A stretch of DNA of 64,000 bases from Arenimonas oryziterrae DSM 21050 = YC6267 (GTDB lineage Bacteria > Pseudomonadota > Gammaproteobacteria > Xanthomonadales > Xanthomonadaceae), in contig NZ_ATVD01000005.1 of the NCBI RefSeq assembly GCF_000420545.1, forward strand, positions 1-64,000. Direction: 5' to 3'. The position numbers and the translations under genes were made by a program. Each line of letters begins with the position of its first letter. The stretch's first letter is position 1. Positions 1 to 64,000 of the stretch are shown here, piece by piece. The notes under the pieces are model-generated. The model was not told the origin of the DNA. It ran no database searches and worked only from the letters and a program-made list of their open reading frames with translations.

Positions 1-1
1 A

Positions 2-268
2 GAATCAGTTGGTGCCCGGGCCTTGGTAGCTCAAGGCATCGCGCTGATTCCGGCCCTCTTTTTAATTTCCTACAACAACGGCCCTATTGGTTGGCTCTTG
101 CTAGCGCTTTCATTTGCCTCTGGGGCAGTCGCATTTGTGTCAGGCGTCTGGAATTGCATTTCATCCCGGTCGTTTGGCGGGGCCGGGCTATCCGCTGCAG
201 CTCTTTTTATCGGCTTCTTCTCATTCCTAATCGGGGCTACTCTTGCTTTCAAAGTTGTCACAAAGTAG
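2..268 (+). CDS. Cassette 1: small membrane protein, 5' end cut by window edge
   Basis: This frame is open to the left edge of the window, so the gene is probably partial. The first usable start inside the window is a TTG at 23, which would give 81 residues. The product has three hydrophobic stretches (roughly residues 3-17, 22-42 and 55-78 counted from that TTG), so it is an integral membrane protein with little soluble part. It ends six bases before attC1. I recognise no family. Function unknown. Confidence 0.6.
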   Translation, partial: ESVGARALVAQGIALIPALFLISYNNGPIGWLLLALSFASGAVAFVSGVWNCISSRSFGGAGLSAAALFIGFFSFLIGATLAFKVVTK

Positions 269-274
269 CGTCGT

Positions 275-344
275 GCCTAACAATTCATTCCAGCGGAACA
301 ACACGGCTTGCAGCCGCGTTGTCCGCTAAATTCAGGCGTTAGGC
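275..344 (+). other. attC1 recombination site
   Basis: A 70-bp imperfect palindrome from GCCTAAC to GCGTTAGGC. The inner arms (CAGCGGAACAACACGG and its partner ending in GTTGTCCGCTAAATTCAG) pair around a short loop. It belongs to the same length class as attC2 and attC12. Confidence 0.92.
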
Positions 345-346
345 CT

Positions 347-622
347 TTGAGAAGAGTGGCAATCTACTGTTGGTCGATCTCTGCAGGAACTATTGGCTTT
401 TTTATTGGGCTAGCGTTTCTTGGCAGCTATCATACTTTTGAGAATTGGCAAGTTGGCCTAGGCGGCTTCATAACCGCACTAGTTCTGGCAATTCCCGTGG
501 CCATGGCCGTTTCTTTTTCTGCCAGAAAGCTCTCAACTTTCTGGCTTCGCTTGCTTGGCACCATTGGGGCGCTGCTCCTTTTAACCACGCAGGTCATGTT
601 CTGGCAGACAGTAGTTCACTAG
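347..622 (+). CDS. Cassette 2: small membrane protein
   Basis: About 91 residues if translation begins at the TTG three bases after attC1. A GTG at 356 is an alternative. An in-frame TTG inside attC1 at 308 is unlikely because it would translate the recombination site. Three hydrophobic segments are visible, around FFIGLAFLG, GFITALVLAIPVAMAV and LLGTIGALLLLTTQV, joined by short basic loops. It is preceded directly by attC1 and followed by attC2. No family recognised. Confidence 0.7.
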   Translation: MRRVAIYCWSISAGTIGFFIGLAFLGSYHTFENWQVGLGGFITALVLAIPVAMAVSFSARKLSTFWLRLLGTIGALLLLTTQVMFWQTVVH

Positions 623-645
623 GCCAATCCATTTGCAGCGTACTG

Positions 646-712
646 GCCTAACAATTCATTCCAGCGGAACAAAACGGCGAGCCGTTTTGTCCGCTAAATT
701 CAGGCGTTAGGC
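646..712 (+). other. attC2 recombination site
   Basis: A 67-bp palindrome from GCCTAAC to GCGTTAGGC with the arms AACAAAACGGC and GCCGTTTTGT. It closes cassette 2. The flanking base matches extend beyond the core. Confidence 0.93.
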
Positions 713-716
713 CACA

Positions 717-965
717 ATGATTTCAGCACTTTCTCGCATCCCAGATTCTTATTCGAGGCCAAAAGCGCTCGCGCTCTTGTCTTGGATTGCGGGAATCCCT
801 GGAGCGCTGATAGCTTGCGCAGGCATCGCTCTCCACTCCAACATGGTATTCCTAGTCGGCTTCTGGCTGGTCGGTCTAGCAGGTTCGGCGTTCTTCGTGT
901 TTTTTGGCTGGGGCGTATGGGAATTTGTTACTGGCCGTCGCACTCCTTGGCGGCGGCCTAACTAG
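717..965 (+). CDS. Cassette 3: small membrane protein
   Basis: 82 residues from an ATG four bases after attC2. Two strong hydrophobic segments (about residues 18-40 and 44-70) are followed by a basic tail, RRTPWRRPN. The reading frame runs into attC3 and stops at the TAG of CTAACTAG, so the recombination site supplies both the last residues and the stop. No family recognised. Confidence 0.75.
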   Translation: MISALSRIPDSYSRPKALALLSWIAGIPGALIACAGIALHSNMVFLVGFWLVGLAGSAFFVFFGWGVWEFVTGRRTPWRRPN

Positions 966-1011
966 TCATTCAAGCCGACGCCTTCGGCGCGGCTTAACTC
1001 AGGCGTTAGGC
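956..1011 (+). other. attC3 recombination site (short 56-bp type)
   Basis: A compact site with a GCCGACGCC-TTC-GGCGCGGC hairpin between GCCTAAC and GCGTTAGGC. It differs from attC8 at only about two positions, so the two cassettes share a site lineage although their genes are unrelated. Confidence 0.93.
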
Positions 1012-1025
1012 CCTAGGAGCAAAGC

Positions 1026-1511
1026 ATGTCCGCGACGGCAAAAATGTACGTCCTCGAAGAACACCATATTCCTGCCTTAGTCGCCTCTGCTCGCCCGGTA
1101 AAGCGATTCTTCTTGGCTCCGAAGGACGGATTCGTTGAACTACTTTCGGCCAATGCATTGGCCATTCCGTTCGACGCCGGATCCGGCTATATCTTTGCAA
1201 CCCTGCTCCCGTTCCTCCAGACTCAGGGTGTTGATTTGTTGGGCGGAGCTTGGCGTTCCATTGCTGAGAATATTCAATCCGAGCGACGAGGCCTGCTCTA
1301 CTTCTTTCTCACTCCTGAGCATCATTCGGCTCTGACAAGCTCAAGCCTTATACGCGAGGCATCAGCCGATTCCATGGCAGCGTTCTACTTTGACTTCAAT
1401 GAATCGGACGATGCCAATGCAGGTCAGGAAATGGCCTTGGCGCTAGAATTCTTGATTTCAGCTGCCAGTCGAGTTACCAGCGGCAAGCTTGGCTTAGTTG
1501 CCATCAACTGA
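1026..1511 (+). CDS. Cassette 4: hypothetical soluble protein
   Basis: 161 residues from an ATG with a good ribosome site (GGAGC, 7 bases upstream), unusual in this array because most cassettes have none. The product is acidic with no membrane segment or signal peptide. It resembles small cytoplasmic proteins of mixed alpha/beta composition, but I cannot place it in a family. No catalytic motif is evident. It is followed by the unusually long attC4. Confidence 0.72.
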   Translation: MSATAKMYVLEEHHIPALVASARPVKRFFLAPKDGFVELLSANALAIPFDAGSGYIFATLLPFLQTQGVDLLGGAWRSIAENIQSERRGLLYFFLTPEHHSALTSSSLIREASADSMAAFYFDFNESDDANAGQEMALALEFLISAASRVTSGKLGLVAIN

Positions 1512-1516
1512 TTGCG

Positions 1517-1628
1517 GCCTAACAATTCGTTCAAGGGGACCGCCCACCGCGGGGCGCGGTCAAAGCGTCATTGCATTATGCTTTGCTCGCGCCCCGCGGT
1601 GGGCGGCCCCTTAACTCAAGCGTTAGGC
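1517..1628 (+). other. attC4 recombination site (long 112-bp form)
   Basis: The boxes are normal, but the central region is enlarged. Long GC-rich arms (GGGGACCGCCCACCGCGGGG and its complement ending in GGGCGGCCCC) enclose a partly self-complementary centre with GCATTATGC. This is the longest attC in the window and would fold into a very stable hairpin. Confidence 0.92.
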
Positions 1629-1638
1629 GCGAAAACAA

Positions 1639-1869
1639 ATGCGAGCAGTGAACAGAATTCGGAGATGGGCAAATAGAGACGACGGACGGATATTTCGGGT
1701 TGGAAATGATTCCGTCAGCCTCGTTGCTGTTTTTGGGCTGCTCTTTCTCGTGGGCGCCCTCACTCTTTGGCAAGTTCACACTCAGATTGGCATGAGCGGC
1801 GTCTGGGCTGTCATTGTCGGCATTGTGGCCGCTTTGGTTTTCTTAATTGGGCTCGCGTTCAAAAAATGA
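1639..1869 (+). CDS. Cassette 5: small membrane protein
   Basis: 76 residues from an ATG about 10 bases after attC4. The N-terminus is strongly basic (RRWANRDDGR). Two hydrophobic segments follow, about residues 27-44 and 52-73, ending in FKK. The likely topology is both ends cytoplasmic. No family recognised. The gene is followed by attC5. Confidence 0.72.
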   Translation: MRAVNRIRRWANRDDGRIFRVGNDSVSLVAVFGLLFLVGALTLWQVHTQIGMSGVWAVIVGIVAALVFLIGLAFKK

Positions 1870-1879
1870 TCGCGGTAGC

Positions 1880-1968
1880 GCCTAACAAGTCATTGCAGCG
1901 GACGGCCGACGTCTGCCCGATTTCATTCAATGCTGCGGCGCGGCCGCCGCTAAATTCAGGCGTTAGGC
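1880..1968 (+). other. attC5 recombination site (90-bp type)
   Basis: First of the about 90-bp family that dominates the array: GCCTAAC, a CAGCGGACGGCCGACG arm, a loop, a GCGGCGCGGCCGCCGCT arm, AAATTCAG and GCGTTAGGC. Confidence 0.94.
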
Positions 1969-1984
1969 GCCAAAAGCATTTTCC

Positions 1985-2257
1985 ATGCGAATCAAGATTC
2001 TTCTCGCGGCAACACTGCTACTGGCAATTGGCCTGCTCTACTTCCCTGTCCGGTTCGCGCTCACGTTTGAGCTCTTCGGCAACGCAGTGCGGTCTCCCAC
2101 TGCCGGCTGGCTCGGCCCTACTCCACGGAATGCTGGCAATTGCGCGTTGGATATCGGCAAGGTTAACTCCTGGCGGTGCGCAGACACCTCTGTGTTTTCA
2201 GAGCATCGCTATGGCTGTCAGTTGTGGCTTCGGGCTTTCGGCTACAGTGGCGCCTAA
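1985..2257 (+). CDS. Cassette 6: small protein with N-terminal membrane segment
   Basis: 90 residues from an ATG 16 bases after attC5. The start looks like a signal peptide or membrane anchor (MRIKILLAATLLLAIGLLYF). The remaining 60 residues are polar, with three cysteines and no recognisable domain. The stop is the TAA of the attC6 core. After about residue 35 the composition changes and another frame looks more hydrophobic. An old frameshift is therefore possible and I give reduced confidence to the C-terminal half. Confidence 0.55.
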   Translation: MRIKILLAATLLLAIGLLYFPVRFALTFELFGNAVRSPTAGWLGPTPRNAGNCALDIGKVNSWRCADTSVFSEHRYGCQLWLRAFGYSGA

Positions 2258-2341
2258 CAAGTCATTCCAGCGGACGGCCGACGTTATGCTGATTTCAATC
2301 CACTGCTGCGGCGCGGCCGCCGCTAAATTCAGGCGTTAGGC
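2252..2341 (+). other. attC6 recombination site (90-bp type)
   Basis: A 90-bp site, GCCTAAC to GCGTTAGGC, very close in sequence to attC5, attC10 and attC11. Its first bases overlap the stop codon of cassette 6. Confidence 0.94.
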
Positions 2342-2344
2342 GAC

Positions 2345-2728
2345 ATGAGCGAGCGCTCCACCGAAATTGAAGCCTGGGCAATGGCTTACATTGAGCTCTA
2401 CGAAAGCGGGGCCCCGGTAAACGAGAAGCACGCGCTTTGGTGGGCCGCGGAGCAGTTCATGTTGCCCGAGGACGAGGCTGCCGCCGAGAAGTCTTGGGAG
2501 ACAATTCTTGCAATAGTCGCTAGGAATCCATCGGGTACTGTGCTGAGCGTTCTAGCGGCCGGCCCGTTGGAAGACCTAATTCACTATTTTGGCCCCCTAT
2601 TTGTCTCGCGAATTGAGCAACAGGCGCGAAGTGACCAAACATTCCGAGATCTGTTGGGCGGCGTATGGGAGTCTGGCCAGCCTGATATTTGGAAGCGCGT
2701 CGCAGCTTCGCGCGGACCGATTTGGTAG
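2345..2728 (+). CDS. Cassette 7: DUF6869-like hypothetical protein
   Basis: 127 residues from an ATG three bases after attC6. The protein is soluble, acidic and probably helical. The pattern W-x-x-IL-x-IV-x-R, then LAAGPLEDLIHYFGP, then F-R-x-LLGGVW and a final W is what I recall for the DUF6869 family of small proteins of unknown function. I cannot run a search to confirm it. No signal or membrane segment. It is one of the few cassettes here whose product resembles a named family. Confidence 0.72.
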   Translation: MSERSTEIEAWAMAYIELYESGAPVNEKHALWWAAEQFMLPEDEAAAEKSWETILAIVARNPSGTVLSVLAAGPLEDLIHYFGPLFVSRIEQQARSDQTFRDLLGGVWESGQPDIWKRVAASRGPIW

Positions 2729-2732
2729 TGTC

Positions 2733-2822
2733 GCCTAACAATTCGTTCCAGCGGACGGCCGGGTGCGAGTTCGGCCGATCCAACCGTTCGCGGCCGGCCG
2801 CCGCTGAATTCAGGCGTTAGGC
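2733..2822 (+). other. attC7 recombination site (90-bp type)
   Basis: A 90-bp site with the usual outer arms but a divergent centre (GGGTGCGAGTTCGGCCGATC). It begins five bases after the stop of cassette 7. Confidence 0.93.
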
Positions 2823-2832
2823 CTCAATAACC

Positions 2833-3141
2833 ATGTACCCTGCGTACTTTGAAGACAGGTGGGCCGAGCTTCGCCGTCGGAAGCGCATTGAGCGCACTGG
2901 GTGGCTGGCCACCGCCTTACTTGGAGTTGGCGGCGGCTACATATCTGGCTTCCTTGAGGCATCTTGGGTCTTCTACGTTTTGGCCGGGCTGGGCGCACTC
3001 ATCTTCATCGCTGTGTCCAACTACCGTCTTGCATTTCGCTGTCCCGGATGTGACAACCACTTCTTCTACTCCACTTTTTGGAGCAACCCGTGGTCTCGAA
3101 AATGTGCTCATTGCGGCCGGCATGTAGGCTGCTCGGCCTAA
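2833..3141 (+). CDS. Cassette 8: membrane protein with C-terminal zinc ribbon
   Basis: 102 residues. The N-terminus is charged (EDRWAELRRRKRIER). Two hydrophobic segments follow (about 23-42 and 45-63). A cytoplasmic-looking tail carries CPGCDNHFFY and CAHCGRH, two CxxC pairs spaced as in a zinc ribbon. The stop TAA is part of the attC8 core. Function unknown. The layout is the mirror of cassette 15, which has its cysteine module at the N-terminus. Confidence 0.74.
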   Translation: MYPAYFEDRWAELRRRKRIERTGWLATALLGVGGGYISGFLEASWVFYVLAGLGALIFIAVSNYRLAFRCPGCDNHFFYSTFWSNPWSRKCAHCGRHVGCSA

Positions 3142-3190
3142 CTAGTCATTCAAGCCGACGCCTTCGGCGCGGCTTAACTTAGGCGTTAGC
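3136..3190 (+). other. attC8 recombination site (short 56-bp type, variant R')
   Basis: Nearly identical to attC3, but the right core reads GCGTTAGCC instead of GCGTTAGGC. The variant GTTAGCCCCC belongs to the following cassette: attC9 begins GGGGGCTAAC, its exact complement. Confidence 0.92.
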
Positions 3191-3194
3191 CCCC

Positions 3195-3704
3195 ATGTCC
3201 GACCAAAAGATGTCGCGCCCATCGCGGTACAAAGGCCACTTGTTTGTCGCGACGTCTGATCAGGTAGCAGCGATGGATCTTCTGGTCGGTCCAACGAAGC
3301 CGATGACTCCCCCAGCTACAACGCGAAGACAAGTTCCCTTCCGGGAGTGCTCCATTCCCGAAACGTATCCTCCAAATCTATTCAACGTCATGATCTCAGC
3401 CGTCATAAAAGACCCTGATTGCCAAAAGCTCAAAATGGTTAGGGAACAGGCTCAATTTGCTGTGTACATGTTTCCCAAAGAGGCGACCGATCTACTGTCC
3501 GCGTTAACGCCGAGCAGGGCAGACTTCACACGCCAAGAAGTGTTGGACATCACAAACCGAATGGCCCAGCACCCTGATGTTCAAGAGTCCTACGAGCCAA
3601 CTGGTATTTCAACGGCGCTCCTTATTGTTCGTGGCCACGCATTGAAGGCCGTTCCCAGGCCTGGGCCGCTAGAAATGTATTATTGGTGCTCCAATGGGGG
3701 CTAA
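3195..3704 (+). CDS. Cassette 9: hypothetical soluble protein
   Basis: 169 residues from an ATG just after attC8. No signal peptide or membrane segment, mixed alpha/beta composition, and a proline-rich segment around residues 35-60. I see no catalytic or metal-binding motif and recognise no family. The stop TAA is inside the attC9 core. The gene fills the cassette almost completely, as is usual for functional cassettes. Confidence 0.72.
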   Translation: MSDQKMSRPSRYKGHLFVATSDQVAAMDLLVGPTKPMTPPATTRRQVPFRECSIPETYPPNLFNVMISAVIKDPDCQKLKMVREQAQFAVYMFPKEATDLLSALTPSRADFTRQEVLDITNRMAQHPDVQESYEPTGISTALLIVRGHALKAVPRPGPLEMYYWCSNGG

Positions 3705-3788
3705 CAATTCGTTCCAGCGGACGGCCGAGTGCTTGCTGGTTTCAAGCAACTGCCGCGGCGCGGCCGCCGCTGAATTCAGGCGTTAGGC
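3700..3788 (+). other. attC9 recombination site (90-bp type, variant R'')
   Basis: Begins GCTAAC rather than GCCTAAC and is preceded by GGGG, matching the TTAGCCCCC at the start of its own cassette. The rest is the standard 90-bp form ending in GCGTTAGGC. Confidence 0.92.
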
Positions 3789-3793
3789 CCTCA

Positions 3794-4090
3794 ATGGAAA
3801 ATCGGCAGAATATTGTTCCAAAGGCAGCACTGGCCATTACAGTTGGTTTCTTCTTCTACGCTTGGCTGACCGTTCCGAACAATACTGAGGGCAGTCCAGT
3901 TGCAGTTCTTGGCTGGGCAGGCGCGGCTTTCCTATACGCGGCAATTCTCGCTACCTTTGCAACTATGTTCGTCGCCGCCCGCCGCGCATATCATGCAGAC
4001 AGCTGGCCCTGGGTTCTTGTCGTCATACTTTTCTGGCCGCTGAGCTATGTCTACGCGCTCGCGGTCAACCGCGGCGAGCAACGGGCCTAA
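3794..4090 (+). CDS. Cassette 10: small membrane protein
   Basis: 98 residues from the ATG five bases after attC9. An earlier in-frame TTG at 3683 would translate through the recombination site and is rejected. Three hydrophobic segments (about 12-28, 37-60 and 73-90) are separated by RRAYHADSWPW. A short basic tail (NRGEQRA) ends at the TAA of the attC10 core. No family recognised. Confidence 0.72.
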   Translation: MENRQNIVPKAALAITVGFFFYAWLTVPNNTEGSPVAVLGWAGAAFLYAAILATFATMFVAARRAYHADSWPWVLVVILFWPLSYVYALAVNRGEQRA

Positions 4091-4174
4091 CAATTCATTC
4101 CAGCGGACGGCCGACGTCTGGCCGATTTCAATTCACTGCTGCGGCGCGGCCGCCGCTAAATTCAGGCGTTAGGC
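4085..4174 (+). other. attC10 recombination site (90-bp type)
   Basis: Standard 90-bp attC, GCCTAAC to GCGTTAGGC, overlapping the last codon and stop of cassette 10. Confidence 0.94.
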
Positions 4175-4177
4175 GTC

Positions 4178-4492
4178 ATGAATCGACATCAGCCACCTGA
4201 CGATGGGATATTTAGTTGGCTCGGCTTGGCTGCGTCGTGCTATGGGATGGGTGCGGCGCTAAGCAATTCACTAGCAACATTTGGGGTGACCGATTTTCCC
4301 GGCGATCACAGAGGAGAATGGGGTCTGGTAGTGACTCCGCTGCTTTCAATTGTCTCAGGATGCGCACTTCTCCTTTTCTATCGGTCGCTTGTAAAAAAAC
4401 ACTATTCGCGCCGGCTCGTCTGTTCTGTTTCCTTTATCGGCGTTGCTGCTTCCGCAATCTATCTAACCTGGCGATTTGCAAATGCCGCCTAA
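4178..4492 (+). CDS. Cassette 11: small membrane protein
   Basis: 104 residues from an ATG three bases after attC10. An N-terminal polar stretch is followed by hydrophobic segments at about 12-32, 50-68 and 80-98, so three transmembrane helices are likely. A KKHYSRR loop between helices 2 and 3 suggests that this side is cytoplasmic. The stop is the TAA of attC11. No family recognised. Confidence 0.72.
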   Translation: MNRHQPPDDGIFSWLGLAASCYGMGAALSNSLATFGVTDFPGDHRGEWGLVVTPLLSIVSGCALLLFYRSLVKKHYSRRLVCSVSFIGVAASAIYLTWRFANAA

Positions 4493-4576
4493 CAAGTCAT
4501 TCCAGCGGACGGCCGACGTCTTGCTGGTTTCAATCCACTGCTGCGGCGCGGACGCCGCTGAATTCAGGCGTTAGGC
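4487..4576 (+). other. attC11 recombination site (90-bp type)
   Basis: Standard 90-bp site. One arm carries GCGGACGCCGC in place of GCGGCCGCCGC, a small loss of pairing. Confidence 0.93.
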
Positions 4577-4595
4577 CTGGTCGGGCCCGGTCAAT

Positions 4596-4853
4596 TTGAA
4601 AGCCATTCTTCAACAAATTCTTCAGTCGGCTTTCGCAGTTTCTGTAGCCTTTGCTGCCTTTATGCTCGCTCTGGTCGCAGCAATCTTAACCAGGATGTGG
4701 TGGCATCAATCCTGCCTCGGCCAGAGCAATGACAGCTCGTATTTGTGCCACTGGGCATTTGCTGCTTCCGACTGGTACTGGCGTTATTGGGTCTTCTTGT
4801 TCATCGCCTCTCTCCCAGCTGCGATTTGGTATGGCTTTCACAAGAAAGCCTAA
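4596..4853 (+). CDS. Cassette 12: small membrane protein
   Basis: 85 residues from a TTG start 19 bases after attC11. No ATG is available near the cassette boundary. The N-terminal helix (AFAVSVAFAAFMLALVAAIL) and a second hydrophobic segment (WVFLFIASLPAAIWYGF) flank a tryptophan- and cysteine-containing loop (WWHQSCLG, SSYLCHW), which may form a disulfide in the periplasm. The stop TAA lies in attC12. No family recognised. Confidence 0.68.
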   Translation: MKAILQQILQSAFAVSVAFAAFMLALVAAILTRMWWHQSCLGQSNDSSYLCHWAFAASDWYWRYWVFLFIASLPAAIWYGFHKKA

Positions 4854-4917
4854 CAACTCATTCCAGCGGAAGAACGCGCCTTGCAGCCGCGTTGTCCGTT
4901 GAATCCAGGCGTTTGGC
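4848..4917 (+). other. attC12 recombination site, right core mutated
   Basis: A 70-bp-class site like attC1, but the right box reads GCGTTTGGC instead of GCGTTAGGC. The changed base is inside the conserved GTTRRRY triplet region, so this junction is probably a poor recombination substrate. First clearly degraded site from the left. Confidence 0.85.
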
Positions 4918-5119
4918 CGCACGCATCCTCGCCAAAAGCACCACAACAATATTTATAACCGTAAAAGCGCGGACTCTCGACCGGCGTTTGTGCTCGCCTG
5001 GCGCTTCCCTCTCCGTTAAGCTATCGATGTGCAGGAGGGTCGTTCGTTAGCCCTCCGCTCCCATCCTGAACAAGCCGCTTTTATCCTGCTCGTTCGTCAA
5101 CAACCAGGCCTTCGTTGGC
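4918..5119 (+). other. Non-coding stretch inside the array
   Basis: About 200 bases between the mutated attC12 and the next gene with no convincing open frame. It holds a GGAGGG / CCCTCC hairpin at 5034-5056 with GTTAG in its loop, and a CCGTTAAGC at about 5013. Both are vaguely core-like. It may be the remains of a non-coding or deleted cassette. No promoter was recognised. Confidence 0.4.
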
Positions 5120-5476
5120 ATGTGGAGACTCCCTGTGTTCCCAAAGGATGAAGAGCTTCCCACTTGGTTGCACTCTGCCCTACTTGCCATCGTGGTGGCG
5201 CCTTTCTCTGGCTTCCTACTGTTTCACGGTGTGCGCGCCATCTTCCGCGCACATCTGCCTGAAATCGAGGGACCTGACTTTGGCATCTACCTGGTCAGGG
5301 CGCCTCTTTTCGGCTCCCGCGCCGTGGTCGCAGGCATCGGACTTTTGTTCCTGTCATCTTCGTTTCTTGGCCTGGCCTACGCATACTCCAGATTCAGCCG
5401 TGATCATTGGCCAGGCAAGGTCTTGCCTTGGGTGCTGCTGGCAATCGGGCTGGGAATGCTAGTCGCCGTTCAATGA
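5120..5476 (+). CDS. Cassette 13: small membrane protein
   Basis: 118 residues. Hydrophobic segments lie at about 17-40, 62-85 and 98-116, with a soluble loop between the first two (RAHLPEIEGPDFGIYLV). Unlike other cassettes it has a 200-base leader and ends ahead of a degraded attC. Its own cassette ends do not match each other, so it is probably no longer mobile as a unit. No family recognised. Confidence 0.68.
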   Translation: MWRLPVFPKDEELPTWLHSALLAIVVAPFSGFLLFHGVRAIFRAHLPEIEGPDFGIYLVRAPLFGSRAVVAGIGLLFLSSSFLGLAYAYSRFSRDHWPGKVLPWVLLAIGLGMLVAVQ

Positions 5477-5485
5477 ATCGACACC

Positions 5486-5537
5486 ACCTAACCATTCGTT
5501 CAAGCTGAGATCGCTCTAAGGAATTCAGGCGTTACGC
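5486..5537 (+). other. attC13, degraded short site
   Basis: ACCTAACCATTCGTTCAAG on the left and AATTCAGGCGTTACGCC on the right are recognisable attC ends. The inner arms (CTGAGATCGCTCTAAGG) no longer pair well and the right core reads GTTACGC. Confidence 0.75.
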
Positions 5538-5634
5538 CTCGCGACCGCCCGTAGTGCATGCTAGCTGTTCGAATATCGATGCAACCCACTAGTCAGCTGT
5601 CCATCTCTTTGATCCGGTGCGCTCAGAGGAATGC

Positions 5635-6441
5635 ATGAACAAGCCCTACTCGCTCGAACTTTTCTTTCTTTGCCTGGTTATGCTGATCAGCCTAGTCGGC
5701 TTCTCAAGCCTGTTTGTTGGCAGTGACGCCAGTATCACGGCGTACCATGTTGTGCATGTCATCACCATTCTGGGATGGCTCACACTCTTGGCGATTCAGC
5801 TATTTCTCATTCGGCAGGGCCGCTTCGACAGCCACCGCATCGTGGGCAAGACCATCTTCGTCGCCGGCCCGGTGCTGGTGGCTACCTTGACGTTTCTGAC
5901 CGTCCACTCGGCAGCCAAGGATGCGGCGCTGGGTCGAGCTGACTTTATGGTGGTCCAGAACGTCATGGTCACGCTGGAGGTGGCGCTACTGGTACTTCTA
6001 GCATTCGCCCTGAGACGGAACCGCCGCATTCACGGTGCCTTGCTCCTGAGCACGGGCTTGCTGTTCATGGAGATTGCACTTTTTTTTGCCCTTATCAGCT
6101 ATGCCCCCGGGTTCCGCGCATCAGGGCCAGGCGCTCCACCTAGTTTTGCGGCGGCCGGTCAGACCATCACCTGGGTCGGCGGCGGTGTCGCGCTGCTGTT
6201 TTTCTTCAGGAACTGGCGCATCGGCTGGCCGTGGCTGCTCGCAGGATCGTTCGCCTTTGTAAACGGACTTCTGCAGATGCTCTTGGCACGGTCCGAAGGC
6301 ACCAAACCGCTGACCCTACTCGTCGCTTCCATCGGCAGACCGTCCGCCTTCGCCCTGGGCCTGCTGGTCTTCGCAGTACTGCTTTGGCTGGCATGGATCG
6401 CCGCCTCCCCAAAGCGGAGCCTGACTGCTCGCCCTGGTTGA
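5635..6441 (+). CDS. Cassette 14: multi-pass membrane protein (DUF2306-like)
   Basis: 268 residues from the ATG at 5635, which has AGGAA just upstream. A GTG at 5617 is less likely. About eight hydrophobic segments span the whole length. A histidine-rich first third includes YHVVHVITILGWLTLLAIQL and a DSHRIVGKTIF loop. The HxxxG loop after the second helix is reminiscent of DUF2306/YoaT-type membrane proteins, which I offer as a suggestion only. It is by far the largest cargo gene here and lies between two degraded sites, so it may be a long-settled resident. Confidence 0.72.
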   Translation: MNKPYSLELFFLCLVMLISLVGFSSLFVGSDASITAYHVVHVITILGWLTLLAIQLFLIRQGRFDSHRIVGKTIFVAGPVLVATLTFLTVHSAAKDAALGRADFMVVQNVMVTLEVALLVLLAFALRRNRRIHGALLLSTGLLFMEIALFFALISYAPGFRASGPGAPPSFAAAGQTITWVGGGVALLFFFRNWRIGWPWLLAGSFAFVNGLLQMLLARSEGTKPLTLLVASIGRPSAFALGLLVFAVLLWLAWIAASPKRSLTARPG

Positions 6442-6496
6442 CTCCTTCATGGATACCCCGGCCCCAATTGGTTTCTTTGTGTCAATGTAAAGTAGG

Positions 6497-6586
6497 GTCC
6501 AACAAGTCATTCCAGCAGACGGCCGACGTCTGCCCGATTTCAATCCACTGCTGCAGCGCGACTGCCGCCACATTCAGGCGTTAGAG
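6497..6586 (+). other. attC14, diverged 90-bp site
   Basis: Left box GTCCAAC, right box GCGTTAGAG. The arm CAGCAGACGGCCGACGTCTG remains, while the opposite arm has changed to CAGCGCGACTGCCGCCACATT, so several pairs are lost. Confidence 0.85.
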
Positions 6587-6589
6587 GCA

Positions 6590-7027
6590 TTGAAGAACTG
6601 CCCACACTGCGACGAACCTGCCTTCCCGACGTGGCGCCTATGCATCGCACCCGGCCTTCTTTATTGCCGACGATGTCATAAGAGAAGCACGCTGTTGGAG
6701 GCAAAGCCAACTGCAGCGCAAATTGTTTTTGCAATGACGGCAGTGACATTGTCGCTTTTCTTCGGGATTGCATTTCTTGGCACTCGTTTTGCCTGGGCTG
6801 CCTGGTTGGCGTTTTCCTTCGGCCTCTTATCAGTCTTGTATTTCGAGAAGCAGCGAACTCTGTCCGCCACCCTGGTTCAGTCCGCCGATTCGTTGCCCGC
6901 CATTCGTACGGCGATGGCATCAATCCCCCTATCCTTTTGGCTGCGAATGCTGCTTTTCATGGTTGCAATACCTGCTTGGTTATACTTGGTGGCGCATGCA
7001 GCCCTGACATTCCATAGATGGCTCTAA
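6590..7027 (+). CDS. Cassette 15: zinc-ribbon membrane protein
   Basis: 145 residues from a TTG directly after attC14. It begins with a four-cysteine module, CPHC...C...CRRC (residues about 4-30), typical of a short zinc ribbon. Two adjacent hydrophobic segments (about 43-80) and a third near the C-terminus (about 115-140) follow. The product is a membrane protein with a cytoplasmic metal-binding head. Such proteins are common and mostly uncharacterised. The stop is the TAA of the attC15 core. Confidence 0.74.
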   Translation: MKNCPHCDEPAFPTWRLCIAPGLLYCRRCHKRSTLLEAKPTAAQIVFAMTAVTLSLFFGIAFLGTRFAWAAWLAFSFGLLSVLYFEKQRTLSATLVQSADSLPAIRTAMASIPLSFWLRMLLFMVAIPAWLYLVAHAALTFHRWL

Positions 7028-7110
7028 CGTTCGTTCAACCCGACCGCCGGAGTCGGACTAGTTGTTTCCCATTGACTCGGGCCGGCGACGGGTTATTTCA
7101 GGCGTTAGGC
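7022..7110 (+). other. attC15 recombination site
   Basis: Left box CTCTAAC, matching TTAGAG at the start of cassette 15. Right box GCGTTAGGC. The centre (AACCCGACCGCCGGAGTCGG ... CGGGCCGGCGACGGGTT) differs from all other sites here, marking a separate attC lineage. Confidence 0.88.
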
Positions 7111-7114
7111 CACT

Positions 7115-7546
7115 ATGCGAAAATTTCTTGGACGACTGTTTTCCAACTCAAAAGCGCACCTTTTGAGCGTCGCTGCCATTCTTCAATTCCCCGATGATGT
7201 CCAACGCCAGATGCGCAAGGCCAACGACGAGGAGTGTGAAAGCATCTTGCTGTCCCAAGCAGAAGGACGCCATGGCGGCCCCGTTGACTGGCGCGGCACT
7301 GCGGAAGACGTCTATGCGGTTGTCAGCCCCTGCCTCGCTGATGCGGAGCGCGCGCTCATGCCCCCGCTGTCTGGCCTTCCGGCTCAATCACCCGCGCAGA
7401 TCGTTGCCGCCCTGGATGCACATCTTCTTCAAGGCCCGCGGGCACTGCGTGCACTCGAATCTTTCGGCGACTTCGTTATCGTGCTATTGGTTCCACGGCA
7501 GAAACTCCAAGAGTTTGATGATTCAGTAGGGTCATGGCTCGCGTAA
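7115..7546 (+). CDS. Cassette 16: hypothetical soluble protein
   Basis: 143 residues from an ATG four bases after attC15. The N-terminus is basic (MRKFLGRLFSNSKAH), the rest mostly helical and acidic. No signal peptide or transmembrane segment is clear. The region around LESFGDFVIVLLVPRQKL is hydrophobic but short and probably a buried strand pair. No family recognised. It ends a few bases before a degraded attC. Confidence 0.7.
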   Translation: MRKFLGRLFSNSKAHLLSVAAILQFPDDVQRQMRKANDEECESILLSQAEGRHGGPVDWRGTAEDVYAVVSPCLADAERALMPPLSGLPAQSPAQIVAALDAHLLQGPRALRALESFGDFVIVLLVPRQKLQEFDDSVGSWLA

Positions 7547-7556
7547 CCGGGACGCG

Positions 7557-7616
7557 GCCCAACCATTCACTCAAGCGGCAGCCGCTGCGCGGCCCGGCTT
7601 AATTCAGGCGATAGGC
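7557..7616 (+). other. attC16, right core mutated
   Basis: Short site with GCCCAAC on the left and GCGATAGGC on the right. GTT has become GAT, which should impair cleavage. The inner hairpin GCGGCAGCCGCTGCGC is intact. Confidence 0.8.
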
Positions 7617-7625
7617 AGCAAAGCC

Positions 7626-7991
7626 ATGTCACATCTGATCCTGCTAGCAGCTCTCCTCATCTACGCCGTCGGCCTCCTATACCTGTTCCGCCGCTTCGGC
7701 ATTGGTCTTGCCATGTCGCTGGCGTCGGGTGTGGCTACGGTGGCTTTTGCCTGGGGCGCCCTGTATTTGGTGTACGCCTCTGACGTGCTGTATGCGCTTG
7801 GGGTCGCTGATATGCCGGCCGCCGTTCTTGCCACGGATGCTCGCTTTGGCTGGCTCCTGCGCTACATCGCCGTGAATGGCTGGATTGTTGGCATCGTGTA
7901 TTTCGTGCCCATTTGGCTAGCGGCTGCGCTCATCCAGCTGCTGCGTCCAAACAACGCGTTCCGGTCGACCGCCGGGCTCGGTCGGCCTTGA
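7626..7991 (+). CDS. Cassette 17: small membrane protein
   Basis: 121 residues from an ATG nine bases after attC16. Three hydrophobic segments (about 3-21, 27-52 and 78-104) are separated by polar loops, and the tail is basic and proline-containing. Last gene of the array that is followed by a recognisable, though decayed, attC. No family recognised. Confidence 0.7.
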   Translation: MSHLILLAALLIYAVGLLYLFRRFGIGLAMSLASGVATVAFAWGALYLVYASDVLYALGVADMPAAVLATDARFGWLLRYIAVNGWIVGIVYFVPIWLAAALIQLLRPNNAFRSTAGLGRP

Positions 7992-7995
7992 CTCG

Positions 7996-8088
7996 AAAGG
8001 CGAGCCATTACTCCCGGCGGATGGCCGCCGGCTTGCTGATTTGAGTCCGCGGCTGCGGCCACGCCGCCGCGATATTCTGGCGTTGGAC
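7996..8088 (+). other. attC17, heavily decayed 90-bp site
   Basis: CGGCGGATGGCCGCCGGCTTGCTGATTTGAGTCC... followed by GCTGCGGCCACGCCGCCGCGATATTCTGGCGTTGGAC aligns along its length to the 90-bp family. The left box is lost and the right box reads GCGTTGGAC. An isolated GCCTAAC follows at 8109-8115. Confidence 0.75.
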
Positions 8089-8120
8089 GGCAATAGCAAG
8101 CATTGATAGCCTAACGGGCC

Positions 8121-8723
8121 ATGACGACCACTCACCCCATCCGCTGCCGTTGCGGCGCATTCGAAGCGGCGGTGGACCGCCCTGACCTCGGCACGCGGGC
8201 TGTCTGCTATTGCCACGATTGCCAATCGTTTGCGCACTTCCTTGGACTCCCCGATGGGATGCTGGACAGCCTCGGAGGAACCGATATCGTCGCGGTCCGG
8301 CCAAGGCACGTCACGCTCTTGCGCGGAGTCGAGAATCTGACTTGCATGTCACTGTCGCCGAAGGGCACGCTTCGCTGGTACACAAGCTGTTGCCGTACCC
8401 CGATCGGAAACACGCCACGCGACTATCGACAGTCACATATCGGCCTGGTCCATACCTGCCTCGAACGCGGCGAAGCCAGCTTGGACGAATCCTTCGGACC
8501 GATACGCATGCGCGTCAACGTGCAAGGTGCCAAGGCTCCGCCACCGAAAGGTTCACGGATTGGCTTTGTCTTTGCCGTGCTGCGCTACCTGGCATCGATG
8601 ACCTGGTCTCGCCTGAGCGGAAAATACCGGCTCAATCCGTTCTTCAAGCCCGACGGCAGCCCGAGTGCGGAGCCGCTCGTGCTCAGCCCCGGCCAGCGCA
8701 CGACGCTGCGTAGTGATGTCTAG
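8121..8723 (+). CDS. DUF6151 family (GFA-like) protein
   Basis: 200 residues. The N-terminal third holds IRCRCG and CYCHDCQ, and the middle holds RWYTSCCRTP, the cysteine layout of the GFA/CENP-V zinc fold in the DUF6151 variant. Family members are presumed zinc-binding cytoplasmic enzymes of unknown substrate. The name GFA comes from glutathione-dependent formaldehyde activation, which is not shown for this branch. It begins five bases after an isolated GCCTAAC box and may be an old cassette that has lost its attC. Two more GFA-type genes lie at 19454 and 30735. Confidence 0.85.
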   Translation: MTTTHPIRCRCGAFEAAVDRPDLGTRAVCYCHDCQSFAHFLGLPDGMLDSLGGTDIVAVRPRHVTLLRGVENLTCMSLSPKGTLRWYTSCCRTPIGNTPRDYRQSHIGLVHTCLERGEASLDESFGPIRMRVNVQGAKAPPPKGSRIGFVFAVLRYLASMTWSRLSGKYRLNPFFKPDGSPSAEPLVLSPGQRTTLRSDV

Positions 8724-8815
8724 CCCCTCGCCAGAGTGGATCTGCACCCGCGGGGACCGCTTGGTTGGAACGTCTCTCATTACAGGGCAGCACGCCTGAT
8801 CGCAGGGCCATTGAG

Positions 8816-9376
8816 ATGCCGTCTTCCTACCTTTATTGGCTGATCATCGGGTGCGAAGTTTCATTTTGGCTGGTGCTCTTTTCGGGTCTTGCTGCGCGCT
8901 ATCTGCTGCAGCACAGAAAGCTCAGTCACATTCTTCTGCTCGCCTTGCCCGCAATAGATTTGTCTCTGCTTGCATTCACTGCCATTGATCTGGGCTCGGG
9001 CACTCCTGCGAGCTTTGCGCATGGCCTGGCTGCTGCCTATGTGGGCTTCACGGTTGCTTTTGGGGGTATTGCCGTCTCCTGGGCGGACCAGCGTTTTGCG
9101 CACCGGTTTGCCAATGGGCCGGTTCCATCCAAGGCACCCACGCGTGGTTGGCCAGCGCTTCGTTATGAGTTGTTGCTGTGGTTTCGCTGCCTCGTCGCGG
9201 TAGCGATCACCCTGGTTTTACTTGCTGGCTTGATAGCCTTCGTCAACAATGAGCCTGCTACTGAAGCACTGAAGGAGTGGTTTGGAATCGCCATCGGCTG
9301 TGCAATCCTCTGGTTCCTCTTCGGCCCCGTGTGGGCACTGGTCTTCTCGTCTTGGCGCCGCCAGCCTGAGGGCTGA
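8816..9376 (+). CDS. Multi-pass membrane protein (YmcC-like)
   Basis: 186 residues from the ATG at 8816. A TTG at 8765 would add 17 unlikely residues. Five hydrophobic segments. The segments WLIIGCEVSFWLVLFSGLAA, ALPAIDLSLLAFTAIDLGSG, AHGLAAAYVGFTVAFGG and WADQRF follow the pattern I associate with the YmcC-type integral membrane proteins of Bacillus and others, whose function is unknown. It stands alone between unrelated genes. Confidence 0.75.
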   Translation: MPSSYLYWLIIGCEVSFWLVLFSGLAARYLLQHRKLSHILLLALPAIDLSLLAFTAIDLGSGTPASFAHGLAAAYVGFTVAFGGIAVSWADQRFAHRFANGPVPSKAPTRGWPALRYELLLWFRCLVAVAITLVLLAGLIAFVNNEPATEALKEWFGIAIGCAILWFLFGPVWALVFSSWRRQPEG

Positions 9377-9466
9377 CCACGCGCTTCAGAGGCCCTCCGT
9401 GGGACCAGCGGATTCAACCCGGTTATCATTGGGTGCGGAAGTTCCGCGTCTTGGGTGTCAGGTGCC

Positions 9467-9838
9467 ATGAAGGTCCTGTACGAGTATCCATTTACCAAGC
9501 TGGGACTGCCTCCCGACGAGACCATTGTTTGGTCGGCGATGGACCGCACTTTCCATCGGGGCGGCGACTACGCACTGCTGGTCACCAATAGGGCTCTGTA
9601 CTTGTACTCTCCATTCTGGATGTGGTTTTCCCGCTGGCGCCGGCTGGAATTTTCCGAGATTGAAGAGGTAGCGTTTCGTGATTCGAGATGGCGCCCCCAA
9701 TTGCAGATTCGTCTGACCAACGGCAGGGCTACGCTCAGTACGCCGCCAGGCAGGAAAGATGAGATGGACTACGACCGAAGCAATCTGGCTCAAGCGGCGA
9801 ATGTGGTGGCAAGGCAAATGCAGCAGACGCTGTCCTGA
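9467..9838 (+). CDS. Small bacterial PH-domain-like protein
   Basis: 123 residues. The ATG at 9467 is preferred over the GTG at 9455. The profile is ALLVTNRALYLYSPFW, then WRRLEFSEIEEVAF, then LQIRLTNGRATLSTPPG: the strand-turn-strand pattern in which bacterial PH domains and PrgI/YdbT-type folds read a default value and compare it to the surroundings. A final helix carries NLAQAANVVARQMQ. Function unknown, probably cytoplasmic. Confidence 0.7.
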   Translation: MKVLYEYPFTKLGLPPDETIVWSAMDRTFHRGGDYALLVTNRALYLYSPFWMWFSRWRRLEFSEIEEVAFRDSRWRPQLQIRLTNGRATLSTPPGRKDEMDYDRSNLAQAANVVARQMQQTLS

Positions 9839-9855
9839 TTTTTTTGCCAAGTCGC

Positions 9856-9872
9856 TCATTCATGCCGACGGC
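9856..9872 (+). other. Possible attC relic (left half of short type)
   Basis: TCATTCATGCCGACGGC matches 15 of 17 bases of the left arm of attC3/attC8 (TCATTCAAGCCGACGCC). It sits directly after a stop codon, where an attC would be. No right half is visible. Confidence 0.4.
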
Positions 9873-9919
9873 AGGGAATGGGCCCGATCACCAGCAAGCA
9901 ATCACTTCCGGGAGCCATC

Positions 9920-10105
9920 ATGAACCGCTCAAAGTCCTTGCTCCCCATGGCAGCGCTTTTATTTGTGATTGGCGCTTCTGGCCTATCTCACTACTCTGGC
10001 AATGTGAGGTTGCTTAATGTCGTCGGCCTGTCCGGCGCTGGATTTGCCATCGGCGTTGGGTTCGTTTTTCTCATACTGCAGTTTTCGAACAGAACCAGGC
10101 CGTAA
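9920..10105 (+). CDS. Two-helix membrane peptide
   Basis: 61 residues from the ATG at 9920 with GGGAG nine bases upstream. An in-frame ATG-less extension to 9878 is less convincing. Basic start (MNRSKS), hydrophobic segments at about 8-24 and 34-54, basic end. No family recognised. Its stop lies 11 bases before the GTG of the next gene, whose ribosome site overlaps it, so the two may be co-transcribed. Confidence 0.6.
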   Translation: MNRSKSLLPMAALLFVIGASGLSHYSGNVRLLNVVGLSGAGFAIGVGFVFLILQFSNRTRP

Positions 10106-10118
10106 GGAAGCGACGCCG

Positions 10119-11132
10119 GTGCACCCCTATCGTCTTGCCCTATTGAATGCCGTCTTTGCGTTGGCGATTTCGCCCGCGGCGCTTGCGTCAAGCAGCGGAT
10201 GGCCTTTGGCACAAAGCCCCGCAGGCGCGTCTCAGCAGGCGCCCGCATCCGCGAATTCCCTGCCTGCAATGCGTTACACGCAGGAAGTGCCGTTGTGGCC
10301 CGAAGGCTCTAAAGTTCTGCTGGACGGAATCAGGGAACTCGCTGCCGAAAAATCACCTATCACGCGTCCGACATTTCTGCTTTATCGCCCGCGAGGAAAA
10401 TCGACTCGATCTGCCGTCCTCGTCTTTGCGGGAGGCGGATACAAAGCCCTGGCGATTGGGCCACAAAGCACGATTGGATTGTACGGTGCGGATGTATGCA
10501 AATGGTTGACCGACGCCGGCGTCACCTGCGTTCTTGTGAAGTATCGCGTTCCCAATACTGGCTGCCATTGGAATGAAGTCACCCGCCGGCATGAGACCCC
10601 TCGCATTCCCATGGCCCTGCAAGACGCTCAAAGAGCGATTTCCATCGTGCGGTACAACGCAGCCAGATACGGTATTGATCCGAACAAGATTGGCGTCATG
10701 GGGTTTTCAGCCGGAGGAAATCTGGCGGTGCTTTCCAGCACGGCTTTCAACAAGCGATCTTATGCTCCGATTGATCGCATCGATCAAATCAGCAGCCGTC
10801 CCGACTTCGCGATTCCTGTTTATCCGGGGCACATGACGATGGAGCACAAGAACAAGACTCCAAAAGCAGTCGCCGCCCAAGAGTTGAATACCGACATCGA
10901 GATTTCAACTGAAATACCACCCACGCTTCTCATACACGCAAAAGATGACCCGGTAGATCCGGTTCATTATTCGGAAGTTTATGCGAGAGAGTTGAAGAAG
11001 GCTGGCGTCAGCGTGGACCTCATCATCTATCCAACCGGCGGACATGCTTTTGGGGTCAAGAAGCAGGGGAAGGCTACTGATCGATGGACGGATGATGCGC
11101 TCGCGTGGCTTAGGGCAATCAAAATGCTGTGA
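10119..11132 (+). CDS. Secreted alpha/beta-hydrolase (acetylesterase-like)
   Basis: 337 residues from a GTG with AAGGAAG eight bases upstream. A Sec signal peptide follows (LALLNAVFALAISPAALA). The mature part shows VLVFAGGGYKALA (the oxyanion HGG-like loop), the nucleophile elbow GFSAGGN, and later HAKDDPVDP and GGHAFG, which supply the Asp and His of a catalytic triad. This is the dienelactone-hydrolase/BD-FAE-type esterase group, whose members remove acetyl or feruloyl groups from sugars. Likely periplasmic. The exact substrate is not readable from the sequence. Confidence 0.85.
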   Translation: MHPYRLALLNAVFALAISPAALASSSGWPLAQSPAGASQQAPASANSLPAMRYTQEVPLWPEGSKVLLDGIRELAAEKSPITRPTFLLYRPRGKSTRSAVLVFAGGGYKALAIGPQSTIGLYGADVCKWLTDAGVTCVLVKYRVPNTGCHWNEVTRRHETPRIPMALQDAQRAISIVRYNAARYGIDPNKIGVMGFSAGGNLAVLSSTAFNKRSYAPIDRIDQISSRPDFAIPVYPGHMTMEHKNKTPKAVAAQELNTDIEISTEIPPTLLIHAKDDPVDPVHYSEVYARELKKAGVSVDLIIYPTGGHAFGVKKQGKATDRWTDDALAWLRAIKML

Positions 11133-11280
11133 CAGGGCAATTTCCAGTATAAGTTCACCTGCGTGCGCGCCCAACCACACGCCTGTTGCGACGTCCGTGT
11201 AAGACCAGTTTCCGCGTCTCATACCCGGTGCATCAGCACTTTATTGCGATTTTTTGCCCCCCCTTTGCGAAGAAGACCCC

Positions 11281-11499
11281 ATGAACAACGAAGACCAGGT
11301 CGTCGCTGTGCTGAATCAAATTCTTGAAGTACAGCGCCAGACACTTGCCAACCAGCAGCAGGCCATTGCGCAACAACAAGTCGCCATTCAACGCCAGGCG
11401 ACACACCTTCGCCTCTATAAAGCCGTCCTGATCGTGTCTGCTCCGGTCATTGCCTATTTCGTCTACACGTTTGTCATGCTGCTTCCGTCATCGCACTGA
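11281..11499 (+). CDS. Short coiled-coil membrane protein
   Basis: 72 residues from the ATG at 11281. Residues 1-42 are polar and glutamine-rich with a heptad-like run (NQILEVQRQTLANQQQAIAQ). One membrane segment follows (YKAVLIVSAPVIAYFVYTFV). The expected topology is a cytoplasmic coiled coil with a C-terminal anchor. Proteins of this type often multimerise, but nothing here shows a partner. Not a recognised family. Confidence 0.65.
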   Translation: MNNEDQVVAVLNQILEVQRQTLANQQQAIAQQQVAIQRQATHLRLYKAVLIVSAPVIAYFVYTFVMLLPSSH

Positions 11500-11527
11500 G
11501 CGACGGCCAAACCAGGGATCAGGCGCC

Positions 11528-12133
11528 ATGCAAATCACCGCTGCCCAGCCCGCCGACCTCGAGCAGACCGTGAACTGCCTGGCCGCCGCATTCGCGGAGG
11601 ACCCGATTACGGGATTCCTCTTGCAGACCGGCCCGAACTACCGAGAGCATTTGACGCGGTTCTTCTCGCTGCTGATGCGAGCCCGCATTGCGCTGGGCAT
11701 GCCGGTGCTGATTGCGCGGGACCCCGGCGGCATTCATGGCGCGGCGATGGGGAATGCCGCCGCGCCGCCACCTTGGCCAGATGCGTTCGAGGAAGAATGG
11801 GGCGGCCTCGAGATGGCCATTCCCGGTTTCAATGATCGCTCGGCGATCTACGATGAGATCGCGCATCAAAGCAAGCCGGACGTGCCGCACTACTATCTTG
11901 GCGTGATCGGCATGGACCCGCGCATGCATGGCCTCGGCATCGGGACGCGGCTCCTCCAGTCGTTCTGCGACTTGTCGGCGTCTGACGAGAAATCCCGAGG
12001 TGTCTACCTGGAGACCGCGAACCCATCGAATGTCCGCTTCTACGAACGCGCCGGCTTTGCGGTGACCGGCCAGGGACGTCTTGGCAGCGCCAATCTATGG
12101 TGCATGTTCCTGCCCCATGAACAGCGCCGTTGA
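11528..12133 (+). CDS. GNAT N-acetyltransferase
   Basis: 201 residues from the ATG at 11528. The C-terminal half has YYLGVIGMDPRMHGLGIGTRLL, the beta4 strand and the acetyl-CoA pyrophosphate loop (Q/RxxGxG/A) of GNAT enzymes, followed by VYLETANPSNVRFYERAGF, the usual strand 5/helix 4 region. The N-terminal half is helical, as in GNATs of the Yjdj/TabS type. Presumably cytoplasmic acetyl-CoA-dependent transferase. The acceptor is unknown. Confidence 0.88.
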   Translation: MQITAAQPADLEQTVNCLAAAFAEDPITGFLLQTGPNYREHLTRFFSLLMRARIALGMPVLIARDPGGIHGAAMGNAAAPPPWPDAFEEEWGGLEMAIPGFNDRSAIYDEIAHQSKPDVPHYYLGVIGMDPRMHGLGIGTRLLQSFCDLSASDEKSRGVYLETANPSNVRFYERAGFAVTGQGRLGSANLWCMFLPHEQRR

Positions 12134-12208
12134 GCACGGTTTACACTCACGCAGTCAATCGCGGACGATAGCAAGCACGACAAGACTGCTCCCCGGAGAG
12201 AAGCCTCC

Positions 12209-12538
12209 ATGCAAATGGCAAACATCCCCTTCGGAACCACCGATTGGTCGGCGATCGAGAAAACCGAGCGCCCGGGTGAGCGCGGCTCGGCTTTCTGGCG
12301 TACGCAACAGTTCGGCTCCGTTCGCGTTCGCATGGTCGACTACACGCCGGGCTATGTCGCCGATCATTGGTGCATCAAAGGCCATATCCTCCTGTGCCTT
12401 TCCGGCCGGCTCGACACCGAACTCGAAGATGGTCGCAAGTTCACGCTGACGCCGGGCATGTCTTACCAGGTCGCAGACAACGCGGAGCCACATCGCTCGT
12501 CCACTGAGTTGGGTGCGACGTTGTTTGTCGTTGATTGA
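12209..12538 (+). CDS. DHCW-motif cupin protein
   Basis: 109 residues. The sequence YTPGYVADHWCIKGHILLCL contains the DHCW motif that names this small single-domain cupin family, with the second histidine of the metal site about four residues further on. The C-terminal half (LTPGMSYQVADNAEPHRS) supplies the second cupin motif with its histidine. One barrel, presumably metal-binding, substrate unknown. It has a clear start 13 bases after GAGAAG. Confidence 0.88.
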   Translation: MQMANIPFGTTDWSAIEKTERPGERGSAFWRTQQFGSVRVRMVDYTPGYVADHWCIKGHILLCLSGRLDTELEDGRKFTLTPGMSYQVADNAEPHRSSTELGATLFVVD

Positions 12539-12608
12539 GCAAGTGTTTGTCAGGAACACCCGAGCGCAGGAAGATTCCGAATTTCGATAACGCTGCTGGA
12601 GACTGCAA

Positions 12609-12998
12609 ATGAGCACCCTTCCCGCTGGCACCGAATTCATGCGGCCGTTCCTGCCGGCGAAGGATTTTGAGTTGTCCAAGAAGTTCTACGAGGCGCTGGG
12701 CTTTGAGAAGCTGCTCGACGCCAGCGTGGCCATCTTCCGAATGGGGCGCGGCGAGTTCCTGCTCCAGCCCTACTATCAGAAGGACTGGGCCGAGAATTTC
12801 ATGATGCAGCTCATGGTCGATGACCTCGACCTGTGGTGGCGCCACATTCAATCTCTGGACCTGGCGAGGCGCTTCGGCGTCGGTGCGCCCAAAGCCCCCG
12901 CCTTGCAGCCCTGGGGACTGCGCGTTGCCTATGTGACCGACCCCGCAGGCGTCTTGTGGCACGTGGCGCAACGGCGACCCGATGCCGATCACGATTGA
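12609..12998 (+). CDS. VOC-family (glyoxalase-like) protein
   Basis: 129 residues. FLPAKDFELSKKFYEALGF is the typical first beta-alpha unit of a vicinal-oxygen-chelate domain. The second unit ends with RVAYVTDPAGVLWHVAQR, the D-P-x-G-x-x-x-x strand that holds a metal ligand or its structural substitute. Small bleomycin-resistance and glyoxalase-like proteins have this length. Substrate unknown. It is followed by a relic attC, so it may once have been a cassette. Confidence 0.87.
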   Translation: MSTLPAGTEFMRPFLPAKDFELSKKFYEALGFEKLLDASVAIFRMGRGEFLLQPYYQKDWAENFMMQLMVDDLDLWWRHIQSLDLARRFGVGAPKAPALQPWGLRVAYVTDPAGVLWHVAQRRPDADHD

Positions 12999-13021
12999 GC
13001 CCAGCCAAATACGACGAACGA

Positions 13022-13079
13022 GACAGACGTTGGCCCTTACAAGCTGCGACGCGGCCGCCACCAAATTCAGCCCTTGGAC
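13022..13079 (+). other. Relic attC site of the 90-bp type
   Basis: GACGTTGGCCC...GCTGCGACGCGGCCGCCACC and then AAATTCAGCCCTTGGAC aligns with the right two thirds of the standard site (CTGCGGCGCGGCCGCCGCTAAATTCAGGCGTTAGGC), with about seven bases missing in the loop. It lies 4.9 kb beyond the last site that is easily recognised. Confidence 0.65.
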
Positions 13080-13126
13080 CCGAACGGAGGCGACAGTGAC
13101 GGCCTTCGTTGGACCAAGGCCGGCTC

Positions 13127-13395
13127 ATGAGTGCCTTCTCCTTCTCCGAGTCCTGGGCGACGTGGGAGCGACATCCCGCCGGCGAAGAATTGGTCCTGCT
13201 GCTGTCGGCGGCGATGACGGTCGGGCTCGACGAATCCGGCCAGGAACACGCCATAGCACTGGATGAGCCAGGCGCGTATGTTCTGGTGCCGAGAAACCTC
13301 TGGCACACCGCCAGGACTACCGTCCCCCCCCCCCCACCGTGCTGTTTCTGACGCCCGGCGCCGGGACGGAGCATAGGGCGGTGGCGGCAAGCTGA
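13127..13395 (+). pseudogene. Cupin-domain gene with frameshift at a 12-C tract
   Basis: The frame from the ATG at 13127 gives a typical small cupin (FSESWATWERHPAGEEL, PGAYVLVPRNLWHTARTTV), then enters twelve consecutive C residues at 13324-13335 and stops at 13351. Resuming one base later gives TVLFLTPGAGTEHRAVAAS and a stop at 13393, which is how this family normally ends. The gene is therefore broken, or switchable, by one or two bases in the C tract. A sequencing error in the homopolymer is equally possible. The intact product would be about 88 residues. Confidence 0.75.
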
Positions 13396-13436
13396 TTCCA
13401 CCGTCATGCACCACACGCACCCAGGAAGGAGATCCC

Positions 13437-13847
13437 ATGGCAACGCGAGAACAGGAAAACATCCAGCTAATCCGGGAATACCTGAAGGCGCTGGAATCGG
13501 CCGCGACAGGCGAGAACCTGGCCCGGTTCTTCACGACCGATGCGGTACAGGTGGAACTTCCGAATCGGCTCAACCCGCAGGGGGGCCGCAGTGATCTGGC
13601 CACGCTCTTGCGTCGCGCCGAGCTGGTTCCCAACCTCTTGCGATCCCAGAATTACGCTATTGTCTCCGAGCTGGCCGCAGGCGAGCACGTTGCCGTCGAG
13701 GCGACATGGTCGGCGACGCTTGCCACGGGCTTCGGGTCGGTCGCGGCAGGAACGGAAATGAGGGCACATTTCGCCATGTTTTTCCGGATCGAGAACGGTC
13801 GCATCCAGTCGCAACGCAACTACGATTGCTTCGAGCCTTGGACATGA
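13437..13847 (+). CDS. SnoaL/NTF2-like protein
   Basis: 136 residues with a strong ribosome site (AGGAGA). The N-terminal helix pair (NIQLIREYLKALESAATGENLARFFTTDAV) followed by alternating strands ending in MFFRIENGRIQSQRNYDCFEPW is the cone-shaped NTF2/SnoaL-like fold used by polyketide cyclases and many small isomerases. Cytoplasmic. Substrate unknown. Its stop overlaps the start of the next gene (ATGA), indicating translational coupling. Confidence 0.85.
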   Translation: MATREQENIQLIREYLKALESAATGENLARFFTTDAVQVELPNRLNPQGGRSDLATLLRRAELVPNLLRSQNYAIVSELAAGEHVAVEATWSATLATGFGSVAAGTEMRAHFAMFFRIENGRIQSQRNYDCFEPWT

Positions 13848-14272
13848 GCGTCGCCGAGCAGATCAAGAACTATATCGCCGCGCAACCAGAGCCCAAGCGA
13901 AGCGATCTTCAGGCGCTTCACGACCTAGTTCTTGAGATCATGCCGAACGGCCGCCTATGGTTTCTTGACGGCAAGGATGAGAGCGGCAAGACGGTGGCCA
14001 ACCCCAACATCGGCTATGGCGTTCAGACGATGCCCCTCGCCGGCGGCAAGAGCCGGGAGTTCTATCAGATCGGCACCAGTGCCAACACGACCGGCATCTC
14101 GGTCTACATCATGGGCTTGAAAGACAAGAAGGCCTTGGTCGAAAAATTCGGGAAGAAGATCGGCCAGGCCAGCGTCACCGGGTACTGCATCAAGTTCAAG
14201 GCCTTGCAGAACATCGATGTCGGTACCCTCGCCGATGCCATGCGCTATGGCATCGAACAGACGCGCCGCTGA
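13844..14272 (+). CDS. DUF1801-domain protein
   Basis: 142 residues. The start ATG overlaps the stop of the preceding gene by four bases. The pattern YIAAQPEPKRSDLQALHDLVLEI at the N-terminus, SVYIMGLK in the middle and GYCIKFKALQNIDVGTLADA at the end matches the DUF1801 (YdhG-like) fold, small cytoplasmic proteins of unknown function. The region LWFLDGKDESGK is longer than in average members. Two further DUF1801 genes occur at 21694 and 22128. Confidence 0.82.
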   Translation: MSVAEQIKNYIAAQPEPKRSDLQALHDLVLEIMPNGRLWFLDGKDESGKTVANPNIGYGVQTMPLAGGKSREFYQIGTSANTTGISVYIMGLKDKKALVEKFGKKIGQASVTGYCIKFKALQNIDVGTLADAMRYGIEQTRR

Positions 14273-14404
14273 CGAGTCGTTCGCACGGTCATGACCCACG
14301 ACCTCGCCTCTCTGTGCCTCGCCATCGCCGTCGGGTCTGATGCCGGCGATGATCCTCGGCCTGGCCACGGTCGCCATTCCGTTTCTGGCCTTTGGATTTT
14401 TGAT

Positions 14405-14908
14405 GTGAAGTCCGCTTTGCTGCTGGTTGTCTGGCTCGGCTTCCTGTCCGGTGCGGCCCAGGCCGCCGACCTGTACAAGTGCAGCGTCGGTGGACACACG
14501 TCGTATCAGGACCGTCCGTGCGCGCCGGCGAGCCGTCAAACCCGCGTGGACACGCGCCCCGCGGGATCGATGGTCGGGTGCTACGTCGCGAAATTCTCGG
14601 CTTTCGACGGCGGGGGCAGCGGCAGGTCGGAGCGATTTGAAATCCGGGCCACGGCGCCCTCCGAATTCGAGCTGCGGATGCAAGGCGAAACCCTGCCCAT
14701 GAAGACGGCGACACCCGAGGAGCTGCGTGACCTGTCCAAAGGGTTTCAGGTGCGCCTGCTCGACGGCGTCAGCATGAAATGGCCGGCGGGGACGCCCGAT
14801 CAGAAGCCGGTCGGTGTCTATCGCGGGCGCGACAAGGACGGGAAGGAGCTGATCCTGGCTTTTTTCTTCCTGAGCAATGGCCCAGCGACCCGGGTCGCCT
14901 GTCACTGA
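14405..14908 (+). CDS. Secreted DUF4124-like protein
   Basis: 167 residues if started at the GTG at 14405. A Sec signal peptide (SALLLVVWLGFLSGAAQAA) is followed by DLYKCSVGGHTSYQDRPC, the short N-terminal DUF4124 motif common in Xanthomonadales periplasmic proteins. The remaining 120 residues are beta-rich and unassigned. The GTG overlaps the stop of a 19-codon frame beginning at 14349 (MILGLATVAIPFLAFGFLM), which might be a leader but may be chance. Function unknown. Confidence 0.75.
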   Translation: MKSALLLVVWLGFLSGAAQAADLYKCSVGGHTSYQDRPCAPASRQTRVDTRPAGSMVGCYVAKFSAFDGGGSGRSERFEIRATAPSEFELRMQGETLPMKTATPEELRDLSKGFQVRLLDGVSMKWPAGTPDQKPVGVYRGRDKDGKELILAFFFLSNGPATRVACH

Positions 14909-14943
14909 GCGCAGTACTGTCTCACGGAGTACGAAACACCCTC

Positions 14944-15204
14944 ATGCTCAAGATCATCGTGCTGGCGCTGCTGGTCATTCCGCCCTGGGTGGCGAGCGAA
15001 TTCGATGCCCCGAAATGGGTCCTCATCGTCTCGGCCGCGCCGTTCTTTCTTTACGCGATGACCCTGGACGATCCGGACGAACACCTGCTCGGCGAAGCCT
15101 CGGGCGCTTTCCGCAAGGGCGCCCTGGTGGGACTGGGCATCGGCGGGCTGGTTCTGGGTATCGGTTTCTATATTCTCTGGAAGGCGCTGGTCACCGGTGC
15201 GTAA
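14944..15204 (+). CDS. Small membrane protein
   Basis: 86 residues from the ATG at 14944. Three hydrophobic segments are visible: residues 1-17, 28-40 and 61-82 (LVGLGIGGLVLGIGFYILWKAL). A conserved-looking DDPDEHL loop follows the second. No family recognised. The 35-base gap before it carries a GTACT...AGTAC inverted repeat resembling the operator at 25768 (see findings). Confidence 0.65.
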   Translation: MLKIIVLALLVIPPWVASEFDAPKWVLIVSAAPFFLYAMTLDDPDEHLLGEASGAFRKGALVGLGIGGLVLGIGFYILWKALVTGA

Positions 15205-15238
15205 GCCATCAGCACCCCCACTGCAGGAGGACACGACG

Positions 15239-15682
15239 ATGAGCAAAGAAGACTGCCTCGAACAGCAATTGGCCCATCACATCGCGTGGTTCGAAAGGGA
15301 ATCCACGGCGCATAAGCGCCTGCATCGCCGACTGCGCTACATCGTCTTTTCGCTGACGGCCCTGTCCACGGCCCTCGCCGGACTGGCGTTGGCCATGCCC
15401 GAACTGCAACGGCCCAGCAATATCGCCATCGTGCTGACCACCGCCGCCGTCGGCCTGGTCACGTCGATCGAGGGCCTGCGCAAGCCCAGTGAACTTTGGC
15501 TACACGAGAGAACGCTTTATTACTCGCTAAAAGATCTGCAGCGCGACCTGCAGTTCCGTACGGCCGAAGGCAAGGACCCGAAGGTCGTCGAAGTCATTTT
15601 TGCGCAGATGCAGGATGTGCTCGGCTCGGCGCGCGATCGTTGGAGCCGACAGGTGTCGGGAAGTTCGAAACCCGAACCCTGA
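15239..15682 (+). CDS. DUF4231/SLATT-type membrane protein
   Basis: 147 residues from the ATG at 15239. A charged N-terminal helix (HHIAWFERESTAHKRLHRRLRY) leads into two adjacent transmembrane segments (YIVFSLTALSTALAGLALAM and NIAIVLTTAAVGLVTSIEGL). A cytoplasmic helix follows (ELWLHERTLYYSLKDLQRDL). This is the arrangement of DUF4231/SLATT proteins. SLATT proteins are often pore-forming effectors in nucleotide-signalling systems, but no partner gene of that kind is next to this one, so no such role can be claimed. Confidence 0.78.
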   Translation: MSKEDCLEQQLAHHIAWFERESTAHKRLHRRLRYIVFSLTALSTALAGLALAMPELQRPSNIAIVLTTAAVGLVTSIEGLRKPSELWLHERTLYYSLKDLQRDLQFRTAEGKDPKVVEVIFAQMQDVLGSARDRWSRQVSGSSKPEP

Positions 15683-15698
15683 CTTTCTTGGACCTATC

Positions 15699-16178
15699 AT
15701 GGCCCCTGCGCCAAACACCGTTTCCACGCCGCCGATGCGAAACCCCGACGAATTCGTGTACGTCAACCAGGATGGCTCGGTTCGCGAACTGACGCCTGAT
15801 GAGCGCCAATATTTAGCGGAAGACTTCGAACCCGGCGATGGTGCGCGTCCCTACATCAAATGTTTTTTCAGCAGTCGGAACGGCTGGGGCAGCCTGTCGG
15901 GATTTCTGCCGCGCAAGCGTGTTCCGCGCAAGCACCTGATCGAACCTGCCAATCCCGACTACCGGCCTGTGGAAGTCGATACGCTTCGCCAGCACATCGC
16001 GGACGGCCGGCTGGTCGGCGACCTCGTTACCGAGAACGTTGATGGCTCGGTCACTGTCGCACCCAACCCCCACATTTCGCGCCAGGAGCGGTTCGACCGG
16101 CTGCGCAAACTGCAACTGAGCCGCGAGCGGGAACGTGAGAAACTCGCCAGACATCCCGACACTGCTCGCGAGCCCTAG
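15699..16178 (+). CDS. Hypothetical soluble protein
   Basis: 159 residues from the ATG at 15699, 16 bases after the previous stop, so probably in the same transcript. The middle contains WGSLSGFLPRKRVPRKHL and two DGSV turns. The C-terminus is a charged helix (QERFDRLRKLQLSREREREK). No membrane segment, signal or known motif. Family not recognised. Confidence 0.65.
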   Translation: MAPAPNTVSTPPMRNPDEFVYVNQDGSVRELTPDERQYLAEDFEPGDGARPYIKCFFSSRNGWGSLSGFLPRKRVPRKHLIEPANPDYRPVEVDTLRQHIADGRLVGDLVTENVDGSVTVAPNPHISRQERFDRLRKLQLSREREREKLARHPDTAREP

Positions 16179-16276
16179 ATGCGCGCGTCGGTCAGGCGGC
16201 GCGAATCGCTGCCGCCACGGATCACTGGATTTTCTGTTCGTTCTCGACACACCGCTTAACCCGCAAGGAGCCGTCC

Positions 16277-16618
16277 ATGAAAGCCGTGAGCATCGCCCTG
16301 TTGGCCTGCGTGATCGTCACCGCGTGCGCGAGCACAGGCTGGCCGTCCAAGACCGATCCGTCGGTCATTTCCGGCACGCCGGATCATTTCCTGGTGTTCG
16401 ACGCGGCCTCTGGGGCCTTGTCGGAGCCCGCCGGTCCAGATTGCCGCAACCCGATGACCGATCCGCGGGACGGCACCCGCCTGACCCTCATCCGGTCGAA
16501 GGCGGGCTTCGGCGACTACCAGACGACCACGCCCAAGTACGGCCTGACGGGCGACCAGTTGTTGCGCATCGACTGTCGTGACGGCCGTCCGGTTGGCGCG
16601 ACGCAGGGCGCGTCCTGA
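16277..16618 (+). CDS. Small lipoprotein
   Basis: 113 residues with a lipoprotein signal (MKAVSIALLACVIVTAC, lipobox VTAC) and therefore lipid attachment at Cys17. The mature part is short and polar with two further cysteines ([13 protein letters not shown]) that could form a disulfide. Ribosome site AAGGAG is nine bases upstream. Location periplasmic face of inner or outer membrane. Function unknown. Confidence 0.8.
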   Translation: MKAVSIALLACVIVTACASTGWPSKTDPSVISGTPDHFLVFDAASGALSEPAGPDCRNPMTDPRDGTRLTLIRSKAGFGDYQTTTPKYGLTGDQLLRIDCRDGRPVGATQGAS

Positions 16619-16646
16619 ACATCGGTGGCGGGCGGCGGCGAACGCC

Positions 16647-17033
16647 ATGACCCGGGTGTCCTTGCGCACGTGGGCGCGCGCGCTGAAGCAGCAGACCCTG
16701 GTCATCTACTTCGTGGCGCGCAACCCGAAGACTCCCTGGCCGGTGCGCCTGCTGGCCCTGCTCATCGCGGCCTACGCCCTGAGTCCGATTGACCTCATCC
16801 CCGACTTCATCCCGGTCATCGGCTACCTGGACGATCTCATCCTGATTCCGCTGGGCCTGGCATGGGTGATCCGGCTGACGCCACCGGACATCGTTGAATC
16901 GTCGCGCGCGCAGGCGCAGCGGGCGTCACAGAAGCCGGTCAGCTATCCGGCGGCGGCATTTATCCTCGTCCTGTGGCTCGTGCTCCTGGGGTGGCATGGA
17001 CGGTGGTTGCTCGGTATCGTGCATTCGACGTAG
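16647..17033 (+). CDS. YkvA family (DUF1232) protein
   Basis: 128 residues from the ATG at 16647. The central sequence PVRLLALLIAAYALSPIDLIPDFIPVIGYLDDLILIPLGL is the DUF1232 hallmark (SPIDLIPD...G..DD), a short hairpin domain of YkvA proteins. An added C-terminal transmembrane segment (FILVLWLVLLGWHGRWLLGIV) makes it membrane-bound. Biological role of the family is unknown. Confidence 0.88.
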   Translation: MTRVSLRTWARALKQQTLVIYFVARNPKTPWPVRLLALLIAAYALSPIDLIPDFIPVIGYLDDLILIPLGLAWVIRLTPPDIVESSRAQAQRASQKPVSYPAAAFILVLWLVLLGWHGRWLLGIVHST

Positions 17034-17077
17034 CGCTGGGCCGCGGGCCGCGCGGCAAGACTTCAGGAATGGCTCCG

Positions 17078-17692
17078 ATGAATCCACCCCTCTGGCTTTG
17101 TGGCGTTCTTGCCCTTGCGTCGCAGTGCGCCCTGGCCCAGGACTGTGTCGTCGTGGACTGCGGCAAGGGCGACCGGTGCGACGTGGCGCCAACGCACCTG
17201 ACAGCAACATTGCCGGCGGGCTTGGTCATCCGGTCCATTCGCGGCGACACCCAGCTTTTCCTGCGAGATGGCGCGAGTGATACAACGTGTCGACGCGTGA
17301 CTCGCCTGTCGGCTCCGGTATCCCTGGATCATTCCCGTGTCTACGGCGCGATCGCGCTCACCGGAACGCTCCGTGTCCGGGGCCTGGTTCGGTTCGAACC
17401 TAACGATGGTGGGGTATTGGAGTTTCGGCCGGCGAAAAGAACCTTCCTGCGCACCGGGAAGTTCTTCAACGCCAACTTCCAACGCATCAAGCTCGACGAG
17501 GCCATGCCGCCCGTGCACCTCGTTCCGCCGAAACGCCTGGGCAACGCCGACTGTTGGCAGGCGAGCGCCACGGCGGAGCTTTCCGGCTTCCACGTGCTCG
17601 TCGGTGATTCATCCTCGGCGGGATCGTACGCGCAACGCGCACGCCTCACGAACCTGGGCGACTTCACCCGGTGCCAGTGGGGTGGCGACTAA
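17078..17692 (+). CDS. Secreted hypothetical protein
   Basis: 204 residues. Of two nearby ATGs, the one at 17078 is correctly spaced from AGGA. A signal peptide (LWLCGVLALASQCALAQ) precedes a cysteine-rich start (DCVVVDCGKGDRC). The rest is beta-rich with two more cysteines near the end (NADCWQAS, TRCQWGG). Probably periplasmic or secreted with disulfides. No family recognised. Confidence 0.7.
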   Translation: MNPPLWLCGVLALASQCALAQDCVVVDCGKGDRCDVAPTHLTATLPAGLVIRSIRGDTQLFLRDGASDTTCRRVTRLSAPVSLDHSRVYGAIALTGTLRVRGLVRFEPNDGGVLEFRPAKRTFLRTGKFFNANFQRIKLDEAMPPVHLVPPKRLGNADCWQASATAELSGFHVLVGDSSSAGSYAQRARLTNLGDFTRCQWGGD

Positions 17693-17709
17693 GGCCTGAC
17701 GGAGGACGT

Positions 17710-18321
17710 ATGACTCACGATCCGATGTATCACGAAGGGATGCGGCGGCTGCAGGATGCGCGCGAGACCCGCGTGCTGGCAGACCGTCTCGAACAGGTGG
17801 TCGTGCGTACCGCCTTCACTGAGGAAGATCGCGCGTTCATCGCGCGCTCGGCGATGTTCTTCATCGCGACCGCGGACGATCACGGCAGCCCGGACTGTTC
17901 CTACAAAGGCGGCCTGCCCGGATTCGTGCGCGTGGTCGATGACCACACGCTCGCGATCCCGGACTACGACGGCAATGGCATGTACCGCAGCTGGGGCAAT
18001 GTGCTCGTCAATGCCCAGGTCGGACTGCTGTTCCTGGATTTCGAACAGCCCAAGCGGCTGCGCGTGAACGGCACGGCGGTGGTCGTGCAAGACGATCCGC
18101 TTTGCGCGGAATTGCCAGGTTGCGTGTTCGTAGTGCGTGTCACGGCCGAAAGAATCTTCCCGAACTGCCCGCGCTATCTGCACAAGATGCAGTTGGTGGA
18201 GCACTCGACTTACGCGCCCCGCCCCGACTACACACCGCCCGTCCCGGCCTGGAAGACGTATGAGGTTTTTCGTGATTCCCTGCCGACCCGGGATCGATCG
18301 GGCAACGAGGACGCGAAGTAG
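17710..18321 (+). CDS. Pyridoxamine 5'-phosphate oxidase-family (FMN-binding) protein
   Basis: 203 residues, ribosome site GGAGGA. The middle shows AMFFIATADDHGSPDCSYKGG, the first strands and FMN phosphate-contact region of the PNPOx-like split barrel, then HTLAIPDYDGNGMYRSWGN and VGLLFLDFEQPKRLRVNG. An N-terminal 40-residue helix and a C-terminal IFPNCPRYLHKM segment are typical of the group annotated as pyridoxamine-phosphate oxidase-related FMN proteins. Probably a flavin reductase or oxidase of unknown substrate, not the vitamin B6 enzyme itself. Confidence 0.87.
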   Translation: MTHDPMYHEGMRRLQDARETRVLADRLEQVVVRTAFTEEDRAFIARSAMFFIATADDHGSPDCSYKGGLPGFVRVVDDHTLAIPDYDGNGMYRSWGNVLVNAQVGLLFLDFEQPKRLRVNGTAVVVQDDPLCAELPGCVFVVRVTAERIFPNCPRYLHKMQLVEHSTYAPRPDYTPPVPAWKTYEVFRDSLPTRDRSGNEDAK

Positions 18322-18438
18322 CACCTGTGGTTCCGCGCATGGACGGAAATCCCCGCGATTCCCGTCTACTTGAACGGGGCATTGCGACGCGACTTTCCGC
18401 GCCCGCCCTTTGAGATCCAACCCATCAGGAGCAGGCAC

Positions 18439-18657
18439 ATGGCGTGGAAGAAAGTGGAGAGCTACAGCTTCGGCTACCGGCACAGCGACAAGAAGTTCTG
18501 GGTCTACTACACCCTGGAGAACACCAACACCACGACCCAGCTGTTCGTGACGCCCACGCAGTTCACGGCCTTGGCGCAGTTGTTCACGTCCAGCCAGTCG
18601 GTGAACTACGAAACGACCGGCGGCTATTTCTCCACCGGCGCGCATACGCTGGCATGA
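18439..18657 (+). CDS. Small hypothetical protein
   Basis: 72 residues with AGGAG well placed upstream. The sequence is rich in aromatic residues and threonine (KKFWVYYTLENTNTTTQLFV, SVNYETTGGYFSTGAHTL) and has no membrane segment. It looks like a small beta-sheet protein. No family recognised. It is followed by a rho-independent terminator at 18684, so this is the last gene of its transcript. Confidence 0.68.
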   Translation: MAWKKVESYSFGYRHSDKKFWVYYTLENTNTTTQLFVTPTQFTALAQLFTSSQSVNYETTGGYFSTGAHTLA

Positions 18658-18683
18658 GCGCGGTCGCGTTCAAGAATTCTCTC

Positions 18684-18716
18684 GAGCCGGCGCCGATTCT
18701 CGGCCCGGCTCTTTTT
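18684..18716 (+). terminator. Rho-independent terminator
   Basis: GAGCCGG and CCGGCTC form a seven-pair stem around a 14-base loop that may pair further, followed at once by TTTTT. It lies 27 bases after the stop of the preceding small gene and ends that transcript. Confidence 0.8.
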
Positions 18717-18728
18717 CTCGTTTAGACC

Positions 18729-18944
18729 ATGCCCCCACTCCTGCGCAAACTCCTGCTCGTCCTCGGCGCGATCCTCATCGTGATCGGCCTGACCTGCCTG
18801 CCTTGGCTGATCCTCGATCACCTGACCGGCCCGATCAGCACCTTCGTGGGCATGACGGCGATCCTCTGGGCGCCACTCGCGCTGATCCTCGGCGTCCTGC
18901 TGGGCGGCTTGTTTGCCATGATCCTCTGGCCCCGGGAATACTGA
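18729..18944 (+). CDS. Two-helix membrane protein
   Basis: 71 residues. Two long hydrophobic segments (LLLVLGAILIVIGLTCLPWL and GMTAILWAPLALILGVLLGG) with a short loop between. It starts 12 bases after the terminator. No family recognised. It may be the first gene of a transcript with the VOC gene 54 bases downstream, but no promoter was seen. Confidence 0.65.
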   Translation: MPPLLRKLLLVLGAILIVIGLTCLPWLILDHLTGPISTFVGMTAILWAPLALILGVLLGGLFAMILWPREY

Positions 18945-18998
18945 GCGCGACCCTGCCGGCGCAGTACACTGGCTCCAGACCCCACATCGGAGACGCTC

Positions 18999-19385
18999 AT
19001 GAAGCGAGTCACGGGAATCGGCGGCATCTTCTTCAGCGCGAAGAATCCGGCGGCGCTGCAAGCCTGGTACAAGCAGCATCTGGGCATCGATGTGCAGTCC
19101 TGGGGAGGTGCCGCGTTCGACTGGGTCGACGCCGACGGCAAGCCGACCCCCGGGACAACCGCGTGGTCGATCGGCGCCGACGATGGCAAGCACTTCGCGC
19201 CGAGCCAAGCGACCTTCATGGTCAATTACCGCGTCGACGATCTGGACGCCCTGCTGCAGGCGCTGCGTGACGAAGGCTGCCACGTCCTGGACAAGGCCGA
19301 CGACTCCGAATACGGAAAGTTCGGCTGGGTCATGGACCCCGAGGGCAACAAGGTCGAGCTCTGGGAGCCGCCGGCAGGGCAATAA
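18999..19385 (+). CDS. VOC-family (glyoxalase-like) protein
   Basis: 128 residues. GIGGIFFSAKNPAALQAWYK opens the first beta-alpha-beta unit and FMVNYRVDDLDALLQALRDE the second. GWVMDPEGNKVELWEPP is the classic metal-ligand strand with the conserved E. Compared with the VOC protein at 12609 it has this glutamate, so metal binding is plausible. Substrate unknown. Confidence 0.9.
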   Translation: MKRVTGIGGIFFSAKNPAALQAWYKQHLGIDVQSWGGAAFDWVDADGKPTPGTTAWSIGADDGKHFAPSQATFMVNYRVDDLDALLQALRDEGCHVLDKADDSEYGKFGWVMDPEGNKVELWEPPAGQ

Positions 19386-19453
19386 ACTCTTCGAAAGCAA
19401 CGGCCTTGTAACGGCCTCATTCCAGAATCCAACTCAGACTGCGAGAGAGCACC

Positions 19454-19888
19454 ATGACTGAAAGAACTGGCCGCTGCTTGTGCGGCGCTGTGAGTTTCAC
19501 GCTGAGTGCGGAGCCGTTGGCGGTGCGTGTGTGCTGGTGTCGGGATTGCCAGCATCTCGCGGCGAACGGAACGGTGAACCTGTTGGTCGCGGCGGATGCG
19601 CTGACGGTGTCCGGCACGCTCTCCGAATTCCTCAAGACCGCGGACAGCGGCAACGAGATCTCGCGACAGTTCTGCGCGACCTGCGGCACGCATGTTCTCG
19701 CCAGGTCCTCCGCGCGACCGCAGTTCCGCGTGCTGCGCGCGGGCAATCTGGACGAGCCCTCGTCCATTCGTCCGAACATGAACATCTGGGCCGCGAGCGC
19801 GCCCGACTGGGCTTGCCTGGATCAGGCACTGGAACGCATCGAGCAGCAACCGCTGCCGCCCAAGCCCGCGCCGTCTGCAGAGGCCTGA
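19454..19888 (+). CDS. GFA-family zinc protein
   Basis: 144 residues. CLCGAV near the start, CWCRDCQ about 25 residues later and CATCGTH in the second half are the zinc ligands of the GFA (CENP-V/GFA) fold. The length is typical. The name refers to a proposed role in formaldehyde-glutathione chemistry, which has been questioned even for the founding member, so substrate is not assigned. Confidence 0.9.
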   Translation: MTERTGRCLCGAVSFTLSAEPLAVRVCWCRDCQHLAANGTVNLLVAADALTVSGTLSEFLKTADSGNEISRQFCATCGTHVLARSSARPQFRVLRAGNLDEPSSIRPNMNIWAASAPDWACLDQALERIEQQPLPPKPAPSAEA

Positions 19889-19919
19889 CTTTTCATCGCC
19901 CCCCGTAGGAGAACGACCC

Positions 19920-20366
19920 ATGCCCACCGGCACCGTGCGACTCCACCGCGTTCTGCGCGCCCCGCCCGATCGCGTCTACCGCGCCTTTCTCGACGCCGAA
20001 GCTTTGGCGAAATGGCTGCCGCCTTACGGTTTCACCTGCAAGGTTCACCATCTGGACGCCCGAGTAGGCGGCACATTCCGAATGTCGTTCGCGAACTTCA
20101 CCACCGGCAATGGCCACGCGTTCGGCGGCGAGTATCTCGAGCTCGTGCCCGGCGAGCGACTTCGCTACACCGACAAGTTCGATGACCCGAACCTGCCCGG
20201 CGAAATGCAGGTCACCGTCGTGCTGGGCAAGGTCGCCTGCGGCACCGAACTTCACATCGTGCAGGAAGGCGTGCCCGAGATGATCCCCGTCGAGATGTGC
20301 TACCTGGGCTGGCAGGAATCGCTGGCGCAGCTGGCGACTCTGGTCGAGCCGGAAATTCCGGATTGA
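19920..20366 (+). CDS. SRPBCC (AHSA1-type) protein
   Basis: 148 residues, ribosome site AGGAGA. RVLRAPPDRVYRAFLDAEAL followed by KWLPPYGFTC is the opening of AHSA1/YndB-type START-like domains. GGEYLELVPGERLRYTDKF and the final helix GWQESLAQLATLVEPEIPD complete the helix-grip fold. These proteins bind hydrophobic ligands. Ligand unknown. Similar gene at 23244. Confidence 0.9.
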   Translation: MPTGTVRLHRVLRAPPDRVYRAFLDAEALAKWLPPYGFTCKVHHLDARVGGTFRMSFANFTTGNGHAFGGEYLELVPGERLRYTDKFDDPNLPGEMQVTVVLGKVACGTELHIVQEGVPEMIPVEMCYLGWQESLAQLATLVEPEIPD

Positions 20367-20456
20367 GCTGCCGTCGACCGGTCGCGCTTCTCCGCCGGTC
20401 CCCGTTCACGGCGCTACACTGACGCCATTGCGTCAGCTGCCTCCCGGAGGATCCCC

Positions 20457-20876
20457 ATGGCTGCTCTCGTCGGTTTCCTGCTCGCCGTCGCGGTAGGGAT
20501 ATTCGCCACTGCACTTCGCCTGGATCGTGACCGGGCGTTCTATCCGGTGGTGACGATTGTCGTCGCGGCGTACTACGCCTTGTTCGCGGTGATGGGTGCG
20601 TCCACGCAGACCCTGGTGCACGAAGTGCTGGCCGGCGCGGTGTTTCTTTCCCTCGCTGTCGTGGGCTTCCGGAGCTCGTTGTGGATCACGGCAGTGGCGC
20701 TCGCCGGGCATGGCATTTTCGATTTTTTCCATGATGCGGTCATCGCCAACCCCGGTGTGCCGTCGTTCTGGCCTGCGTTCTGTGGCAGCTACGACGTGAC
20801 GGCGGGCGTATATCTCGCGGGCTTGCTGTGGAGTGGAAGAGTGCGCGCGACCGCGTCGGAATCGGATAGCATCTGA
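20457..20876 (+). CDS. Multi-pass membrane protein
   Basis: 139 residues, four hydrophobic segments (about 3-20, 31-48, 58-73 and 76-95). A charged and aromatic motif, GHGIFDFFHDAVIANPGVP, lies between the fourth helix and a last short one. The two histidines and two aspartates of that motif could bind metal, but this is only inference. Ribosome site GGAGG. No firm family assignment. Confidence 0.72.
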   Translation: MAALVGFLLAVAVGIFATALRLDRDRAFYPVVTIVVAAYYALFAVMGASTQTLVHEVLAGAVFLSLAVVGFRSSLWITAVALAGHGIFDFFHDAVIANPGVPSFWPAFCGSYDVTAGVYLAGLLWSGRVRATASESDSI

Positions 20877-20906
20877 CCTCGAATCCGGCCCTGTCCCGAG
20901 GACACC

Positions 20907-21677
20907 ATGAAGTTTTTGCTTGCCACCGTCGTCGCCTTGACGGTGCTGTGCGCGCCGCCAACGCTGCGTGCGGCCGATGACATTTCCGCAACAGCCGTCG
21001 AAAGCCGGCAAGCGACACGCTGTGCGGTGTTCTATCTGCTGATGGCGAAGATCCCGGCCTTGTCGAACGAGTCCGCGCGATTCAATGCCTTGGTCGATCG
21101 CCTGGGGGCGATCGCCGTGCGCAATGCCGCGACGGGCGAAGACATCGATCGCTGGGCCAAGGAATTCATGACAGAAGCCACCACGAACGCGCAGCTGCCC
21201 GCCAGCACCTTCAACCAGGATCAGTCGGGGCTCTGCCAGTCGTTTCTGGACAGTCACGCCGCCACCGCCCCGGTGCCTGCGACGGCGGTAGCGCCGGTCG
21301 CACCGGCGACGGCATCGACGAATGGCGTCGTCGACCGGCATCCGGACGGACGGCCCGCCACGATCGCGACTGGGGGACAGCGCGTGAGTTTTGACACCGG
21401 CCGCGGCGCCTCCTGCGACGCCCCGGTCGGGATGACGAATGCCGAGAACAGGGAAGCGCGGATCCGCTCGCAGTATGTTTGGCTGGACGACGTGTCGCCG
21501 GGATGGAAACTCGTGAGCCGGGCCACCCGCTACAGCGAACCACCGAACGAGGCGAACATCGACCGTGTGCGGATCTACTCCTGGTTTTCCCTCACGGACA
21601 ACGCCGGAAAGCCGTTCGAGGTCTGTTTCGACACGACCCAGGGCATGCTACCCACGCTCAAAGCCCTCACCCGCTAA
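20907..21677 (+). CDS. Secreted hypothetical protein
   Basis: 256 residues. Clear signal peptide (FLLATVVALTVLCAPPTLRA). A helical first domain with two cysteines (residues about 25-115) is separated from a second domain by an Ala/Pro/Val-rich linker (APVPATAVAPVAPATA). The second domain contains SQYVWLDDVSPGWKLVSRAT and VRIYSWFSLTDNAG and has two more cysteines. Periplasmic. No family recognised. Confidence 0.7.
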   Translation: MKFLLATVVALTVLCAPPTLRAADDISATAVESRQATRCAVFYLLMAKIPALSNESARFNALVDRLGAIAVRNAATGEDIDRWAKEFMTEATTNAQLPASTFNQDQSGLCQSFLDSHAATAPVPATAVAPVAPATASTNGVVDRHPDGRPATIATGGQRVSFDTGRGASCDAPVGMTNAENREARIRSQYVWLDDVSPGWKLVSRATRYSEPPNEANIDRVRIYSWFSLTDNAGKPFEVCFDTTQGMLPTLKALTR

Positions 21678-21693
21678 CCTCCAAGGCATGCCC

Positions 21694-22113
21694 ATGAAAA
21701 CGTCGGACGCCATCTCGGGCCCAGCGGCCTCGGAAAAAATTACGAAGCGCATCGCCGAACTCGGCGACTGGCGCGGAACCACGCTGGCGCGAATGCGTCA
21801 GCTGATCCACGAGGCCGATCCCGCCGTCGTCGAGGAATGGAAATGGATGGGCACGCCGGTCTGGTCGCACGACGGCATCCTGTGCACCGGCGAGTCGTAC
21901 AAGAAGGCCGTGAAACTCACCTTCGCCAAGGGCGCCTCGCTGAAAGATCCCAAGGGCCTGTTCAATGCGAGCCTCGACGGCAACACCCGCCGCGCGATCG
22001 ATATCGTCGAAGGCGCAGACGTCGATGCGACCGCTTTCAAAGCGCTCATCCGCGAAGCGATCGCCTACAACGCCGCGAACCAGCCGAAGTGCGCGAAGAA
22101 AAAGAGCCCCTGA
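21694..22113 (+). CDS. DUF1801-domain protein
   Basis: 139 residues from the second of two close ATGs (21694), the one correctly spaced from AAGG. LGDWRGTTLARMRQLIHEADPAVVEEWKWMGTPVWSHDGI is the diagnostic start of the YdeI/DUF1801 type, followed by KAVKLTFAKGASL and a C-terminal lysine-rich tail (CAKKKSP). Small cytoplasmic protein, function unknown. Followed after 14 bases by a second DUF1801 gene. Confidence 0.87.
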   Translation: MKTSDAISGPAASEKITKRIAELGDWRGTTLARMRQLIHEADPAVVEEWKWMGTPVWSHDGILCTGESYKKAVKLTFAKGASLKDPKGLFNASLDGNTRRAIDIVEGADVDATAFKALIREAIAYNAANQPKCAKKKSP

Positions 22114-22127
22114 GCGCCCGACTGCCG

Positions 22128-22496
22128 ATGCCGCGCCCGACCACGATCGCCGAATACCTCCAGGCCGCTCCGCGCGAAGGCCAACCGCATTTGCGTCGCC
22201 TCTACGCACTGCTCAAACGCGTCGCACCGAACGCGCAGGAAGCGATCAAATGGGGCAATCCGTTTTTCGTCGAGCCCCGGTTCGTGTTCGCATTTTCCGC
22301 GCACAAGGCGCATGTCAATTTCGTCCCGTCGGCGGCGAGCCTGGCCGCCTTTGGCGAGGAACTGAAGTCCTACCGCACCACGCAGAACATGCTTCAGCTT
22401 CCCTATGACCAGCCACTGCCGGAGGACCTGATCCGCCGGATCGCCGAGCATTGCGTCCAGACGGTCAGCGAACGCGAAGACGCGGGGTTTTGGTAG
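22128..22496 (+). CDS. DUF1801-domain protein
   Basis: 122 residues. RRLYALLKRVAPNAQEAIKWGNPFFVEPRFVFAFSAHKAHVNF matches the DUF1801 core. The paralogue just upstream has a different sequence, so this is an old duplication or independent gain and not a recent tandem copy. Its stop TAG overlaps the GTG of the next gene. Confidence 0.86.
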   Translation: MPRPTTIAEYLQAAPREGQPHLRRLYALLKRVAPNAQEAIKWGNPFFVEPRFVFAFSAHKAHVNFVPSAASLAAFGEELKSYRTTQNMLQLPYDQPLPEDLIRRIAEHCVQTVSEREDAGFW

Positions 22497-22891
22497 TGTC
22501 GCCAGCCTCTGCTACCGCCGGGAATGCGCTGTCGGCGAACCAGGCGATTGTTCTGTTGATCGTGCTGCATGCCCTGTTCGGAGCGGGCCAGGGGCTTGCC
22601 ATTGGCGAGGAGGGGGCAGGCAACGTCCTGGAAGTCCTCCACTTTGTCGCTACGGCGGGCGTGATTTTTTATTGGGCCTCGCTCGACGCCCGCGCCCGAC
22701 CACAGGCGCTAAGCGCGATGCAAAGCGTGGGTATCGTATTGCTCGGCTACTTCGCAATGCCGTTCTATCTGGCTTCCGCGCGCCCACCCGACACCTGGCC
22801 GCGGTGGCTGAGCAAAGGCCTTGCGGCCTTGGCCTGCATCATCACGGCATTTTTCGTCGCGTTTTCCCTGGCAGCTCGCTACCTGGGTTAA
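22496..22891 (+). CDS. Four-helix membrane protein
   Basis: 131 residues if the GTG at 22496, overlapping the previous TAG, is the start. Four hydrophobic segments: about 15-32, 41-58, 69-88 and 100-128. A conserved-looking SARPPDTWPRW loop precedes the last helix. No family recognised. The overlap implies coupled expression with the two DUF1801 genes. Confidence 0.65.
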   Translation: MSPASATAGNALSANQAIVLLIVLHALFGAGQGLAIGEEGAGNVLEVLHFVATAGVIFYWASLDARARPQALSAMQSVGIVLLGYFAMPFYLASARPPDTWPRWLSKGLAALACIITAFFVAFSLAARYLG

Positions 22892-22993
22892 GCCGCCACG
22901 CAGACCATGACTTAGGGCACACCCCCTGCGCTCCACATCGCCGTACCCTTCTCGCGAACCGATCCGGTTTGTGCTCGCCGACAGGAACCCTCC

Positions 22994-23128
22994 ATGTTCA
23001 AGAAAATGGCCATCGGTTTTCTCGCGGTCGCGATCGCCTGCGGGCTCGCCGCGTCGGGCTATTCGTTCGGCAAGTACCTGGCGGAGCGCGACAACGCTGG
23101 CGACGCGAAAGAGCAAGCGCGCGCCTGA
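22994..23128 (+). CDS. Short membrane-anchored peptide
   Basis: 44 residues, too short for many gene finders. AGGAA lies eight bases before the ATG. Basic start (MFKKMA), one membrane segment (IGFLAVAIACGLAASGYSFG) and a charged tail (YLAERDNAGDAKEQARA). Composition and codon use agree with a real gene. Function unknown. Confidence 0.5.
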   Translation: MFKKMAIGFLAVAIACGLAASGYSFGKYLAERDNAGDAKEQARA

Positions 23129-23243
23129 GCAGGCCGCGGTCGGCAGGACGGCGCCCACGCGTTTTCCATTCGCCTGCCGAACGGGGATTGGTTAACCTTT
23201 GGGGCAACCTCGACCTGACGCCTTCGCGCCCGGGAATCGCCGC

Positions 23244-23672
23244 ATGAAGATCACCGTTGAAACCACGATCCACGCGCCCGTCGCCGACGTCTGGCGCGCC
23301 TGGACCACACCTGACGACATCAAACAATGGAATGCCGCGTCGGACGACTGGCATACCACGCAGGCCTCGGTGGATCTGCGCGTGGGCGGCGGTTTCTCCT
23401 CACGCATGGAAGCCCGGGACGGCAGCATGGGCTTCGACTTCGCGGGCACCTACACCGCCGTCGTGATACATGAGCGGCTCGAAGCGGTCTTCGGCGACCG
23501 GACCCTGCGCGTGGACTTCATCCCCGGCGATCACGGCGTGACCGTGCGGGAAACCTTCGACGCAGAAACCACCCACCCTATCGAACAGCAACAAGCGGGC
23601 TGGCAAGCGATCCTCGATCGTTTCGCGCGGCACGTGGAAAGCCAAGCCCCCTCCCCCTCGGACCTCCCATGA
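23244..23672 (+). CDS. SRPBCC (AHSA1-type) protein
   Basis: 142 residues from the ATG at 23244. TTIHAPVADVWRAWTTPDDI, WNAASDDWHTT and DLRVGGGFSSRMEARDGS are standard AHSA1-type landmarks. GWQAILDRFARHVES is the long C-terminal helix. Cytoplasmic ligand-binding domain, ligand unknown. First of three genes joined by ATGA overlaps. Confidence 0.9.
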   Translation: MKITVETTIHAPVADVWRAWTTPDDIKQWNAASDDWHTTQASVDLRVGGGFSSRMEARDGSMGFDFAGTYTAVVIHERLEAVFGDRTLRVDFIPGDHGVTVRETFDAETTHPIEQQQAGWQAILDRFARHVESQAPSPSDLP

Positions 23673-23896
23673 ACAAGCCCAACAGCAAGTACCTCCTGAT
23701 CGCGCTCGTACCCGCCGTGCTCACACCGATCGCGTTGCTGATCGAGAAGCAGCACCAGGCGACGTATTTTCTCGGCCTGAGCTCGAGCTTCTGGTCCGGC
23801 ACGGCGATCGGCGTGTCGATCGGCGCCGGCGTGGTGGCGATCGCGTTGCTGGCGCGCGCGATGCACAGCGACGGCGGACGCCCCTCCGCCTCATGA
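23669..23896 (+). CDS. Two-helix membrane protein
   Basis: 75 residues. Starts inside the stop of the SRPBCC gene (ATGA) and ends inside the start of the GNAT gene (ATGA). Hydrophobic segments at about 8-24 and 33-62. No family recognised. Its position argues for co-translation with both neighbours. Confidence 0.7.
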   Translation: MNKPNSKYLLIALVPAVLTPIALLIEKQHQATYFLGLSSSFWSGTAIGVSIGAGVVAIALLARAMHSDGGRPSAS

Positions 23897-24348
23897 GGAT
23901 CGAGGTCGACGACCTGTCGCGTCCGGAAATCCATGCCCTGCTCAACGAACACCTGCAGAGCATGCATGCACTGTCGCCGCCGGAAAGTGTGCATGCCCTC
24001 GACCTGGACAAGCTGCGGCAGCCCGAAATCACCTTCTGGTCCGTGTGGGAAGGTGCGCAGCTGCTCGGCTGCGGCGCGCTGAAGGAACTCGATGCCCGGC
24101 ATGGCGAAGTGAAATCCATGCGCACGCCTGCCGCGCTGCGCCGCACCGGTGCCGGGCGCGCGGTGCTGGCGCATATCATCGAGGTCGCGAAATCGCGCGA
24201 CTATGCGCGCCTGAGCCTGGAAACCGGATCGATGGAGGCGTTCCGCCCGGCGCAGGCGCTCTACGAAAGTTTCGGTTTCAGCTATTGCGGGCCGTTCGGC
24301 GATTACACGGACGACCCGAACAGTGTGTTCATGACCAAAACGCTGTAG
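23893..24348 (+). CDS. GNAT N-acetyltransferase
   Basis: 151 residues. Layout of a ribosomal/PhnO-type GNAT: ALLNEHLQSMHALSPPESVHAL early, LGCGALKELDARHGEVKSM as strand 3-4, then RTGAGRAVLAHIIEVAKSRD, which carries the acetyl-CoA loop (RxxGxG/A as RRTGAG). ALYESFGFSYCGPFGDY forms the C-terminal strand pair. Resembles the YpeA/PA-type GNATs acting on small molecules. Acceptor unknown. Confidence 0.9.
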   Translation: MRIEVDDLSRPEIHALLNEHLQSMHALSPPESVHALDLDKLRQPEITFWSVWEGAQLLGCGALKELDARHGEVKSMRTPAALRRTGAGRAVLAHIIEVAKSRDYARLSLETGSMEAFRPAQALYESFGFSYCGPFGDYTDDPNSVFMTKTL

Positions 24349-24480
24349 TTGCCCGGCGACCGAATTGATGCCGGACCTGACCGACGTCCTGTGTTACGGC
24401 TCGGCCGTCCTGGTCGAACCGCTGCCGCCGGCGTGATCCGCGCCATCCCGCGGTCGGGGCGCAGGGCTTAGACTGCGACG

Positions 24481-24792
24481 ATGCAATATCAACTTGTCCT
24501 GCGATTCCGCAAAGCCTCGATCGAGAGCCCGGACACGATGCCGGCGCTCGAGCGTGCCCTGGCCGAAGCGCTAGGCGAGCTCGCGCGCCTCGACGGCCAC
24601 GACACCGGCGCGCGCGACATCGATCTTTTCATGCTGACGGCCGATCCGGCGACGGCGTTCCGGCGATCGAAACCGGCGCTGGAAAAGCTGGCCCTGCTCG
24701 ATCGGGTGACGGCCGCGTATCGCCTGGAAGGCGGCGCCCGCTTCACGGTAGTCTGGCCGCTCGGCTACGGCCGCAAATTCACGCTGTCCTGA
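24481..24792 (+). CDS. Small hypothetical protein
   Basis: 103 residues. MQYQLVLRFRKASIES, LDGHDTGARDIDLFMLTADP and FTVVWPLGYGRKFTLS suggest a single ferredoxin-like alpha/beta domain in which the DGHD-x-G segment is the most conserved part. Proteins with this pattern occur in Xanthomonads and beyond but have no assigned role that I know. Cytoplasmic. Confidence 0.68.
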   Translation: MQYQLVLRFRKASIESPDTMPALERALAEALGELARLDGHDTGARDIDLFMLTADPATAFRRSKPALEKLALLDRVTAAYRLEGGARFTVVWPLGYGRKFTLS

Positions 24793-24807
24793 TCCGGTGA
24801 GTCGCAG

Positions 24808-25254
24808 ATGATCTTTTTCGTCATCCTCTTCCTGTTGGCCGGCATCGCGCTGGTGATCGGCGGTCGCCAGCAGGCAACCGAGGCGCTGCGGGCCACGAAA
24901 TGGCCCGTCACCGAAGGAAAGCTGGAACAGTGCGAGGTGGTCGTGTCCCCCGGCATCGGTTCGGACAGCTACAGCAGCTGGCGACTGCAGTTGCGCTATT
25001 CCTATGTGGTGCGCGGCGTCACCTACCACTCGACGCGCTACGCGATCGGCTACAGCGAAAGCGCCGATCACACCCAGCATCGCGATATCGCCGAAGAACT
25101 CAACCGCAATCCCACCGTGTCCGTGCACTACGACCCGGCCCATCCGGCGCAAGCCGTGCTCAGCGTCGCCCCCCAGGGCAATGTCGCCTTGCTCGGCTAT
25201 TGGTGCCTGGGATTGGCGGCCCTGTCGGCCGTGATCGCGATGGTGTCCGGCTGA
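24808..25254 (+). CDS. DUF3592-domain membrane protein
   Basis: 148 residues. An N-terminal membrane helix (IFFVILFLLAGIALVIGG) is followed by WPVTEGKLEQCEVV and LQLRYSYVVRGVTYHSTRYAIG, the repeated strands of DUF3592. Then comes VHYDPAHPAQAVLS and a C-terminal helix (GYWCLGLAALSAVIAMV). The soluble beta domain is outside the cytoplasm in most models of this family. Function unknown. Confidence 0.88.
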   Translation: MIFFVILFLLAGIALVIGGRQQATEALRATKWPVTEGKLEQCEVVVSPGIGSDSYSSWRLQLRYSYVVRGVTYHSTRYAIGYSESADHTQHRDIAEELNRNPTVSVHYDPAHPAQAVLSVAPQGNVALLGYWCLGLAALSAVIAMVSG

Positions 25255-25270
25255 TGCGCAGCGTGTCGGC

Positions 25271-25699
25271 ATGAGGCTGATCGGTTTCAGGAATCCCGTC
25301 TGGCGCAAACGCGCCTGGACCCTGGCAACGATCGTCCTGGTGATCGTGCTCGCCTCGCATCCCGAATTGCGCCTGCTGGTGCCGTTCCTCGAGGCGATCG
25401 GGCTCGATGTTTTCTTCGCCTTGGCGGGATTGCAGATCGTTTCTGCACTGTCCGGCGCGTTGATGCCGGTGATCTTCGCCGTGTGGCGCAAGAGCCTTCC
25501 GTCCCTTCGCCGGGCCCATCGGCTGTCGTTGACGGTTTTTCCGCTGGCGTTCCTGCGGGAGTTTGCGCGCTACGCCGTTTTCCACTGGCTGGGCGATCCG
25601 GGACCCCGGCTCTGGCTGCGGTTGCACACCCTCGGGCGGCTGGCGAGACTCGGTCCTAGGCCGGCCTGGGGCCCCGCGCTCCGCCAAGAAACGGCCTAA
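25271..25699 (+). CDS. Hypothetical membrane protein
   Basis: 142 residues from the ATG at 25271. Hydrophobic segments at about 15-30, 42-65 and 86-98. The C-terminal 50 residues are arginine- and leucine-rich and without membrane character. No family recognised. It ends 64 bases before the promoter of the acyltransferase-ABC operon and is probably not part of it. Confidence 0.62.
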   Translation: MRLIGFRNPVWRKRAWTLATIVLVIVLASHPELRLLVPFLEAIGLDVFFALAGLQIVSALSGALMPVIFAVWRKSLPSLRRAHRLSLTVFPLAFLREFARYAVFHWLGDPGPRLWLRLHTLGRLARLGPRPAWGPALRQETA

Positions 25700-25762
25700 A
25701 ACACTGAATTGACTGAAAAATATCCCGGAGCAGGCCAAGAGAGCCTGTTCGGCTTGTGGCGG

Positions 25763-25791
25763 TTGACGTACTGTGTGTCTCACAGTACTGT
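25763..25791 (+). promoter_or_regulatory. Promoter with overlapping inverted-repeat operator
   Basis: TTGACG (25763-25768) and TACTGT (25786-25791) are spaced by 17 bases, a good sigma-70 pair. A perfect inverted repeat, GTACTGTG-TGTCT-CACAGTAC (25768-25788), fills the spacer and overlaps both boxes. The half site TACTGT recurs in front of the PadR gene (28789). I infer that the PadR-type protein binds here and blocks the promoter. Confidence 0.7.
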
Positions 25792-25843
25792 GCCGACCAT
25801 GGTGACCTGGCACCCAGGCTCGCCGCCGTTCGAGGAGCCCGCC

Positions 25844-27940
25844 ATGACCACGCCCGCCACAGACCGCTTCCATGCGCTCGACGCCGCCCGCGCCTTCGCG
25901 CTGCTGCTCGGCATCGTGCTGCACGCGACGATGTCCTTCTTCCTGCCGATCCCCGCGCAGGATGTTTCGCAGAGCACGACGCTGGCGGTGAGCTTCTACG
26001 TGATCCACAGCTTCCGCATGAGCCTGTTCTTTCTCATCGCGGGATTCTTCGCACACATGGCTTTCCATCGCCGCGGTCTGCGCGCGTTCGCGAAGGACCG
26101 TGCGAAGCGCATCCTCGTGCCGATGACGGCGGGCTGGCTGGTGCTGGCGCCGATCACCGTGGCGATCCTCGTCTGGGGTCTGTCGCGCACCTTTCCGACG
26201 GCGACCGCGACCGACGCGGCGGCCGCGCCGCAGGGGTTCCCGCTGACGCATCTGTGGTTCCTGTACTACCTGTGCGTGTTCTACGTATCGGCGATCGCAC
26301 TACGGGCGGCCTTCGTCGCCGGGATCGATCGCGACGGCGCCCTGCGCGCTCGTCTGGACACCGTGCTGCGTGCGGCCTTGGCCAGCACCCTCGCACCGCT
26401 CGCCTTCGCGCTACCGCTGTTCGCGGTGTTGGCTTTCGATCCGGCCTGGCCGGTGTGGTTCGGCATCCCGACCCCCGACACCGGACTGCGTCCGCAGCTG
26501 CCCGCGCTCGCGGGATTTGGCACCGCCTTCGTGCTGGGCTGGCTCGTGCATCGGCAGACGGACCTGCTCGAGATCTGGCGTCGGCAGTGGGCGATCAATC
26601 TCGCGCTGGCCGTCGCGTTGAGCACGCTGTGCCTGGTGCTCGTCGGTCTCTTGCCGGCCGCCGACCCGACCACGATTGCCGGCGCGCCGATCAATCGCCT
26701 GGTGTATGCCTTGGCCTACACCGCGTCCGTCTGGTACTGGGTGTTCGGCCTGATCGGCGCGACGCTGCGCTTTTGCGCGAACGCGAGTCCGGCGCGTCGC
26801 TACCTGGCCGACACGTCGTACTGGTTCTATCTCGTGCACCTGCCGATCGTGTTCGGCCTGCAGGTGATCATGATGCGCTGGCCGCTGCACTGGACACTGA
26901 AATTCCCGTTGATCGTCGCGATCACGCTGGGCCTGCTGTTCGCGAGCTATCACTGGCTCGTGCGCCCGACTTTTATTGGCGAAATTCTCAACGGCCGCAA
27001 GGTCCCGCGTTATGCGCCGAAGCCATCGCCGCACGTGCTCCCGATCGAGGAAGGCACGACGGCGGTCGCGCAGCTGTTGGGCGTGACGAAACGTTTCGGT
27101 ACGACCGTCGCGCTGGACGATTTCAGTTTTTCTGCAAAGGCGGGCGAGCTCGTTGCCGTGCTGGGTCCGAACGGCGCGGGCAAGACCACGGCCCTGGGCC
27201 TGTGGCTGGGCACGCTCGAGCCCGATGCCGGCCAGGTCCGTGTGATGGGCGGCTCGCCCTTCGACGTGCACAGCCGGCTCGGCGTCGGCGTGATGATGCA
27301 GGACGTGAACCTGGCACCGATGCTCAGTGCGCGCGAACACATCGCGCTCGCCGCGAGCTACTACCGCGATCCGCTGTCCGTCGCGCAGACAGTTGCCCTG
27401 ACCGGCATCGAAGCCTTTGCGGGCAAGCGCTACGACAAACTTTCGGGCGGACAGAAGCGCCAGGTGCAGTTCGCGATCGCGATCTGCGGCCAGCCGAAAC
27501 TGCTGTTCCTCGACGAGCCCACCGTCGGACTGGATATTCCAGCGCGCGAAGCCCTGTGGCGGACGATCGCTGCATTGCGCGACGGCGGCTGCGCGATCGT
27601 GCTCACCACGCACTACCTCGAAGAAGCCGAAGTCCTGGCCGATCGGGTCGCGGTGCTCGCCGAGGGGCGATTGATCGCCGAAGGCAGCGTCGATGCGATG
27701 CGCGCCTTGATCCTGTGCAAGCGCGTGCGTGCGGCCTGCCAGGTCGATGTCGAGCAGGTCCGGCGCTGGCCGGGCGTGGTCGATGCCATGCACGACGCCG
27801 GTGTGGTGACCGTCACCGGATCGGATGCCGAAGAGATCGTGCGCCGCCTGTTCGCGGCCGATCCGGGATTGCGCCAGCTCGAAGTCAAACAAGCCAGCCT
27901 CGCCGAGGCCTTCACCGAACTGACCAAGGAGGTCGCATGA
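25844..27940 (+). CDS. Fusion of acyltransferase-3 membrane domain and ABC transporter ATPase
   Basis: 698 residues from the ATG at 25844. Residues about 8-375 form a ten-or-so-helix acyltransferase-3 domain of OpgC/MdoC type: RFHALDAARAFALLLGIVLH with the motif's R and catalytic-type H, MSLFFLIAGFFAHMAFHRRG and DTSYWFYLVHLPIVFG. After a proline-rich linker (PKPSPHVLP), residues about 405-690 form a complete ABC ATPase: Walker A GPNGAGKTT near 440, Q-loop MMQDVNL, signature LSGGQKRQ near 533, Walker B LLFLDEPTVGLD near 555 and H-loop TTHYLEEAE. The stop overlaps the start of an ABC-2 permease (ATGA). A polytopic enzyme joined to a cytoplasmic ATPase would tie acyl modification to export. The substrate is unknown. 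Confidence 0.88.
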   Translation: MTTPATDRFHALDAARAFALLLGIVLHATMSFFLPIPAQDVSQSTTLAVSFYVIHSFRMSLFFLIAGFFAHMAFHRRGLRAFAKDRAKRILVPMTAGWLVLAPITVAILVWGLSRTFPTATATDAAAAPQGFPLTHLWFLYYLCVFYVSAIALRAAFVAGIDRDGALRARLDTVLRAALASTLAPLAFALPLFAVLAFDPAWPVWFGIPTPDTGLRPQLPALAGFGTAFVLGWLVHRQTDLLEIWRRQWAINLALAVALSTLCLVLVGLLPAADPTTIAGAPINRLVYALAYTASVWYWVFGLIGATLRFCANASPARRYLADTSYWFYLVHLPIVFGLQVIMMRWPLHWTLKFPLIVAITLGLLFASYHWLVRPTFIGEILNGRKVPRYAPKPSPHVLPIEEGTTAVAQLLGVTKRFGTTVALDDFSFSAKAGELVAVLGPNGAGKTTALGLWLGTLEPDAGQVRVMGGSPFDVHSRLGVGVMMQDVNLAPMLSAREHIALAASYYRDPLSVAQTVALTGIEAFAGKRYDKLSGGQKRQVQFAIAICGQPKLLFLDEPTVGLDIPAREALWRTIAALRDGGCAIVLTTHYLEEAEVLADRVAVLAEGRLIAEGSVDAMRALILCKRVRAACQVDVEQVRRWPGVVDAMHDAGVVTVTGSDAEEIVRRLFAADPGLRQLEVKQASLAEAFTELTKEVA

Positions 27941-28755
27941 ACGCCGCCCTCGCTCCCCTTCCAGACCGCACGATGGTTGCCGATCGCGCGCCGCTGCCCT
28001 TGTCCCGCCTGCTGCGCGCCTACGTCATGGAGATGCGCTACGAAACCCTGGGTGCGCTGCGCACGCCGGGCTTCTCGATCCCCTTCGTCGCGATGCCGGT
28101 GGTGATCTATGTCTTGTTCGGCGTCGTGATCAACGGCCAGGCCGGCGATCACAGCGAGTTCGGACCGGCGATCGCGAACTACCTGTTCGCGGGCTTCTCG
28201 GTACTGGCGGCGGTGATGCCCGGCATCTTCAGCGGCGTGATCCTTGCGCAGGAACGCGATGGCCATCTGCACAAACTCAAGCGCGCGATGCCCCTGCCGC
28301 CGGGCGCGACGATCATCGCGAAAGTGGCGATGGCGATGTTCGTCGCGGCGCTGGCGGTGACCCTGGTATTCGCGGCGGCGCTGATCGCGGGCAAGATCAC
28401 GCTGACGCCGGCGCAGATCGCGATCATCGGGGCGGTGCTGATCGTCGGCACGATTCCGTTCTCCGCGATCGGCCTGCTGATCGGCTCGCTGTCCTCGGGC
28501 TCGGCCGCGCCGGCGTACGGCAACCTCGTGTTCCTGCCGATGATGTGGCTGTCGGGCCTGTTCATTCCCCTGCCCGACTCGCTCAAGACCTGGGTGATCC
28601 TCTGGCCTTCGTTCCACCTCGACCAACTCGCGCTCGGCCTGGCCGGCGTGGCGCAGTTCACCTTCATTCCACCGGCGCTCGCAGCGGGCGTGTTGGTCGG
28701 CGTGACTGTGCTGTGCGGCGGACTCGCGATGCGCCGTCTGGCCCGTGTGGGCTGA
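27937..28755 (+). CDS. ABC-2 type transporter permease
   Basis: 272 residues, start overlapping the fusion gene's stop by four bases. Six hydrophobic segments with the typical order of ABC-2 permeases (DrrB/NodJ type): an N-terminal helix after LRTPGFSIPFVAMPVVIYVL, the coupling region RERDGHLHKLKRAMPLPP-like segment (AQERDGHLHKLKRAMPLPPG), and the last three helices with PMMWLSGLFIPLP. It needs an ATPase partner, and the only candidate nearby is the C-terminal domain of the preceding protein. One permease plus one ATPase domain per polypeptide pair would assemble as a 2+2 exporter. Confidence 0.9.
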   Translation: MNAALAPLPDRTMVADRAPLPLSRLLRAYVMEMRYETLGALRTPGFSIPFVAMPVVIYVLFGVVINGQAGDHSEFGPAIANYLFAGFSVLAAVMPGIFSGVILAQERDGHLHKLKRAMPLPPGATIIAKVAMAMFVAALAVTLVFAAALIAGKITLTPAQIAIIGAVLIVGTIPFSAIGLLIGSLSSGSAAPAYGNLVFLPMMWLSGLFIPLPDSLKTWVILWPSFHLDQLALGLAGVAQFTFIPPALAAGVLVGVTVLCGGLAMRRLARVG

Positions 28756-28788
28756 AGTCCCGCGGCGGATGGCCATCGAATCGCATAA

Positions 28789-28798
28789 ACAGTACTGT
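28789..28798 (+). promoter_or_regulatory. ACAGTACTGT palindrome before the PadR gene
   Basis: A perfect ten-base palindrome eight bases before the ATG of the PadR gene, made of the same half sites as the repeat at 25768 but without the spacer. It is well placed for autoregulation at the ribosome-binding region. No clear promoter boxes were seen around it. Confidence 0.5.
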
Positions 28799-28805
28799 GC
28801 ACGCC

Positions 28806-29141
28806 ATGGCTGAGGCGGATGCGTTCGCAAAACTGGAGCTCGAGCTGCGACGCGGTGTCGTCGTGCTCGCGACGCTGTCGCAGCTGCGTACGCCGCGCTA
28901 CGGCTACGAGTTGCGGCAGGCACTGGCCGAACGCGGCATGCCGATCGAAGAAGGCACGCTGTATCCGCTGCTGCGCCGCCTGGAAACGCAGGGCGTGCTC
29001 AGCAGCGAATGGAAGATCGAAGAGGGTCCGCCGCGGCGCTACTACGCGTTGAATGCCGATGGCCTGGCGCTACTCGAAAAGCTCACGGGTGCCTGGCGCG
29101 GCATGAACGGCGCCATGGACCGATTGCTGGACAAAGGCTGA
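28806..29141 (+). CDS. PadR-family transcriptional regulator
   Basis: 111 residues. VVLATLSQLRTPRYGYELRQ, EEGTLYPLLRRLETQGVLSS and PPRRYYALNADGLALLEKL are the helices, recognition helix and wing of PadR winged-helix repressors. The C-terminal helix is short, as in PadR subfamily 2 proteins that dimerise with one helix. Such regulators commonly control neighbouring multidrug or lipid ABC exporters and respond to hydrophobic compounds. Its target here is probably the operon starting at 25844. It is followed by a membrane protein gene two bases away. Confidence 0.92.
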   Translation: MAEADAFAKLELELRRGVVVLATLSQLRTPRYGYELRQALAERGMPIEEGTLYPLLRRLETQGVLSSEWKIEEGPPRRYYALNADGLALLEKLTGAWRGMNGAMDRLLDKG

Positions 29142-29143
29142 CG

Positions 29144-30076
29144 ATGAACGCGAACGAGGTGATCGAATCCTATGTCGCCGACGTGGCCGTGCAGTTGCCG
29201 CGCAAGCAGCGCAACGACGTGGCCTTCGAACTGCGCGCCCTGCTGCACGAGGAACTGCTCGCCCGCGCCGAAGACGGCGGACGCGCCGTCGACGCGACGC
29301 TGGCCATCGAACTGTTGCAAGCGTTCGGCCGACCGGAAGACGTTGCTGCGCGCTACCAGCCGGCGTTGACGATCATCGATCCCGCCGACGGCCACCGGTT
29401 CCTGCGCGCGACGCTGATCGGTCTGGCGATCATCTGGAGTCTGGGTCTGTGGGCCTGCCTGCAGGCGCCGATCGGATCGGGCGGCGCATTCCTGCGCGCG
29501 ATCGGCCAGTGGTGGGGCCAGGTCGTCATTCCGTCGCTGTGGTGGCCGGGCATGCTGGTCGTGGGCTTCGCGATCGCCGCGTGGGCGCGTCGCCGCTGGC
29601 CGCAAACCGCCGCCTGGCAACCGCGCGCAAGCGATCGTCTGCAGGGCGGTCGCGTGGGCAAGGCGATGGCCTTGCTCGGCGTCCTGTGCGGCGTGTACCT
29701 GCTGGTGGATCCGCGCTGGATACTCGATGTCGCCTTCAACGGGCGCGCGGCTCCGGCGGCGTACACCGCGCTGACTTACACCGACACTTTCCTGCAGCGG
29801 CAGGCGCCGTGGCTGCTTGCCTTGCTTCTGCTAAACGTTCCCCTGTTCGCGCTGGTCATCGTGCATGGCCGCTGGTCGCCGCTGCTGCGTCGCATCGAAA
29901 CGGTGCATAGCCTGGTCCTGTGCGCCGTCATGGCATGGACGGTGTTCGATGGTCCGATCTTCCTGACCATCGCGGCCGACAAGACGGCGAAATTCTTCCT
30001 GGTGCTGTTGCTGGTGTCGATCCTGATCACCCTGGGCTTGAACCTGCATCGGCGGGTCAGGCCACGGCCCAACTGA
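29144..30076 (+). CDS. HAAS-like (DUF1700-type) membrane protein
   Basis: 310 residues, two bases after the PadR stop. Residues 1-85 are a soluble helical domain (VIESYVADVAVQLPRKQRNDVAFELRALLHEELLARAEDGG, then LQAFGRPEDVAARY) of the HAAS type found next to PadR regulators. Then come six hydrophobic segments. PadR-HAAS pairs often work as a signalling couple in which the membrane protein transmits a membrane signal to the regulator. Here I infer that role from position and domain. No direct evidence for a ligand. Confidence 0.82.
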   Translation: MNANEVIESYVADVAVQLPRKQRNDVAFELRALLHEELLARAEDGGRAVDATLAIELLQAFGRPEDVAARYQPALTIIDPADGHRFLRATLIGLAIIWSLGLWACLQAPIGSGGAFLRAIGQWWGQVVIPSLWWPGMLVVGFAIAAWARRRWPQTAAWQPRASDRLQGGRVGKAMALLGVLCGVYLLVDPRWILDVAFNGRAAPAAYTALTYTDTFLQRQAPWLLALLLLNVPLFALVIVHGRWSPLLRRIETVHSLVLCAVMAWTVFDGPIFLTIAADKTAKFFLVLLLVSILITLGLNLHRRVRPRPN

Positions 30077-30094
30077 CTACTGCGAGTTTCCGCC

Positions 30095-30223
30095 ATGAGT
30101 CTTCCCAGCGCAGCGGCCGTGATCTTCGTCGACAACGTCGAGCGGATGACGGCCTTCTACCAGGCGATCGCCGGCATGGCGATGGTGTTCTGGCGTGATG
30201 GTTGGTCGGAGCGATGGCCCTGA
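30095..30223 (+). pseudogene. Truncated VOC-family gene
   Basis: A 42-residue frame, too short to be a full VOC domain. AAVIFVDNVERMTAFYQAIAGMAMVFWRDGW reads as the first beta-alpha unit of a glyoxalase-like protein, after which the sequence ends in WSERWP and a stop. The rest of the domain is missing, and the next gene starts inside the 3' end. Most likely a remnant left by a deletion that joined it to the 2H phosphoesterase gene. Confidence 0.6.
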
Positions 30224-30735
30224 TCGAGCCGAACAAAGTACGCCTGCAACTAAGCCTCTACCTGTCGCCCTCGCAGAGTGCGGCAGTTGAAGCCCTGCGT
30301 GCGGTGCTCGATCCCGTGCAGCACCGGCTGATTCCCGCGCATGTGACGCTGTGCCGCGAGGACGAACTCGCCGCACTGGACCTCGCCGCTCTCGGCGCGA
30401 AATTTGCCGATGCCGACCTCCCGCCCTTGACGCTGCATTTCGGGCGACCGGAAGCCTTCCACGAGCATGGCATCCTGTTGCCTTGCATCGATGGCGAGGC
30501 GGATTTCCATCAACGGCGCGAACGAATACTGGCAACGTCCCCTGTCCGGCACCAGGCCGCGCATATCACGCTCGCGCATCCGCGCAATCCCAAGGCGGCG
30601 GGCAATCATCTCGACCGCGCGTTGCAGCTTCCGCAGGAGCTGTGCTTCACGTTCACGAGCGTCTGCCTCATCCGGCAACAGGGCGCCTCGCCCTGGCAGG
30701 TGCTGGAGACCTTCGCGTGGGCGGCGCCGCGCTGA
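30214..30735 (+). CDS. 2'-5' RNA ligase-family (2H phosphoesterase) protein
   Basis: 173 residues from the ATG at 30214. A TTG at 30202 is possible. Two H-x-T-L motifs, AHVTLCRE (about residue 45) and AHITLAHP (about 120), are the paired catalytic histidines of 2H phosphoesterases such as ThpR/LigT. The two-lobe length fits. Members act on cyclic phosphates or 2'-5' linkages in RNA. Substrate not determined. The gene overlaps a truncated VOC remnant and its stop overlaps the next start (TGATG). Confidence 0.85.
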   Translation: MALIEPNKVRLQLSLYLSPSQSAAVEALRAVLDPVQHRLIPAHVTLCREDELAALDLAALGAKFADADLPPLTLHFGRPEAFHEHGILLPCIDGEADFHQRRERILATSPVRHQAAHITLAHPRNPKAAGNHLDRALQLPQELCFTFTSVCLIRQQGASPWQVLETFAWAAPR

Positions 30736-31172
30736 TGCCAATGACGGCGATACTCCATGGCAGCTGCCACTGCGGCCGACTACGGATCGCTTTCGATACC
30801 GGCGTGGCGCTGGCGGATTTCGCACCGCGCGCCTGCGATTGCGCGTTCTGTCGCAAGCATGGAGCGGCCTATATTTCCGATCCGGCAGGCCGACTGACGG
30901 TGATCGCCGACGAAGGTGCGCTCAAACGCTATCGGCAGGGTTCGCATACTGCCGACTTCCTGATCTGCGGCGAGTGCGGCGTGCTGGTCGCGGTGACGTT
31001 CGAGGATGACGGCCGCCGATTCGGTGCGGTGAATGCGGGCTGCCTGGACGAAGCGTCGGTGTTCGCCGCAGCGGTCAATGCGTCGCCGCAATCGCTGACC
31101 GCCGAACAGAAGGTTTTGCGTTGGCGACAACTCTGGATCCCGGACGTCGTGTTCGAATTTTCCCCTCGGTGA
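30735..31172 (+). CDS. GFA-family zinc protein
   Basis: 145 residues from the ATG at 30735, overlapping the previous TGA. SCHCGRL, CDCAFCRKH and CGECGVL are the GFA zinc ligands. A second ATG at 30741 is equally possible. The pair CxC...CxxC...CxxC is complete, so the fold should bind zinc. Third GFA-type gene in the window. Substrate unknown. Confidence 0.9.
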   Translation: MPMTAILHGSCHCGRLRIAFDTGVALADFAPRACDCAFCRKHGAAYISDPAGRLTVIADEGALKRYRQGSHTADFLICGECGVLVAVTFEDDGRRFGAVNAGCLDEASVFAAAVNASPQSLTAEQKVLRWRQLWIPDVVFEFSPR

Positions 31173-31359
31173 TCGCCACGGCCTCGCACCCTCGGACGGA
31201 CCCGGCTGGTCGAATTGCGGCGGCACCTCCTGATGGCGGCGGAGTCGTCGACCTCTGCCCTCCGCGGGGTGACCTAAGGCACGGGGCGGGTGCGCGGCGC
31301 TCGCCTACGATGAGGCGCCCCGCCGGATCCCCACCGCATCGCCGCATCAGGAGCACACC

Positions 31360-31521
31360 GTGAAGCCGAGCACGACACGCGCCATGGTTCTGGAAGACGT
31401 CATGGCGCTCACGATGCCCGGCGCACGGAATTTCCATCTGTGCCTGGACCTCGTCGAAATCGCACAGTCTGTGCTCATCGTCGGCTATGCCTGGCGCTGG
31501 CCGAAGCAGGCGGCCGCATGA
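31360..31521 (+). CDS. Small ORF coupled to DUF4386 gene
   Basis: 53 residues from a GTG with GGAG six bases upstream. It ends in an ATGA overlap with the following gene, which argues for a real coupled gene or a leader. LDLVEIAQSVLIVGYAWRW is a weak amphipathic or membrane helix. No family recognised. Could be a leader peptide. Confidence 0.4.
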   Translation: MKPSTTRAMVLEDVMALTMPGARNFHLCLDLVEIAQSVLIVGYAWRWPKQAAA

Positions 31522-32234
31522 ACACGAACGCGTCGACCGCCCGTCTGGCGGGCCTGCTCTATCTCATCGTCGTCCTGACTGGCATTTTCAGTCTCGCGTA
31601 TGTGCCTTCGCAGCTGATCGTCGCCGGCGATGCCGCTGCGACGTTCGAGCGCCTCGTCGCCGGGCAGTCGCTGTTCCGGCAAGGCATCGCGGCGGGTTTC
31701 GTCTGCTACACGGCGTTTCTCCTGCTGCCGCTGGTGCTGTACCGGCTGCTCAGTCCCTCCGGCAAGACGGCGGCGGTGCTCATGGTGGCATTCGCCATCG
31801 TCAGCGTGCCGCTGTCCCTGGTCAACCTGGGTCACAAGCTCGACGTGCTGACGCTGATCAGCGGCGCCGACTACCTCCACGTCTTCACTGCCGAACAATT
31901 GCAGACGCAGGTGATGCTGGCGCTCGCGGCCTACAGCAGCGGTCTGCTGGTCGCAAAGATTTTCTGGGGCCTGTGGCTGCTGCCCTTCGGCTATCTCGTT
32001 TTCACCTCCCGCCTGCTTCCGCGCGTATTGGGTCTGCTGCTGATGGCGGGCTGCGTGGGCTATCTGATCGATGTCGCCGGCCGCTTGCTGGTTCCGGCCT
32101 ATCCCGACTCGCTCCTGGCGGACTACGCGACGCGCCCCGCCGCCTTGGGCGAAATCGGCACCTGTCTGTGGCTGCTCATCTTCGGTGCGCGCGCGTCGGC
32201 CTTCACGTCGGATACGACCCGCCGCATGACGTGA
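31518..32234 (+). CDS. DUF4386 membrane protein
   Basis: 238 residues. Six or seven hydrophobic segments, with STARLAGLLYLIVVLTGIFSLAYVPSQLIV at the start and LLVAKIFWGLWLLPFGYLVFTSRLLPRVLGLLLMAGCVGYLID in the second half, the two most typical stretches of DUF4386 proteins. Inner membrane. Function unknown. Start overlaps the stop of the 53-residue frame before it. Confidence 0.88.
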   Translation: MNTNASTARLAGLLYLIVVLTGIFSLAYVPSQLIVAGDAAATFERLVAGQSLFRQGIAAGFVCYTAFLLLPLVLYRLLSPSGKTAAVLMVAFAIVSVPLSLVNLGHKLDVLTLISGADYLHVFTAEQLQTQVMLALAAYSSGLLVAKIFWGLWLLPFGYLVFTSRLLPRVLGLLLMAGCVGYLIDVAGRLLVPAYPDSLLADYATRPAALGEIGTCLWLLIFGARASAFTSDTTRRMT

Positions 32235-32362
32235 TCCCTCGTCTTCATAGAGCGCCCCGGCAATGGCGGATTTCACCCGGGGCAGACCGCTCTTGTTTTC
32301 ACGAGGCTTTTCCTTGACCTTGCACACCGGACGGGGAACAAAACACCTCCGGGGAGCAGGAC

Positions 32363-32773
32363 ATGACTGTGACACCGATCTATGCGGGGCTGCTGGCGCT
32401 GATCTATCTCGTGCTGAGCGTGCGCGTCATCAAGATGCGCGGGCCGGGACAGCCCAGCCTGGGCGACGGCGGCGATCCGGTCTTGTTGCGACGCATTCGC
32501 GCCCACGGCAACTTCGCCGAATACGTGCCCTTCCTGCTGCTGATGATCGGCCTGCTCGAACTCGGTCAATGGCCGACGATCCTGTTGCATGGCCTGGGCG
32601 CGACCCTGGTCGTCGCGCGCCTGCTGCACGGCTATGCGCTGTCGTTCACCGAATCGTTCAAGTTCGGCCGCTTCTGGGGCACGGCACTCACCTTCGGCCT
32701 GCTGATCATCTGCGGCGGCCTGTGCCTGTTCCAGGCGACGCAGCCTTACTGGTCAACGACACCGGCTGCCTGA
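32363..32773 (+). CDS. MAPEG-family membrane protein
   Basis: 136 residues, four hydrophobic helices. RVIKMRGPGQPSLGDGGDPVLLRRIRAHGNFAEYVPF is the conserved loop and second helix of MAPEG proteins (membrane-associated proteins in eicosanoid and glutathione metabolism), with the R-x-H-x-N-x-x-E signature as RAHGNFAE. Bacterial members are close to microsomal glutathione transferases. Inner-membrane enzyme, presumed glutathione-dependent, substrate unknown. Confidence 0.92.
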   Translation: MTVTPIYAGLLALIYLVLSVRVIKMRGPGQPSLGDGGDPVLLRRIRAHGNFAEYVPFLLLMIGLLELGQWPTILLHGLGATLVVARLLHGYALSFTESFKFGRFWGTALTFGLLIICGGLCLFQATQPYWSTTPAA

Positions 32774-32845
32774 GCGTTGTTGCGAACGCCGGCGCTGCTG
32801 TATGGCGGGGCCACCCTTCCCTTTGATCCGACTGGCGAGCCGACC

Positions 32846-33580
32846 ATGCAACGAATCTTTCTGGGACTGTGGCTGGCGACCTGCTTGCACGTTACGGCGC
32901 TCGCCGCCACACCGGGTGAACGCTACACCGCGTCGGCCCCGGCGGAAGCGATCCATCTGGTCCTGCTCTCGCAATCGGAAGAGCTGTTGCGCTTGGACCC
33001 CGAATCGGAAGACACCGCCTTGCGCCAGTGGTCGGTACAGCGCCCGGCGCCCGGAGATACGCCGGACAAGGCCGCGACGTTCATCGTTTCCCTGAGCATC
33101 GACGGACGCGCGCTCGGCGCGTGGTACGTGAACACCGAGGAAGGCACCGTCGAGCCGCACGAGGCAGGAAGTCCGGAAGAGTCGGTCGCGGCGACCGCGC
33201 GCATCGACGCCGACATCACCTACGTCGCCACGATAGGCCGCTGGCAAACGCCGGACGGGCAAGGAAGCTATCGCATCACGACCTGGAACGAAGGCTTCGA
33301 ACATGTCTCCACCGCCGTGCGCGCGGACTGGATTGCCGACGCCACCGACGCCAACGCACCGGCGCGGACGCGATCGTCGTCGGTGCTGGTGATGCCCGGT
33401 CTCTATCGCCTGCGCGCGCCGAAACTCACCGAGCGCCAAGGCGAGCTTCACGTCGAACTGCAGGGCGTCAATACCTACGACGCGAAGCAGACCGTGTCCT
33501 GCCAGTTCGATCTGTTCCCGGACGGACAGGTCACCCACGTGAAGCCTTGCGGACCAGCGGACAAGCGCGGGCATGACTGA
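32846..33580 (+). CDS. Secreted hypothetical protein
   Basis: 244 residues from the ATG at 32846. Signal peptide FLGLWLATCLHVTALAA. The mature part is beta-rich and acidic with the segments HLVLLSQSEELLRLDPE, SLSIDGRALGAWYVN and VSCQFDLFPDGQVTHVKPC, and the last two cysteines may form a disulfide. Periplasmic. No family recognised. Stop overlaps the next gene by eight bases. Confidence 0.72.
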   Translation: MQRIFLGLWLATCLHVTALAATPGERYTASAPAEAIHLVLLSQSEELLRLDPESEDTALRQWSVQRPAPGDTPDKAATFIVSLSIDGRALGAWYVNTEEGTVEPHEAGSPEESVAATARIDADITYVATIGRWQTPDGQGSYRITTWNEGFEHVSTAVRADWIADATDANAPARTRSSSVLVMPGLYRLRAPKLTERQGELHVELQGVNTYDAKQTVSCQFDLFPDGQVTHVKPCGPADKRGHD

Positions 33581-34013
33581 CGGCAGGAATCTGTTCCTCG
33601 TCGCCGGCGCCGCGCTGAGCGCGCTCGCGTCCTTGTTGCACCTGGGCTGCATCGTGTTCGGCGCCTCGTGGTACCGGTTTTTCGGCGCCGGCGAGCGAAT
33701 GGCGCAGATGGCCGATGCCGGCCGCTGGCGTCCGGCGTTGATCACGCTGTTCATTGCGGGCGTGCTCGCGCTGTGGGCGGCCTACGCGTTGTCCGGCGCC
33801 GGCGTGATCGCGCGACTGCCGCTGCTGCGTACCGCGCTTTGCGCGATCACCGCCGCCTACCTGCTGCGCGGCACCGTGATCCTGCCGGTCATGAAGCTGT
33901 TTCCGGACAACAGTCCCGCCTTCTGGTGGTGGAGTTCGGCGATCTGCCTGAGCATCGGCCTGACGCATCTGGTGGGTCTGGTGCAGTCCTGGTCGCGGTT
34001 GTCGACGCACTGA
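33573..34013 (+). CDS. Four-helix membrane protein
   Basis: 146 residues starting within the end of the previous gene. Hydrophobic segments at about 6-30, 55-72, 83-105 and 117-138. GASWYRFFGAGERMAQMADAG between helices 1 and 2 resembles small membrane proteins found in many Xanthomonads. No named family certain. Probably translationally coupled to the secreted protein before it. Confidence 0.72.
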   Translation: MTDGRNLFLVAGAALSALASLLHLGCIVFGASWYRFFGAGERMAQMADAGRWRPALITLFIAGVLALWAAYALSGAGVIARLPLLRTALCAITAAYLLRGTVILPVMKLFPDNSPAFWWWSSAICLSIGLTHLVGLVQSWSRLSTH

Positions 34014-34067
34014 ATCACGGCGCGTGATCGCGCTAGCATCGCGTTTGACCGTCCCCGGAGCACCCTC

Positions 34068-34511
34068 ATGAGCACGGACCCCGATCGGCTGCCCGACGAT
34101 GTCCTCGCGGCCTTGCGGCAAGGCGAGACGATCGAGGCGATCAAGCGCCTGCGTGCTGCCACGGGACTTGGGCTGAAAGAAGCCAAGGACATCATCGACG
34201 CGCATCTGCACGGACAGCCGCTAAGTTTCCCCGCGCCTGCCGCGCCCGTGGATGCGACCGAGCCGGTCATGGCGGCAATCCGGCGCGGCAACAAGATTGA
34301 AGCGATAAAACAGCTGCGCGAACAGACGGGACTGGGCCTGAAGGAAGCCAAGGACGCCGTGGACGCGCTGGCGGCAGCGTTGCCGGCGACCGCGCCCGCC
34401 GGCCATCGTCCGGCGATCGAACGCGCGGATTCCTCGCGCGGCCTGTCATGGCTGGTTGGCTTGCTGTTACTTGCCGCCGCGATCTACACGGTGCTGCATT
34501 ATTTCAGCTGA
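34068..34511 (+). CDS. Membrane-anchored protein with two bL12 C-terminal-like domains
   Basis: 147 residues. Two copies of the ribosomal protein bL12 C-terminal fold are in tandem: VLAALRQGETIEAIKRLRAATGLGLKEAKD (about 12-45) and VMAAIRRGNKIEAIKQLREQTGLGLKEAKD (about 68-100). A linker and one C-terminal transmembrane helix (LSWLVGLLLLAAAIYTVLHYF) follow. In bL12 this domain contacts translation factors. Single-copy L7/L12-like domain proteins outside the ribosome exist, but a double copy with an anchor is unusual. No target is known. Positively charged linker side suggests the domains are cytoplasmic. Confidence 0.85.
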   Translation: MSTDPDRLPDDVLAALRQGETIEAIKRLRAATGLGLKEAKDIIDAHLHGQPLSFPAPAAPVDATEPVMAAIRRGNKIEAIKQLREQTGLGLKEAKDAVDALAAALPATAPAGHRPAIERADSSRGLSWLVGLLLLAAAIYTVLHYFS

Positions 34512-34666
34512 CCGCCCCTGTTTCTGCCGCGCGCGGCGGAACGGCAGCGCCCGTTTCGCGCCCATGGAATTGCACCGCGGCAAGCGGTAGCCTGTGCGTG
34601 GCGGAGGGGCGCCGGCCGTCCGCCGAACCTTCGACACCGTGCCCTTCCTCGCCAGGGAGACTGCTC

Positions 34667-35137
34667 ATGATCGACACTCCTCAGATCGCAAGGACGGCGG
34701 CCCAGCACACCGCCTGCATTCACCTGACCATTCCGCGTTCGGACATTCGAGAGGTCATGGGTCCGGGCATCACGGAAGTTTTCGCTGCGCTCACCGCGCA
34801 GGGTCTTGCGCCGGCAGGGCCGTGGTTCACGCATCATCTGCGCATGGACCCGGGCATCTTCGATTTCGAAATCTGTGTGCCGGTGACAACGCCGGTGACG
34901 CCCGTGGGCCGGGTGAAAGCCGGCCAGCTGCGCGCCGCGACCGTCGCGCGCACGGTGTTCCACGGCGGCTACGAGGGCCTGGGCAATGCCTGGGGCGAAT
35001 TCGCGCAATGGATCGTTATCCAGGGCCACACGGCCGCACCGGATTTGTGGGAGGTCTATGTCGCCGGACCCGAATCGAGTGCCAATCCCGCCGACTGGCG
35101 CACCGAACTCAATCGTCCGTTGTTGGACGCCGCCTGA
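34667..35137 (+). CDS. GyrI-like small-molecule-binding protein
   Basis: 156 residues from the ATG at 34667. ACIHLTIPRSDIREVMGPGITEVFAALTAQG, FEICVPVTTPVTPVGRVKAGQLRAATVARTVFHGGYEGLG and DLWEVYVAGPESSANPADWRTELNRPL follow the GyrI-like/AraC effector-binding (SHS2) fold, including the final hydrophobic-E-Y-Y type segment. Stand-alone members of this kind bind drugs or small ligands. Ligand unknown. Confidence 0.88.
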   Translation: MIDTPQIARTAAQHTACIHLTIPRSDIREVMGPGITEVFAALTAQGLAPAGPWFTHHLRMDPGIFDFEICVPVTTPVTPVGRVKAGQLRAATVARTVFHGGYEGLGNAWGEFAQWIVIQGHTAAPDLWEVYVAGPESSANPADWRTELNRPLLDAA

Positions 35138-35177
35138 TGCACCGCACGCCGGTCATCGATCTCACCAAGGAATGTCC

Positions 35178-35564
35178 ATGCGCTCTTCGCGTCTGATCGC
35201 TCTCGCCCTGTTGCTCGTGCTGCCGTGTGCAACGGCCGGTGCGGCCCCCGATGCCTTCGAAGCCAATCTCGCGATCGCGAGAAAGAATGTCGCCACTGAA
35301 AAGGGCGCGGCCTACGACCAAGCCCTCGGTGCCGCGATGCAGGCGATGCCGGAGGTTTCGTCGAAAATGATGGATTGCCTCGTGGAGAATTCCGACGGGC
35401 CGCCGGTGTACGGCTATTTCGAGTTCACCTCGGCGAAGCAATACAAAGTCGTGCTGCGGCCCAAGAGCCCGCTGGCCGATTGCGTGACCGACGCGCTCGA
35501 AGGCCAGTCGGTGCCGGCGCCGCCGAGCCTGCCGTGGCTAAACGTTTTCGAATTGAGCCTGTGA
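35178..35564 (+). CDS. Secreted hypothetical protein
   Basis: 128 residues from the second ATG (35178), better spaced from AAGGA than the one at 35172. Signal peptide LIALALLLVLPCATAGA. Mature part about 105 residues with two cysteines (MMDCLVEN, LADCVTDA) likely paired. Periplasmic. No family recognised. Confidence 0.72.
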   Translation: MRSSRLIALALLLVLPCATAGAAPDAFEANLAIARKNVATEKGAAYDQALGAAMQAMPEVSSKMMDCLVENSDGPPVYGYFEFTSAKQYKVVLRPKSPLADCVTDALEGQSVPAPPSLPWLNVFELSL

Positions 35565-35595
35565 TGGCCGCTCAGCCCGGCCGGGAGCCGACACC

Positions 35596-35895
35596 GTGAT
35601 CGCACGCCTTTGGCATGGCATGACCCCGACAGCAAAAGCCGACGCCTACCTGGCGTTCCTGCAGGAACGCGCCCTGCCCGACTACCGCAGCATTCCCGGC
35701 AATATTTCCGCGTACATCCTGCGACGCCAGGACGGCGAGGTCACGCACTTCACCACGCTGACGTATTGGTCGTCCGTGCAGGCGATCGCCGCCTTCGCCG
35801 GCGCCGACATCGCGCTGGCGAAATACTATCCCGAGGACACGGACTTCCTGATCGAGTTCGAGCCGACGGTGCAGCACTGCGAACTGTACTCGTAG
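35596..35895 (+). CDS. ABM-domain (antibiotic biosynthesis monooxygenase-like) protein
   Basis: 99 residues from a GTG. MIARLWHGMTPTAKADAYLAFLQERALPDYRSIPGNISAYILRR and VTHFTTLTYWSSVQAIAAFAG match the dimeric ferredoxin-like ABM fold. EPTVQHCELYS is the closing strand. Members range from heme-degrading enzymes to simple small-molecule oxygenases. Substrate unknown. Confidence 0.85.
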   Translation: MIARLWHGMTPTAKADAYLAFLQERALPDYRSIPGNISAYILRRQDGEVTHFTTLTYWSSVQAIAAFAGADIALAKYYPEDTDFLIEFEPTVQHCELYS

Positions 35896-35912
35896 CGCGG
35901 GCCGTATCGAGC

Positions 35913-35981
35913 ATGACCGTTCCGGCGAAGACCCCGGTCGCGACGAAGAAACCTGCGCGCGCAAAAGTCGCCAAGCGCTGA
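35913..35981 (+). CDS. Very short Lys/Ala-rich peptide
   Basis: 22 residues, rich in lysine, alanine and proline (MTVPAKTPVATKKPARAKVAKR), the composition of histone-tail-like nucleoid peptides. There is an ATG 18 bases after the preceding stop but no clear ribosome site. It may be real, a remnant or chance. No convincing support beyond composition. Confidence 0.25.
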   Translation: MTVPAKTPVATKKPARAKVAKR

Positions 35982-35996
35982 GTCGCGCCACCGGAC

Positions 35997-36413
35997 TCAG
36001 AAATGCGGCACGCGCCGTTCCGAGGCGCCAAAACCCCAAACGGCGAACAGACTGATCGCGAGCGAGAGCAGAAGCGGCCACGGCATCGCATGCATCAACG
36101 GCAGGCGCCAGAGCTCGGCGAACCACGCCGACAGCGGCGGCAAGGCGAAATAGATCGCACCCGCGGCCATGCTCACCCACATCAGCATCGTCAGTCCTTC
36201 CTCGAGCACGGAAGCGTCTTCGCGCACCGGCCGACGACGCGCGACCTGCGCGGCAAAATCCGCGGGCAAGGCCGGCGGCAAGGGGCGCTGCAAGGCCCGC
36301 CAGACCAGGCGATAGGCATCGACCTCGACATCGCCGGGCGCGCGCGCTTCGCGCTCGGCGCGTTCGGCATCGGCCTGCAGGCGTTGGTGACGCTGTTCTT
36401 CTTGCGGATTCAT
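35997..36413 (-). CDS. Membrane protein coupled to ECF sigma factor (possible anti-sigma)
   Basis: 138 residues. Start overlaps the end of the sigma gene (ATGA). An acidic helical N-terminal part (QRLQADAERAEREARAP, DAYRLVWRALQRPLPPALPADFAAQVARRR) is followed by two transmembrane segments. The order sigma factor then small membrane protein is that of many sigma/anti-sigma pairs, and the segment ALPADFAAQVARR is similar to the C-terminal half of proteins next to other Xanthomonad ECF sigma factors. A classical ZAS motif is absent, so the anti-sigma role is an inference. Confidence 0.78.
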   Translation of the reverse strand: MNPQEEQRHQRLQADAERAEREARAPGDVEVDAYRLVWRALQRPLPPALPADFAAQVARRRPVREDASVLEEGLTMLMWVSMAAGAIYFALPPLSAWFAELWRLPLMHAMPWPLLLSLAISLFAVWGFGASERRVPHF

Positions 36414-36976
36414 GCGGTGACTCCCAGCGAGACTTCCAGGGTTTGACGCAGACGATGGCGTGCACGGAAGAGATAGTTCTTGACCGTGCCCTCGGGCAGA
36501 TCGGTGATGCGGGCGATATCGGCGATGCCCAGTTCGTCGAGGTGGAACAGAGTGACCAGGGTGCGTTGCAAGGGCGGCAGGCGCTCGATCGCGCGCGTGA
36601 GGTGGGCCATACGCTCGTCGTCGAGGGTCGCGGCCTCGAGATCGAAGCCGTCGCCGATGCGATCGAACAGGCTGGCTTCGCCCTCGTCCTCGTCGGCGCT
36701 GACCAGGGGCAGTTTCTTTTTCTGCAGGTGGCGGGCCGCGACCGAGAACGCGACGCGGCCGATCCAGGTCGCCAACGAGCTTTCGAAGCGGTACTGGTGC
36801 AAACGGTCGTGCACGCGCAGGAACACGTCCTGGCACAGCTCGCGCGCGTCCTCGGGGTGCTGGACCATGCGGAACACCATGTGCCAGACCAGGGCCTGGT
36901 GGCGCGCGATCAGACGCTCGAACGCACCCGGCCGGCGCGCCAATACCTGTTCCACGATGTCCTGGTCGTCTGTCAT
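36410..36976 (-). CDS. ECF-type RNA polymerase sigma factor
   Basis: 188 residues. Region 2: LIARHQALVWHMVFRMVQHPEDARELCQDVFLRVHDRLHQYRFESSLATWIGRVAFSVAARHL. Region 4: LPPLQRTLVTLFHLDELGIADIARITDLPEGTVKNYLFRARHRLRQ, with the helix-turn-helix. No region 1.1 or 3, so it is an extracytoplasmic-function sigma factor of the RpoE-like type. It is transcribed leftward, with the membrane partner downstream, away from the gene at 37131 with a 154-base intergenic gap. Confidence 0.93.
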   Translation of the reverse strand: MTDDQDIVEQVLARRPGAFERLIARHQALVWHMVFRMVQHPEDARELCQDVFLRVHDRLHQYRFESSLATWIGRVAFSVAARHLQKKKLPLVSADEDEGEASLFDRIGDGFDLEAATLDDERMAHLTRAIERLPPLQRTLVTLFHLDELGIADIARITDLPEGTVKNYLFRARHRLRQTLEVSLGVTA

Positions 36977-37130
36977 CGGGGGATGGATACCAAAACCGTG
37001 CCGACGGTTGCAGCCTAACGCATGCCCCGGGGCCAGGCCGGGATCCGGGGCAAATCAGGTGCAACCGAGCGCGCCCTGCCCCTGTCCATCGTGCTGAACC
37101 GGGGCGTGGCCCCAGACACAGGAGCGTTTC

Positions 37131-37457
37131 ATGCAATTCGAATATCTGATCCCGATCTCTTTCTTCATCTGCGTGACGGTCGCGATCAAGGCGATCGTCG
37201 ACGCGCGGGTGCGCCGGCGCATGGTTGAAACCAATACCAATGACGAGCTGATCAAGTCGATGCTGCTCGCCGACGAGCAGAGCCGTCGCCTGTCCGCGCT
37301 GAAATGGGGCCTGGTGCTGGTCCTGCAGGCCCTCGCCTTCGCCGTCATCGATGCGATGAACCTGAGCGAGCCGACCCCGGGGGCATTCGCCCTGATCCTC
37401 GGCGCCGCCGGTGTGGGCCTGCTCGGCTATCACTTCGTCGCCAAGCGGCTGGGCTGA
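37131..37457 (+). CDS. Small membrane protein divergent to the sigma gene
   Basis: 108 residues. Hydrophobic segments at about 3-20, 59-75 and 87-104 enclose a cytoplasmic helix (DARVRRRMVETNTNDELIKSMLLADEQSRR). The gene is divergent from the sigma factor and shares its upstream region, a usual position for a target of that sigma factor. DUF6249-like small proteins have a similar outline, but I am not certain of the family. Confidence 0.75.
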   Translation: MQFEYLIPISFFICVTVAIKAIVDARVRRRMVETNTNDELIKSMLLADEQSRRLSALKWGLVLVLQALAFAVIDAMNLSEPTPGAFALILGAAGVGLLGYHFVAKRLG

Positions 37458-37488
37458 TGTCGCCAGCGCAAATGGTAGGAGCGGGCTA

Positions 37489-38190
37489 CTAGCTGCGCGA
37501 GGCGCGCTGTTCGATGAGGGTCAGCGCGACCTTGTTGCGCAGGTAGGCCGGTTCCAGCAGGTCCGGTGCGATGGCTTCGCCGCGTGCGTAGCCGCGCGCG
37601 CCGAGGCGTGCGACGTCCCGGGCATGCGGCAGCGCCGCGGCATCGAAGCGCTGCAGTCGTGCTGTCAAGGCTGCCGGCAGTGCACCGTCGGCGGCGGAGA
37701 AGCCGGTGCCGACACCGAGGCAAAGCCCGTCCCCCGGCAGGCCGGGCGTCGCCGGGGCGGCCATCCATTCTTCGCCGATCGCGCTGACCAGCGCATCGGC
37801 ATCGCGGCGATAGCGGCCGAGATACACCTCGCCCATGCGCGCATCGATCGCGGCAAGAATTTCCGACGCGCCTGCATCATCCGCGACCGGCAACGCCAGC
37901 GCGGCCAGCGTCGAGACCGGCACGACCGGTCGATCCAGCGCCAGCGCCATGCCCTGCACCAGGGCCACGGCCAGGCGCACGCCGGTGAACGCGCCGGGGC
38001 CGCGCGCGACGACCAGGCCGTCGAGCTGCGATTTCGCCACACCCGCCGCCGCGAGCAATTCGTCGGCCCAAGGCAGCACGAGCTCGGTGTGTCGGCGCGG
38101 CGCGATCTCGTAACGCGCCTGTACTTCGCCATCGAGCCACAGGGCGACGGAGCAGGCTTCGGTGCTGGTATCGATGGCGAGCAGTTTCAT
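37489..38190 (-). CDS. tsaB: tRNA threonylcarbamoyladenosine biosynthesis protein TsaB
   Basis: 233 residues. MKLLAIDTSTEACSVALWLDG, HTELVLPWADELLAAAG, VARGPGAFTGVRLAVALVQGMALALDRPVVPVSTLAALA and AAIDARMGEVYLGRYRR are textbook TsaB segments of the ASKHA-fold pseudo-enzyme. TsaB scaffolds TsaD and TsaE in making the t6A37 modification of ANN-decoding tRNAs. Length as usual. It lies six bases downstream of the DinG/YoaA helicase gene and on the same strand, so likely the same transcript. Confidence 0.94.
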   Translation of the reverse strand: MKLLAIDTSTEACSVALWLDGEVQARYEIAPRRHTELVLPWADELLAAAGVAKSQLDGLVVARGPGAFTGVRLAVALVQGMALALDRPVVPVSTLAALALPVADDAGASEILAAIDARMGEVYLGRYRRDADALVSAIGEEWMAAPATPGLPGDGLCLGVGTGFSAADGALPAALTARLQRFDAAALPHARDVARLGARGYARGEAIAPDLLEPAYLRNKVALTLIEQRASRS

Positions 38191-38196
38191 GCGGTC

Positions 38197-40182
38197 TCAG
38201 TCCCAACGGTCGGCCGGATACGACGCGGCGATGGCCTGCCATTCGTCGTCTTCCTCGACCTCGGGCGGTGAATGTCCGAAAAAGCGCTGCACGTCGGCCA
38301 ACGAACGTGTGCGCGGCAGCGGCGGCAGGCTGTCGAGGAAGAGACGACCATAACTCTTTCCCAGCAGTCGCGGATCGCACAGCACCAGCACGCCGCGATC
38401 CTCGAAGGTGCGGATCAGGCGCCCGGCGCCCTGTTTGAGCGCGATCACGGCCTGCGGCAGCTGCTCGTCGCGGAAGGGATTGCCGCCGGTACGGCGCACG
38501 GCTTCGAGCCGCGCCTCCAGCACCGGATCGTCGGGCGCGGCGAACGGCAGGCGATCGATGACCACGACCGACAGGGCCTCGCCGGCGACGTCGACACCCT
38601 CCCAGAAACTGGCCGCGCCCAGCAGCACGCCGTTGCCGGACGCGCGGAACTGTTCGAGCAAGGTATTGCGCGGCGCCGTGCCCTGCACGAACAGCGGCCA
38701 GGGCGAATCCTTCATCGCCTCGGCTGCTTCGCGCAGCGCGCGATGCGAGGTGAACAGCAGGAAGGCTCGCCCGGCCGAGGCTTCGAGCACCGGCCAGACG
38801 GCATCGATGAGCGCCGTGCCGTAACCGCGCACATTCGGCTCGGGCAGGCCGCGTGGCAGGAAACACAGGGCCTGTTTCTTCCAGTCGAACGGACTGGGCT
38901 GCAACAGCGTGCGCGGGGCATCCAGACCCAGGCGCGTGGCGATGTGTTCGAAATCACCGGCGACGGCCATCGTCGCCGAGGTGAAGATCCATGCCGCGCG
39001 CGACTGCTCGCGATACTGGCGCAGCGGGCCGGACACATCCAGCGGGGTGCGCTGCAAGGTGAAACCGCGCTGCGTGAGCTCGTACCAAAGCACGGAGCCG
39101 TCCTCACTGGGTTGCCGCCAACGTCGCAGACGCTGCAACACATCGACGGCGCGATCGGACAACGCGGTGAAGCCCGGCGAGGTCTCGCTCAGCGGCGCGA
39201 GGCCCTTCGCGAGTTCGTCCAGCGACGACTCCAGCATCGTCACCGCTTCGGTCACGCCCGCATGCTGCTGCATGCGCAGCGCGCTGCCGCGTTGCGGGAA
39301 GGAATCCATGCGTAGACGAAGTTCGCGCACCGCCTGCTCGACCGCGCGCACGGGCTGCTGCACGCTCGCGAGTGCGCCGGGCACGGTCGCCGATTCCTTG
39401 ATCGCGTCGCGCGCGAGTTCGGCGAGCTGGCGTGCACCGACGCCTTCGCCGAAAAACTGCGCGGCGAGTTCGGGCAGCTGGTGCGCTTCATCGAGCACGA
39501 ACGCGGACGCGCCCGGCAAGATTTCGCCGAAGCCCTCCTGCTTGATCGCGAGATCCGCGAGCAGCAAATGATGGTTCACGACGACGATGTCGGCCGACTG
39601 CGCATCCTGGCGCGCCTTGACCACGAAGCACTCCGACCAGAACGGGCATTCGCTGCCCAGGCAGTTGTCGGCCGTGGACGTGACCTGCGGGAACACCGGG
39701 CTGTCTTCGGGGATGTCGGGTAGTTCGGACAGATCGCCGCGCTGGCTGCGCCCGCTCCATGCGACCACGCGCTGGAATTGCGCGGCCGCTTCGCGGCTGA
39801 CGAATCGCTCGCCCTTCGCCTGTTCCATGCGATAGCGGCACAGATAATTCGCGCGCCCCTTGAGCAGGGCCGTCTTGCCCGTCGCGCCGAGCGCGGCCCG
39901 CACTTTCGGCAGATCGCGATGGTAGAGCTGGTCCTGCAATGCGCGCGTGCCGGTCGAGATGATCACGCGCTCGCCCGACAGCAGGGCCGGGACGAGATAG
40001 GCATAGGTCTTGCCGGTGCCGGTACCGGCCTCGGCGATCAGGGTCGCACGCGCATCGATCGCCTCGGCGACGGCTTCGGCGAGATGCTTCTGCGCTTCGC
40101 GCGGCGCATACCCTTCGAGTTTGACGGCGAGCGGACCCTCCGCAGCCAGCGCGGCGCCCGCGCGTTCGGACAGGTCGGACAC
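38197..40182 (-). CDS. yoaA: DinG/YoaA-family DNA helicase
   Basis: 661 residues. Walker A AEAGTGTGKTYAYLVPALLSG near the N-terminus, the DEAH box VLDEAHQLPE, four cysteines suited to an Fe-S cluster (CRYRME, CLGSECPFWSEC) and the C-terminal helicase block (TSATM, GVDVAGEALSVVVIDRLPF, QGAGRLIRTFEDRG). This is the XPD-like superfamily-2 helicase family. Length and context favour YoaA over DinG, which is longer, but the two cannot be told apart for sure. Functions in replication-associated repair. It sits between tsaB and a lipoprotein. Confidence 0.9.
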   Translation of the reverse strand: MSDLSERAGAALAAEGPLAVKLEGYAPREAQKHLAEAVAEAIDARATLIAEAGTGTGKTYAYLVPALLSGERVIISTGTRALQDQLYHRDLPKVRAALGATGKTALLKGRANYLCRYRMEQAKGERFVSREAAAQFQRVVAWSGRSQRGDLSELPDIPEDSPVFPQVTSTADNCLGSECPFWSECFVVKARQDAQSADIVVVNHHLLLADLAIKQEGFGEILPGASAFVLDEAHQLPELAAQFFGEGVGARQLAELARDAIKESATVPGALASVQQPVRAVEQAVRELRLRMDSFPQRGSALRMQQHAGVTEAVTMLESSLDELAKGLAPLSETSPGFTALSDRAVDVLQRLRRWRQPSEDGSVLWYELTQRGFTLQRTPLDVSGPLRQYREQSRAAWIFTSATMAVAGDFEHIATRLGLDAPRTLLQPSPFDWKKQALCFLPRGLPEPNVRGYGTALIDAVWPVLEASAGRAFLLFTSHRALREAAEAMKDSPWPLFVQGTAPRNTLLEQFRASGNGVLLGAASFWEGVDVAGEALSVVVIDRLPFAAPDDPVLEARLEAVRRTGGNPFRDEQLPQAVIALKQGAGRLIRTFEDRGVLVLCDPRLLGKSYGRLFLDSLPPLPRTRSLADVQRFFGHSPPEVEEDDEWQAIAASYPADRWD

Positions 40183-40186
40183 GGCT

Positions 40187-40696
40187 TTACATGCGGACCG
40201 GCGGCGTCACCGCGCAGCCGGGCACGCGCTGTTGCGCCTGCGCGGCGCCGGCGGCATCGCCGCGGGCTTCGCGGGCGAAGCGAATCGTCGTCCAGCTGCG
40301 GCGGCACAGACCACCGAGCTTGGGGCCCTTGTTGTACGACAGCGTCGCGATCTGTTCGGCCTGCGCCCAGTTGCGCGTGACCAGGGCCAGTTCGGCCTGC
40401 CACTGCAGCAAATCCGGATCGTTCGGCACGAGCGTCAACGCCTGCGACAGCGAACGGGAGGCGCCGTCGAAATCGCCGCGGCCCTCGGCCTGCGTCGCGG
40501 TCTGGCGCAGGTCTTCGACTTGCGGATCGCGCAGCGGCTGCACGTCGAGTTCGATGCCGATCTGGCCGGCCGCGCGTACCTGCGCCAGCATTTCCACCGG
40601 CGTGAGTTTGCGCGTCGTCGCCGTGCCACCGGAGCTGCAGGCCGAGAGCGTGGCGGCCAGGATCAGCGAAAACAAAACCAGGACGGACGGTTTCAT
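40187..40696 (-). CDS. Lipoprotein with TPR-like repeat, coupled to mrcB
   Basis: 169 residues from an ATG that overlaps the mrcB stop by four bases. Lipoprotein signal with lipobox LSAC. The mature part has helical pairs ASRSLSQALTLVPNDPDLLQWQAELALVTRNWAQAEQIA, two TPR-like hairpins, and two cysteines later. Coupling to PBP1B suggests it is an outer-membrane cofactor in the LpoB role. Its sequence is not LpoB-like, so this is an inference from context. Confidence 0.8.
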   Translation of the reverse strand: MKPSVLVLFSLILAATLSACSSGGTATTRKLTPVEMLAQVRAAGQIGIELDVQPLRDPQVEDLRQTATQAEGRGDFDGASRSLSQALTLVPNDPDLLQWQAELALVTRNWAQAEQIATLSYNKGPKLGGLCRRSWTTIRFAREARGDAAGAAQAQQRVPGCAVTPPVRM

Positions 40697-43044
40697 TGCG
40701 TGGGCTCCTGCGGCGCATCCGGCGGCGGTTGCGCGCCGTCGCCATTGAGTCGGAACCAGTCGAGCCAATTGCTCTCCTGGCAGGTCTTGTGTTCGTTCGG
40801 CAGATAGCCGCTGACGAAGGCCGCGCGACGCGCGCCCGGGCAGCCTTCTTCGGTCGTCGCGAATTCGCTCGCGTCCAGCCACGCCCATTCGATGCCCTGC
40901 CCGCTCACGCTCAGCGGCTGCGTGGGCAACTTGTCGAACAGCGCCGACCACACGCGCATCGCGCCGGTCGCGCCGTACAGACCCGTCGACAGATTCTTGT
41001 CGTTGCCGACCCAGACCACCGCGAGGTGATCGCCGGTGTAACCCGCATACCAGCTGTCGCGACCGTCGTTGCTGGTACCGGTCTTGCCGGCCGATTGCAG
41101 CGGGCCGAGGCCGTCGGCCACAAGCTGATGCGCGGTGCCGTTGGTCACCGTGCCCTGCAGGGCAAGCGTCACCAGACGCGCGGCGATCGCATCGCCTTCC
41201 TGCGCGGGTTCGGCGCGGAAATCGTAGCGGTTGATCGCCTGGCCCTGAGTGTTGAGCACACCGCGTACCGCGCGCAGTGGCTGGATCTGGCCGCCGGATG
41301 CGAGGAACTGGTACATCTGCGCCATCGAGAACACCGACAGATCGACCGACCCGAGTATCAGCGACGGCCGCGGTTCGGCCTTCAATCCACCGAGCACCTG
41401 CAGCAGCTGCGCGAGACGGTCCGGACCCACGTCCATGCCCACGCGCACCGTGGCCTGGTTGTAGGAATGCGCGAGCGCCGAGCTCAAGGTCACCGTGCCA
41501 TGCGATTTGTTGTCGGAGTTCTGCGGGCGCCAGGGGCGACCGTTGGACTGCGTGACTTCGACCGGACTGTCGTCGACCCAACTCGCGAGCGAATAGCGCT
41601 CGGGCTGTGCGAGTGCGAGCAGATACACGAAGGGCTTGAGCAGCGAGCCGACCGGCCGCTGCGCCTCGAGCGCGCGATTGAAACCGGGTTCGTCGGATTT
41701 GCGGTTGCCGACCATCGCGAGCACTTCGCCGTTGCCCGTATCGGTGACGACCATGCCCGCCTGCAGCGGCGGACCGTCCTTGCGTTGCACGGTGAGGAGC
41801 GTGCCGGCGACAGCGCGTTCAGACAGGGTCTGCGCGGACGGCGCGAGCGTGGTCATGACCGACAGGCCGGCCCCACGCAGGGCATCGGCCGGATAGTCGC
41901 GCGCCAGCTGACGGCGCACCAGATCCATGAACGCTGGCGCGCGATTGCGCGCCACGCCGGGGCGACTGCTGACGCCGAGTGGCGCGGCCTTCGCGCGCTT
42001 GGCTTCTTCGGGCGAGATCAGGCCCAGTTCCACCCAGACATCGAGCACGGTCGCGCGACGGATCAGCGCGCGATCGGGATGCTTGCGCGGATCCCAGTAG
42101 CCCGGGCCCTGGATCACGCCGACGAGCAGGGCGAGATCTTCGGTCTTGAGCGTGTTGAGATCGCGACCGAACCAGAATTCGGAACCGGCGGCGACGCCGC
42201 GCACCGACTGGCTGCCCGACTGACCCAGGTACACCTGGTTGAGATAGGCCTCGAGGATGCGGCGCTTGTCGAAGCGCGCCTCGATGATCAGCGCATACAG
42301 CGCTTCCTTGACCTTGCGCGACACGGTCTTGGTATTGCTCAGGAACAGGCTGCGCACCATCTGCTGGGTGATCGTACTCGCGCCCTGTTCGAACTCGCCT
42401 TCGCGGATGTTGACCCAGATCGCGCGCAGCACGCCCCAGGGGTCGATGCCGTGGTGGTACTTGAAGTTGCGGTCTTCCACCGCCTGCAAGCCGCTGATGA
42501 GCAGCTTGGGCACTTCTTCCATGCGCACGAGGCGACGCTCTTCTTCGCTGTTGCCATAGAGCGTGGCGATGCGCGCGGGATCGAGGCGCGCACTGTCGAT
42601 GCGGCGTTTGCGGTCGGCATCGCGCACCTGGGCGATACGACCGCCGCTGATCGTGACTTCGAGCCGGCGCGCATGCACCGGACCGTCGAGGTCGACGAAG
42701 TCGCGCGTGCCGAGCTTGAAGCGGCCGCCATCGCGCGCGTAGGTGCCGGGCAATTGTCCGCTGCCGTCCTTGCGATAGGACGCGGCGGCGAGTTCGAGTT
42801 CGAACGTATCGCCGTCCAGACGCACGCCTTCTTGCAGCAGCAACGGTCGGGCGTAGACGCGGGTCGGCACCTGCCATTGCAGTTGCGCGAATTCTCGCTG
42901 CACCTGCTTGTCGAGATACCAGACGTAGGGGCCGCCGACACCGATCAGCAGGCCCAGACCCAGCAGGCCGATGCGCCAGGTCCAGCGCCAGAGTCGGAGC
43001 TTCAGCGGTTCAAATTCGGGCCCGAGGGCAGCGTTGTCGGTCAA
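40693..43044 (-). CDS. mrcB: Penicillin-binding protein 1B (bifunctional)
   Basis: 783 residues from a TTG start. One N-terminal transmembrane helix (IGLLGLGLLIGVGGPYVW), UB2H region with RVYARPLLLQEG, GT51 transglycosylase with EDRNFKYHHGIDPWG (catalytic E) and QGASTITQQMVRSLF, then transpeptidase with the SxxK motif GSLLKP (Ser in GSLLK), SYN (in AHSYNQATV) and KTGT. It polymerises and crosslinks peptidoglycan. Class A PBP1B of gammaproteobacterial type. The downstream lipoprotein overlaps its stop. It is divergent from the giant glycosyltransferase gene. Confidence 0.95.
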   Translation of the reverse strand: MTDNAALGPEFEPLKLRLWRWTWRIGLLGLGLLIGVGGPYVWYLDKQVQREFAQLQWQVPTRVYARPLLLQEGVRLDGDTFELELAAASYRKDGSGQLPGTYARDGGRFKLGTRDFVDLDGPVHARRLEVTISGGRIAQVRDADRKRRIDSARLDPARIATLYGNSEEERRLVRMEEVPKLLISGLQAVEDRNFKYHHGIDPWGVLRAIWVNIREGEFEQGASTITQQMVRSLFLSNTKTVSRKVKEALYALIIEARFDKRRILEAYLNQVYLGQSGSQSVRGVAAGSEFWFGRDLNTLKTEDLALLVGVIQGPGYWDPRKHPDRALIRRATVLDVWVELGLISPEEAKRAKAAPLGVSSRPGVARNRAPAFMDLVRRQLARDYPADALRGAGLSVMTTLAPSAQTLSERAVAGTLLTVQRKDGPPLQAGMVVTDTGNGEVLAMVGNRKSDEPGFNRALEAQRPVGSLLKPFVYLLALAQPERYSLASWVDDSPVEVTQSNGRPWRPQNSDNKSHGTVTLSSALAHSYNQATVRVGMDVGPDRLAQLLQVLGGLKAEPRPSLILGSVDLSVFSMAQMYQFLASGGQIQPLRAVRGVLNTQGQAINRYDFRAEPAQEGDAIAARLVTLALQGTVTNGTAHQLVADGLGPLQSAGKTGTSNDGRDSWYAGYTGDHLAVVWVGNDKNLSTGLYGATGAMRVWSALFDKLPTQPLSVSGQGIEWAWLDASEFATTEEGCPGARRAAFVSGYLPNEHKTCQESNWLDWFRLNGDGAQPPPDAPQEPTQ

Positions 43045-43116
43045 GGATGTGGATAATCTGATGTTTGCCGAAGTTTATCAGGCCTTCCCGGCCGCACCCT
43101 CTTCCCAGGCTGAATA

Positions 43117-46100
43117 ATGCAAGATCCGCCACTGCCCGTCCTCAGCCTGTGGTCCGCACGACCGGACGGGCGCAAGGGCAGGTTCCCCGACACGCTCGAG
43201 TGCCTGGCGACCGTCGCCGATTCTCCGCTCGCCGCGCTCCGGCAGGCGGCGCAGCAGCGACCTGGCCGCGACGTGCTGGTCTCGCGTGCCGATGCGCAGT
43301 GGCCGGCCGATGCCTGGGTTCGCCTGGGCGCGGCCTGGCACGAAGCCGCTCATGCGACGGTGATGTCGCCGCTCGACAGCGGCCTGCTGCCGGCCCTGCC
43401 CGACGCCGACGCCGACACGATGGATGCCGCGTGCTGGGCGTATGGCGAACACGCGGCCTTCCCGGTCGATGTTCTGTCCGGCGTGGGCAGCGTGTGGCGC
43501 GCTTCGGCGGCCGCCGCGTTCGTCGCGGAAACCGCCGCAGTACCGGCCTGCCCCGACGGCGCCTATGTACTGCCCTGCCTGTGGGTCGGTCCGGCGGACG
43601 AACCCGCCGTCGACGTCGCGCACCTGGCGGTGCTCGCCCTGCGCGATCGCCTGGCAACGCTCACCGCCGCCGGTGTTCCGCGCGTCGCCCGCGATCGTCC
43701 GGTGGTGCTGCATGCCCTGCACAACTGGGGTGGCGGCATCGAACGTTTTGCGCGTGACTTCGCGCGCGCCGACGACGGCCGTCAGCACCTGCTGCTGATC
43801 GCCAGTGCGGAAACCCACCTGCCGCCGTACGGCCAGATTCTGAGCCTGTACGACGACCTCGATCAGCCGCCGCTGTGGCAATGGCAATTGGCCGCGCCGA
43901 TCGCCGACACCGAATCACATTCCCGCGAAGTCGCCGGCCTGCTCAGCCAGATCATCGCCGAATGGGGCGTGAGCGCGGTGCTGGTTTCGTCGTTGATCGG
44001 CCACAGCTTGGACCTGCTGCGCACGGGGCTGCCGACGGCGATCTGCACCCACGACGCCTACCCCTTCTGGCCGCTGCTGCATCGTTTCCCCGAAGGCGCG
44101 GCGGACGCGGTCGCCGATGCCGAACTCTCGGCGGCGATCGAAAGCAGTCAGCCACCCTTCCTGTTTCCCCATCGCGACCCGGCGCACTGGCGACGATTGC
44201 GCGACGATTTTCTGCAGGCGCTGATCGACAGCGACAGTCTGGTCGTCGCGCCGTCGCCGTCGGCGCAGCAGCGACTGCAAACCCTGATTCCCGGCCTGGC
44301 GGGTCTGCGTCGCCGCGTGATCGCGCACGGCGCCGCGCCCCTGATGGCCGTGCCGGACTGGCAGCCCGATCCGCAGCGTCCTTTGCGCGTGTTGTTGCCG
44401 GGGCATCTGTCCGGCGGCAAGGGCGAGTGGGTGCTGACGGCGCTGCTGCCCCTGCTGCCGGAGAACATCGAACTGATCCTGCTCGGCTGCGGCAATTCGG
44501 CAGCGGACCGGTTTGCAGCGAGCGGACTGGAAATCCATCCACGCTATCGGCGCGAAGAATTGCCCGCGTGGATCGCGCGCCTGCAGCCGGACATCGCGTT
44601 GCTGCCCTCGACCGTGCCGGAGACATGGAGCTACACACTGTCGGAAATGACCGCGCTCGGCATTCCCTGTGTCTGCCCGACCCTGGGCGCGCTGGCCGAT
44701 CGCGTTCGCGCGGATGGCTTCGGTTGGCTGGTCGCGCCGGAGGCGGACGCCTTCGCCGCGTGCCTGCGTGGTCTCGCCGACGATCGCGCGCAGATCGCGC
44801 AGATGCGCGCGCGTCCGCGCCCTGCACTGCGCAGTCTGGCCACGATGGCGAACGACTGGCGAGAGGCCTTCGATTTTCCCGCGCGCACCCCGCGCCTGGG
44901 GCCGGCACATCCGGGCGAACTCGCGCGCCTGGGTCCGCTGCGCAGCGCCCGTCGTCTGCAACATGACGTGCACGAGCGCGAACAACGCCTGCAGGCCCTG
45001 CACGACCAATTCGAACAACAGGCGGCAGCGATCCTGGCGCTACGCCACGAACGCGAAGCCGCTCTCGCCGCCCACCAGCAACTGCAGGACGAACGGCAGA
45101 CACTGCTCGCCGAATTCGAGGCGATCCGTGGCGAACGCGACGCGGCGCTCGCGACGAACACCCACACCCGCACGCAACGCGACGAGGCCCTCGCTGCCCT
45201 TGCCATCGCCGAGAGCCAATGTCGCGACGCGCTCGCGCAAGCCGCGGCCGCGCAGTCGCAGCACGACCTCGCGCTGATCCGGCAAAGCGAGACGGAAGCG
45301 CAGTACCTCGCGGCCCGCGCGCAGGCCGAAGCCTGCGAACAGGACGTCGCGCAACTGCGGCAAGCCCTCGCCCTCGCGGCGGCGGCTAGCGCCGAAAGCC
45401 GACACCTCGCCGAGCAGGCGCAGCAACAGCTTCAGTCGTTGCACGAACAACTGCGCGATGAGCGCACCCGCCTGGCGACGCTCAGCCAGGATCTCACGCG
45501 CTCTTACGGATTCTACGAACGCGATACGCGCGACCTTGCCCGTCAACGCGACATCGCCTTGCAGATGCGCGATGCGCTCGAAGTGCAGCTCGCCGTGTAT
45601 CGTCGCAGCCGCTCCCTGCGCGTGACCAAACCCTTGCGCGACATCGCGCGGGTCCTGCGCCGCGCGGTGGCGACGACGCAGTACCGCGTACGCAGCGTGC
45701 TGGCCTGGACCTTGCGCGGCGTACACAGCCTGCGCACGCGCGGCCTGCGCCAGACCTGGCGACGCCTGCAGCAATGGCGCGCGCCCGCGGCGATTGCCGA
45801 ACCGCTGCATCTGTCCCTGCCCGACCAGCAGGTGCCCGTCGATACCGAGCATCTGGGGTTGGCCGCGAACGCGCAGCCGCGCGCGAGCATTATCGTTCCG
45901 GTCTACAACCAGCTCGAGGTCACGCTGCGTTGTCTGGAATCGCTGGCGGCTGCCGGCGACACGACCACGTTCGAGGTCATCGTCGTCGACGATTGCTCCA
46001 GCGACGACACGCCGCAGGTGCTGCCGGGCCTGGACGGCCTGCGCTACCACCGCAATGCGCAGAACCTCGGCTTCATCGGCGCCTGCAATGCCGGCGCGGA

Positions 46101-47781
46101 ACTGGCGCGCGGCGAATTCCTGGTGTTCCTCAACAACGACACGATCGTGCAGCCCGGCTGGCTCGATGCCCTGCTCGACACCTTCGTCAGTCATCCCGAT
46201 ACCGGCCTGGCCGGCAGCAAACTGGTTTATCCCGATGGCCGTCTGCAGGAAGCGGGCGGCATCCTGTTTGCCGACGGATCGGGCTGGAACTACGGCCGTT
46301 TCGACGATCCCAGCCATCCGCGCTTCAATTTCGTGCGGGAAGTCGACTATTGCTCGGGCGCGGCGCTCGCCTTGCGTCGCGAGCTGTTCGCAGCGATCGG
46401 CGGTTTCGACACGCACTACGCGCCGGCCTATTACGAAGATGCGGACCTCGCGATGCAGGTGCGCCAGCGCGGACTGAAAGTGCGCTATCAGCCGGCCTCG
46501 ATCGTCGTGCACCTCGAAGGCATCACCTCGGGCACCGATCTCACGCAAGGCGTGAAGGCCTACCAGGTCAGCAACCAAGTGAAGTTTCTCGAACGCTGGC
46601 GGGAGGTGCTGGCCCGCTCGCATCCGCCGCGCGAATGGACGGCCGACATCACGCGCGCCGCACAACACCGCTGCCGCGGCCGCGTGCTCGTGGTCGACGC
46701 GACCACGCCGACGCCCGATCGCGACGCCGGCTCGCTGCGCATGATCGAACTCCTCGGCATCCTGGTCGAAGACGGCCTGGCCGTGGATTTCTTCGCCCAG
46801 AACCTTTCACACGACCTGCCTTACGCCCAGGCGCTACAGCAACGCGGCGTGCAGGCCTGGTGGCATCCCTGGGTTGCCGGCGTGCCCAAGTGGCTGGCCG
46901 AGTACGGTCCGGCCTTCGACCTGATCATCGTCAGCCGCCATTACGTGCTCTCGCCGCTCCTGCCCCTGCTGCGCGAATACGCGCCGCAGGCGCGCATCGT
47001 GTTCGACACGGTGGACCTGCATTTCCTGCGCGAACAACGCGAAGCGGCGCATGCCGGCGAATCGGCGATGCGCAGCAATGCCGAACTCACGCGTGTCGCC
47101 GAACTGCGCCTGGTGCGCCAGTGCGATACGACCTTCGTGGTCAGCGATACCGAAAAAGCCCTGCTCGCCGAACTCGTGCCCGAGGCGCGCGTGGACGTGG
47201 TGTCGACCATCTCGCGCGTCGTCGAGGCCACGCCGGGCTTCGTGCCGCGTGCCGACCTGGCCTTCGTCGGCGGCTACCGGCATCCGCCGAACGTCGACGC
47301 CGCGCGCTGGCTGGCCGAAGACATTTTTCCGCGACTGCGCGCGCGGCGTCCGGAACTGCGCCTGCACCTGGTTGGCGGTGATGCGCCGGATGCGGTGCGC
47401 GCGCTCGGCGAACTCGATGGCGTCGTCTTCCACGGCCATGTGCGCGATCTCGATGCCTTGCTCGACAGCATGCGCGTCAGCGTGGCACCACTGCGCTTCG
47501 GCGCGGGCGTCAAGGGCAAGATCAACCAAAGTTTGGCGCGCGGCCTGCCGGTCGTGGCGACCTCGCTCGCAGTCGAAGGCATGTATCTGCACGACGGCAT
47601 CGACGTACTCGTTGCCGACGATGCCGAAGCCATCGCCGACGCCGTGCTTCGTCTGTACGACGATGCCGCCTTGTGGCAACAGCTGCGCGCGGCAGGCTTT
47701 GAGAACACGCGCCGGCATTTCTCCCGCGACGCGGCGCGCACCGCGCTGCAACCGCTGCTGTCGAACCTGCGCCCGCGCTAG
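43117..47781 (+). CDS. Giant multi-domain glycosyltransferase (GT4 - coiled coil - GT2 - GT4)
   Basis: 1554 residues. Residues 1-190 have no recognised fold. About 195-590 are a GT-B (GT4-like) region with WGGGIERFARDFARA and later HLSGGKGEWVL and LLPSTVPETWSYTLSEMTALG. About 605-815 are a long coiled coil (ERDAALATNTHTRTQRDEAL type repeats). About 915-1150 are a GT2 domain with ASIIVPVYNQLEV, VVDDCSSDDT, LVFLNNDTIVQPGW and YYEDADLAMQ. About 1190-1554 are a second GT-B region ending in GAGVKGKINQSLARGLPVVA. Such proteins assemble surface polysaccharides or O-glycans. Its stop overlaps the convergent TPR gene by four bases. Confidence 0.9.
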   Translation: MQDPPLPVLSLWSARPDGRKGRFPDTLECLATVADSPLAALRQAAQQRPGRDVLVSRADAQWPADAWVRLGAAWHEAAHATVMSPLDSGLLPALPDADADTMDAACWAYGEHAAFPVDVLSGVGSVWRASAAAAFVAETAAVPACPDGAYVLPCLWVGPADEPAVDVAHLAVLALRDRLATLTAAGVPRVARDRPVVLHALHNWGGGIERFARDFARADDGRQHLLLIASAETHLPPYGQILSLYDDLDQPPLWQWQLAAPIADTESHSREVAGLLSQIIAEWGVSAVLVSSLIGHSLDLLRTGLPTAICTHDAYPFWPLLHRFPEGAADAVADAELSAAIESSQPPFLFPHRDPAHWRRLRDDFLQALIDSDSLVVAPSPSAQQRLQTLIPGLAGLRRRVIAHGAAPLMAVPDWQPDPQRPLRVLLPGHLSGGKGEWVLTALLPLLPENIELILLGCGNSAADRFAASGLEIHPRYRREELPAWIARLQPDIALLPSTVPETWSYTLSEMTALGIPCVCPTLGALADRVRADGFGWLVAPEADAFAACLRGLADDRAQIAQMRARPRPALRSLATMANDWREAFDFPARTPRLGPAHPGELARLGPLRSARRLQHDVHEREQRLQALHDQFEQQAAAILALRHEREAALAAHQQLQDERQTLLAEFEAIRGERDAALATNTHTRTQRDEALAALAIAESQCRDALAQAAAAQSQHDLALIRQSETEAQYLAARAQAEACEQDVAQLRQALALAAAASAESRHLAEQAQQQLQSLHEQLRDERTRLATLSQDLTRSYGFYERDTRDLARQRDIALQMRDALEVQLAVYRRSRSLRVTKPLRDIARVLRRAVATTQYRVRSVLAWTLRGVHSLRTRGLRQTWRRLQQWRAPAAIAEPLHLSLPDQQVPVDTEHLGLAANAQPRASIIVPVYNQLEVTLRCLESLAAAGDTTTFEVIVVDDCSSDDTPQVLPGLDGLRYHRNAQNLGFIGACNAGAELARGEFLVFLNNDTIVQPGWLDALLDTFVSHPDTGLAGSKLVYPDGRLQEAGGILFADGSGWNYGRFDDPSHPRFNFVREVDYCSGAALALRRELFAAIGGFDTHYAPAYYEDADLAMQVRQRGLKVRYQPASIVVHLEGITSGTDLTQGVKAYQVSNQVKFLERWREVLARSHPPREWTADITRAAQHRCRGRVLVVDATTPTPDRDAGSLRMIELLGILVEDGLAVDFFAQNLSHDLPYAQALQQRGVQAWWHPWVAGVPKWLAEYGPAFDLIIVSRHYVLSPLLPLLREYAPQARIVFDTVDLHFLREQREAAHAGESAMRSNAELTRVAELRLVRQCDTTFVVSDTEKALLAELVPEARVDVVSTISRVVEATPGFVPRADLAFVGGYRHPPNVDAARWLAEDIFPRLRARRPELRLHLVGGDAPDAVRALGELDGVVFHGHVRDLDALLDSMRVSVAPLRFGAGVKGKINQSLARGLPVVATSLAVEGMYLHDGIDVLVADDAEAIADAVLRLYDDAALWQQLRAAGFENTRRHFSRDAARTALQPLLSNLRPR

Positions 47782-49268
47782 CGCGCCTGGCCTTCGGCCT
47801 GGCGCAGGCGGCGTTGCAGGGCCGGCAGCGCCGGATGCGCGGGCTGCAGCCAGACCAGATTGTTGATCGCCTGATGTGCCGCCGGGTAGTCGCTCGCGGC
47901 GATGCGTTCCTGCGCACGCGCCAACCAGCGCTCGGCGAGATCGGCCCGGGCCTGCGGCAGGTCGCGCGCGGTCGGATCGACGAGGATGCGCGCCTCCAGG
48001 CACGACTGCGCACGCACGATTCGGCCTTCGGCCATCGCCTGGGTGACGCAATGGCGACTGCGCTGATCGAAGGCCGCCCGCAGCTTGAGCACGCCCGCCG
48101 AGTGCGGCGCGATCGCACTGGCGACGCGCAATTTGTCCCAGGCGCTGCTGCCGGGCGGACTGACGAAGTCCTCGCGCTCCAGCGCCGCCTGCCCTTCCGC
48201 GAGCAAGGACGGCAGACGTTTTTGATCCACGCCGCGTGTTCCAGCTTCGGCCTGACGCAGTCGGGCCTGGGTGATCGCGTGCTCGGCCGCGGCGATTTCC
48301 GGCAGGCGTGGCGACCAGCGTCGTGCCTGTCCGAGCGCTTCGGCCGCGGCGCGGAAATCCGCATCGGCCGCATAGGCCTGCGCCCGCAGAGCCAGGGCGC
48401 GTGCGCAACGCGACAAACCCGCGCTCGCCTCCGCCAGTTCCGGATCGGCCTTCAGCAGTTGCTGGTAGATCGTCGCGGCGCGTTCGGTCGCGCCGCGCTT
48501 TTCCAGATCGGCGGCCGCGGCCAGTCGCTGTTCGCGCGCGCGCTGCACCTGCGCGAGCTGTTCGCCCAAGGCCGCCTGGACATCGGGCAAGTCCAGATGC
48601 GCGGGATCGTGCGCGATCACGTCGGCGACCAGGCGTTCGGCCTCGGCGGTCGCACCGCGCGCCAAGGCGGACGTCGCCTGCGCCAGCCGGTGTCCGAGCA
48701 CGATGCGACGCCCCTCCAAGGCGATCGCATTGTCGGGATCGATCTCGAGGCTTCGTTCGTACAGCGCCAGCGCCACGGCATCGGAGGTGCCGGGCCGGCC
48801 AGCCTGTTCGAGCCAGGCGGGAATATCGCTGCCGGCCGCACGCAGGTCGGCCAGCTGTGCCTGCAGCGGCTGCATCTGCACTTTCGGCGCGGACAGCGAC
48901 TGCGCCAACGCCAATGACGTTTCCGCCGCTGCGGCATGCCGCTCGCGCAGGGCCCGCGCGGCGCGCGCCAGGGCCGCTTCGCGCACGCGCACCAGGCCAT
49001 CGCGCGCGATGGCACGATCGGGATCGACAGCCAGCGCCGCTTCGAACAATTCCTTTGCGCCGCGCCCGTCCGCGCGCGACAGCTCGCCGCGTTGCAGGGC
49101 CGCTTCGGCCTGTTCGATCTGCTGGTTGAGTCGCGGATCCGGGATCAGGCGTTCGCTGAGCGCGCCCCGCCAATGCCACAGACCGAAGCACGCAACGAGC
49201 ACGACCAGCACCAGCAATCCCGCGCGCCAGGCGTTCCGGCGCGCGCGCTCACCCGAGGCGTCGTGCAT
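47778..49268 (-). CDS. Membrane-anchored TPR-like protein
   Basis: 496 residues from the ATG at 49268 (an upstream TTG would overlap relA more deeply). One N-terminal membrane helix (GLLVLVVLVACFGLWHW) follows MHDASGERARRNAWRA. The remainder is helical and alanine- and arginine-rich with degenerate TPR units (LFEAALAVDPDRAIARDGL, LYERSLEIDPDNAIALEG, IYQQLLKADPELAEA) and two cysteines. Probably a periplasmic scaffold. It overlaps relA by about 20 bases at its start and converges on the glycosyltransferase gene. Confidence 0.85.
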   Translation of the reverse strand: MHDASGERARRNAWRAGLLVLVVLVACFGLWHWRGALSERLIPDPRLNQQIEQAEAALQRGELSRADGRGAKELFEAALAVDPDRAIARDGLVRVREAALARAARALRERHAAAAETSLALAQSLSAPKVQMQPLQAQLADLRAAGSDIPAWLEQAGRPGTSDAVALALYERSLEIDPDNAIALEGRRIVLGHRLAQATSALARGATAEAERLVADVIAHDPAHLDLPDVQAALGEQLAQVQRAREQRLAAAADLEKRGATERAATIYQQLLKADPELAEASAGLSRCARALALRAQAYAADADFRAAAEALGQARRWSPRLPEIAAAEHAITQARLRQAEAGTRGVDQKRLPSLLAEGQAALEREDFVSPPGSSAWDKLRVASAIAPHSAGVLKLRAAFDQRSRHCVTQAMAEGRIVRAQSCLEARILVDPTARDLPQARADLAERWLARAQERIAASDYPAAHQAINNLVWLQPAHPALPALQRRLRQAEGQAR

Positions 49269-51390
49269 CCTGCACTCCCGGCACGGCATCGAGTTTTCCG
49301 AGCAACTCGCTGAGCTGTTCGTAGTCGCTGACCTTGAGCACGAGCTTGATCTCCGCCAGGCCACGGGCTTCGTCGGCGCGCGAACTCATGCTCAGGATGT
49401 TGATCTCCGCCTGCGCGATGACATTGGTCAGATCCTTGAGCAGCCATTTGCGATCGTAGGCGCGCACGAGCACGTTGACTTCGTAACGCGAACTCGCGGC
49501 CTGGCCCCAGTTCACCGGCAACTGCCGTTCGGGCTGCGTGGCGACCAGACGCTGGCCGCTGGCGCAGCTCAGACGATGGATGCTGACGCCGCGCCCGCGC
49601 GTGAGGTAGCCGATGATCGCGTCGCCAGGCACCGGCTGGCAGCAGCGCGCCAGTTGCACGAGCAGGTTGCCCACGCCCTCGACGGTGAAACGACTGCCAT
49701 CGGTCGGCGGCCGGCTGCGCGCGACAGGCTTGGCCGCAGCGACCGGCTTGGCCGGCTGGGCGGCCAGCAGCAGCGCCTGCGCATGATCGTGCAGCGTGCG
49801 GCTGACCTGGCTCGGACCGATGTCGCCCAGGGCCAGCGCGACGTGCAGATCGTCGAGCGAATCGACGCGCAACTTTTCCAGCACCGGCGCGAGATCGGCA
49901 TTGAGCATGGCGACGCGGCGCAGTTCTTTTTCCAGCAGGTCCTTGCCGGCCTGCAGATTGCGGGCGCGATCGAGCTTGTGGAACCAGGCGCGCACCTTGT
50001 CGCGCGCGCGGCCGGTGGCCAGGAATCCGTTCGCGGCCAGCAGCCAGTCGCGGCGCGGCTCGCCGGTCTTGCTGGTGATGATTTCGACGCGGTCGCCGGT
50101 GGCCGGCCGGAAATCCAGCGGCACGATGCGGCCGTTGACCTTGGCACCGCGGCAGCGATGACCGACCTCGGTGTGCACGGCATACGCGAAATCGAGCACG
50201 GTCGCGTTCTGCGGCAAGTCGATGACTTCGCCGCGCGGCGTCAGCAGATAGACGCGGTCCTCGATCAGCGCGGTGTTGAACCCGGCGAGCAAGGCGTTTT
50301 CGTCGTCGCCCTCGCGGCCCTCGAGCAGTTGGCGCATCCAGGCGACCTTGCGCTCGAAACTTGCCTCGGCCTTGCCGCCTTCCTTGTAGCGCCAGTGCGC
50401 GGCGACGCCGAGCTCGGCGTGTTCGTGCATCTGGTGCGTGCGGATCTGCACTTCCAGCGTGCGGCCCTCCGGATCGACGAGCGCCGTGTGCAGGGAGCGA
50501 TAGTCGTTGCCCTTGGGCTGGGCGATGTAGTCGTCGAACTCCGAGGCGATCGGCGTCCACATCTGGTGCACCAGGCCCAGGGCGGCATAGCAGTCGGCGA
50601 CATCGTCGACGAGCACGCGCACCGCGCGGATGTCGTAGAGCTCGCTGAAGGGCACGCCCTTGCGCGTCATCTTTTTCCAGATGCTGAAGATGTGCTTGGG
50701 CCGGCCGGCGACGTCGGCGTGGATGCCGGCCTCGGCGAGCGTGTCGCGGATCTTCTGTTTTGCTTCCTCGATGAAACGCTCGCGGCCGGTGCGTTTCTCA
50801 TCAAGCAATTTGGCGATGCGCTGGTAGGTTTCCGGCTGCAGATAGCGGAACGCGAGATCCTCAAGCTCCCACTTCAGCTGCCAGATGCCCAGGCGGTTCG
50901 CGAGCGGCGCGTGGATGTCGGCGGTGAGTTCGGCGAGGGCGATCTGCTCCTCGCGCGGCGACTTGCCGGCGGCGCGCAGGCGCGCCAGCTGCACCGACAG
51001 CAGGATCAGCACCACGCGCAGATCCCGGATGATCGCCAGCAACAGGCGTCGCAGGCCCTCGGCATTGCCGCGACCCTCGCGCTGCGCATGCAGGCTCCAG
51101 ACCTGTTCGGCCGCGCGCAGTCCGTCGAGCAGCAAGGCCAGACCCGACGCTTTCTTGAGCGTGTCCGCCGGCAGACGCTCGCGCAATCCTGGCGTCAGAT
51201 GCACGATCGCGGCGAGCTGCACTTCGCTGTCGGCACGCAGACGTTGCAGGGTTTCCAGCGTTGGTCCGAGCAAGGCGGGTGCGGTCACCGCCGGCGCCGC
51301 GCGCAACACCGCGATCAGTTCCGCAGGCACGGCGCCGTCCTGGCGGTCGAGCCAGTCGGCGAGCGAAGCGGGAGGAGTGGTCAGGGGCAC
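49249..51390 (-). CDS. relA: GTP pyrophosphokinase RelA
   Basis: 713 residues from a GTG, preceded in frame by a stop. N-terminal HD-like domain lacks the HD pair (IVHLTPGLRERLP instead of the hydrolase HDVIED box), so it is expected to be synthesis-only. The synthetase has AGRPKHIFSIWKKM, LYDIRAVRVLVDDV and EFDDYIAQPKGNDYRSLHT with the EXDD motif of RelA and EVQIRTHQMHEHAELGVAAHW. TGS domain VYLLTPRGEVIDLP. C-terminal ACT (YEVNVLVRAYDRKWLLKDL). Makes (p)ppGpp when bound to starved ribosomes. Confidence 0.95.
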   Translation of the reverse strand: MPLTTPPASLADWLDRQDGAVPAELIAVLRAAPAVTAPALLGPTLETLQRLRADSEVQLAAIVHLTPGLRERLPADTLKKASGLALLLDGLRAAEQVWSLHAQREGRGNAEGLRRLLLAIIRDLRVVLILLSVQLARLRAAGKSPREEQIALAELTADIHAPLANRLGIWQLKWELEDLAFRYLQPETYQRIAKLLDEKRTGRERFIEEAKQKIRDTLAEAGIHADVAGRPKHIFSIWKKMTRKGVPFSELYDIRAVRVLVDDVADCYAALGLVHQMWTPIASEFDDYIAQPKGNDYRSLHTALVDPEGRTLEVQIRTHQMHEHAELGVAAHWRYKEGGKAEASFERKVAWMRQLLEGREGDDENALLAGFNTALIEDRVYLLTPRGEVIDLPQNATVLDFAYAVHTEVGHRCRGAKVNGRIVPLDFRPATGDRVEIITSKTGEPRRDWLLAANGFLATGRARDKVRAWFHKLDRARNLQAGKDLLEKELRRVAMLNADLAPVLEKLRVDSLDDLHVALALGDIGPSQVSRTLHDHAQALLLAAQPAKPVAAAKPVARSRPPTDGSRFTVEGVGNLLVQLARCCQPVPGDAIIGYLTRGRGVSIHRLSCASGQRLVATQPERQLPVNWGQAASSRYEVNVLVRAYDRKWLLKDLTNVIAQAEINILSMSSRADEARGLAEIKLVLKVSDYEQLSELLGKLDAVPGVQDARRLG

Positions 51391-51449
51391 GGCGCACGAC
51401 GGCTGGGGAATGGGTCAAAGCTATCCCGCATGCGTCGAGCACACAACCG

Positions 51450-54400
51450 CTAGGGCGCAGTTTCGACCTGTCGGGCCAATCGCTTGTGCGAGACCGGCCG
51501 GCGCGTGCCGAGTTCCTGGGCGAAGGTCTGCACGCGCAGTTCCTCCAGGTCCCAGCGCAGCGCCAGCCAATGCGGATGACCGGCCTTGCCTGCGGCGACG
51601 GCCTTTGCCAGCGCTTCGCTGTACGGACGCAATTCGAGCATGCGCGCCTGGTCCTTGAGCGGATCGGCGAGCGCGCGTTCGGCGCGTAGCTTGAGGGCCT
51701 TGAGATAGCGCGGAAACTCGGCGAGGAACTCGGCCGGCGTGTCGCGCAAAAAGCCCGAATGCACGAGGCTGTGCAGATGCGCGGCGAGATCGTCGAGATT
51801 GCCTTTTGCCCAGCCGATCAGTTTGGACTCCAGGCGCGGCTTGATCTCGGCGTACGCGGCCAGGATCGACTCGGCCAGCTGCAGGCGCTGCATCGCCGCG
51901 GGGAAAAGCTGCCGGCCGATCGCCGCAATGCCGGCATCGAAGGCAGCCTTGTCACGCACATCGGCCAATCCGCCGGCGAGCTGCGCGTTGAGCGCGGCTT
52001 CGACGATGTCGGCACGCAGGCGCTCGGAGGATTCGATGGCCGCATACAGCAGGCCCAGTTTTGGCGAGACCGGCAATTGCTTGCGCGCCTGCTTGACCTT
52101 GTCGGCCAGCGCGAACTCGGCCAGGCGACGCACGCCGCGCGCATGCTGGGCGCGGGCCTCGTCGGGGTCGGCGAACACGCGCAGGGCCACGGATTCCTGC
52201 TCGTCGACCAGGGCGGGATACGCCGGTACGCCGGCGGCGCCGGATACCTGGATCGCAATGGGCTCGTCGGGGAAGGTGGTCAGGCCATCGCGTGCGAGAC
52301 GCTCGCCGGCGCGTTCGGCGAAGGCCTTTTCCGCGGCGCCGCCGAAACGCTGCTTGAGTTCGGACAAGTCACGCGACATCGCCAGCACACGGCCATCGCG
52401 CTCGGCCAGACGCAGGTTCATGCGCAGATGCGACGGCAGCGAGGACTCGTCAAAGTCGATGGCCGCCACCGGTGCACCGGTCGTGCGCGTGAGAAAACGC
52501 GCGAGTGTTCCGGTCATTGCATCGGCTTCGGGAACAGGATGTGCCTGCGCGAACGCGCGTGCGAAATCCGGCGCCGGCACATAGTTGCGGCGCTGGGCCT
52601 TGGGCAGGCCGCGAATGAGCTCGGTGGCTTTTTCTTCGACCAGGCCCGGCACCAGCCAGCCCAGGCGCGCGGCATCGAGCGCCATGAGCAAATGCAGGGG
52701 CACGTCCATCGTGACGCCGTCATCGGGCGAGCCCGGTTCGAAGCGGTAGTGCAAGGCGAGTCGGGAGTCGCCCAGCGGAAAATATTTCGGGAAACGGTCG
52801 GCCTCGCTACCTTCGCCCGGCAGCAGGTCGGTGACCGTCCACTCCAGCCCTTTCTTTTTCTCCGGCGGCAATTTGCCAAACCAGCTGTCGAGCCCCTGCA
52901 CGGAATTGATGTCTGGCGGCAGTCGGTCCAGGTACCAGCGGGCCTGCCAGTCCTCGTCGGCGATCAGGCCGGCGCGGCGGCGTTTCGCTTCCTCTTCCTG
53001 CGCCTTCGCGAGCGTGGCGAGATTGCGCGCGACAAAGGTCGCGCGTGTGTTGATCTCGCCTGGCAACAGCGCCTGCCGCACGAAGATTTCCCGCGCCTCG
53101 ACCGGATACAGGCCACCGTAGTGCACGGGCTTTTTCGGCGCGAGCACAAGGCCGAACAGGCTGATCTGTTCGGAGCCGAGCACGCGACCCTGGGCTCGCG
53201 ACCAGTGCGGATCGAAATGCTTGCGCGCAAGCAGATGCGACAACTCGGCGATGACCCAGTCGGGTTCGACCTTCGCGCCCATCAGGCCCCAGACCTTCTG
53301 GGTATCGAGCATCGTCGCGACCAGCAGCCAGGCCGGTGGCGCCTTGGCGAGGGTCGAGCCGGGGAAGATCTGGAATTTGCGCTGCCGCGGCGCGTCGTAG
53401 AACCCTTTCTCGGCGCGATGACCGATCTGGCTGGGCAGGCCGGCGATCAGTGCGCGATGCAACAGCGCGTATTTCGAGGTCAGCGCGGCATCGCCCTTGC
53501 GATCGCCGGTGGGCAACTCGATCGCGGCCTCGCCGATGTCCCAACCCAGTTCCTCGCAGCTCAGCAGCAATTGCCGATGCAGTTCGCGCCATTCGCGCAT
53601 GCGCAGGAAGCCGAGGAAGCGTTTTTCACACCAGGTGCGCAGCTTCGATTGCGTGAGCTCTTCGTGTGCGGCGCGATAGGCTTCCCAGAGCTTGAGCACG
53701 CCGAGGAATTCGGAACTGGCATCGGCGAACTGCGCGTGCGCGGTGTCGGCGGCCTCGCGCGCATCGGCGGGACGCTCGCGCGGATCCTGGATGCCCAGGA
53801 AGGCCGCGATCACGGTCATTTCGCGCAGACAGGCATGCGTCTTCGCCGCGATGAGCATGCGCGCCAGCTTTACGTCGACCGGCAGGCGCGCCATCTGGCG
53901 GCCGATATCGGTCAGGCGGCGCTCGTTCCCGCCCTCGCCGGCGCTGACGGCGCCCAGTTCGGTCAGCGTCTGCCAGCCGTCGGCCACCGCGCGCGGATCC
54001 GGAGCATCGATGAACGGAAAATCCTCGACGCGCCCCAGGCCCAGCGACAGCATGCGCAGGATCACGCCGGCGAGCGAGGCGCGCAGGATTTCCGGATCGG
54101 TGTAGCGCGGGCGCGACTGGAAATCGGCTTCCGAATACAAGCGATAGCAGATGCCGGCGGCGATGCGACCGCAGCGGCCCTTGCGCTGGTCGGCGCTGGC
54201 CTGGGCGATCGGCTCGATGTGCAGGCGGTCGAGTTTCTGGCGCGGCGAATAGCGCTTCACACGCGCCGCGCCGGGATCGATCACGTAGCGGATGCGCGGC
54301 ACCGTCAGCGAAGTTTCGGCGACGTTCGTGGTCAGCACGATGCGCCGCTGCGGGCCGGGCTGGAACACGCGGTCCTGTTCCTTCGTCGACAGGCGCGCAT

Positions 54401-55367
54401 ACAGCGCCAGCAGTTCGGTCGAGCGGTATTTGCGCCGCGCGAGCGCGAGGTGGGCATCGCGGATCTCGCGCTCGCCGGGCAGGAAGACCAGGATGTCGCC
54501 GAGGGCGTCTTCGCGCGTGATCTCGTCGACGGCGCCGACAATGGCATCGGTCATCGTGCGCTGACCGCGCGACTCGCCAGCGGCCTCGCCCTCGCGGTCT
54601 TCCTCGATCGGGCGATAGCGCGTTTCCACCGGATAGCTGCGGCCTTCGACGCTGACGATCGGTGCGTCGCCGAAATGCCGCGCGAAGCGCGCGGTGTCGA
54701 TCGTCGCCGAGGTGATGATCAGCTTGAGATCGCGACGCTTGTCGACCAGCTGGCGCAGGTAGCCGAGCAGGAAATCGATGTTGAGGCTGCGTTCGTGCGC
54801 CTCGTCCACGATGATCGTGTCGTAGCGCGACAGCCAACGGTCGGACTGGATCTCGGCGAGCAGGATGCCGTCGGTCATGAACTTGATGTAGGTCTGCTCG
54901 CCGACGTTTTCGGTGAAGCGGACCTGATAGCCGACCGCGCCGCCGACCGGCGTCTGCAATTCCTCGGCCACGCGGCGCGCGACCGCGCGTGCGGCGATGC
55001 GGCGCGGCTGCGTGCAGCCGATCATGCCGGCGATGCCGCGACCCGCAGCGAGGCACAGCTTGGGCAATTGCGTAGTCTTGCCCGAGCCGGTTTCACCGGC
55101 GACCACGACGACCTGATGCTTGCGGATCAGCTCGATGATCGTCTCGGCTTCGCGGCTGACGGGCAGGTCGTTGTCGAACTGCGGCTCCGGCGCCTGCTGC
55201 GCGCGTTGCGCATGCGCCGCCGTCGATACCGCCAGGGCCTGCTCGTAGGCCACGCGCAGCTCTGCCTTGTCCGGCGCCTTGCGGCTGGCCTGGAGCAGGC
55301 GATGCAGGCGCGCCTGGTCGCGGGTCAGGACCCCAGGCGTGCCGGAAGCGGTAGTCGGAGGGGACAT
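51450..55367 (-). CDS. hrpA: ATP-dependent RNA helicase HrpA
   Basis: 1305 residues from the ATG at 55367 (a TTG 18 bases upstream is weaker). Walker [22 protein letters not shown] box [20 protein letters not shown] motif III and QRKGRCGR motif VI, then the OB-like segment and the long DUF3418 C-terminal domain ([17 protein letters not shown] and on). Length is typical for HrpA. DEAH-box 3'-5' RNA helicase that rescues stalled or colliding ribosomes. Divergent from dps. Confidence 0.95.
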
Positions 55368-55467
55368 GGGGATAGGCGGAATCAATGAGTGCGATGGCCA
55401 GAATCGAATTCACAGCCCTAGAATCGGGGCGCAGAGTCAATTGTCCCATCACCCCGGGAGTTTCGTC

Positions 55468-55935
55468 ATGAAAATCGACATCGGCATCAGTGCCAAGGAT
55501 CGCAAGCAGATCGCCCACGGGCTGTCGCTGCTGCTGGCCGACACCTACACCCTGTACCTGAAGACGCATGGTTTCCACTGGAATGTCACCGGGCCGATGT
55601 TCAACACCCTGCACACGATGTTCATGGCGCAATACAACGAACTGTGGCTGTCGCTGGACGAGATCGCCGAGCGCATCCGCGCCCTGGACCACGCCGCGCC
55701 GGCCTCCGGTGCGCAATACGCCAAGCTCAGCACGATCAAGGAAGAGACCGGCGTGCCGGACTGGAAAGGCATGGTGCAGCAGCTCGTCAGCGGCCACGAA
55801 ACCTGCGCGCGGACTGCGCGCGAGGCGTTCAAGCTCGCCGATTCGGCCAACGACCAGCCGACCGCAGACCTGGCCACCACACGCATGCAGGCGCACGAAA
55901 AAACCGCGTGGATGCTGCGTTCGCTGCTGCAATGA
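55468..55935 (+). CDS. dps: Dps-family ferritin (DNA-binding protein from starved cells)
   Basis: 155 residues. [39 protein letters not shown] and [19 protein letters not shown] are the Dps landmarks: the ferroxidase site H (in HGFHWNV), D and E residues at the dimer interface. Twelve-subunit cage that oxidises Fe(II) with peroxide and protects DNA. The DNA-binding N-terminal extension is very short, so DNA binding may be weak. Lies 100 bases from the divergent hrpA gene, a region with two AGAATCG repeats but no clear promoter. Confidence 0.94.
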
Positions 55936-56015
55936 GCGTCTGAGCGGGCGCTGTCGGGCAGGATTTCCCGGGGTTTCCTGACGGCCGGACCCCGGCAGTT
56001 TGTTACCCTGTGCCG

Positions 56016-57836
56016 ATGACGTCTCCCGCCCACGACACCCTGCGCCGCGTCTTCGGCCATCCCGGCTTCCGCGGCGAACAGGAAGCGATCGTCGGGCATG
56101 TGATCGCCGGGCAGGACTGCCTGGTGCTCATGCCAACCGGCGCCGGCAAATCGCTGTGCTACCAGGTACCGGCGCTGATCCGTCCGGGCACGGCGATCGT
56201 GGTGTCGCCGCTGATCGCGCTGATGCAGGATCAGGTGGAAACGCTCGCCCAGTTGGGCGTGAATGCCGCCTTCCTCAATTCCTCGCTCAGCGGCGAAGCC
56301 GCGGCCGAGGTCGAACGCCGCCTGCTCGCGGGCGATCTGGACCTGCTGTACGTCGCGCCCGAACGCTTGCTGATGGCGCGGTTCCTGTCCCTGCTCGACC
56401 GCATTGAGATCGCCCTGTTCGCGATCGACGAGGCGCATTGCGTCTCGCAATGGGGCCACGACTTCCGCCCCGAATACCGCGAACTGAACCTGCTGCACGA
56501 GCGCTGGCCGCAGGTGCCGCGCATCGCGCTGACCGCGACGGCCGATGCCCCGACGCGCCGCGAAATCGTCGAACGCCTGGGCCTGGACGAAGCACGCCAG
56601 TTCATCAGTTCCTTCGACCGGCCCAATATCCGCTATCGCGTCGTGCAGAAAGACAATGCGCGACGGCAGCTGCTCGATTTCCTCAAGCCCCATCGCGGCG
56701 AGGCGGGCATCGTCTACTGCCTGTCGCGACGCAAGGTCGAAGAAACCGCCACCTTCCTCGCCGAGCAGGGCATCGCCGCCCTGCCCTATCACGCGGGCAT
56801 GGACGCGGCCACGCGCGGCGCGAACCAGCGACGCTTCCTGCGCGAGGACGGCATCGTCATGGTCGCGACAATCGCGTTCGGCATGGGCATCGACAAACCC
56901 GATGTGCGTTTCGTCGCGCATCTGGACCTGCCCAAATCGCTCGAAGGCTACTACCAGGAAACCGGCCGTGCCGGCCGCGACGGCGATCCGGCCGAGGCCT
57001 GGCTCGCGTACGGGCTGGGCGACATGGTCCTGCTCAAGCAGATGATCGCGTCTTCGGACGCCGGCGAAGACCGCCAACGCCTGGAACGGCGCAAGCTCGA
57101 CACCCTGCTCGCGTATTGCGAATCCACGCAATGCCGGCGGCAGACCCTGCTGGCGAATTTCGACGAGGTCTACGACCGGCCCTGCGGCAACTGCGACAAC
57201 TGCCTGGAGCCGCCGCAGACCTGGGACGCGACGGTCGCGACGCAGAAGGCCCTGTCCTGCGTTTACCGCAGCGGTCAGCGTTTTGGCGCGATCCATCTCA
57301 TCGACATCCTGCGCGGCGTCGCCAATGAGCGCATGACCCAGTTCGGCCACGACCAGCTCAGCACCTTTGGCATCGGAGCGGACATGGACGTGCGCCAGTG
57401 GCGCGGCGTGTTCCGGCAACTCGTCGCGATGGGCGTACTCGAGGTCGATGCCGAAGGGCATGGCAGCCTGCGTCTGACCGACGCGAGCCGGCCGATCCTG
57501 CGCGGCGAACAACGCGTCGCCCTGCGCCGTGAAGCCGAACGCACGCGCAGCCGGGACCGGGCGCGCACGGCCCGTCCGGGCGCCCCTGCGCCGGTCGCGA
57601 TGTCGGCGGCGGACACGCCGGTGTTCGAAGCCCTGCGCACGCTGCGCGCGAATCTGGCGCGCGAACAGAACGTGCCCGCCTACGTGATCTTCCACGATGC
57701 GACCCTGCGCGCGATTGCGGCGCAGCGCCCGCGCGATCTCGACGAACTCGCGCTGATCAATGGCGTCGGCACCAGCAAGCTGGAACGCTATGGCGACAGT
57801 CTGCTGGCGGTTCTGCGCGAGGCGCGGGCCGCCTGA
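56016..57836 (+). CDS. recQ: ATP-dependent DNA helicase RecQ
   Basis: 606 residues from the ATG at 56016. Walker [22 protein letters not shown] box [18 protein letters not shown], aromatic-rich loop, motif [12 protein letters not shown], the RQC zinc-binding cysteines CESTQCRRQ...RPCGNCDNC, the winged helix and the C-terminal HRDC domain ([22 protein letters not shown]). Complete and standard length. 3'-5' helicase in the RecF recombination pathway and fork repair. Confidence 0.96.
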
Positions 57837-57900
57837 TATCGACCGCAGCACGGGCGGGTCGCGGTATCCTGCGCCGATCGCGTATCGTGCAAGGGAACGG

Positions 57901-59007
57901 ATGGACAGGACGGGATTCAGGCTGGCGCATCTGCCGCAACTCGATGGTCTGCGCGGCACCGCGATCCTGGCGGTAATGATCTTTCACGCCGAACCGCCGT
58001 TCCTCGCCGGCGCGTTCATCGGCGTCGACGTCTTCTTCGTTCTCAGCGGCTTCCTGATCACGTCCCTGCTCATCCACGAGTTCGATCGCACCGGCGCGAT
58101 CTCCTTGCGTACGTTCTACGTGCGGCGATTGTTCCGCCTGGGCCCGGCCCTGGTGCTGATGCTGGCGGTGTTCTGTCTCGCCAGCCTGGTGTTGCTCGAA
58201 CGCGAAGCCGCACAACGGAATCTGGTCGATGCCCTGATCTGCCTGGGCTACATGACCAACTGGGCGCGCGCCTTCGGCGTGCATGCGTCGGACTTCCTCG
58301 GACACACCTGGTCGCTGTCGATCGAGGAGCAGTTCTATGTTTTCTGGCCGCTCGTGCTGCTGGGGCTGCTGAAATTCACGCGCCACCGCGGCCAGGTCGC
58401 GCTGGCGGCGGCGGGACTGGCCGGGCTGTCGTGGTTCCTGCGCGCCGCGATGACCTGGCAGGGCGCGCCGATCGAACGCGTCTACAACGGCCTGGATACA
58501 CGTCTGGATGCGCTCATGATCGGCTGTGCGGTGGCGGCGGCACTGTCGTCGGGACAGATGGGCGCGACCGTGTCCCGCTGGACGACCCGACTGGCGCCGG
58601 TGGCCCTGCTCGGGCTGCTCGCGTTCTGCGTTGTCGGCAACTGGATGCAGCCCTGGATCTACACCTGGGGCCTATTCGCGGTGGCAGTCGGCGCGGCAAT
58701 CCTCATCGTCGACGTGGTCCTGCGTCCCGGCAGCCTGATCGGACGCGCGCTCGCGGCGCAGTGGCTCGCCTGGGTCGGCACGATTTCGTACGGACTGTAC
58801 CTGTGGCACTACCCGATCTTCCGCAGCTTGTCGGTGATGGGCTACGGCTGGCCGGCGACGCTGGCGATCGGCACACTGGCGACATTCGCCGTGTCGATGG
58901 TTTCCTACCATCTCGTCGAAAGGCCGCTGCTGCGGCGTGCGCCGGTGTCGCGCTGGGGACAGGCCGTGCCGATCGCGGACACAACGCCGGCGCCCATCGC
59001 GCCCTGA
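57901..59007 (+). CDS. Acyltransferase-3 (OafA/YrhL-type) membrane enzyme
   Basis: 368 residues, about ten transmembrane segments. LPQLDGLRGTAILAVMIFHA is the conserved start with R and the catalytic H, followed by GAFIGVDVFFVLSGFLIT, FYVRRLFRLGPALVL, HTWSLSIEEQFYVFWPLVL and YGLYLWHYPIFRSL. O-acetylase-type enzymes of this group decorate surface polysaccharide sugars at the inner membrane. It lies next to recQ and the sterol desaturase and does not belong to the fusion operon at 25844, but is a stand-alone relative of its membrane half. Confidence 0.93.
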   Translation: MDRTGFRLAHLPQLDGLRGTAILAVMIFHAEPPFLAGAFIGVDVFFVLSGFLITSLLIHEFDRTGAISLRTFYVRRLFRLGPALVLMLAVFCLASLVLLEREAAQRNLVDALICLGYMTNWARAFGVHASDFLGHTWSLSIEEQFYVFWPLVLLGLLKFTRHRGQVALAAAGLAGLSWFLRAAMTWQGAPIERVYNGLDTRLDALMIGCAVAAALSSGQMGATVSRWTTRLAPVALLGLLAFCVVGNWMQPWIYTWGLFAVAVGAAILIVDVVLRPGSLIGRALAAQWLAWVGTISYGLYLWHYPIFRSLSVMGYGWPATLAIGTLATFAVSMVSYHLVERPLLRRAPVSRWGQAVPIADTTPAPIAP

Positions 59008-59026
59008 ACACACGCGGTGGCGACGG

Positions 59027-59974
59027 CTAGTCGCTTGCGGGTGAGTCCGATGTGGCGGCGACGTTGCGGTGCTTCGCGAACGGCATCCACAGGTACGCGA
59101 CTATGCTCGCCGGCGGCGCCACGTCGCTCAGTCCGACTGCCGGCAGCGGCGCGGGCACCGGCGCATGGTAAGTGCCGAACAGCCGATCCCAGACTGGGAA
59201 AAACGCGGCGAAATTCTTGTGGAAATGCCGGTCGGTGTTCGAGTGATGAATGCGGTGATACGCGTTGTCGCCGAATAGATGATGCAGGCGCCCGAGGTGC
59301 ACGGCGGTGTCCGAATGGATGTACTGCCCCCAGGCCGCGACGAAGGCGGACACGAGGAACAGCTGCGGCGTATCGATCTGCAGCAGCAGGGCCAGCGGCA
59401 GCGTGATCACCGGCAGGCGCAGGAATTCTTCCAGCACGTGATGGTAGGAGTTGATGCAGTTCAGGTGCACGATCGAATGGTGCACTTCATGGAAACGCCA
59501 CAGCACGGCGAACCGATGCTGCGCGCGATGGAACCAGTAGTAGAGCGCGTCGAACAGGAAGACCGACAGCAGGGTCGCCGCTGCGATCACCCACACCGGC
59601 GCATCGCTGCCGACCTTCCACGCGTACAGAGGTTGCAGATGCCAGTAGCCGCTCAAGGCGGCGGCCAATCGCGCACTGGCATACGCGGCGATCAGGGCGA
59701 GCAGCCAGTACTTGCTGCCCGCGAGATAGCGGCGTGGATTGTCGCTGCCGGGCCAGAACCGCTCGGCCAGCACCAGCGGCAAAGTGAAAATCGCGAACGG
59801 CACGACGGCGCCGAGGAGTTCGCGCGCCAGATCCCACATGGGCACGGCGGCCAACAGACGCGAGGCCTGCTGCGTCCCCCAGGACGCCGCTTCGAAGAGC
59901 AGCAGCAGGGCGGCGACGAGCAGCCAGCGCCAGGCAGTGGCTAGCAAAGGGTGGCGGAGCGTAGAGGGAGGCAT
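59027..59974 (-). CDS. Sterol desaturase/fatty acid hydroxylase-family protein
   Basis: 315 residues, four or more transmembrane helices. The histidine boxes HRAQHR, HEVHHS, and HRIHHSNTDRH are complete for the eight-His di-iron site of the fatty acid hydroxylase superfamily. YWFHRAQHR, FHEVHHS and AYHRIHHSN also give the spacing of the bacterial sterol-desaturase branch. Membrane di-iron enzyme inserting oxygen into a lipid. Substrate unknown. Convergent on the acyltransferase gene. Confidence 0.93.
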   Translation of the reverse strand: MPPSTLRHPLLATAWRWLLVAALLLLFEAASWGTQQASRLLAAVPMWDLARELLGAVVPFAIFTLPLVLAERFWPGSDNPRRYLAGSKYWLLALIAAYASARLAAALSGYWHLQPLYAWKVGSDAPVWVIAAATLLSVFLFDALYYWFHRAQHRFAVLWRFHEVHHSIVHLNCINSYHHVLEEFLRLPVITLPLALLLQIDTPQLFLVSAFVAAWGQYIHSDTAVHLGRLHHLFGDNAYHRIHHSNTDRHFHKNFAAFFPVWDRLFGTYHAPVPAPLPAVGLSDVAPPASIVAYLWMPFAKHRNVAATSDSPASD

Positions 59975-59984
59975 TTCTGGGGGA

Positions 59985-60060
59985 TGGTGGGCCGTGATGG
60001 ATTCGAACCATCGACCAAAAGATTAAAAGTCTTCTGCTCTACCAACTGAGCTAACGGCCC
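59985..60060 (-). tRNA. tRNA-Lys (anticodon TTT)
   Basis: 76 bases on the minus strand: GGGCCGTTAGCTC...GACTTTTAATC...GGTTCGAATCC...ACGGCCCACCA. The acceptor stem pairs GGGCCGT with ACGGCCC, the anticodon TTT reads AAA/AAG, the D- and T-loops have GGTAGA and TTCGAAT, and the 3' CCA is encoded. It lies between the sterol-desaturase-family gene and queC. Confidence 0.97.
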
Positions 60061-60120
60061 ATCTGCCTGATTCGCAGCGGGATTCCGGCCTTGGCCGGGG
60101 TGCGCATTCTAACCAAAAAC

Positions 60121-60816
60121 TCAGGCTTTTTGGCGATAGCGGGTCGGATCGGGGACGCCGGCGGCGGCGAAACCCTCGCTGCGCAGGCGGCAGGCGTCGC
60201 ACAGGCCGCAGGCATTGCCCTGTGCATCGGCCTGGTAGCAGGACACGGTGCGCGAGAAATCCACGCCCAGGCGCTGGCCTTCGCGGACGATATCGGCCTT
60301 GCTCATCGCGATCAGGGGCGCGTGGATGCGCATGCCGCGGCCTTCGACGCCGGCCTGGGTCGCGAGACCGGCGAGCTTCTCGAACGCAGCGATGAATTCC
60401 GGTCGGCAATCGGGATAGCCCGAATAGTCGACGGCGTTGACGCCGCAGAAGATGTCGTCGGCGCCGAGCACCTCCGCCCATCCCAGTGCGATCGACAACA
60501 TGATCGTGTTGCGTGCCGGCACATAGGTCACCGGGATGCCGTCGGCCGGGGTTTCGGGCACGGCGATGTCCGAGGTCAAGGCAGAACCGCCGATGCTGCG
60601 CAGGTCGACGCCGACGGTCTTGTGCTCGGCTGCGCCTTGCGTGCGCGCGAGTTCGTTCGCCGCATCGAGCTCGGCACTGTGACGCTGGCCGTAGCTCACG
60701 CTGAGGGCATGACAGGTGAAGCCGAGCTCGCGGGCGATCGCCAGGGTCACGGCGGAGTCCATGCCGCCCGAGACGAGGACGACGGCACGGCGGGGAGAGG
60801 AAGCAGGAGTAGTCAT
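60121..60816 (-). CDS. queC: 7-cyano-7-deazaguanine synthase
   Basis: 231 residues from the ATG at 60816. [19 protein letters not shown] is the PP-loop, [18 protein letters not shown] the family motif, and the C-terminal [20 protein letters not shown] supplies zinc ligands. Converts 7-carboxy-7-deazaguanine to preQ0 with ATP and ammonia in the queuosine pathway. Next to queE upstream on the same strand. Confidence 0.95.
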
Positions 60817-60833
60817 GGGGCTAAGTCGCTGGA

Positions 60834-61490
60834 TTAGCGGCCTTTTTCCTCGCCCCAGAGCTGCTTGTGCAATTGCGTCTGGAAACGTACGGGCAGGCGG
60901 TCGGCAATGATCCACTCGGCCAGGTCGCGCGGCGCGACTTCGGTGAAGCTGGGCGAGAACAACACCTCGCATCGACTGTCGAGACGGTGCTCGACGAGCA
61001 TGCCCTTGGCCCAGTCGTAGTCCTCGCGGCTGCAGATGACGAATTTCACCTGGTCGCGCGGCGTGAGCAGCGGGATGTTTTCCAGACGATTGCGATGCTG
61101 CTCGAGCGAGCCCGGCGTCTTCAGATCGACGACACGCACCACGCGCGGGTCGACGTCGGCGACGTCAATCGCACCGGAGGTCTCCAGCGACACCTCGTAT
61201 CCCGCATCGCACAAGCGCTGCAACAGAACGAGACAGCGCTTCTGCGCGAGCGGCTCGCCGCCAGTGACGCAGACATGGCGAACGCCGTGGCGCGCGACTT
61301 CGGCAAGGATCGCATCGATCTCCCACCAGTCGCCGCCATGAAACGCATACGCGGTATCGCAGTACTGGCAACGCAGCGGGCAGCCGGTCAGGCGCACGAA
61401 CACGGTCGGCCAACCGGCGCTGCGCGACTCGCCTTGCAAGGACAGGAATATTTCGGTCAGGCGCAGCCGATCCGCCACGGGGACTTGCAT
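60834..61490 (-). CDS. queE: 7-carboxy-7-deazaguanine synthase
   Basis: 218 residues. [38 protein letters not shown] has the radical-SAM CxxxCxxC (C-PLR-C-QY-C), followed by [11 protein letters not shown], the glycine-rich SAM contact, and DLKTPGS. Ring-contracts 6-carboxy-tetrahydropterin to CDG. 17 bases upstream of queC, co-transcribed. Confidence 0.95.
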
Positions 61491-61505
61491 ACGCGACCTG
61501 CGGAC

Positions 61506-62312
61506 TCAGCGCGTCTCGAGGCTCAACGCACGCAGCCGGCTCTGGGCCAGTCGCGCGGCATCGCTGTCGGGATAGTCGTTGATGACGCGACTCAGGGTCT
61601 GCTGGCCGGCGTCGAACTGGCGCATCTCAAGCTGGCAATAGCCTTTCTTGAGCAGCGCATCCGGCGCCTTGCCCGAGTCCGGGAACTGGCTGAGCAGGGT
61701 TTCGAAGGATTGTTCGGCGATCGGATAGTTCTGCGTCACGTAGTAGCTTTCGCCAAGCCAGTACCAGGCATTCGGCGCCAGCGAGCCTTGCGGGAAACTG
61801 TCCAGATAGGCCTTGAAGCCACGCGCGGACTGCACGTAGTCGCCTTGCTTGAGGAATTCGAAAGCCGTGCCGTACAGCGCCTGCTCGTCGGCGGAGCTGG
61901 GCGTCGTCGCGGTGCCTCCCGCGCGCGGCACCACCGGCCGGCCGGCCGTCGAGCCCGCCGTCGGCGGAACGACCGCAGACGCACCGGGTCGCGATCCGGC
62001 CGCGGGTACTCCGCCGCCTTCGAGCTTCTGCAGACGCGTGTCGAGGTCGACGTACTGCGCGCGGCCGCTTTGCTTGAGTTGCTCGTTTTCGTTCTGCAGC
62101 TGCTCGACCAGGCCACGCAGGGACTGCACTTCCGCCTGCAACTGGGTCAGGCGGTTGAGCAGATCGACGTTCGCCTGCCCGGCGGTCTGGGTCTGACCGG
62201 CGGCCACCTGTTCGAGGTGGGTCACGCGGTCAGCCAGGCTTTGCCGCTGCGCCCAACTGGGCGCGGCCGCCACGAGGGCGACCGCACACAGGACGTATCG
62301 GGCGATGCGCAT
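61506..62312 (-). CDS. cpoB: Cell division coordinator CpoB (YbgF)
   Basis: 268 residues. Signal peptide (YVLCAVALVAAAPSWA), an N-terminal trimerising coiled coil (LADRVTHLEQVAAG, QLQAEVQSLRGLVEQLQNENEQLKQ), a Gly/Pro/Ala linker and three TPRs (ALYGTAFEFLKQGDYVQSARGFKAYLDSFPQG and on). Periplasmic regulator of PBP1B and Tol during constriction. Follows pal in the tol-pal operon, and this window also encodes mrcB. Confidence 0.94.
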   Translation of the reverse strand: MRIARYVLCAVALVAAAPSWAQRQSLADRVTHLEQVAAGQTQTAGQANVDLLNRLTQLQAEVQSLRGLVEQLQNENEQLKQSGRAQYVDLDTRLQKLEGGGVPAAGSRPGASAVVPPTAGSTAGRPVVPRAGGTATTPSSADEQALYGTAFEFLKQGDYVQSARGFKAYLDSFPQGSLAPNAWYWLGESYYVTQNYPIAEQSFETLLSQFPDSGKAPDALLKKGYCQLEMRQFDAGQQTLSRVINDYPDSDAARLAQSRLRALSLETR

Positions 62313-62318
62313 CGTCGC

Positions 62319-62831
62319 TTACTTCGCGGTGTAGTAGATTTCGACGCGGCGATTCTTCGACCAGCAATCCTCGGTCGAATCGGCGCAGACCGGACGCTCT
62401 TCGCCGTAGCTCACGACGTTGACCTGGCCGGCCGACCCGCCACTGGCCAGCAGCGCGCTGGACACGGCATTGCCACGGCGCTCGCCGAGGGCATGGTTGT
62501 ATTCGCGGGTGCCGCGCTCGTCGGTGTTGCCGTCGAGGGTCATGCGCGATTCCGGACGGTCACGCAGGTACTTGGCGTGGCAGGCGATCGCGGCCTGGAA
62601 CTCCGGCTTCAGCGTGTCCTGGTCGAAATCGAAGTACACCACGCGCTGGCGCAGGCAGGAATCGGTATCGAGGTCTTCCGGGCCGTACTTGCCGTCATCA
62701 GCGACGCCGCCGGTGGTGGCACCGGTATTGCCGCCATTGTCGGTCGGCGGGGTTTCCTTGACCTTCTTGCTGCAGGCGACCAGGGCGACGCACATGGCGG
62801 CGGCAATGAGGAGGCGGGTGGCGTTGTTCAT
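62319..62831 (-). CDS. pal: Peptidoglycan-associated lipoprotein Pal
   Basis: 170 residues from the ATG at 62831. Lipobox LVAC, then a Gly/Thr-rich linker, then the OmpA-like domain: VVYFDFDQDTLKPEFQAAIACHAKYL, TLDGNTDERGTREYNHALGERRGNAV and the C-terminal strand RRVEIYYT. Asp and Arg that hold diaminopimelate (DERG, R in the last helix) are present. Two extra cysteine pairs are notable. Between tolB and cpoB. Confidence 0.95.
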   Translation of the reverse strand: MNNATRLLIAAAMCVALVACSKKVKETPPTDNGGNTGATTGGVADDGKYGPEDLDTDSCLRQRVVYFDFDQDTLKPEFQAAIACHAKYLRDRPESRMTLDGNTDERGTREYNHALGERRGNAVSSALLASGGSAGQVNVVSYGEERPVCADSTEDCWSKNRRVEIYYTAK

Positions 62832-62892
62832 GGGGATTTCCCTCTTCGGTATGGAAAACGGTCCATCGCTCGGAAGCTCTGGTTGATCGGAC

Positions 62893-64000
62893 TCAGCGCT
62901 GGCGGTAGGGCGACCATGCCGGCTCGCGCACATCACCCTCGGCCAGTACCAAACGCTGTCTTACCCTGCCATCGGCCGAGACGGCGTAAAGAACGCCGCG
63001 ACGGCCTTCCTTGGTCGCATACAACAACATGCTGGCATTGGGAGCGAAGGTCGGCGATTCGTCGAGGTTGCCCGGCGACAAGGTCTGCCAGCGTCCGCTG
63101 CCGCCAAAACTGCGATCCAGCACGGAGATACGATAGATGTTTCCGGAGCCTTGGGCCATAGCGATCTTCTTGCCGTCGTAGGCTACGGTGGCACGGGCAT
63201 TGGAGCCGCCGCTGAAACTCAGGCGCGTAGGCTCGCCGCCGCTGGCAGCGACCTGATAGACCTGGGGCTTGCCGGCCCGGTCGGAGGTAAAGACCAGGGT
63301 CTGGCCGTCGGGCATCCACGCGGCCTCGGTATCGATGCCGAAATGATGGGTGATCTGGCTCAGGGACTTGCTGGCCAGGTCCATGACGTAGATCTCCGGA
63401 TTGCCGGACTTGGACAGGGTCAGGGCCAGGCGGCGACCGTCGGGCGAGAAAGCCGGTGCGCCGTTGATGCCCTTGAAGCTGGCCACGACCTCGCGGGCAC
63501 CGGTGGCGATTTCCTGGATGTAGATCGTCGAATTGCCGCGCTCGAAGCTGACATACGCGAGCTTGCGGCCATCCGGACTCCAGGCCGGCGACAGCAGGGG
63601 TTCGCGCGATTTCACCACCGTCTGCGGATTGAAGCCGTCGGAATCGGCGACCATCAAGGCGTACTGCGTGCCCTGCCCCAGACCATTGGCGGTGATGTAG
63701 GCAATGCGCGTCCAGAACGCGCCACGCACGCCAAGGATCTTTTCATAGATCTGATCGGCGATCTGGTGCGAGACATCGCGCATGCCCTTGACGCGACCAC
63801 CGACGGCCAGTCCGAGCAGGCGCTCCTGCTTGGCGACATCCCACAATTCGTATTCCACGCGATAACCGCCGCCGGCTTCGTCGAGGACGCGTCCGACGAC
63901 GACGAAATCCTGCTTGAGCAGGCGCCAGGTCGGGAACTTGATTTCGCTGCCGCGCGTGGGCTTCTCGATGACGCTGGCTTCGGGCAGCGAACGGAACTGG
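62893..64000 (-). CDS. tolB: Tol-Pal translocation protein TolB, 5' end beyond window
   Basis: Frame open to the right edge, so only the C-terminal part (about 370 residues) is visible. After the domain-1 segment PTWRLLKQDFVVVGRVLDE, the beta-propeller shows repeated D-G-x-x-L/K-A and SPDGRKLAYVSFERGN / FSPDGRRLALTLSKSGNPEIYVMD / WMPDGQTLVFTSDRAGKPQVY units, typical of TolB's six blades. Periplasmic. Binds Pal. Followed by pal at 62831. Confidence 0.94.
   Translation of the reverse strand, partial: QFRSLPEASVIEKPTRGSEIKFPTWRLLKQDFVVVGRVLDEAGGGYRVEYELWDVAKQERLLGLAVGGRVKGMRDVSHQIADQIYEKILGVRGAFWTRIAYITANGLGQGTQYALMVADSDGFNPQTVVKSREPLLSPAWSPDGRKLAYVSFERGNSTIYIQEIATGAREVVASFKGINGAPAFSPDGRRLALTLSKSGNPEIYVMDLASKSLSQITHHFGIDTEAAWMPDGQTLVFTSDRAGKPQVYQVAASGGEPTRLSFSGGSNARATVAYDGKKIAMAQGSGNIYRISVLDRSFGGSGRWQTLSPGNLDESPTFAPNASMLLYATKEGRRGVLYAVSADGRVRQRLVLAEGDVREPAWSPYRQR

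Follow-up and report, generated by a model that had tools for sequence, protein, structure and literature searches.

A conserved fusion of an acyltransferase-3 domain to an ABC ATPase, encoded with an ABC-2 permease, that may couple acylation to export

Introduction

Can the membrane enzyme that acylates a molecule and the motor that exports it be one polypeptide? This question is raised by a locus in the stretch of DNA analysed here (the window; 64,000 nucleotides, bases 1–64000 of contig 5 from a genome of 3,091,755 bases listed as 100% complete), where a first-pass annotation had described a single open frame joining an acyltransferase-3 (AT3) domain to a complete ABC ATPase. The bacterial AT3 fusions named in the available text of four sources involve SGNH and racemase domains, with other fusions occurring in eukaryotes (PMC9558356, PMC7448272, PMC12423673, PMC9833829), and the word ABC is absent from the portions of these sources open to text search. 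An AT3-ABC protein was likewise absent from the literature searched by title and beginning of abstract, a coverage that lies mostly outside subscription papers. A review of the AT3 family lists as open how these enzymes and their acceptors come together at the membrane and whether a partner protein is required by AT3 proteins that have no SGNH domain (PMC9558356). Joining AT3 to the motor of an exporter offers a natural setting in which acyl transfer could be physically coupled to the movement of a cargo, and the present unit is small, has a local operator-like site and is amenable to single-residue mutants. AT3 enzymes and ABC-2 exporters are themselves known kinds; what is new is the presence of AT3 and an ABC motor in one chain, which may constitute an acylate-and-export machine.

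The fusion gene and its partner permease

Open reading frame analysis showed a single stop-free frame on the forward strand (25709–27940) that spans both Pfam domains and includes all motor motifs, in agreement with the first-pass description (Table 1). The start given there, TTG 25763, was not retained, as a conserved promoter/operator-like element begins at that base and the true start therefore probably lies downstream. Similarity to other fusions sets in near ATG 25844, the likely start, which is preceded by an SD-like GAGGAG.

Table 1. Positions of the fusion gene, its parts and the associated genes and elements in the window.
Feature	Position	Strand	Evidence
Promoter/operator-like element, TTGACG-17-TACTGT with TACTGTG half-sites	25763–25792	+	Pattern search, conservation in genome G125
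AT3-ABC fusion gene, 698 aa	25844–27940	+	ORF, Pfam, homologue alignment
Acyltransferase-3 domain	25871–26944	+	Residues 10–367, ten helices, D13xxR16-x10-H27, R86xxR89
Linker between AT3 and ABC	26999–27064	+	About residues 386–407, length varies among fusions
ABC ATPase half with C-terminal extension	27065–27937	+	Residues 408–698, all motor motifs
ABC-2 permease, 272 aa	27937–28755	+	Start overlaps fusion stop
Second operator-like copy, just upstream of padR	28789–28799	+	Genome-wide ACAGTACTGTG search
PadR-family regulator, 111 aa	28806–29141	+	PF03551, 73.3 bits (cut-off 27)
Membrane protein with HAAS-like N-terminus, 310 aa	29144–30076	+	HAAS, 20.8 bits (below Pfam cut-off of 27)

The N-terminal half matched Acyl_transf_3 (PF01757) at 117.7 bits against a Pfam cut-off of 31, and shares this match, ten helices and the DxxR, R-X10-H and RxxR motifs with AT3 proteins such as OpgC/MdoC, OafA and NodX. 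The markers described for the family are DxxR and R/K-X10-H in helix 1 and RxxR in helix 3 (PMC7448272, PMC12423673), and the corresponding D13, R16, H27, R86 and R89 were invariant across five aligned fusions. Against the MdoC/OpgC equivalog NF003014 this half scored 124.8 bits, below the cut-off of 338. Hydropathy analysis of the window protein gave ten segments with the N- and C-terminus inside; three homologues analysed in this way gave less regular counts. Together with positive charge on alternate loops, the ten helices place the C-terminus, and with it the ATPase half, in the cytoplasm, which is the predicted location that an ABC motor needs. Neither an SGNH nor a racemase domain was matched in the fusion by Pfam, and the hydropathy profile gave no eleventh helix of the AT3-SGNH type. 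In contrast to AT3-SGNH and AT3-racemase (VanT) fusions, the C-terminal partner here is a cytoplasmic ABC ATPase.

The C-terminal half matched ABC_tran (PF00005) over residues 424–560 at 92.5 bits (Pfam cut-off 25), and its Walker A, Q-loop, LSGGQ signature, Walker B and H-loop were invariant in the five aligned fusions. The best family model was DrrA (TIGR01188), although its 179.5 bits fall below the cut-off of 312.45, as do the 151.8 bits against NodI (NF010060; cut-off 521); the DrrB score was likewise below its cut-off. When the fusion was searched against solved structures, only ABC halves were among the matches listed, and one of these chains, the efflux ATPase Rv1218c of mycobacteria, aligned over fusion residues 410–690. 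AlphaFold, given an alignment of six rows, produced a weak model of the fusion (pLDDT 59.9, pTM 0.43), and its best 50 PDB matches were ABC proteins that superposed poorly.

The adjacent gene product matched PF01061 at 49.3 bits (Pfam cut-off 26.9), Pfam found no ATPase family within it, and its ATG overlaps the TGA of the fusion in the ATGA at 27937–27940, which upholds the earlier description of an ATPase-less ABC-2 permease overlapping by four bases. Its hydropathy count was seven helices, where six are expected for an ABC-2 permease, and the solved-structure search with the permease gave nothing among the matches listed.

Pairwise comparison of the window fusion with that of genome G125 gave dN/dS values of 0.25/0.69 for the whole gene, 0.248/0.615 (i.e. 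0.40) for the AT3 half, 0.204/0.767 for the ATPase core, 0.342/0.899 for its C-terminal part and 0.542/0.613 for the 16 codons compared in the linker. These values indicate that both halves are under purifying selection, with their motifs kept.

Distribution of the fusion

A profile search (profile A1, made from five full-length fusions) in which the best two candidates per genome were scored identified an intact full-length fusion in at least 9 of 395 genomes of the window's family, these being the window's own genome, G125, G157, G350, G144, G519, G550, G542 and G458, the last with a single 745-aa frame that had been reported in two pieces. A tenth fusion, in the single-contig assembly G576 (listed as 57% complete), is frameshifted, and the ten are spread over five genera. 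The five fusions of the profile came from an earlier search of the order with the window protein as single query and the same scoring of two candidates per genome, which gave a full-length match in at least 5 of 397 genomes, the window's own included. The first four aligned homologues, all from other genera, were 67, 50, 49 and 51% identical to the window protein, so the conserved full-length homologues that the first-pass annotation had proposed to look for do exist. In all ten loci (nine intact and the frameshifted G576) the permease gene directly follows the fusion. The recurrence of the same fusion with the same permease partner in several genera argues that the fusion is real, and the sequences bear out the earlier view of a motor covalently tied to an acyl-modifying enzyme as a genuine, conserved AT3-ABC fusion. 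The fusion is also old.

Beyond these carriers, 26 congeners gave no full-length match with up to 18 best candidates scored per genome, and only the window's own full-length match was obtained from a class sample (369 genomes, 1e-100) and a phylum sample (349 genomes, 1e-85) with the best three candidates scored per genome, the two samples overlapping each other and the earlier genome sets. Since few best candidates were scored per genome, among the matches listed, divergent fusions can be missed by these counts. Matches were obtained in 344 of 72,556 plasmid records (1e-30) and 908 of 50,697 phage records (1e-5), none of them covering 80% of the query, and a viral-contig scan gave no match. 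A scan of 84,980 species genomes for short exact peptide patterns, which is a weak test, returned four loci, one with an AT3 gene after a separate ABC-permease pair (L080), one with AT3 (L081) and two with ABC only. The first of these (L080:6001-9121) belongs to a Hyphomicrobiales MAG, where the AT3 gene comes after genes for an ABC ATPase and for a permease of another kind. No hidden AT3 fusion was detected at E 0.001 in six ATPase loci (L159–L164) that have long open frames. A role in anti-phage defence was considered and rejected, the PADLOC matches being confined to the ATPase half.

Origin and gene neighbourhoods

Phylogenetic analysis by a quick method, restricted to matches above a score or length limit and excluding G576, placed the ATPase halves of the nine intact fusions in one clade against 72 unfused ATPases (SH-aLRT 100) and their permeases in one clade against 71 unfused permeases (SH-aLRT 99). 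Both trees contained the same two subgroups, one formed by the window, G125 and G458 and the other by the remaining six. The ATPase therefore appears to pair with the neighbouring permease that was co-inherited with it and not with an unrelated one, a point on which the first-pass annotation had left room for doubt. The AT3 trees gave a less uniform picture. In a tree of 26 rows the fused AT3 domains did not form one clade, and a single clade was weakly rejected (AU p 0.030); once five rows had been dropped (three long branches, one near-copy and one of odd composition) they formed one clade at 80/93. When five AT3 genes from related operons (see below) were added and one further row was dropped, the best tree again lacked a single fusion clade, with which the data were nevertheless compatible (p 0.419, no rejection). 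Because the AT3 trees are ambiguous, the case for a single origin rests on the ATPase and permease trees, and a single origin is the simplest reading of the sequences, short of proof.

Operon gene mapping showed that 8 of the 10 fusions are preceded by genes for a GntR regulator and for another ATPase with its own ABC-2 permease, the families of this cassette having been checked for G350. The window and G125 lack the cassette and have PadR and HAAS-like genes after the permease instead; the best relative of the cassette ATPase in the window's genome is 35% identical. As the cassette accompanies both G458 and the group of six, it was probably ancestral. Six regions were examined that had been chosen for AT3 or cassette matches, and in five of them (L153, L154, L156 and L157 in the window's genus, L155 in another) a similar GntR-ABC-permease cassette is followed by a separate AT3 gene of about 370–390 residues. 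The sixth, in the window's genome, holds a distant GntR-ABC pair without AT3. The five operon AT3 proteins form a clade of their own, and this gene order indicates that AT3 and ABC genes are partners in operons without fusion as well, so that the fusion is not the sole case of an AT3 enzyme linked to an ABC transporter.

The halves are also found apart. In all 14 loci of unfused ATPase-permease relatives viewed with wide flanks, which include one from the window's genome, a histidine kinase and a response regulator were present and an AT3 match was absent. None of eight loci with other stand-alone AT3 genes, of the kind nearest to the fused domain, had such a transporter adjoining. The unfused pair of the window's genome (L070:2327-7635) lies beside an amidohydrolase-family protein in addition to the kinase and regulator.

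Putative regulatory genes and operator-like elements

The element ahead of the fusion contains TACTGTG half-sites arranged as one inverted repeat plus a third half-site. A search of the window's whole genome for ACAGTACTGTG gave two sites and no others, one ahead of the fusion (25781-25792), where an overlapping palindrome puts it on both strands, and one ahead of padR; the chance expectation for the window is 0, and the reversed control pattern had one match in the genome. In G125, TTGACGTACTGTGTG...CACAGTACTGTGC is retained upstream of the fusion and CAGTACTGTGCACGTCATGG is found upstream of padR. We read TTGACG-17-TACTGT as a likely promoter and the TACTGTG repeats as a putative PadR operator, although a consensus promoter scan did not have the element among its predictions. 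At both sites TACTGT lies seven bases ahead of an ATG (25786-25799 with ATG 25799, and 28793-28806 with the padR start at 28806), a spacing that would fit leaderless transcripts.

PadR is 87% identical in G125, and the HAAS-like proteins of both genomes carry a GxP-like G-R-P motif. The G125 copy had no family match at E 0.001. The order of PadR followed immediately by a membrane protein with a HAAS-like N-terminus and a GxP-like motif resembles that of the HAAS-PadR dyad, in which a HAAS domain protein is encoded next to a stand-alone PadR and whose pairs are proposed to be membrane-stress switches (PMC11237479); here the putative dyad is attached to an AT3-ABC exporter, and because the HAAS match is below the Pfam cut-off this part is only a lead. 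The available portions of the HpaR1 literature held nothing bearing on the fusion operon.

Proposed mechanism and alternatives

The reading that we prefer, and to which we would give an even chance, is that the unit is a stress-regulated ABC-2 exporter that acylates a lipid- or sugar-linked cargo on its exit. The unit would comprise the AT3-ABC fusion, the permease, PadR and the HAAS-like protein, with the motor subunit carrying its own acyltransferase. The complex would contain two copies each of the fusion chain and the permease. Powered by ATP hydrolysis in the fused ATPase, the permease would carry an amphiphilic cargo through the inner membrane, a molecule most likely linked to a lipid or a sugar. 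The AT3 domain, kept beside the permease by the linker, would pass an acyl group from cytoplasmic acyl-CoA to the cargo on the outer side, and a published model of AT3 proteins has acyl-CoA taken up on the cytoplasmic face and the acyl group offered on the outer one (PMC9833829). By binding the TACTGTG repeats, PadR would keep the unit repressed, and a membrane signal relayed by the HAAS-like protein would lift the repression. Enzyme, motor and permease are identified from sequence, which also shows the fusion with its motifs and conservation, the co-inherited permease and the conserved local operator-like site; we infer the complex, the direction of transport, the cargo, its sharing by both activities and the repression.

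Export with acylation is favoured by the intact fusions in at least nine genomes over five genera with the permease in 10 of 10 loci, by the single ATPase and permease clades with matching subgroups, by the invariant catalytic residues of both halves and the constraint seen in dN/dS, by the ten helices that place the ATPase in the cytoplasm, and by the separate AT3 gene adjoining an ABC-permease pair in five relatives. Regulation by stress is suggested by HAAS-PadR pairs, proposed to be membrane-stress switches (PMC11237479), and by the response to envelope stress of GntR-type regulators of ABC operons, B. subtilis YtrA among them (PMC12772383, PMC8060467). Against this reading count the nearest unfused ATPase-permease pairs, which work without AT3 in all 14 loci, the sub-threshold HAAS match, the ambiguous AT3 trees, the weak structure model, the rarity of the fusion (at least 9 of the 395 genomes of the family) and the absence from the unit of any cargo gene or biosynthetic pathway.

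Known exporters offer partial parallels. Adjacent ATPase and permease genes are common to DrrAB/NodIJ-type ABC-2 exporters and the present unit, for which DrrA is the best family match; there they form a two-gene system, whereas here the ATPase has an N-terminal AT3 domain and scores below the family cut-offs. NodIJ exports Nod factor. Its acetylation is carried out by the AT3 protein NodX (PMC9558356), and NodX with NodIJ would be a functional parallel, since a single secreted lipid-linked sugar is served there by both an AT3 enzyme and an ABC-2 exporter, although NodX and NodIJ are separate proteins and AT3 and motor are one chain here.

A bolder proposal, which we hold tentatively and rate a little short of an even chance, is that the motor chain is itself the acyl-CoA channel, so that one complex would spend ATP, move a glycolipid-like cargo out and decorate it in the same step. 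An AT3 gene would have joined a DrrA-like ATPase once, in one bacterial family, and one branch would later have exchanged the GntR-ABC-permease cassette for the PadR/HAAS switch.

The fusion could instead be a tether for joint expression and placement only, the exporter extruding a toxic or signalling compound and AT3 separately modifying an envelope glycan under the same stress with no shared cargo. Each half can work alone, as the 8 of 8 stand-alone AT3 loci and 14 of 14 unfused pairs indicate, but retention of the fusion in five genera and the AT3 gene after an ABC-permease pair in five further operons speak against mere tethering, which we consider unlikely. Quite unlikely, in our view, is a scheme of ATP-gated acylation without export, in which the ABC-permease part would sense or pull a membrane lipid carrier and gate AT3, by analogy with the Ytr transporter, which acts on the lipid II cycle and not as a plain pump. 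It is on this cycle that the ytr operon of B. subtilis acts (PMC12772383), and a like cassette, putatively of this kind, stands before 8 of 10 fusions and five separate AT3 genes. However, it is missing beside the fusions of the window and G125, its GntR is only a putative member of the YtrA subfamily, and by its family scores the ATPase is closer to exporters (DrrA, NodI). An efflux pump of the multidrug type, whose AT3 half would be a structural anchor in the membrane with little or no enzyme activity, would account for DrrA as the best ATPase model and for the Rv1218c alignment, yet the invariant AT3 catalytic residues in five fusions and the AT3 dN/dS of 0.40 between the window and G125 make this very improbable. 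Finally, a lost stop or sequencing error joining two neighbouring genes in this assembly, an outcome the first-pass annotation had considered, could point to unfused relatives of each half (the window's genome included) and to the 0 of 26 congeners with a full-length fusion, but is refuted by the eight further intact fusions in other genomes and retains practically no probability.

Two further genes of the window are recorded here. A second, stand-alone AT3 gene lies on the forward strand at 57760-59007 (PF01757, 106.9 bits), there being five AT3 matches in total in the window's genome. About 13 kb past the unit, also on the forward strand, a frame of 1554 aa (43117-47781) contains group 1 and family 2 glycosyltransferase domains, and its product is predicted from these to be a multi-glycosyltransferase of the surface glycan kind.
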